Shown here piece by piece: positions 1-23,329 of a stretch of DNA of 23,329 bases (within the stretch, counting starts at the first letter, position 1; each line of letters starts with the position of its first letter). The notes under the pieces are model-generated. The model was not told the DNA's origin. It ran no database searches and worked only from the letters and a program-made list of their open reading frames with translations. The stretch comes from Thiotrichaceae bacterium (GTDB lineage: Bacteria > Pseudomonadota > Gammaproteobacteria > SZUA-229). The DNA is taken from the NCBI GenBank assembly GCA_002746365.1, contig NVWZ01000002.1, positions 45,534-68,862 of the forward strand, written 5' to 3'. The translations under genes were made by a program, and so were the position numbers.

Positions 1-2
1 AG

Positions 3-689
3 GCTATACTGGCAAGCCATACTCATGTTTTCGGAGCAGGCGAACTAGACTGGTTTGATCAACTCGTTTCAGCATTACCCAACCTTACTGGAGATAAAAT
101 ACAATATCCAGAATGCATAACCCAGCTAAATGCTGCAACTGTTTCTAATCTAGGAGACAAATATATTACATATTTAAAAATGCTATCTCAAAACTCACCG
201 TATGTGATAAACAAACTTCCCGCTAATTTTCAACGTTTAGGAGTTATTCGTCTACTGTTTCCAAACGCTAAAATTATTCACTGTCGTCGAAATCCAATGG
301 ACACCTGTCTTTCGATCTATAGTAGATTCTTTCCAAACAACCTTCCCTGGTCATATAATCTGCATAAACTAGGTGAATATTACATAGAGTATGAAAGGTT
401 AATGAAGCACTGGCATTCTGTCATACCTGATGATTTTATTTTCGACATTCAATATGAAGATTTAGTCGCCAATCAGAAAGTTGTTACTGAACACCTGCTC
501 AATTTCATTGGGTTGCCGTGGGAAGATGGTTGCATGGACTATTATAAAAATAAACGAGGCGTAAGAACCGCTAGTAGTCAGCAGGTAAAACAACCTGTCT
601 ATAGTACATCGGTAGGACGCTGGAAACACTACGAAAAACACCTTGGCCCGCTCATGAAAGCAATGGATATGGATATGGATATGCATTAG
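3..689 (+). CDS. PAPS-dependent sulfotransferase, C-terminal part (5' end outside window)
   Basis: The reading frame is open from base 3, so this is the last 228 residues of a longer protein and the ATG at 180 is internal. The first residues, AILASHTHVFGAGEL, match the stretch that follows the PAPS-binding P-loop (usually PRSGTTL) in sulfotransferases often preceded by TPR repeats; the P-loop itself would lie just outside the window. IIHCRRNPMDTCLSIY (about residues 91-106) is the 3'-phosphate-binding region, and RTASSQQVKQPVY with GRWKHYEKHLGPL near the end is the usual C-terminal PAPS-contacting block. The family transfers sulfate from PAPS to sugars or other hydroxyl groups. The gene faces the rest of the locus and converges with the gene at 876. 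Its link to the polysaccharide is inferred from the sulfurylase/APS kinase at 13345..15066. The protein ends in an MDMDMDMH tail encoded by a hexanucleotide repeat. Confidence 0.85.
   Translation, partial: AILASHTHVFGAGELDWFDQLVSALPNLTGDKIQYPECITQLNAATVSNLGDKYITYLKMLSQNSPYVINKLPANFQRLGVIRLLFPNAKIIHCRRNPMDTCLSIYSRFFPNNLPWSYNLHKLGEYYIEYERLMKHWHSVIPDDFIFDIQYEDLVANQKVVTEHLLNFIGLPWEDGCMDYYKNKRGVRTASSQQVKQPVYSTSVGRWKHYEKHLGPLMKAMDMDMDMH
663..686 (+). repeat. ATGGAT hexanucleotide tandem repeat at the sulfotransferase 3' end
   Basis: Three perfect ATGGAT units (663-680) are followed by a variant ATGCAT unit and then the stop codon TAG. They encode alternating Met-Asp residues at the C-terminus. A unit length of six would change tail length without shifting the frame. 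Confidence 0.7.
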
Positions 690-842
690 TATGAGGTTTT
701 AGCCGGTATGCTCAAATTGAGCGCTGAATGAGCCACGTCAATTCCATATACTATATTTACGCGATTTCGCTATCTTTCCTGAAGATCCAAATAATCATGA
801 AAGGCTTTTCAGGCATAAGAAACATGGAATATATTTGAATTC

Positions 843-862
843 ACATTCTGAATATAGAATGT
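843..862. repeat. 7-bp inverted repeat between convergent genes
   Basis: ACATTCT (843-849) and AGAATGT (856-862) pair perfectly around a 6-base loop. The repeat lies just past the stop of the minus-strand gene at 876, in the convergent gap. No T-run follows on either strand, so a role as an intrinsic terminator is weak; a minor 3'-end stem is possible. Confidence 0.35.
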
Positions 863-875
863 AAGTTATTTATAG

Positions 876-1739
876 TTACTGCGTCGTGGATAAAGATGCA
901 GTTACCCCTTGTACATCAGCACCATTCTCATCATAAGCAGCGATACTAGATACTTGTATATTATTTACGCCCCCCACGATATAAAATTTGAAATGCTTAA
1001 GGTTTGGTGATTCATTGCCCGTTTGATGATCTTTGATCAAAATTACTTTTGTACTTAAGCCATCGTCATACCACAACATATTTTTAGATTCACTACGAGG
1101 ATTCGATACAAATACTTTACCCGATCCACCGTTATCCATATCTGGATCGTGAGTAAATGTTACCTCAATCGCATAAGGAACCTCCTGTACTGCAGAAAAC
1201 TCAACAATTTGGTGTGGAATACGCGCCAGAGAATCGAACTGATCATTACCCAAAGGCGCTATGTCCGTTGAAAATGAATTTACCTGACCTGCTCCGGGTA
1301 TTACTTCAAATGTAGACGAGACTGTTTCACCCTGAGGATTTACAATATCTATTGTTACATTACCCACAGGCATTGAGGTAGGGATATCTAAAAAAACTAC
1401 TGTTTGCCACCAATCTGGATCAAACCCTGTGGCAGTGTTAAGGAAGATTGAATTAGAAAGTGCATTTGAAGTTTGATTTATTCCTGTTACGTAAGACGTA
1501 ACTAATCCTGACAAAGGATCAGGATACATGTTGATGCTACCTCGAATTGCAGAGTCACCTTGTAAGTAAGTTATGGAGCCACCACTGTCAGGTGTAAATG
1601 TCACTGTGATATTGTTTTTATCAAAGTTATGCTTCCAACCTGCGCCTAGCGCGACAGTATCTCCGGCACGAGCATACTCATGAAAGGTGCGTGTACCTGC
1701 ACAACTTGTCGTAATGGCAACAAACAATACAAGTGACAA
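876..1739 (-). CDS. exported protein of unknown function, possible lipoprotein
   Basis: I do not recognise this family. The frame begins at a TTG (1739) and encodes 287 residues. A hydrophobic stretch (SLVLFVAITTSC) ends in Cys13 followed by AG, resembling a lipobox but with Thr at -3, so lipidation is uncertain. The rest is beta-rich and soluble, with no clear catalytic motif; residues near 45-60 and 115-145 look Ig-like (ITVTFTPDSGGS; TSMPVGNVTIDIVNPQGE). The TTG start has no good ribosome site. The frame is open upstream to about 1799, and an in-frame ATT at 1763, eight bases after GGAG, would add NVKLIKLL, a proper charged n-region for the signal peptide. No in-frame ATG exists. It is the last gene of the leftward block after the FadL-like protein, with about 175 bp between them. 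Confidence 0.6.
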   Translation of the reverse strand: MSLVLFVAITTSCAGTRTFHEYARAGDTVALGAGWKHNFDKNNITVTFTPDSGGSITYLQGDSAIRGSINMYPDPLSGLVTSYVTGINQTSNALSNSIFLNTATGFDPDWWQTVVFLDIPTSMPVGNVTIDIVNPQGETVSSTFEVIPGAGQVNSFSTDIAPLGNDQFDSLARIPHQIVEFSAVQEVPYAIEVTFTHDPDMDNGGSGKVFVSNPRSESKNMLWYDDGLSTKVILIKDHQTGNESPNLKHFKFYIVGGVNNIQVSSIAAYDENGADVQGVTASLSTTQ

Positions 1740-1914
1740 TAGTTTTATTAATTTAACGTTAATTAATTTTTCTCCATATATTTCAATAATATTTTCAGGT
1801 TACTCGCTAATATCTAATATCATATACCGTATATATTTACTACGAAGCTATAAAAAATTTCGAAACAAACTTATTGAGTGAACATTGACACATAATTAAC
1901 ATATATTAAATTAT

Positions 1915-3294
1915 CTAAAATTTAATGCCCAAGCTGGCTCCCAAAGAATATTGTTTCATAGCAATCGATGCGTTACTTCCTTCAACAATTGCGCCACCTT
2001 GACCAAATGCAGTCGGACCTTTAATAGTATTGTTTAGGGCATACATAAAATTGAAATCAAGTTGCCAGTCGGTTGCCAGCGCCCAGCCTGCGCCTACAGT
2101 AAAATGATGCTCTGGTGTTGCAGGTGCTAACATATTAAATAGAACTTGATCATTTTGTATAGGACTTTCACCATAGTTCCAACCAGTTCTCAAATCCCAT
2201 TTTTCATTGATAGCCCAATTTGCACCGATTTTATATACAGTTTGATCTACCCAGCCAAAACCTAGACCACGTGAGCCACCTAGCCGACAGGAGACATCAG
2301 AAGCCAGACCTTCACATTCTGAAAAAAAGCTAGATGGGTTTGAAGCATCAGGCCCAGGATTACCTATCGACTTTACTTGACTCCATCTTATCCGTTGAAT
2401 ATCAAATGCAACCGTCACTGCAGGCGTAAAATCATAGGCGAATCCTATTGAATAGTTTTCAGGAATATCGAAATCACCTTGCTCAGCAAACAGGTTCCTA
2501 TATTGGTTAAACTCATCCATCCAAACTCTTGATGAATAATTAATGCCAACCCTAAATGTATCGTCAGCAAATTTACTCAACCAGCCTAAACGATAACCGC
2601 CACCAAAAGAGTGGTCCCAGTTTTTCCCAGTTAAGAAACCTGGGCTAGATGTAAATCCTAAAGCATCAAAGTCTTCAAGGCCTTCCGCTCTAAAAAACTG
2701 AGCAGCTAAAACCAGTGAAGCGCCCCAGGTATGTGTTTCGCTCAGTTTGTATGCAAAGCTTGGTATAAATTGCATTTGAACTAATTCGACACCTGCTTCA
2801 CGAGCCGCTGTCGAATCTAATGCATTAAATACCGTTGGAGGACAAGTACCAGGGGCAGTTGCATTCACTTGCGTACATGAGCTACTAGTCGAAGCCTGGT
2901 TATATTCTGTTTTCAGTCCTGCACCAATAAAAGCAAAACCCACAACCGAATTTTCGCCCCATTCGTAGGTTAGCCCCATCGACGGTATTAAAAATATATC
3001 ATGGTTACTTCGCTCATCCGTAAAACCTAATGTGCTACTTTCGTGTTTTATTGCTCGAGGAGGAACAAATATTTCAGCACCCAACTGAAATTCATTAGTC
3101 GAATCAATCATTGTAGCCGGATTAAATGCGGCTGCCATTGCATTTCGATTATCTGCAACGCCCGTACCGCCCATCGCTCTTGATTGAGAACCGAAGCCTA
3201 TTAAAAAATAACCGTTCGTTGCCTGAACCGTTGCGGGTACGCTAAGCCCTACTGTTAATGCACAAAATAGTACTTTTTTGAAACTGAACTTCAT
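1915..3294 (-). CDS. OmpP1/FadL/TodX-family outer-membrane transport protein
   Basis: The family forms outer-membrane beta-barrels that pass hydrophobic compounds such as long-chain fatty acids or aromatics. After a signal peptide (MKFSFKKVL to VQA, about 25 residues) the mature protein starts TNGYFLIGFGSQSRAMGG, then GVADNRNAMAAAFNPATM, the classic FadL N-terminal hatch region. Many later strands alternate polar and aromatic residues, and the chain ends SLGASLGIKF with the terminal Phe typical of barrels. I chose the ATG at 3294 (459 residues) over the one at 3315, because AAGGGAG lies six bases upstream of it and the longer version puts seven extra residues before the signal peptide. It lies 82 bp downstream of the Ig-like gene with no obvious terminator between, so the two may be cotranscribed. 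The substrate cannot be read from sequence. Confidence 0.88.
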   Translation of the reverse strand: MKFSFKKVLFCALTVGLSVPATVQATNGYFLIGFGSQSRAMGGTGVADNRNAMAAAFNPATMIDSTNEFQLGAEIFVPPRAIKHESSTLGFTDERSNHDIFLIPSMGLTYEWGENSVVGFAFIGAGLKTEYNQASTSSSCTQVNATAPGTCPPTVFNALDSTAAREAGVELVQMQFIPSFAYKLSETHTWGASLVLAAQFFRAEGLEDFDALGFTSSPGFLTGKNWDHSFGGGYRLGWLSKFADDTFRVGINYSSRVWMDEFNQYRNLFAEQGDFDIPENYSIGFAYDFTPAVTVAFDIQRIRWSQVKSIGNPGPDASNPSSFFSECEGLASDVSCRLGGSRGLGFGWVDQTVYKIGANWAINEKWDLRTGWNYGESPIQNDQVLFNMLAPATPEHHFTVGAGWALATDWQLDFNFMYALNNTIKGPTAFGQGGAIVEGSNASIAMKQYSLGASLGIKF

Positions 3295-3300
3295 GAAATT

Positions 3301-3307
3301 CTCCCTT
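3301..3307 (-). promoter_or_regulatory. ribosome binding site of the FadL-family gene
   Basis: CTCCCTT on the plus strand is AAGGGAG on the coding strand, six bases before the ATG at 3294. It decides the start in favour of 3294 rather than 3315. Confidence 0.75.
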
Positions 3308-3376
3308 GAGAACATTATTTAGCAGGTGAAACAATCTTGACCTGAATGTATTTTTATTAAATTATTATTGTATTGC

Positions 3377-5842
3377 TTAGCTACGAATTATTCGATACTG
3401 ACGAAAACCCACTATCGAAAACATAACCGCAATTAGACTCCATATACTTAAGGAGGAGCTACCCAATTTAGTACTTGTAATTTCTGTCGTTATCGGTGCT
3501 AATGATCCAGCCACACCACTAGGTCCAATGTTAAAATTCGCTGAGAAACCGATAAAAGAACCATCAATCATAGCGATACCGACAATACCATCACCATCAC
3601 CGTCAATATTGACCCTTTCCCAGGTTCCTTCTTCATCAGGTGCAACACCTGCAGGTCCTCCAAACAATTTATTCTTATCTCCGGTCCCGCCCAGGCGATT
3701 CCATACAGTATTTAGCTCATATAAATTGAACACGTCAATGTTGGCAGTTACAGAGTAATCAAAGAGAATATGTGCCAGCACCTGCCCCGGTGCTACTGTA
3801 ATAGTAATAAATTGCTGCGTTTGTATCACGTTACCATCAACTGTAGTCAAAGGACCGTTACAGGTTTCGGTACCACTTGCTTCAAACTGGCTCACGCTAC
3901 AAGTTGTATCAAAAGTATAAGTACCAGGGCCAAACATACGTATATGATGGGCGAACCATGGTGAACCGAAGAACTCGTGACCATCCGGCGCAGTGACTGG
4001 ATTCCCTAATGAACGCATAGTTGCAACCACATTGGTATCAGTCACACTCGTGTTAAATGTGCCGTCCCATTCAAATACAACGTCATTCGTTCCACCAAAA
4101 GTATTACCTACAGTATTTAACATGGTGAAATTTCCCAAATTAGGATCAGCGACATTAACCGTTGCAGTTATCACAACGGATGGAGTCGTGCCGTCAGTAG
4201 CTACATAGGTAAAAGTATCAAGACCTTCAAAACCTGAAGGTGGAGTATAAGTCAACGTTCCCGCATTGTTGGTTATGTTACCACCGTTAGCACTGCCTGA
4301 ATCGACTGAGAATAATGATACAGTATCACCATCTGCATCTGTACATATTGGAACAGCGCCAGTGGTAGCTAACATCTCGGTGGCCACGTCAATATCCAGC
4401 GCCTCATCGCGAGCTGTAGTAAAACTAACATCATTACATGTGACGATATCGTTAATACTGTTGACCGTTACTAGTACATCAGCATTTGCAATGTTACCTA
4501 CGCTGTCGAGAATGACATAATTAAACTGATCACTACCAAAGAAATTTGCTGCGGGTGTATAAGTAAGGTCATTACCAACGGCTGTAATACTGCCGCCCTG
4601 TTGAGAAATCAGGTCAAAAGATTGAACCGTAATAGTTGTATCTACTACGGCCGCATCAACTGTATCATTTAAAGTTGGGTCAATGACCAGAGCTATATCT
4701 TCATCAGTGACGACAGGATCATCATTCGCGGTTGGAGGCGGTGTGACAGGAAGGTTAATGGTTACTGTAACCGTATCCATGTTGCCCGCTATATCCGTAA
4801 TCGTGTAATCGAATGTATCTGACGCACCCGGTACAGCTGCAGGAGTATAAGTAAGGATATTCCCACTCTCCACCAGCGTTCCATCAGCAGGCTGAGTAAA
4901 TGAAAAAAATGATATTGTTTCTGCAGGATCGGCATGAATATCGTTAGCAAGTAGGTCCGTTGTTTTATTGATTGTCGATGAAACAGCAGGGGGGCGGGCC
5001 AGAAGATCTGCTACAGCTACTGGTTCAGCTGAAACTAAAACAAACTGAATATTATAAACTTCCGAATACGCCGTTCCTTCAAAAAACTGCCAAAATGTTC
5101 CTATATTACCGGCCGAAACTAAAATCGCATCAAGAATACCATCTGTATTAGCATCGCCAATGGCACGTCCTGTCAAAGTTAGGCCAACTGCTCCACCTGG
5201 CATAGATCCAGCACCTACAAGAAAATTAGTACTTGTACCGGTCACAAATGGATTATGTACATTAGTGGGAGGCGGCAGCTCAGCTAGAGTTGAATCATCC
5301 AAATTCCATGGTTGAATACCTATACTAAAGACAAAAGATGCGGCTACACCAACGCGACCATCTGGATTAAGTACCATATCACCCGCTGCTGTAATCGTAC
5401 CAGTGCCAGTATTCATACCATCGGGGGGGGTCATACTCGTCTTAAACGTACCACCTGCTGTGTTTAGATATGGATCCATCTGCAATGAATCTATGGTGAA
5501 TGTATTATTACCTAAGGCATCGGCCCTATCAGTAGTAATCACAAAAACACCTCCAAATCCGTCGATTACGCCATTACCCCCAGAAAGGAGTAATGCCGGG
5601 TTAGTATCAACATTGTCTGTAACTTTGGATGTACCGTTACATGTAAGCGTAGCATCACCAAAATCAAATGAGGAACATAGGCCGACACTAGTAGGATCGG
5701 TCTCAACAACAATATTTACATTATAAATTGCGCGCTGTCCGAGTGTTTCAGCCTCAGCGATCATTGTTGAGAAAAAGCATAACGCAGTAACGGATATTAT
5801 GCGCGTTGCTTTTTTATTAAGCTTTTGTTTCCATTTGTACAT
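3377..5842 (-). CDS. secreted Ig/cadherin-like repeat protein with C-terminal sorting-like tail
   Basis: The protein has 821 residues from the ATG at 5842. A long signal peptide (KWKQKLNKK n-region, cleavage after AEA near residue 31) leads into a beta-rich domain (about 32-270) with a Ca-binding-like loop GDANTDGILD. Three tandem cadherin/VCBS-like domains follow (about 275-365, 370-465, 466-566), each with a TYTP strand and an F(D/N)Y or FTY strand. A distinct C-terminal domain (570-785) contains GSPWFAHHIRMFGPGTYTF and an acidic loop DGDGDGIVG. The last 28 residues form a tripartite tail: GSSSLSIWSL, a hydrophobic helix, then basic residues (RQYRIIRS). This resembles PEP-CTERM or GlyGly-CTERM sorting signals but has no PEP. 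It is probably a surface or matrix protein. Regulation: a sigma-54 promoter lies about 470 bp upstream. The exact sorting class is unresolved. Confidence 0.8.
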   Translation of the reverse strand: MYKWKQKLNKKATRIISVTALCFFSTMIAEAETLGQRAIYNVNIVVETDPTSVGLCSSFDFGDATLTCNGTSKVTDNVDTNPALLLSGGNGVIDGFGGVFVITTDRADALGNNTFTIDSLQMDPYLNTAGGTFKTSMTPPDGMNTGTGTITAAGDMVLNPDGRVGVAASFVFSIGIQPWNLDDSTLAELPPPTNVHNPFVTGTSTNFLVGAGSMPGGAVGLTLTGRAIGDANTDGILDAILVSAGNIGTFWQFFEGTAYSEVYNIQFVLVSAEPVAVADLLARPPAVSSTINKTTDLLANDIHADPAETISFFSFTQPADGTLVESGNILTYTPAAVPGASDTFDYTITDIAGNMDTVTVTINLPVTPPPTANDDPVVTDEDIALVIDPTLNDTVDAAVVDTTITVQSFDLISQQGGSITAVGNDLTYTPAANFFGSDQFNYVILDSVGNIANADVLVTVNSINDIVTCNDVSFTTARDEALDIDVATEMLATTGAVPICTDADGDTVSLFSVDSGSANGGNITNNAGTLTYTPPSGFEGLDTFTYVATDGTTPSVVITATVNVADPNLGNFTMLNTVGNTFGGTNDVVFEWDGTFNTSVTDTNVVATMRSLGNPVTAPDGHEFFGSPWFAHHIRMFGPGTYTFDTTCSVSQFEASGTETCNGPLTTVDGNVIQTQQFITITVAPGQVLAHILFDYSVTANIDVFNLYELNTVWNRLGGTGDKNKLFGGPAGVAPDEEGTWERVNIDGDGDGIVGIAMIDGSFIGFSANFNIGPSGVAGSLAPITTEITSTKLGSSSLSIWSLIAVMFSIVGFRQYRIIRS

Positions 5843-5850
5843 TTTATTCA

Positions 5851-5854
5851 CCTC
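5851..5854 (-). promoter_or_regulatory. ribosome binding site choosing the start at 5842
   Basis: The coding strand reads CCGAGGTGAATAAAATG, with GAGG eight bases before the ATG at 5842. The frame stays open to 5911, but those 23 extra codons have a second hydrophobic stretch and no comparable ribosome site, so 5842 is preferred. Confidence 0.65.
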
Positions 5855-6059
5855 GGGGTAATGATCGTTTGCAATAACAGGACACGCCATGATAAACAGT
5901 ACAACTGGCAATATTTGTTTTTTGCTTCTTTTTATCGAAAATTTGGAATTTTTTATAATAGTTTTATAAATTTACATTAGAGCATGCTTCTATTCTCAGA
6001 CGCACACTGCCAAACTTTTTTCATCAGGTCAACCAAATATAAATAAAAGCATGCACCTA

Positions 6060-6093
6060 CGTGACATATTTAATAAAATATATATTTGTCACG
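6060..6093. repeat. inverted repeat CGTGACA-N20-TGTCACG
   Basis: Perfect 7-bp arms (6060-6066 and 6087-6093) enclose 20 bases made only of A and T, parts of which can also pair. It sits between the sigma-54 promoter and the start of the Ig-like gene, so it would be transcribed into the leader RNA. It may be an operator dyad or an RNA hairpin; nothing in sequence decides. Confidence 0.45.
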
Positions 6094-6312
6094 AATCTAA
6101 AAAATCCTACATTTATATTTTTACAGTTTGCTCCCTGCAAATAATGGATAATAAAGAGACTAATGTGATGTAATTAAGCAATAAGCAAAGAGACTGACTT
6201 AAACAGAGCTTAATTATTACTGAATTCATAAACAATTAGATCAAAATATTTCTTTAAAAAATCTTATAAATCAAATACTTTACTGTAAGAATCGACTATC
6301 ATGCACTAACAG

Positions 6313-6328
6313 AGCAACATCCGTGCCA
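6313..6328 (-). promoter_or_regulatory. sigma-54 (RpoN) -24/-12 promoter
   Basis: The minus strand reads TGGCACGGATGTTGCT, matching the consensus TGGCACG-N4-TTGCW at every defined position, with GG and GC exactly 10 bases apart. It points leftward at the Ig-like gene (5842) and predicts a start site near 6302 with a leader of about 460 bases. The sigma-54-dependent regulator PrsR is encoded immediately upstream. In studied flocculating bacteria, PrsK/PrsR and RpoN activate PEP-CTERM protein genes, which fits this placement. Confidence 0.8.
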
Positions 6329-6826
6329 GAAAATTATTTCTTATAATAAACAATATATTAGTAAACATTTTCATCTACTGTCTACCGAAATAATTAATAT
6401 TCAATATATTTAGTCCTGCCTGGTAGCAACTGAGTAAATAAATCCGACATCTATGAAACATGTAAAAAACGCTTTTGGCTTTTAAAAAATTAATATAATC
6501 AATCATTTAGAAATACTTATAAAGACTTATAAAAACTAAAAGTAGACTGTCGAATATATTGACACAATAAGAATAATAAAATGTTATTAAGTTAAAGTTA
6601 AGGCAAGCCCAACAAATACATAAGCTTAGGAAAATAGCTAAGTAAAATTTTCCAACAGTTTTTACTAGTGAATTGGTACACGAAAAATTGTCGCTGGAAG
6701 GCTAAAGTCAGTTTTCAAAGCTATTAAGTATGCGTGATACTTCACTGACATTCTTCCAAGTTTGACCATCAAGTCTGAACTTTTTTATTCCATCGTAATT
6801 TTAAATGGCACTATTCGCCGCTGACT

Positions 6827-8176
6827 TTATACGGTAATATTCAATTTTTTGATCAAATCATAAAGCGTAGGACGACTCACACCTAATAGTTCCGCAGCTG
6901 GCGCAACTTTACCATTAACGTGAGATAACGCACGGAGAATTGCCTGTCGTTCGACCTTCTCACGAATATCACGCAAGTTAAAATTCATCGATTCTGAAGA
7001 TGTTCTATCAAGCTCTAAATCCATAGAGGACAATTGCTTGCCATCTGTCATGATGACCGCACGTTTTATACGATTTTGTAATTCACGAACATTGCCTGGC
7101 CAGGAATATGCCTCCATCGAACTTAAAGCATCTTTTGTGAAGCCTCGCAACTTACGACCATGATCTTCGTTAAATTTTTCAAAAAAGAAGCGAGCCAGAA
7201 TAATGATATCTCCTTCACGATCTCGCAAGGGTGGAATTTCTAAGGGTATTTCACTTATACGATAGAATAAATCTTCTCTGAATTGCCCCTGCTCTATCTT
7301 TTCACGTAGATTTTGATGGGTGGCACAAACCACACGAACATTAACCGGTATTGGCTCATGCCCGCCTACACGTTCAACAACTCGTTCCTGTAAAAAACGC
7401 AATAATTTCGCCTGTAAGGTAAAAGGCAAATCACCCATTTCATCGAGAAACAAGGTTCCTCCATTTGCATATTCGACTTTACCAATCGTTGTTTTATTCG
7501 CGCCAGTAAATGCACCTTTCTCATAACCGAATAATTCGCTTTCAAGCAGAGTCTCAGGTATTGCCGCACAGTTTATCGCGACAAAATTACCTTCATTGTT
7601 CGAGCCTAGTGTATGCAAACCTCTAGCACACAGTTCTTTACCGGTACCACTTTCACCTAATAAAAGAACCGTAGCATCAGAAGGCGCCACTTTTTCGACC
7701 GCTTTACAAACACTCTGCATTTGGGGACTGCACGCAATGACGCCAGCAAATGGCTCATGTATACCGCTAGATTGTAATCTAAGATTTTCATCTTCTAATT
7801 CTAATAAGCGAAATGCACGGTTCACAATTAAGCTAATAATTTCTGGCTCAAAGGGTTTACTATAAAAATCATAGGCACCTAAACCAATGGCTTTGACAGC
7901 ATTCTCACGTTCTTCCTGGCCTGTCACAACAATGACTTTTATATTAGGGTCTATCTCCATGATTTGTTCTAGCGTTGCAAATCCCTCGCTAGGGTTATCT
8001 TCATGAGGAGGTAAACCCAGATCTAGCGTTACAACGGCAGGTTTGTTTTTTCTGACCTGCTCGATGGCAGATCCTCGGTCGTTAGCTAATAAAACATCGT
8101 AATTTTCAAAACACCAGCGTATCTGGCTTTGTAGTCCCGGATCATCTTCTACAACAAGTAATTTATTATTATTCAT
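6827..8176 (-). CDS. prsR: sigma-54-dependent response regulator PrsR
   Basis: This is an NtrC/AtoC-type regulator of 449 residues. The receiver domain (5-125) has acidic residues VVEDD near 8-12, phospho-acceptor Asp52 in LDLGLP and Lys107 in SKPF. The AAA+ domain has Walker A GESGTGKE (174-181), the sigma-54-contacting GAFTGA loop (221-226), Walker B TLFLDE (241-246) and FREDLFYRI (299-307). A Fis-type helix-turn-helix closes the protein (420-446, GKVAPAAELLGVSRPTLYDL). The intact GAFTGA motif shows that it can activate RpoN promoters. I chose the ATG at 8176 because the receiver then begins MNNNKLLVVEDD, as in the family; the frame extends to a TTG at 8245 with a low-complexity leader. The ribosome site is weak. 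It follows the kinase PrsK and is most likely its partner. Confidence 0.9.
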   Translation of the reverse strand: MNNNKLLVVEDDPGLQSQIRWCFENYDVLLANDRGSAIEQVRKNKPAVVTLDLGLPPHEDNPSEGFATLEQIMEIDPNIKVIVVTGQEERENAVKAIGLGAYDFYSKPFEPEIISLIVNRAFRLLELEDENLRLQSSGIHEPFAGVIACSPQMQSVCKAVEKVAPSDATVLLLGESGTGKELCARGLHTLGSNNEGNFVAINCAAIPETLLESELFGYEKGAFTGANKTTIGKVEYANGGTLFLDEMGDLPFTLQAKLLRFLQERVVERVGGHEPIPVNVRVVCATHQNLREKIEQGQFREDLFYRISEIPLEIPPLRDREGDIIILARFFFEKFNEDHGRKLRGFTKDALSSMEAYSWPGNVRELQNRIKRAVIMTDGKQLSSMDLELDRTSSESMNFNLRDIREKVERQAILRALSHVNGKVAPAAELLGVSRPTLYDLIKKLNITV

Positions 8177-8287
8177 GTGTGCATTTTTACCATAATTTTT
8201 ATCATTTGTCGAAATATTTAACACTGAATTTCTGATATTATTCAATGAGGTATTACTCTATAGCCCATCAATAAAATTATTCATTTT

Positions 8288-8376
8288 CGTCTTCTCCGAA
8301 TGTTTGTATCGGAGGACCAGCGTCCTTAGGTAAGCTAAAATCACTGGATTCCCGACACAAGCATTCGGGAATGACG
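8288..8376. repeat. palindromic repeat element, family A copy 1 (prsK-prsR gap)
   Basis: The left arm (8288-8313) and right arm (8351-8376) form an imperfect hairpin; the right arm contains CTGGATTCCCGA just inside and CGGGAATGAC at its end. The right half closely matches the element at 13184..13261 (same CTGGATTCCCGA and TTCGGGAATGAC flanks, differing core), so these are two members of one dispersed family. The left arm of this copy is more degenerate. It lies between the prsK stop and the prsR start. Confidence 0.7.
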
Positions 8377-8435
8377 ATAGCTCGAAGTTAGCGAGACAAT
8401 AGCGTAGTAGTACAGTAATCTATAGTTACAAAATT

Positions 8436-10496
8436 TTATATAGCAGCAGGAATAGTCAGTCTAAAACATGTGCCAACATTTACCTCGCTCTTTACTTCTA
8501 TCTGCCCGCCGATAGCCAGTATGATTTCTCTTGATTCATAAACACCTATACCCATTCCCTTTGAGCCTTTTGTCGTTTTAAACGGCTTAAATAAGTTATT
8601 TTGAATAAAGTCATTACTCATACCGCAACCAGTATCTTCAATTTCAATAACAACACCTTCGGTTGAACGTTTTTGAGAAATGGTCACTTTTCCTGCGTCA
8701 TCAGTCGCATCCTGAGCATTTTGAACAAGATGACCAAGTATGGATAACAATTGATTTTTATCCGCTTTAACAATAAATGAGGATGATTCGCAACCTAGTA
8801 TCGGTACGGGTTTACCTCCCGCTATTTGTCGATTGTGAACCAGTTCCTCTAACACGGATACAATATTAACTTTACTCGATTGACTGGTTGCCACTTTGCC
8901 ACTTAACACTCCCATCATTTTATTCATTTTCATAACAGAGTTATTAATGGTTTTAAACACATCTTCCATAAACAAAGGATTATCTTTGTGTTTTTCAGCA
9001 TTACTGGAGATTAATGAGAGTTGTGCAACTAAATTTTTAATATCATGAACCACATAGGTCGACACTTTATTAAAATTTTCAAATTGCCTGACTTCAGCAA
9101 GTGCTTCTGATGCATTCATCTGCTCCAGGAAAGCTGCGACCTGTCTGGCTGCTGTTTTTAATAGATCACTGTCTTCCCAGTTAAACGTTTTTTTACGTGC
9201 TGCCGAATGATCGAGCACTATAAAACCAATCAGTAAATCATTGTATATAAGCGGGACTATTAACCAGGGATCAACCTTTTTTACCCAATCGGGCAATTCG
9301 AGGTAACCTAATCGGTTATAGACTTCTGGCTGAGTAAGAAATTCATCAACACTGATGACGAACTCATGCTCCTCCATAAATTTAGGCAATGCAGTTTCTG
9401 CGGGTTCTCTATCCGTTATATGCTGCATTTCCCAGGTATCCACGCATGAAAAAAATCCATTATCTTCACGCAGCCATAACATACCTCCAGGGCTCTCGAT
9501 AATTTGGGCAATTGATTTAATCGTATTGTGGTAAAGCTCCTTTTCTTCACTTGATACCGCAATAGTTCGAATAAAACGCAGCCATTCTTCACGATAATCG
9601 TATTTATATGGGTAGAAGTGCTTGTTCACAAGAACATAAAGTCGTGCACGTATGCGCCGGGATGACACGAAAAGCGCTAACAAAAGGACTGTTATGAATA
9701 AAAAGATTGCCTGTGCAACCAGGCCCCAGTTACCACCAAAATCACGGACGTAGTAACCGGCAATCCCCATGAACATTAAATAAATGCCACTGGCTAATAA
9801 AGTAGTGGTATGAAAAACAACGCGACGAGAAATAAATATTTCTGGTGACCATAGCGGGTCTCGGGAAATAGAGATACCAATTAATGGAATAGTAAGAGCA
9901 TAAATAAAGCCCCTCGCCTGCCACAGGACATCATCGATTCGCTGGTATAACAAAGCATCTGAGTACATATAAAAATCATATAGGTACATGCCTAACAGGC
10001 CCAGGCACAAGTATTTAATCGCCCATTTTTGTTCTGTACGAGTATTACGGTAGACCTGCTCTATCAGTGCAATACCTATAATTGAAACCAGAAGGTTCAG
10101 TGCGATTAGATATTCAATATCACCCAGTATAAAAATATCACCAAATGCATAGCTCAAAAATTCCGGCACAGCCAATACAATGACGAAGAGCAGAACTGAT
10201 AGTTTTATTTTTTTTATCGTTTTTTTCTTGAAACGATTGCTATATGAAAGGCACAATAACTGTACTAGAAGAAGCAACCACGACGTACCTTTTAAATATT
10301 CTATTATCGATACACGTATTGGAAAAGTTGAAACCAATGATTCATAAGCTAGAATAAACGCCCAAATGCAGTTCACACTTGCGGCAATTAATAATGCTTT
10401 TTTTGTAGAACCTTTATGTCTATCAGTTAGCAGAATTGCTAAAAATATAAGGAACGTGAAGGCGCTTATTGAATAACCAACTGCACCTATATTCAT
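8436..10496 (-). CDS. prsK: membrane sensor histidine kinase PrsK
   Basis: The protein has 686 residues. The first ~280 are hydrophobic, with about eight or nine membrane segments, as in PrsK proteins of exosortase loci. A GAF-like region follows (about 305-460; VPLIYNDLLIGFIVLD), then the dimerisation helix with phospho-acceptor His484 in VVHDIKN, and a HATPase_c domain with N-box LVQNAQDATDD (590-600), G1 DTGCG (621-625) and G2 KGMGIG (646-651). All catalytic motifs are intact. The signal is unknown; the polytopic N-terminus suggests a membrane or envelope cue. The response regulator follows downstream on the same strand, about 260 bp away and across a palindromic repeat. GGG about nine bases before the ATG is a modest ribosome site. 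Confidence 0.9.
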   Translation of the reverse strand: MNIGAVGYSISAFTFLIFLAILLTDRHKGSTKKALLIAASVNCIWAFILAYESLVSTFPIRVSIIEYLKGTSWLLLLVQLLCLSYSNRFKKKTIKKIKLSVLLFVIVLAVPEFLSYAFGDIFILGDIEYLIALNLLVSIIGIALIEQVYRNTRTEQKWAIKYLCLGLLGMYLYDFYMYSDALLYQRIDDVLWQARGFIYALTIPLIGISISRDPLWSPEIFISRRVVFHTTTLLASGIYLMFMGIAGYYVRDFGGNWGLVAQAIFLFITVLLLALFVSSRRIRARLYVLVNKHFYPYKYDYREEWLRFIRTIAVSSEEKELYHNTIKSIAQIIESPGGMLWLREDNGFFSCVDTWEMQHITDREPAETALPKFMEEHEFVISVDEFLTQPEVYNRLGYLELPDWVKKVDPWLIVPLIYNDLLIGFIVLDHSAARKKTFNWEDSDLLKTAARQVAAFLEQMNASEALAEVRQFENFNKVSTYVVHDIKNLVAQLSLISSNAEKHKDNPLFMEDVFKTINNSVMKMNKMMGVLSGKVATSQSSKVNIVSVLEELVHNRQIAGGKPVPILGCESSSFIVKADKNQLLSILGHLVQNAQDATDDAGKVTISQKRSTEGVVIEIEDTGCGMSNDFIQNNLFKPFKTTKGSKGMGIGVYESREIILAIGGQIEVKSEVNVGTCFRLTIPAAI

Positions 10497-10551
10497 TTGA
10501 ATAAACCCGTTATAAAAAACATTTATCCGTCCATTATGACTAGAATCATCC

Positions 10552-10637
10552 TGTCATCCTGAGCGAAGCCGAAGGATCTTATGCTTCTTATGCTAATCAC
10601 ATACTGATAAGATCTTTCGGCTTCGCTCAGGATGACA
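10552..10637. repeat. 31-bp near-perfect inverted repeat between prsT and prsK
   Basis: The left arm 10552-10582 begins TGTCATCCTGAGCGAAGC and pairs with 10607-10637 at 30 of 31 positions around a 24-base spacer. The GTCATCCTGAGCGAAG core is a sequence seen as a dispersed intergenic repeat in many bacterial genomes. In RNA it would form a very stable stem between the prsT stop and the prsK start, so it could protect the upstream message or attenuate readthrough. No T-run follows, so it is not a standard intrinsic terminator. Confidence 0.85.
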
Positions 10638-10670
10638 ACACGCAAAGTGAACAACATCCACCATTCGTAA

Positions 10671-13046
10671 CTATAATTCTTTTAATGCTGCTTCTGCCAT
10701 TTCTTTTTGTTTAAATGCCTTATTACCTTCAAGACTTTTTTCAAGATAAATTTTTGCTTTTACTTTATCGCCAGCCATTTTATTCGCCATACCTAGATGA
10801 TAATTAAATACATTAATTTTCGGCGCTTTTTCAACTACTTTAGATAATACTTCTACTGCTTTTTGAGTATCCCCTAGTTTGTAATACACCCAGCCAATCG
10901 TATCAAGGAAAACGGGGTGATTGCTTTCTTCAAGTTTAGTAATAAGGGTTTTAGCAGTTTTTAAGTCTGCGTCATTATCCCCATAGTCAGACAGCATAGA
11001 CACCAAGTTATTTACGACCAACAGATTGTCAGGATATATTTCGTACAAATCCCTGTATACATCTAATGCTTTTACATAAGTCTCTTCTGTTTCATACAAA
11101 CCAGCTAATTTCAATGCTATCTTCAGGCTACTTTTTATGCCTGATCTACCTTTTTCAAGAATTGACTTATCCGAAACTGAATCTTTTTTGATTTGATATA
11201 TTTTTGAAAGCAATAAATACGGCTCTTCAATACTTGAGTTAATTGTGACGACCTCATTAAGCAATGAGGCTGCAGAATCAACTTTTTTATTGACCATATA
11301 CACTTTTGCTAGCAATATTTTTAACTGAACATCATCTGTAGTGGACACTAATTCTGCTTTTATTCTCTTTTCGACAATATCAAACTTTTTTTCTTGCATC
11401 TGAATATTGGTTAATAAAACTAACAATTTCCTATTGTCTTTAACATTAAAATAACCTTTTTCTAATAACGAAATAGCACCTTCTTTATCATTATTCTGAA
11501 TATAATAAGGGATAGCCTGCAAATAACCATTTGGTTTATCTGGATACAGATCTCTTAGCGTTTTAGCAATCTCATAAGATTTTTCTTGAGCATTGTTTTT
11601 ATTATAAATTGCAGTTTTTAATGACAAACCCTCATAATCATTTTCTTTTAAATTATTATAGTCATTGATGATTTTTTCAGCCTGTTTAATATCACGAGTG
11701 ACATGGTATTTTGCAAGTGTTAACAACGCATCAGCATTTGTTCTATTATTCTCATAAGCATTATTTAATATACTATTAACCTGCCCTTCATTATTTTCCT
11801 GCTGATAAACGGCTGCTAATAATAGAAACGCATTAATGTTCTCTGGCGTTTCTTTTGTGACAATACGTAAAGAGATTATAGCTTGCTCATAATCTTTATC
11901 ACGTACGGCAAATCTAGCTCTTAGGAAATTCACCTGGGGATCATTAGGCGAAATTAATAACGCATCCTCAACCACTTTGGCCGCTTTATCAAATTCCTTA
12001 TCATTAATATAAATCAAAGCTAGCGCTGTACGCGCAGTAATCCCTGTCGTTTCTTCTGAAAAATCACTGCTTGCATCTTTATAAACTTTAATAGCCGATT
12101 CCTTATCAGCATTCAAAACATATAACTCAGCCAGAGCTATTCTCAACTTTCCTAAGCTATTATTCTCAGACACATATAAATTCAATTCCTTTATTGCTTC
12201 ATCCTCACCCTTTATAACTCTAATATATTTTATTAAGGTTAATAGTCTATTTTCATTTGCTGGATCATTTTCAATTGACTCACGAAGTGTTTTTTCTGCT
12301 TTAGTTTTATCATCTATCCTGGAATAAAAAGCAGCCAGGTTATTATAACTTGAAATGTTATTCGGATTTCTTTCTAAAAAACCTTTATACATCGATTCAG
12401 CACGTTCATAGTCTTTATTTGCGACAAGAATAGTTGCTAGTAATTTATTTAAATTTTCATTGTCTGGATTATTCTTTAATGCAGCATCTAACACCTTTAT
12501 AGCTTCAGCTTCATTTTTGTCTCTAACATAGAGAGCAGCTAAAAATGCAACACTTTCAACATGGTAAGGATCCTGCTTAACAATACCTTTTGCTATTTTA
12601 ATCGATTCATCTAGTTTCTTTTCTCTCAAAGCAATAGCTGCTTTCAATAATAAACCATCAGAATTATTTGGCTCTTTTGATAAAACAAAATCAACTTTTT
12701 CTTGCGCCTTGTCAAAATCATTCATTAACAAAAGATAGAAACGACCTAGTCTTGCATGGTTTTCCAACAACTCTGGCTTAAGCTCTTCTGCTTTTAAATA
12801 ATTACCATAGGCTTTCCTGTATTCTTTTTGTTGCTCAAAAACTTTACCAAGCTGATGGTAGGCTTCACCATCTTTTGGATCAATCTGCAATACATTTTTA
12901 AGTTCTATTCTTGCTTTGTCAAAATTACCCGATGCAAATGAAGACTTAGCCTTTTCCAAATAAACGGCCTTTCTCTCTTCTGCGCCACCACAGGAGATTA
13001 ACGTATAAGCAAAAAGTGTTAATAATAAAAGTTTGTATAATTTCAT
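10671..13046 (-). CDS. prsT: TPR-repeat lipoprotein PrsT
   Basis: This is a 791-residue lipoprotein: MKLYKLLLLTLFAYTLISCGG has a lipobox LISC with Cys19. Nearly the whole mature chain is TPR repeats, visible as regularly spaced ALxxNPDN/xxPNN turns and AxxxL helices (for example DKARIELKNVLQIDPKDGEA at 43-62). It matches the PEP-CTERM-system TPR protein PrsT in architecture, though somewhat shorter than the roughly 900 residues I recall for the family. The likely role is a periplasmic scaffold for polysaccharide or sorted-protein assembly; the exact partner is not known from sequence. TAAGG eight bases before the ATG is a good ribosome site. It is upstream of prsK-prsR and about 300 bp downstream of the sulfurylase gene, separated by repeats, so it may have its own promoter. 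Confidence 0.9.
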   Translation of the reverse strand: MKLYKLLLLTLFAYTLISCGGAEERKAVYLEKAKSSFASGNFDKARIELKNVLQIDPKDGEAYHQLGKVFEQQKEYRKAYGNYLKAEELKPELLENHARLGRFYLLLMNDFDKAQEKVDFVLSKEPNNSDGLLLKAAIALREKKLDESIKIAKGIVKQDPYHVESVAFLAALYVRDKNEAEAIKVLDAALKNNPDNENLNKLLATILVANKDYERAESMYKGFLERNPNNISSYNNLAAFYSRIDDKTKAEKTLRESIENDPANENRLLTLIKYIRVIKGEDEAIKELNLYVSENNSLGKLRIALAELYVLNADKESAIKVYKDASSDFSEETTGITARTALALIYINDKEFDKAAKVVEDALLISPNDPQVNFLRARFAVRDKDYEQAIISLRIVTKETPENINAFLLLAAVYQQENNEGQVNSILNNAYENNRTNADALLTLAKYHVTRDIKQAEKIINDYNNLKENDYEGLSLKTAIYNKNNAQEKSYEIAKTLRDLYPDKPNGYLQAIPYYIQNNDKEGAISLLEKGYFNVKDNRKLLVLLTNIQMQEKKFDIVEKRIKAELVSTTDDVQLKILLAKVYMVNKKVDSAASLLNEVVTINSSIEEPYLLLSKIYQIKKDSVSDKSILEKGRSGIKSSLKIALKLAGLYETEETYVKALDVYRDLYEIYPDNLLVVNNLVSMLSDYGDNDADLKTAKTLITKLEESNHPVFLDTIGWVYYKLGDTQKAVEVLSKVVEKAPKINVFNYHLGMANKMAGDKVKAKIYLEKSLEGNKAFKQKEMAEAALKEL

Positions 13047-13183
13047 AGTATTGCCTTACGTAAATGTTTAATTTGAATTATAAAATAATTTTTTTGTTAT
13101 ATATTTTCAGGCTTGCAAGGTCCTTCGACAAGGCTCTTCAGCAAGTTTAAATCGACCTGAAATTCCAAAATCGTTTCTTTTGC

Positions 13184-13261
13184 TGTCATTCCCGAAAGTT
13201 TTATCGGGGGTCTAGGAGCTTAAACCTTCTGGATTCCCGATAAAAACTTTCGGGAATGACA
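13184..13261. repeat. palindromic repeat element, family A copy 2 (upstream of prsT)
   Basis: The left arm 13184-13208 (TGTCATTCCCGAAAG...) pairs with 13236-13261 (CCCGATAAAAACTTTCGGG...), differing only by one T in a T-run. The interior (13209-13226) is itself partly palindromic. Its right half shares CTGGATTCCCGA and TTCGGGAATGAC with the element at 8288..8376. The rest of this 298-bp gap also holds fragments resembling other dispersed repeats (CCTTCGACAAGGCTC near 13122, ACAAGGCTCAGAATGAC near 13291). Confidence 0.75.
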
Positions 13262-13344
13262 GGCCACGCTTTTAAGCGATCACTTGTACCAACAAGGCTC
13301 AGAATGACTGCTATAACGAGAATGACAGTTAGACAATAATAGCA

Positions 13345-15066
13345 TCATTGCCCAATATATCCTTCTCGAATCAAATATAAATAGATATCCTGAGCTGCCT
13401 GCATTGGGCTAACATTTTTTGTGTCGACCCTAATTTCAGGATTTTCTGGCACATCATAAGGATCACTTATCCCAGTAAATTCAGGAATTATGCCTTTTCT
13501 TGCCTTGGCGTATAAACCCTTTCTATCCCGGCTCTCACATTCTTCGATTGAAGTGGATACATGGATTTCTATAAATGAGCCGTATTCTTCAATTTTGCCA
13601 CGCACTTCTCTTCGGATATCTTTATAGGGCGCGATGGGAGCACATATTGCCACGCCACGGTTTTTTGTGATTTCACTTGCCACATACCCTATTCTACGTA
13701 CATTTGTATTTCTATCCTTACGTGAAAAGCCTAACTCACTGGATAGATTATGCCGTACGGCATCACCATCTAGTAACGTGACTGGCCGAGCCCCTTCTTC
13801 AATAAACTTGGCATATATTATTCTTGCCAGTGTTGATTTGCCCGAACCTGAGAAGCCGGTAAAAAACAAGGTTAAACCTTGCTTTGAACGTGAAGGATAG
13901 GCTTTTCGTAAGGCATTCAAAACCTCGGGGTAGCTCACCCACTTAGGGACTTCTTCTTGTTTTAAAAGTGAGTTCAAAACTCGGCTATTGGAAAATGATT
14001 CACTGCTGCATAAAGGTTGCCTGGTAGCTGTTCGAGTTATAAATCGTTCTTTATCCTCATCGTAACAAAGCTCCTCAATATTAATAATTTTAATCTCAAT
14101 GTTATCTTTGTATTGTTCAAGATATTGTTGCGAAGAACCCGTTGGATAAAAACGTTTGCCCGAATCACGTACATTAGGTGGGCCAGCATGTTCTGGCCCA
14201 ACAATATAATGAGAACAACCGTAATTTTGCCGAATAATGGCATTCATCAGCGCCTCACGAGGCCCAGCCATACGCATTGCCATGGGTATTAAAGCTAACT
14301 CAACTAAACTTTTAGGGTATTGTTGCAATATTGCTTCGTAACAATGCACACGACTGTAATAATGTAGATCACCTGGTTTAGCCATGCCCACAACAGGATG
14401 CAGTAATATATGTGCACCTGCTTGTTTTGCTGCGCGCATAGTCATTTCATAATGAACTGCATGCATAGGTTTACTGGTGTGGAAAGCAACAATCGAACGC
14501 CACCCTAGCTTTTCAAAATGCAGACGCAACTCTTTAGGTGTATAACGATGGCTTTCAAAATCATAGTGAAACGGACTCTGTACTGCATCAACTCGACCGC
14601 CAATATAAACATCACCCACTTCATTCATTAAATAATGAACACCAGGGTGTTCTATATCTGTTGTTGCATAAACTTGTTCGGCTTCGCTCTTTTTATCAGG
14701 TTCCCACATTGTTTCAACGGTGAGAATGGCTGGCATAAAACCTTCTATATCACGAAGCGCTATTTTATCACCAACGTTAATACTCTTAGCTTGTTCTTTA
14801 GACACATCAAGATAGTAAGGAAGTGGCCATGTAGTACCATCAGGTAGCGCTGTTTTATTTACAACAGACTCATATTCATTCTGGTTCATAAAACCAGTCA
14901 ATGGTGACAGCGCACCGGTTATAAGAAGTTCGAGATCACACTGTTGGCGTTGACTAAGTGTTATTGCCTGATAATTTTCCGACTCAGTTTTTATATGTTC
15001 AGCACTAGCATCATTGAGCAATAAACCGACTAATGATCCCTTATAGGGAGAAATCAAATGATCCAT
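13345..15066 (-). CDS. bifunctional sulfate adenylyltransferase / APS kinase, sulfurylase motifs divergent
   Basis: The protein has 573 residues in two parts. Residues 1-390 follow the ATP sulfurylase fold: an N-terminal PUA-like domain (LLITGALSPLTGFM at 47-60), then the catalytic domain. Residues 397-573 are a complete APS kinase: P-loop GFSGSGKST (404-412), LDGDAVRHNLSSELGFS (432-448), and GLYAKARKGIIPEFTGISDPY (517-537). The product would be PAPS, the sulfate donor. The sulfurylase active-site motifs depart from the usual forms: QTRNPxHxxH is here HTSKPMHAVH (196-205) and GRDHAGP is GPEHAGP (290-296), so two usually conserved arginines are replaced while both histidines of the HxxH remain. 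MRMAGPREAL (264-273) is intact. The gene starts 13 bases after the BY-kinase gene, in the same operon. Confidence 0.85.
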   Translation of the reverse strand: MDHLISPYKGSLVGLLLNDASAEHIKTESENYQAITLSQRQQCDLELLITGALSPLTGFMNQNEYESVVNKTALPDGTTWPLPYYLDVSKEQAKSINVGDKIALRDIEGFMPAILTVETMWEPDKKSEAEQVYATTDIEHPGVHYLMNEVGDVYIGGRVDAVQSPFHYDFESHRYTPKELRLHFEKLGWRSIVAFHTSKPMHAVHYEMTMRAAKQAGAHILLHPVVGMAKPGDLHYYSRVHCYEAILQQYPKSLVELALIPMAMRMAGPREALMNAIIRQNYGCSHYIVGPEHAGPPNVRDSGKRFYPTGSSQQYLEQYKDNIEIKIINIEELCYDEDKERFITRTATRQPLCSSESFSNSRVLNSLLKQEEVPKWVSYPEVLNALRKAYPSRSKQGLTLFFTGFSGSGKSTLARIIYAKFIEEGARPVTLLDGDAVRHNLSSELGFSRKDRNTNVRRIGYVASEITKNRGVAICAPIAPYKDIRREVRGKIEEYGSFIEIHVSTSIEECESRDRKGLYAKARKGIIPEFTGISDPYDVPENPEIRVDTKNVSPMQAAQDIYLYLIREGYIGQ

Positions 15067-15079
15067 TTTAATAGCGCTC

Positions 15080-15859
15080 TTATTTGTACCTGGCTTTATT
15101 TAATACTGTACCAAGAATATTAGTAACAGACATCAAATCTACCGCCTGTTCAAGTTCGACCTGCTTGGTCGTATCATCTTCAACAACGATTAACGCGCAG
15201 TCTACACAGGGAACAAAAGACACGGTATCAGCAACATTTAGAATAGGTGGCATATCAAAAATAACAATTCTTTTAGGATAACGATGCTTCAACTCTTCGA
15301 CTAAAGAACACATCTTTGGTGAACCTAACATTTCTGTAGAATTCATTAATGGTTCACCACCAGGCAAAATCACAAAGTGATCGATATCACCCGGCCGGAT
15401 TAAAACATCCGCTAAATCGACATCGCCTTTTAGATAATCACTTAGCCCTATTTCTGGTGATATACCAAAGTAATTATGCAGCTCTGGCTTTCGTAAGTTC
15501 CCATCGACAAGAAGCACAGTATATTCGATTTCTTTAGCCATACTGATACCAAGATTTATCGCTGTTGTTGTTTTTCCTTCATCTACCCCAACGCTGGTTA
15601 TCGCTAAGGAACTCCATTGGTGCTCTTCCATACGCTGCATAACCTGAGTACTTAAAATTTTAAATGCATCAGCATAATCATTATGCTCCATTGCACTTAA
15701 AATTCTATTTTCACGTTGCAAATCAGTATGTCCCCCTACGGACTTCGTTCTTGTATATTCTATTGATTGTACATCCTGCACCTGACTGGCATCAGAGACG
15801 AAATTTTTTCCTTCTCTTTGCAATCTAGCTCGTTCTAATGCTTGTTGAATTTTTTCCAT
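15080..15859 (-). CDS. exosortase-system BY-kinase (CpsD/CapB-like tyrosine autokinase/ATPase)
   Basis: This 259-residue cytoplasmic P-loop protein pairs with the chain-length determinant encoded 24 bp upstream. Walker A is GVDEGKTTTAINLG (91-104), Walker A' is VLLVDGNLRKPELH (115-128) and Walker B is IVIFDMPPIL (198-207). In family members, cycles of tyrosine phosphorylation of the C-terminal tail control polymer length. Here the chain ends NKARYK with a single terminal-region tyrosine rather than the usual Tyr cluster, as in several XrtA-associated kinases, so autophosphorylation may be reduced or use other residues. The N-terminal ~60 residues (MEKIQQALERARLQREG) are charged and helical. 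A fair ribosome site (GTGAGTG) precedes the ATG. Confidence 0.88.
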   Translation of the reverse strand: MEKIQQALERARLQREGKNFVSDASQVQDVQSIEYTRTKSVGGHTDLQRENRILSAMEHNDYADAFKILSTQVMQRMEEHQWSSLAITSVGVDEGKTTTAINLGISMAKEIEYTVLLVDGNLRKPELHNYFGISPEIGLSDYLKGDVDLADVLIRPGDIDHFVILPGGEPLMNSTEMLGSPKMCSLVEELKHRYPKRIVIFDMPPILNVADTVSFVPCVDCALIVVEDDTTKQVELEQAVDLMSVTNILGTVLNKARYK

Positions 15860-15883
15860 TAATCACTCACATAAATCTATTAA

Positions 15884-17620
15884 TCATGCCATAAAAATGT
15901 CAATTTTTCGTAACACTCTAAACCAAAGAACATCTAATGGAGACACAACCATATGAATAAACAGCAATGCGAAAACAATAATTGCGGCAAATAAAATCAC
16001 GACTCGCTTCTTAATACGTTTTGTCTTCATTGTATCGTGTAAATTCATTTCATATGGGATTACAGCCAATGGCAATGCCCCTAAAATATTCTGAATACTT
16101 TTACCTCCTCTGACTGATCCACTTATCGCATCCGCCACTAATGCAAATCCAAGACTACATGCAAGTGCTAAAACAACACCCAAAAAAACAATTGCCGCAC
16201 GATTAGGACTAATTGGCTTTTCTGGGAAAACGGCCGGCTCAATCAATGTGAAACGTTCACCTTTGCTCTCTGATTCAAGCTGTTTAGCAATATCGGTTCT
16301 CATTTGCTTAGCTTTCGTTTCCTGATACCTCGCTACTGTATTAGCGTAATCCCTTTTTAATATCAGATACTCCCTTTCAACCTGTGGCGCCTCATACAAA
16401 GCCTTTTCAATTGACTCAATTTTTCTAACAATTTTTTTACGTTGCTCTCTAGCTGACTGAAGCTGGCTATTAACATCATTTAATAAAGAATTCTTTGAAA
16501 TATAAAGCGGGTTATCTGGTCGTTCTTTATAAAATAATTCTTCAGGATTGATTTTTATCTCAGATAACTCATTATTCAATTTTTTTATTTTTCCCTTTAA
16601 AACAATAATATCAGGGTGCTCTTTGGTATATGTTTTCTTGCGTTGCGCAAGTTCAGCGTTCAATATTTTCAATTTTTCAGCAATAGCACTGGCACTATTA
16701 ACTAAACCCGTCTCGTTCTTCAAAGAATCAATTTCACTTTTTAATTTGATGACATCGGGATGTTCATCAGAGTATCGTGATTTAGCAGAAACGTAAGTTG
16801 ACTGCAAAACTTTTAACCTTTCAACTGAGCCAGGAACATCAGGGTTACCTGGATCCAGTGTTGCCAATTCTTCTGCCAGGTAAGAACTTTTATCAGACAA
16901 AACTAAAAGTCTTGTATCAACCGTTAACAACTCCGCCTCTTTTCTTTGCAAGGAACTCATATTCAATCCTTGCAGCTGAGGCAATGCGTCTGCATGCTTT
17001 TCTTTAAATTGTGCAGTTTTATATTCTAAATCATCTATCTGCTTGCCTAAACGCTCCAATTCTTCTTTAAAAAACTCAGATACGTCTTCTGCTTTTTGTG
17101 TACGACTTGTTATATTTTCACTTAGGTATAAGGACGTTAGTTCATTAGTGACACGTTGTACTTTTTTTGGCGACTCCCCGGAAAACGACAAAGAAAATGC
17201 TATGGTAGCAACTGATGGTCTGCCCGTCCGTGGATTAATAACATCAGCACTAAGAACATCTAATGAAACCTCTCGCCTCATTTGCTCAATTATCTCACCT
17301 GTCGTTTTAACTTTTCTAACATCTGAATATAAATCAAATTTATCAATTATTCTTAATAAATTCGTTCTGGTCATGACGCGCGCCTGGATTGACTGAATTG
17401 CCTCAGATGCAAAACTTGTCACAGTAGATTGCACCAACTCGGATGGAATTTCTTGCTGTTCAATCAAAATTGTAGAGCTGGACTTATATATAGCAGGCAA
17501 CAATAAAGCAACTGAAATTGCAAAAAATACAATGATGGAAAAAACGAGTAGTATCGCCATTTTTCTCTTTCTTATAGCAATAATATAATCTTGCAAATCT
17601 TTAGTTTGTTCTTCTTCCAT
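15884..17620 (-). CDS. XrtA-system polysaccharide chain-length determinant (Wzz/PCP family)
   Basis: This inner-membrane co-polymerase sets glycan length together with the BY-kinase. From the ATG at 17620 it has 578 residues: a cytoplasmic start, a first membrane helix (about 22-45), a long periplasmic coiled coil, the P-rich motif PEKPISPNRAAI leading into a second helix, and a cytoplasmic tail with a third hydrophobic segment ending VSPLDVLWFRVLRKI. That closing motif is characteristic of exosortase-locus members. Two related segments in the coiled coil, YSDEHPDVIKLKSEI and YTKEHPDIIVLKGKI, show an internal duplication. The frame can also begin at a TTG (17629); ATG is preferred by codon choice, although the ribosome site is poor for both. 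Confidence 0.9.
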   Translation of the reverse strand: MEEEQTKDLQDYIIAIRKRKMAILLVFSIIVFFAISVALLLPAIYKSSSTILIEQQEIPSELVQSTVTSFASEAIQSIQARVMTRTNLLRIIDKFDLYSDVRKVKTTGEIIEQMRREVSLDVLSADVINPRTGRPSVATIAFSLSFSGESPKKVQRVTNELTSLYLSENITSRTQKAEDVSEFFKEELERLGKQIDDLEYKTAQFKEKHADALPQLQGLNMSSLQRKEAELLTVDTRLLVLSDKSSYLAEELATLDPGNPDVPGSVERLKVLQSTYVSAKSRYSDEHPDVIKLKSEIDSLKNETGLVNSASAIAEKLKILNAELAQRKKTYTKEHPDIIVLKGKIKKLNNELSEIKINPEELFYKERPDNPLYISKNSLLNDVNSQLQSAREQRKKIVRKIESIEKALYEAPQVEREYLILKRDYANTVARYQETKAKQMRTDIAKQLESESKGERFTLIEPAVFPEKPISPNRAAIVFLGVVLALACSLGFALVADAISGSVRGGKSIQNILGALPLAVIPYEMNLHDTMKTKRIKKRVVILFAAIIVFALLFIHMVVSPLDVLWFRVLRKIDIFMA

Positions 17621-17669
17621 CTCTCTCAAATGCCTTAAAACTCAGTAATAAATAATAGCTTATCTTATA

Positions 17670-18887
17670 TCAAAATGTTGAAATTGGGGGGAAGTTATAA
17701 CTCACCCCAATGAAGATTGCATTAGAGTGAGGAGCCCTGTCATTACTCGTATCACTCTTAAACCTTCTTAACAAATATCGATATGATGCTTTAGCACTCC
17801 AGTTATGTGCCAAAGAGTATCTAGATTCGATCTGCAGTGTAAAAATATCTCTATCAATTGTACTTGAACCTGAACTGATAGACGTAATACTTGAAAAACT
17901 ACTGCTTATGTCGTAACTCCATATCGTAGACAGTTTATCTTCATAACTAAAAACTATGCTGTCAGTCTCATCCAAACCGCCAAACGAATTTGTTGTGTTA
18001 TTTCGGCTGATAGTCCCGTTAACGCTTCCCGTTTCTAATGATTTTGTTACCCCGGCGTTCAAAACTAAGCCTCGATTTTCAGCATCAATCTCCTGCCGAG
18101 CCTCAATAGTATTACCAAAAAAATCTATTATCTGTGTCAATTGACTCGTGGTATTTTGACGTGAAACACCAATTTGAAAATTGATTGATAAAGTTTCAGA
18201 AAAAGAGTGGACAACACCAACATTTGAAATAAACAGAAGGTAAGTTACTTGCTGGTCTTTACTTTCATAATCGATTGTTTGAAATGTAAATGACACAGAA
18301 CCTAAAAGACTTAAGCGATACTGAAGTGACACCGAGCCAGATTGTGTTACATAAGGCGTAAAACTTGTACTTTCACTGTTTAAGAAACCCACATCACTAT
18401 AGGTAAGAGATACCGACAGGGATGCCCTTTCTGTCAATAGTCGAGTATATGATGGTGAAACTGTTTGCGTCTTCCTTTCAATTTGTTTTCGCGCAATACC
18501 AATATCTTCTGTAGCAGAGTTCAAATTGCTAACCAGACTATGACCAATACTCAATGAAAAAATATTTCGTTGCGATTGATAGTTACCTGAAAGGCTGAAG
18601 AATTGGTCGTTGCTATCAAGAGTTTCACCAGAATACTTATTTAAATTTAAGCGTGCTGACAATCTAGTTTCCCAATTTTCATCCCTTATCAAACCTGTCA
18701 ATGACGGCGTAATAGTTAGGCTAGATACACCCTCACTACTTCCTTCAACAAGAAATAAATTATCGTAATATCCTGCTCGAGCGCTTATTTCCGTATTTAA
18801 TGCTTGCTCACTGGAGCAAACATTCCCTGCCTGAATAAACAGCAAGCAAACACTTAATAGACGACTAATAGAATAGAATTTATCCAC
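17670..18887 (-). CDS. outer-membrane beta-barrel protein of polysaccharide export
   Basis: This is a 405-residue secreted protein with a GTG start. After a signal peptide (to about residue 25) the chain is almost entirely alternating beta strands rich in Ser/Thr and aromatics, with paired strands (LSLSIGHSLVS, SLSVSLTYSDVGF, GSVSLQYRLSLLG, FTLQIESRYSLAHNW, SAKASYRYLLRRF, IFIGVSYNF). It resembles the outer-membrane barrel proteins of exosortase A loci and EpsL/VpsM/Wzp-like porins of Wzx/Wzy polysaccharide systems. It lies between the export protein and the chain-length determinant, and I infer that it provides the outer-membrane exit pore. No catalytic motif is visible. Barrel strand count cannot be set by eye. 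Confidence 0.75.
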   Translation of the reverse strand: MDKFYSISRLLSVCLLFIQAGNVCSSEQALNTEISARAGYYDNLFLVEGSSEGVSSLTITPSLTGLIRDENWETRLSARLNLNKYSGETLDSNDQFFSLSGNYQSQRNIFSLSIGHSLVSNLNSATEDIGIARKQIERKTQTVSPSYTRLLTERASLSVSLTYSDVGFLNSESTSFTPYVTQSGSVSLQYRLSLLGSVSFTFQTIDYESKDQQVTYLLFISNVGVVHSFSETLSINFQIGVSRQNTTSQLTQIIDFFGNTIEARQEIDAENRGLVLNAGVTKSLETGSVNGTISRNNTTNSFGGLDETDSIVFSYEDKLSTIWSYDISSSFSSITSISSGSSTIDRDIFTLQIESRYSLAHNWSAKASYRYLLRRFKSDTSNDRAPHSNAIFIGVSYNFPPISTF

Positions 18888-18926
18888 TGAAAAACCAATA
18901 ACATATCTAGAATTAATTTAGATCAG

Positions 18927-19514
18927 TTATGGAACCACAACCGTATCACCTGCTTTTAGAATGATATTCATATCTAAACGTTCACCACTAACCACTTCAT
19001 CATAATCAAATAGCCTCACTTTAGCACCTGTCTTTGTACGACGAATTATTTTGATTTCATCAGAGTCGGCGAAAGGTGTTAGGCCACCTGCCATTGTTAA
19101 TGCTTGTAATACATCCATATAACCGCTAGCAACAAACTCACCAGGACGATTGACTTTCCCAATCACATAAACTTTATTACTTCTTGATTGCTGTAAAGTT
19201 ACTGTAATATTTGGATTTGGTATATATCGTTTTAGTTTATTCGCCAATGCGCTAGTCAATTCACTGGTTGTCAGACCACTTGCCCTAATTTCACCTGCCA
19301 GAGGAAAGGTAATCGCACCATCTGGAGCAACCAAAACATCTAACTGCATGTTTTCTTCTTTCCATACGGAAATTTTTAGCAAATCTCCCGCACCAATATG
19401 GTAGGGAGGGTAGATTGACTCCACCTCCGCTGGAGTTTCAGCATAAATACTTACCGAGGAAATAATCAAAAAGCCGTATATGATTGTCGTAAAAATTTTT
19501 GTTTTAATAAGCAT
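18927..19514 (-). CDS. polysaccharide export protein, Wza-like (Poly_export + SLBB)
   Basis: The protein has 195 residues. A signal peptide (to about residue 25, SVSIYA) precedes a polysaccharide-export domain (YHIGAGDLLKISVWKEENM, about 38-56; VAPDGAITFPLAGEI, 62-76) and one SLBB domain (NKVYVIGKVNRPGEF, 112-126; ALTMAGGLTPFAD, 137-149). It matches the XrtA/PEP-CTERM-system export proteins in length and order. There is no lipobox cysteine and no C-terminal helix long enough to cross the outer membrane as in Wza, so it is more likely a periplasmic adaptor working with the adjacent beta-barrel. The ribosome site is weak (AAGA). About 115 bp separate it from the upstream transferase gene. Confidence 0.88.
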   Translation of the reverse strand: MLIKTKIFTTIIYGFLIISSVSIYAETPAEVESIYPPYHIGAGDLLKISVWKEENMQLDVLVAPDGAITFPLAGEIRASGLTTSELTSALANKLKRYIPNPNITVTLQQSRSNKVYVIGKVNRPGEFVASGYMDVLQALTMAGGLTPFADSDEIKIIRRTKTGAKVRLFDYDEVVSGERLDMNIILKAGDTVVVP

Positions 19515-19552
19515 TGTTTAATTTCTTATTTAAAAGTAGATGCATTCTGTTA

Positions 19553-19588
19553 ATTATAGACGTTTATTTAGTGAAAATGCAGATTATA
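19553..19588 (-). promoter_or_regulatory. possible -10 elements upstream of the export gene
   Basis: Two TATAAT hexamers occur on the minus strand (19553-19558 and 19583-19588) in the 115-bp gap before the export gene, the largest gap in the polysaccharide gene run. A TTGCAA lies upstream of the second one but at only 14 bp spacing, so neither is a good sigma-70 promoter. An internal promoter is possible, not shown. Confidence 0.25.
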
Positions 19589-19629
19589 ATGAGAGGGGGT
19601 ATTTGCAATGTAATTCTATGGCACTGCAA

Positions 19630-21258
19630 TTAAACCAACCCCCTATAGGCTATCAATGCCAGGGCCAAAGCAATCGCACCTGTACAACTGTTTAGATGCC
19701 CCTTCATATTTTGAATAACTAATTCACAAGCATAAAACAATATAATCATCTGCACTACAATCCAAACCAAACTAGATGCACCTTGATCAATGCCTGGCAC
19801 CGCACTTACCACAACAGCCATAACTACCACCAGATAGTCAAGTGGCGTAACCTGGAACTGCTCTTTCACAATTAAGCGTGCATTGATAAAAGTCAAAATA
19901 GTAATTGAGATAAAAAATAAATACACCAAACTTATTTTGTCCAACAACCATACTGGCGGATAAGTTGATAGTAAATACACTGAAAATCCAATAGTAATAA
20001 ACATTACTAATCGATATAAATTGTGGCCGAACCATTTAGAAGCCATGACAACCAGCAATAAAAACAGCGACGAAACTCCAAAATCAACCGGAACATCAAC
20101 TGACATAATCGCCGCAGACACTACAAATAATGAAATACCGGTTTTAAGCATACGGTAAGGTATCGCAATAATTGTATCATTTTTACCAAAAACGCCAACA
20201 AGAAAATTGGGAAATTGGAACACTTCGTCATGAGCACACCAATTTATTTTCTCAGAAAAAATTAACAAAGCGAACGCCAAAAAACATGTACCAAAGTAAA
20301 TAAGCATCAATAGTGCATCACTTTCATAAGGCAAAAAAATAGCACTAACTACTAACACAACCTGTAATGTGTAAATAATCATTACAGATTCATAATGATA
20401 AAAACCACGCGCCAGTAACCTGTGATGCAGATGGTCTTTTGCAGCTGTGACCAAGCTTGTCCCTCTATGCGCCCGCAACGCAAATACAACAATACTGTCG
20501 ATGACGGGCAACCCTAGCAACAAAAGTGGGACAACAGGACTTATAGCAGAATTAAGATTTTGAGACATATAAACAACCAATGAACCCAGTATAAAACCAA
20601 GTGTTTGACTACCACTGTCCCCCATAAATACTCTTGCGGGGTGCGAATTAAAACGAAGAAACCCAAAAATCCCTCCAATGGTTGCAACGATAACTATTAG
20701 AACTTGCCCACCTTCAAATTGATAGGCCATATATGCCATAGCCAGCAAACTGAGAAGCGCTTCACCACCCGCCAAACCATCAAGCCCGTCTGACAGATTT
20801 AAAGCGTTTATCATCCCCACTATGGCAATAACCGTAAACGGTCGCCCTATAAGTTCAGATATTTCTTCACTCTCCATAAAGGGGAAATTAAAAACATATA
20901 CATCTCCGTAATAAACAATAGTCAACGCAGCAACAATCTGGCCTATTAGCTTAACCACTGGGCTAAGCTCTCTAGCATCGTCCCATGCGCCAAAAATAAG
21001 CAACACTGAACAGCCGATTATCAATGATTGAACGAATGTGTCTTGCGATGCCCATATCAGGATAGGCACAATCAGTCCAATCACAATCCCTATTCCACCA
21101 ACTCTGGGGATAACTTCTGTATGAACTTTTCTCGAATCAGGCTGATCTATCATGCCAATCGCTGGCGCCAGCCTGATCATTAGAGGAATTAGTATCATGC
21201 TTATCGACATAGCAACGATGCCAATAAGCATATACGAGCCCAAATCTGTTACAAGCAT
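19630..21258 (-). CDS. WecA/TagO/MraY-family undecaprenyl-phosphate sugar-1-phosphate transferase with extended C-terminus
   Basis: This multi-pass membrane enzyme starts the lipid-linked glycan by joining a HexNAc-1-phosphate to undecaprenyl phosphate. Family motifs are all present: IDQPDSRKVH (37-46), GAWDD (90-94), NALNLSDGLDGLAGG (151-165), FMGDSGS (211-217) and KDHLHHRLLARG (274-285). The protein has 542 residues against about 350-370 for the family. After residue 300 there are some 240 extra residues with about eight further hydrophobic segments and no motif I recognise. The gene begins six bases after the exosortase stop, so the two are certainly cotranscribed and may be translationally coupled. 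The sugar donor cannot be read from sequence. Confidence 0.9.
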   Translation of the reverse strand: MLVTDLGSYMLIGIVAMSISMILIPLMIRLAPAIGMIDQPDSRKVHTEVIPRVGGIGIVIGLIVPILIWASQDTFVQSLIIGCSVLLIFGAWDDARELSPVVKLIGQIVAALTIVYYGDVYVFNFPFMESEEISELIGRPFTVIAIVGMINALNLSDGLDGLAGGEALLSLLAMAYMAYQFEGGQVLIVIVATIGGIFGFLRFNSHPARVFMGDSGSQTLGFILGSLVVYMSQNLNSAISPVVPLLLLGLPVIDSIVVFALRAHRGTSLVTAAKDHLHHRLLARGFYHYESVMIIYTLQVVLVVSAIFLPYESDALLMLIYFGTCFLAFALLIFSEKINWCAHDEVFQFPNFLVGVFGKNDTIIAIPYRMLKTGISLFVVSAAIMSVDVPVDFGVSSLFLLLVVMASKWFGHNLYRLVMFITIGFSVYLLSTYPPVWLLDKISLVYLFFISITILTFINARLIVKEQFQVTPLDYLVVVMAVVVSAVPGIDQGASSLVWIVVQMIILFYACELVIQNMKGHLNSCTGAIALALALIAYRGLV

Positions 21259-21264
21259 AGAACT

Positions 21265-22842
21265 TTAATCTGGCACGTATTCAGTGATTATCGGCGCAAC
21301 ATCAACTAAGAAAGCATGCAAACGATCATCCGCTATTTTTATATCTTGACCTGGCTGCAGCGTTGTTACCACACGCATCAAAGCACCATCGCTTCGATTC
21401 ATTGTGACCGCATCATAAAACAAATACCATTTTAATAGGTATTCATGACTTAATACGCGCCCACGCTGCTGAAACCAATAATAAACAAGCTGCTTAATAT
21501 CACCCTTTTGCGTTAACAGTCTTCTGACTACCAACGGCTTATCCGAAACAGTGACACCATCAATTAAATGATCAGTAATTGATTTTATTTCCCAACCGCC
21601 ACCTGGTATACACGCTTTGGGAGAGTGTATAGAAGCACCTTTTCTTTGCGACTCATAGTATGCTGAGTAGAAGTTGACCGCATCACCTTCATTAGCACCA
21701 ACGTAATCAGACATTGTGTAATCGGACAAATCCAGGACATCTATAACATTTTTTTCAAGCCTTAGAGCACGCCCTTTCCAGCCGTTTATTTCTAGTGGAA
21801 ACTCTGCGAATTGTTTTCTTTCAGGAATAATCTCCACGCGATCAGGCAGTATTAAGGCAGCCGTCACGGCCACCGCTAAAAAAAACATTGAGGCAACAAA
21901 TGGGACAGGGATTCTTCTGATTTTAACTTTTGCACTTTCTGGCGCGTCTTCGGGGAAATCAAGACCAAAAGCTTCGCGTAACGGCAATTTGTCTTTACCT
22001 ATTTTTGCCAAAAGCCACATTTCCAAAATCAAAATACCAATACAACTCATGAATACCGCCCAACCTTCGAAGTCATGAAGAAAGCCTTCAGCCATCTCAA
22101 TACCCCAGTATTCAACCATTACTCCTATCACCCCAATTCTTAAACTGTTCATCAAAATAGTAATTGGAATAGTCGATAAAAATAGCACTACTTTTTTCCA
22201 AAAAGCACCGGTAAAAAAATACGCCGTCATAAAGCCCAGCGTCATCAAAGGAAATAAATAATTCAATCCACTACAAGCCTCTACAACCTGTAGTTTATAA
22301 ACACCTAAATCAATCACATTACCTTCAAGATAAACACTGATATCAAACAACCTAATTACAGCTACACCGATTTCTGATGATACAAGCTGCAATTTAGCCG
22401 ACAAAGTATTAAATACAAAATTAGGTAACGGAATCATGAAAAATAGCATCATTAACGGTACTAAGATAATCGCAAATACTTTTTTCCCGGTCATTGACAA
22501 GACTAAACCAAAAAGAACAATAACAAAGGCATACTGAATAGCAGCATAGTGTGAAGCAAGCTCACCCACAATGCTAAATAAAAGACCAACAACACAAACA
22601 ATAACACCAAGCCAGGAACCGTTAAATTCAAGTTTCTCTATAACGTCCTTTTTTTGCCAAATAAGAAACATGATAATAAAAGGAATCATATAGCCATGAC
22701 CATACTCTTCCTTGGTGTTCCAAATGTTGACCATCTGGGACAAACCGTCGGCGAATATCAAATACAGCATTGCAATTACTACGACAACCAGAGAAAAGGT
22801 CAACCAATTTGCACGCCAAATAACTGTTTCATTTGTACTCAT
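21265..22842 (-). CDS. xrtA: exosortase fused to EpsI domain (XrtA type)
   Basis: This is a 525-residue inner-membrane protein. The N-terminal half (about 15-285) is an exosortase with eight or so membrane helices and the cysteine-protease-like triad Cys190 (VVEACSGLNYL), Arg235 (ILMNSLRIG) and His256 (FLHDFEGW). The C-terminal half (about 310-525) is an EpsI domain with FPLEINGWKGRAL (348-360), GASIHSPKACIPGGGWEI (402-419) and YYWFQQRGRVL (454-464). Exosortases cleave and probably transfer proteins bearing PEP-CTERM-like tails. The XrtA assignment rests on the prsT/prsK/prsR neighbours and the chain-length protein; a different exosortase class such as XrtD, also fused to EpsI, is not excluded. 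AGG about eight bases before the ATG is a fair ribosome site. Confidence 0.9.
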   Translation of the reverse strand: MSTNETVIWRANWLTFSLVVVVIAMLYLIFADGLSQMVNIWNTKEEYGHGYMIPFIIMFLIWQKKDVIEKLEFNGSWLGVIVCVVGLLFSIVGELASHYAAIQYAFVIVLFGLVLSMTGKKVFAIILVPLMMLFFMIPLPNFVFNTLSAKLQLVSSEIGVAVIRLFDISVYLEGNVIDLGVYKLQVVEACSGLNYLFPLMTLGFMTAYFFTGAFWKKVVLFLSTIPITILMNSLRIGVIGVMVEYWGIEMAEGFLHDFEGWAVFMSCIGILILEMWLLAKIGKDKLPLREAFGLDFPEDAPESAKVKIRRIPVPFVASMFFLAVAVTAALILPDRVEIIPERKQFAEFPLEINGWKGRALRLEKNVIDVLDLSDYTMSDYVGANEGDAVNFYSAYYESQRKGASIHSPKACIPGGGWEIKSITDHLIDGVTVSDKPLVVRRLLTQKGDIKQLVYYWFQQRGRVLSHEYLLKWYLFYDAVTMNRSDGALMRVVTTLQPGQDIKIADDRLHAFLVDVAPIITEYVPD

Positions 22843-22866
22843 AAAATGCCTATTATTTCTACTCTA

Positions 22867-23329
22867 TTAAACCGAAATCAACTCTTGATAAACCTGGAAT
22901 GTTTTATCAAATACTACTTTCTCATCAAATTCACGCAGAACTAATTCTCTGCCCTTCTTACCCATCTGACTTCTCAATGACTCATCTTCCAACAATCTTC
23001 TTATTGCAGAAACCAAACCTGCAATGTCATTTGGTTCAACCAGCAAACCATTTTTTTCATTAATTACCACTTCACGACAACCCGGGACATTGGTTGCAAC
23101 TAATGGCAATCCCGAAGCGGCTGATTCAATAAGCATTCTGGGAACACCCTCACCATATCGCGTTGGTAACACAACAACATCAACCTGCTTTAACATCGTC
23201 GACATATCGGCCACATGCCCGACAATATCAACCATACCTTCCTCACGCCACCACTTCAAGTCCGCCTCAGTGACAGATGCGGGATTACCCTCATCAGGCG
23301 ACCCCGCTAATATGAACCTTGCTTTCAAC
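22867..23329 (-). CDS. glycosyltransferase family 4, C-terminal part (5' end outside window)
   Basis: The frame runs off the right edge; the TTG at 23328 is an internal Leu codon, not a start. The 153 visible residues form the donor-binding half of a GT-B glycosyltransferase: ARFILAGSPDEG, a VDVVVLPTRYGEGVPRMLIESAASGLPLVAT block carrying the E-x7-E-type signature (GEGVPRMLIE), then VPGCREVV and NGLLVEPND. It is probably a sugar transferase for repeat-unit assembly. It ends 24 bp before the exosortase gene. The sugar and linkage cannot be predicted. Confidence 0.88.
   Translation of the reverse strand, partial: LKARFILAGSPDEGNPASVTEADLKWWREEGMVDIVGHVADMSTMLKQVDVVVLPTRYGEGVPRMLIESAASGLPLVATNVPGCREVVINEKNGLLVEPNDIAGLVSAIRRLLEDESLRSQMGKKGRELVLREFDEKVVFDKTFQVYQELISV

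Follow-up and report, generated by a model that had tools for sequence, protein, structure and literature searches.

A probable sigma-54 promoter with an upstream PrsR-type box precedes an Ig-like/FadL-like gene pair in a Thiotrichaceae bacterium

Introduction

An activator-binding box combined with a sigma-54 promoter is a known type of genetic switch, which as a rule governs slime-associated surface proteins. Promoters of this kind have been described for PEP-CTERM genes since 2006. In the available part of Haft et al. (2006; PMC1569441), motif 1 is a predicted PrsR site, a 17-mer ending TTTACA, the spacer averages 62.8 nt (range 32–92), and the start codon lies 23–221 nt past motif 2, the sigma-54 motif. 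For pepA of Aquincola tertiaricarbonis RN12, the available part of PMC9850573 reports a mapped transcription start and a requirement of rpoN1 for high transcription.

The locus analyzed here lies in a 23,329-nt stretch of a Thiotrichaceae bacterium genome, hereafter the window. It resembles the Haft module in the succession of a TTTACA-type box, a spacer, a -24/-12 element and a gene, with PrsK and PrsR encoded in the genome, whereas its spacer of 103 nt exceeds the 32–92 range, although in phase, its start codon is 470 nt away rather than 23–221 nt, its target carries a tail that is not PEP-CTERM, and the exosortase of its cluster is XrtD. Like the window target, pepA encodes an exported protein, lies close to prsK/prsR and has the motifs TGGCAC and CTGCTT (PMC9850573); in contrast, pepA belongs to the PEP-CTERM genes and its upstream region measures nearly 85 nt, whereas the window site faces a distant Ig-like/FadL-like pair.

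Results

An exact -24/-12 element is directed at the Ig-like gene

A preliminary description of this DNA had noted a minus-strand 16-mer matching the sigma-54 consensus at every defined base, directed at the gene starting at 5842 and the only such match noticed in the intergenic regions. Each of these observations was borne out. The site and the genes that follow it are:

6328–6313, minus strand: -24/-12 element TGGCACGGATGTTGCT, an exact match to the consensus TGGCACGNNNNTTGCW with 0 mismatches
3377–5842, minus strand: Ig-like/cadherin-like exported protein, 821 aa, with Big_9, Cadherin_5 and tandem-95 repeat
1915–3315, minus strand: FadL-like outer-membrane transport protein, PF03349 at 86.2 bits
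1739–876: small exported gene, the third after the site

The element is oriented toward the ATG at 5842, which is preceded by GAGGTG and opens a MYK.. start common to the homologues P0002, P0003, P0005, and P0006. Two further matches in the window each carry 2 mismatches, a laxity at which 2.89 are expected by chance, and the minus strand of 5842–6830 holds no second site at ≤3 mismatches when GG and GC are required. From the usual -24/-12 spacing, transcription is predicted to start near 6302, 11–13 nt downstream.

The genome-wide promoter scan that the preliminary description had proposed was run. The exact pattern occurs in 4 copies in the 3,413,871-base (3.41-Mb) genome and in none in a backwards-read control; all four lie outside ORFs of at least 100 aa, each oriented toward a downstream ORF. 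Two of these four ORFs are a VPLPA-CTERM gene and the 5842 gene; the remaining two we take, from their translations, to be a fliL-like gene and a FAD-dependent oxidoreductase-like gene. The relaxed pattern TGGCNCN5TTGCW gave 26 matches (control, 5), of which 10 fall outside any ORF of at least 100 aa. VPLPA- or PEP-CTERM-like genes and a few others are found downstream of these 10, together with what are presumably, judging by translations, flagellar-like and hydrogenase-like genes. The genome encodes a single rpoN (C25:37477–38934; TIGR02395, 494 bits, cut-off 277.35).

Many VPLPA-CTERM genes have a phased box-plus-site module

Within the genus, 68 VPLPA/PEP-CTERM-type genes were drawn from 79 loci, after dropping genes with no signal-peptide-like ATG start or with too little upstream DNA. 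A coding-strand -24/-12 site (≤2 mismatches, GG and GC kept) was present within 260 nt in 36 of the 68, compared with 1 on the other strand and an average of 1.21 (at most 6) in resampled sequence for the same genes. When the DNA upstream of these 36 sites was searched for motifs de novo, GTCGgtAtTtTTTACAc emerged, which agrees with motif 1 as given in the available part of PMC1569441. TTTACA lies upstream of 27 of the 36 sites, where 3.8 are expected; the hexamer was known from the literature beforehand, and the de novo search made no use of it.

The order in the genus is box, about 62 nt plus or minus whole helical turns, -24/-12 element, gene. The gaps between box and -24 element cluster one helical turn apart, at 50–51, 60–64, 71–74, 82–84, 92–94, and 102 nt, with a phase concentration of 0.8 at a period of 10.2–10.5 (28 boxes of at least 11 bits); the Rayleigh p of about 1e-8 is too small, because related genes were counted as independent. 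Phasing of the boxes is not mentioned in the available parts of PMC1569441 and PMC9850573.

The wider set comprised 122 VPLPA genes from 139 loci, passed through the same start and upstream-DNA filter. In other genera, the module was found for 18 of 57 genes outside the matrix set, with 0 on the reverse strand, and in the same helical phase (p 0.0003–0.0009). Counted 15–230 nt upstream, modules precede 35 of 74 genes where the genome has a PrsR match vs 12 of 48 where it has none, PrsR presence being judged on 13 candidates per genome with many genomes incomplete. The presence of PrsR is not a clean predictor of modules. The modules of these 12 genes either weaken the assignment to PrsR or reflect incomplete genomes or the 13-candidate scoring.

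In the genome of the window itself, the VPLPA-CTERM model has 13 matches at E ≤10, 7 of them above cut-off. The pattern of TTTAC plus site is by itself unspecific there, since the backwards control gave 5 and 3 matches where the pattern itself gave 8 and 12.

A close counterpart of the window target is a VPLPA-CTERM paralogue about 1.6 kb to the left of the window (C7:43122–43922, in L007/L100). It has an exact site 108 nt before its ATG, a box of 19.1 bits and a VPLPA tail over the cut-off, and its domain matches residues 29–269 of the Ig-like protein at 34% over 241 columns. Unlike the Ig-like protein, it is only 262 aa long, ends soon after the common domain and is without the repeats.

A PrsR-type box lies 103 nt upstream of the element

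The preliminary description had overlooked a PrsR-type box, TGTCGGATTTATTTACTC, which lies 103 nt upstream of the -24 element. The box and a second candidate are:

6450–6429 (17-nt core 6448–6432), minus strand: PrsR-type activator box ATGTCGGATTTATTTACTCAGT, 13.2 bits by the matrix of 33 genus boxes
6547–6568, plus strand: candidate for a further box, the near-palindromic CTGTCGAATATATTGACACAAT, fifth in the window at 12.7 bits

With the 33-box matrix, the box at 6450–6429 ranks 4 of 46,616 window positions; one base is off, T standing in place of the last A of TTTACA. A box this good at a gap of 45–110 nt occurs in a fraction of 0.0048 of resamples (p), the window box having been spotted by eye before that gap range was fixed. 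At periods of 10.2–10.6, the gap of 103 nt deviates by no more than about 1.5 nt from the phase seen for the other genes, and gaps of 102, 105, and 107 nt are found among 47 modules of the genus and other genera.

The site is convincing because of this box, and the sigma-54 observation is thereby firmer than the preliminary description could have it: with the box, its phased spacing and the one rpoN, the assignment to the PrsR class of sigma-54 promoters is supported. That box and site are a functionless chance match is very improbable. Sites with ≤2 mismatches are indeed expected at 2.89 per window and the box is imperfect, but only 0.017 modules (box of at least 10 bits plus site) are expected per shuffled window, against the 1 present, and a module with an exact site occurred in 0 of 300 shuffles; the module is, moreover, intergenic, correctly oriented, in phase and adjoining prsR. 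From the enrichment of box, site and spacing, PrsR/sigma-54 control, with a PrsR presumed to activate the RpoN polymerase at the window site, is well supported by sequence.

The box-like sequence at 6547–6568 is a possible further activator site. No IHF-like site was detected in the 104 nt between box and promoter by the consensus patterns used.

The cluster encodes PrsR, PrsK and XrtD, and the genome a second PrsR

The PrsR and PrsK genes sit directly upstream of the target of the site, in a cluster with an exosortase:

6827–8245, minus strand: PrsR, NtrC-like response regulator, TIGR02915 at 703.5 bits (cut-off 502.6)
8436–10496, minus strand: PrsK, sensor histidine kinase, TIGR02916 at 753 bits (cut-off 300)
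21265–22842, minus strand: exosortase XrtD with EpsI domain, TIGR04152 at 579.2 bits (cut-off 400)

PrsR probably starts near 8176, and PrsT scores slightly under its cut-off (301.8 vs 312.2). The exosortase misses the XrtA cut-off (194.8 vs 208) and is of the XrtD, VPLPA-CTERM type.

The proposal that the neighboring PrsR is the activator fared well in one respect, as both PrsR and PrsK exceed their cut-offs and adjoin the target, and less well in another, as a second PrsR could act instead. This full-length copy (C5:164537–165862, 687.9 bits) lies beside PrsK- and PrsT-like genes and falls into a different class from the window PrsR in a tree of 35 of 43 loci, the 8 without a parsed PrsR being left out; an exosortase on its contig scores 153 bits against the XrtD model, under the cut-off, and belongs to another class. 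A genuine module served by the C5 copy, or by both copies, in place of the window neighbor is quite possible, though we would not bet on it. Both PrsR classes end in similar last helices (SRPTLYDLIKKL, SRPSLYSLIKKL), and no sequence feature separating the boxes of the two copies was found. Genomes G009 and G012 have one PrsR match each and no XrtD over the cut-off, yet carry boxes before VPLPA genes (e.g., L131 and L073), and the PrsR of G009 falls into the C5 class. The window PrsR, on the other hand, is the same-strand direct neighbor and a member of the XrtD cluster.

In the second Prs cluster, the module TGGCATAGATAGTGCT, whose box scores 17.3 bits at a gap of 73, lies at L101:17788 on the minus strand (C5 near 172,787) and precedes a possible 38-aa single-helix ORF.

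The site is unusually far from the start codon

The 470 nt that separate the -24/-12 site from the ATG at 5842 are atypical. In a survey extended to about 900 nt, 53 modules were found before the 122 VPLPA genes, at <100 nt in 36 cases, 100–199 nt in 11, 200–299 nt in 2, 300–599 nt in 0, and >600 nt in 4; thus 49 of 53 lie within 300 nt, and the four most distant may belong to preceding genes. The predicted start implies a long leader:

5843–6302, minus strand: predicted untranslated leader, about 460 nt, 28% G+C

This interval holds, on the minus strand, no ATG-started ORF of at least 20 aa wholly inside it and nothing over threshold in Rfam; of known RNAs, just snR50 and mir-465 appeared, both sub-threshold, and were rejected. 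A structured leader was likewise rejected (fold z-score 0.27), as was the remnant of a VPLPA gene lost from the interval that separates prsR from the Ig-like gene: with about 73 protein queries (68 genus genes and 4 from L172/L173), the best tblastn E was 0.089. Separately, an inverted repeat, CGTGACA..TGTCACG with a center of about 20 nt, was noted at 6060–6093. In frame just before the 5842 ATG, the minus strand of 5843–5935 encodes a sequence resembling a signal peptide, KRSKKQILPVVLFIMACPVIAND, whose earliest usable start codon is the TTG at 5911; the homologues begin at the MYK position.

Relatives were scanned at ≤3 mismatches in 13 stretches from 8 GTDB loci, the closer homologues P0002–P0006 (47–60% identity), on short metagenome contigs, lying outside this set. 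Seven of the stretches (L104, L105, L106, L108, L110, L111, and L113) lead up to the Ig-like gene or to whichever gene of the pair comes first, and none of these has a site with ≤2 mismatches; that of L111 is just 120 nt long, and that of L106 has one site with 3 mismatches. In G034 (L172), the Ig-like gene is directly preceded by a VPLPA gene that has a module of its own; in G040 (L173), the genes upstream of it are one of 514 aa, which has an exact site, and then a VPLPA gene.

The distance, these two arrangements and the lack of a site with ≤2 mismatches in all 7 relatives' stretches would fit an active promoter that mainly serves a short or unrecognized transcript in 5843–6302, or the relic of a gene lost there. 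This reading is unlikely, as the region shows no VPLPA remnant, no Rfam match over threshold, no terminator-like site and no unusual fold.

Equally improbable is that read-through from the prsK-prsR operon, or a sigma-70 promoter, accounts for most transcription of the Ig-like and FadL-like genes, with the sigma-54 site minor. No terminator-like site was found in 5800–6900, sigma-70-like sites lie upstream of the sigma-54 site on the same strand (6601–6573 and 6384–6355), and the Ig-like genes of relatives are without a sigma-54 site; however, the sigma-70-like count of the region is below chance (3 vs 6.3 expected), and the 985-nt gap, the box and the exact site favor a separate promoter. Between 6302 and 5842, the minus strand has no sigma-70-like site.

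The probable target pair comprises an adhesin-like protein and a FadL-like channel

The Ig-like protein has a signal peptide and a terminal helix with a basic end, and its homologues P0002–P0025 share 42–60% identity across 91–100% of its length. Besides the terminal helix, its predicted model shows several beta domains and, at 775–802, a linker of low confidence. Foldseek matches are to cadherin and adhesin repeats, with query TM-scores of only 0.10–0.20, low as expected for hinged domains. Among relatives, the N-terminal domain occurs in 1 of 116 genomes, namely its own, in two copies.

The tails of the family read LGS..L..WSL...RR or bear Cys. The last 87 residues of the window protein match 0 NCBIfam families and no sorting model; the label "CTERM protein" in the preliminary description is thus not upheld, and its status as an XrtD substrate is only putative.

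A FadL-like gene, called by resemblance to the window protein with a Pfam match, adjoins the Ig-like homologue in 8 of 11 GTDB loci, and the window FadL-like gene is probably the second gene of an operon with the Ig-like gene. The suggestion that PrsR control reaches the later genes therefore gains for the FadL-like gene and finds no support for the small exported gene at 1739–876: the module at 6450–6313 is the only one in the window, so none precedes that gene.

As a separate observation, one Thiohalobacter genome (L113 and L114) has two matches to the Ig-like C-terminal region with unlike tails. L113 has a glycine-rich tail and no site upstream; L114, a short relative, has a VPIPA tail and a 1-mismatch -24/-12 site 96 nt before its start.

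Further modules precede Arg-rich microproteins

In three genomes, an unannotated Arg-rich microprotein of 47–76 aa (..DRR..RFGDALGRRSG.ERR..) lies directly behind its own box-plus-sigma-54 module, with boxes of 18.5, 14.0, and 16.7 bits and gaps of 74–75:

L100 <4235 (C7 near 40,234, in the genome of the window), minus strand: Arg-rich microprotein
L173 <1763 (contig of L106), minus strand: Arg-rich microprotein
L174 <541 (contig of L107), minus strand: Arg-rich microprotein

They have no NCBIfam match and no Pfam match over cut-off, and the one of the three that was queried has 2 relatives in the protein database. At L188 in the genome of the window (C41:2472–2554), a module TGGCATGAGACTTGCT (box 11.5 bits, gap 61) is followed after 160 nt by an ORF of 170 aa that has no VPLPA tail.

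Discussion

The element at 6328–6313 is probably the core promoter of a PrsR/sigma-54 module that drives the Ig-like and FadL-like genes together. In the proposed mechanism, a signal would lead PrsK to phosphorylate a PrsR protein, which would bind the box at 6448–6432, and perhaps also 6547–6568, with looping of the DNA. The AAA+ domain of PrsR would then open the RpoN polymerase bound at the element, and transcription from near 6302 through the leader of about 460 nt would yield the Ig-like protein and the FadL-like channel, whose output would be in step with that of the regulon's VPLPA-CTERM surface proteins. The 470 nt to the ATG, the gap of 103 nt, the imperfect TTTACA and the missing site in relatives run contrary to this reading.

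The kind of system is the one described since 2006; the target and the geometry are a variation on it, and an unusual one. Tentatively, and with the balance of judgment close to even but slightly against, PrsR/sigma-54 control may extend past exosortase substrates, to a cadherin-like adhesin with a C-terminal tail of a different kind and its partner FadL-like channel, co-expressed via a very long leader, and to Arg-rich microproteins, with boxes placed by whole helical turns.

These results turn a match spotted by eye into a testable regulon, with a PrsR box matrix, a helical-phase rule and named targets in one genome, and they extend the PEP-CTERM prediction of 2006 to an XrtD/VPLPA-CTERM system. 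They also draw attention to an adhesin and channel pair in which a different sorting enzyme may recognize the tail of the adhesin.
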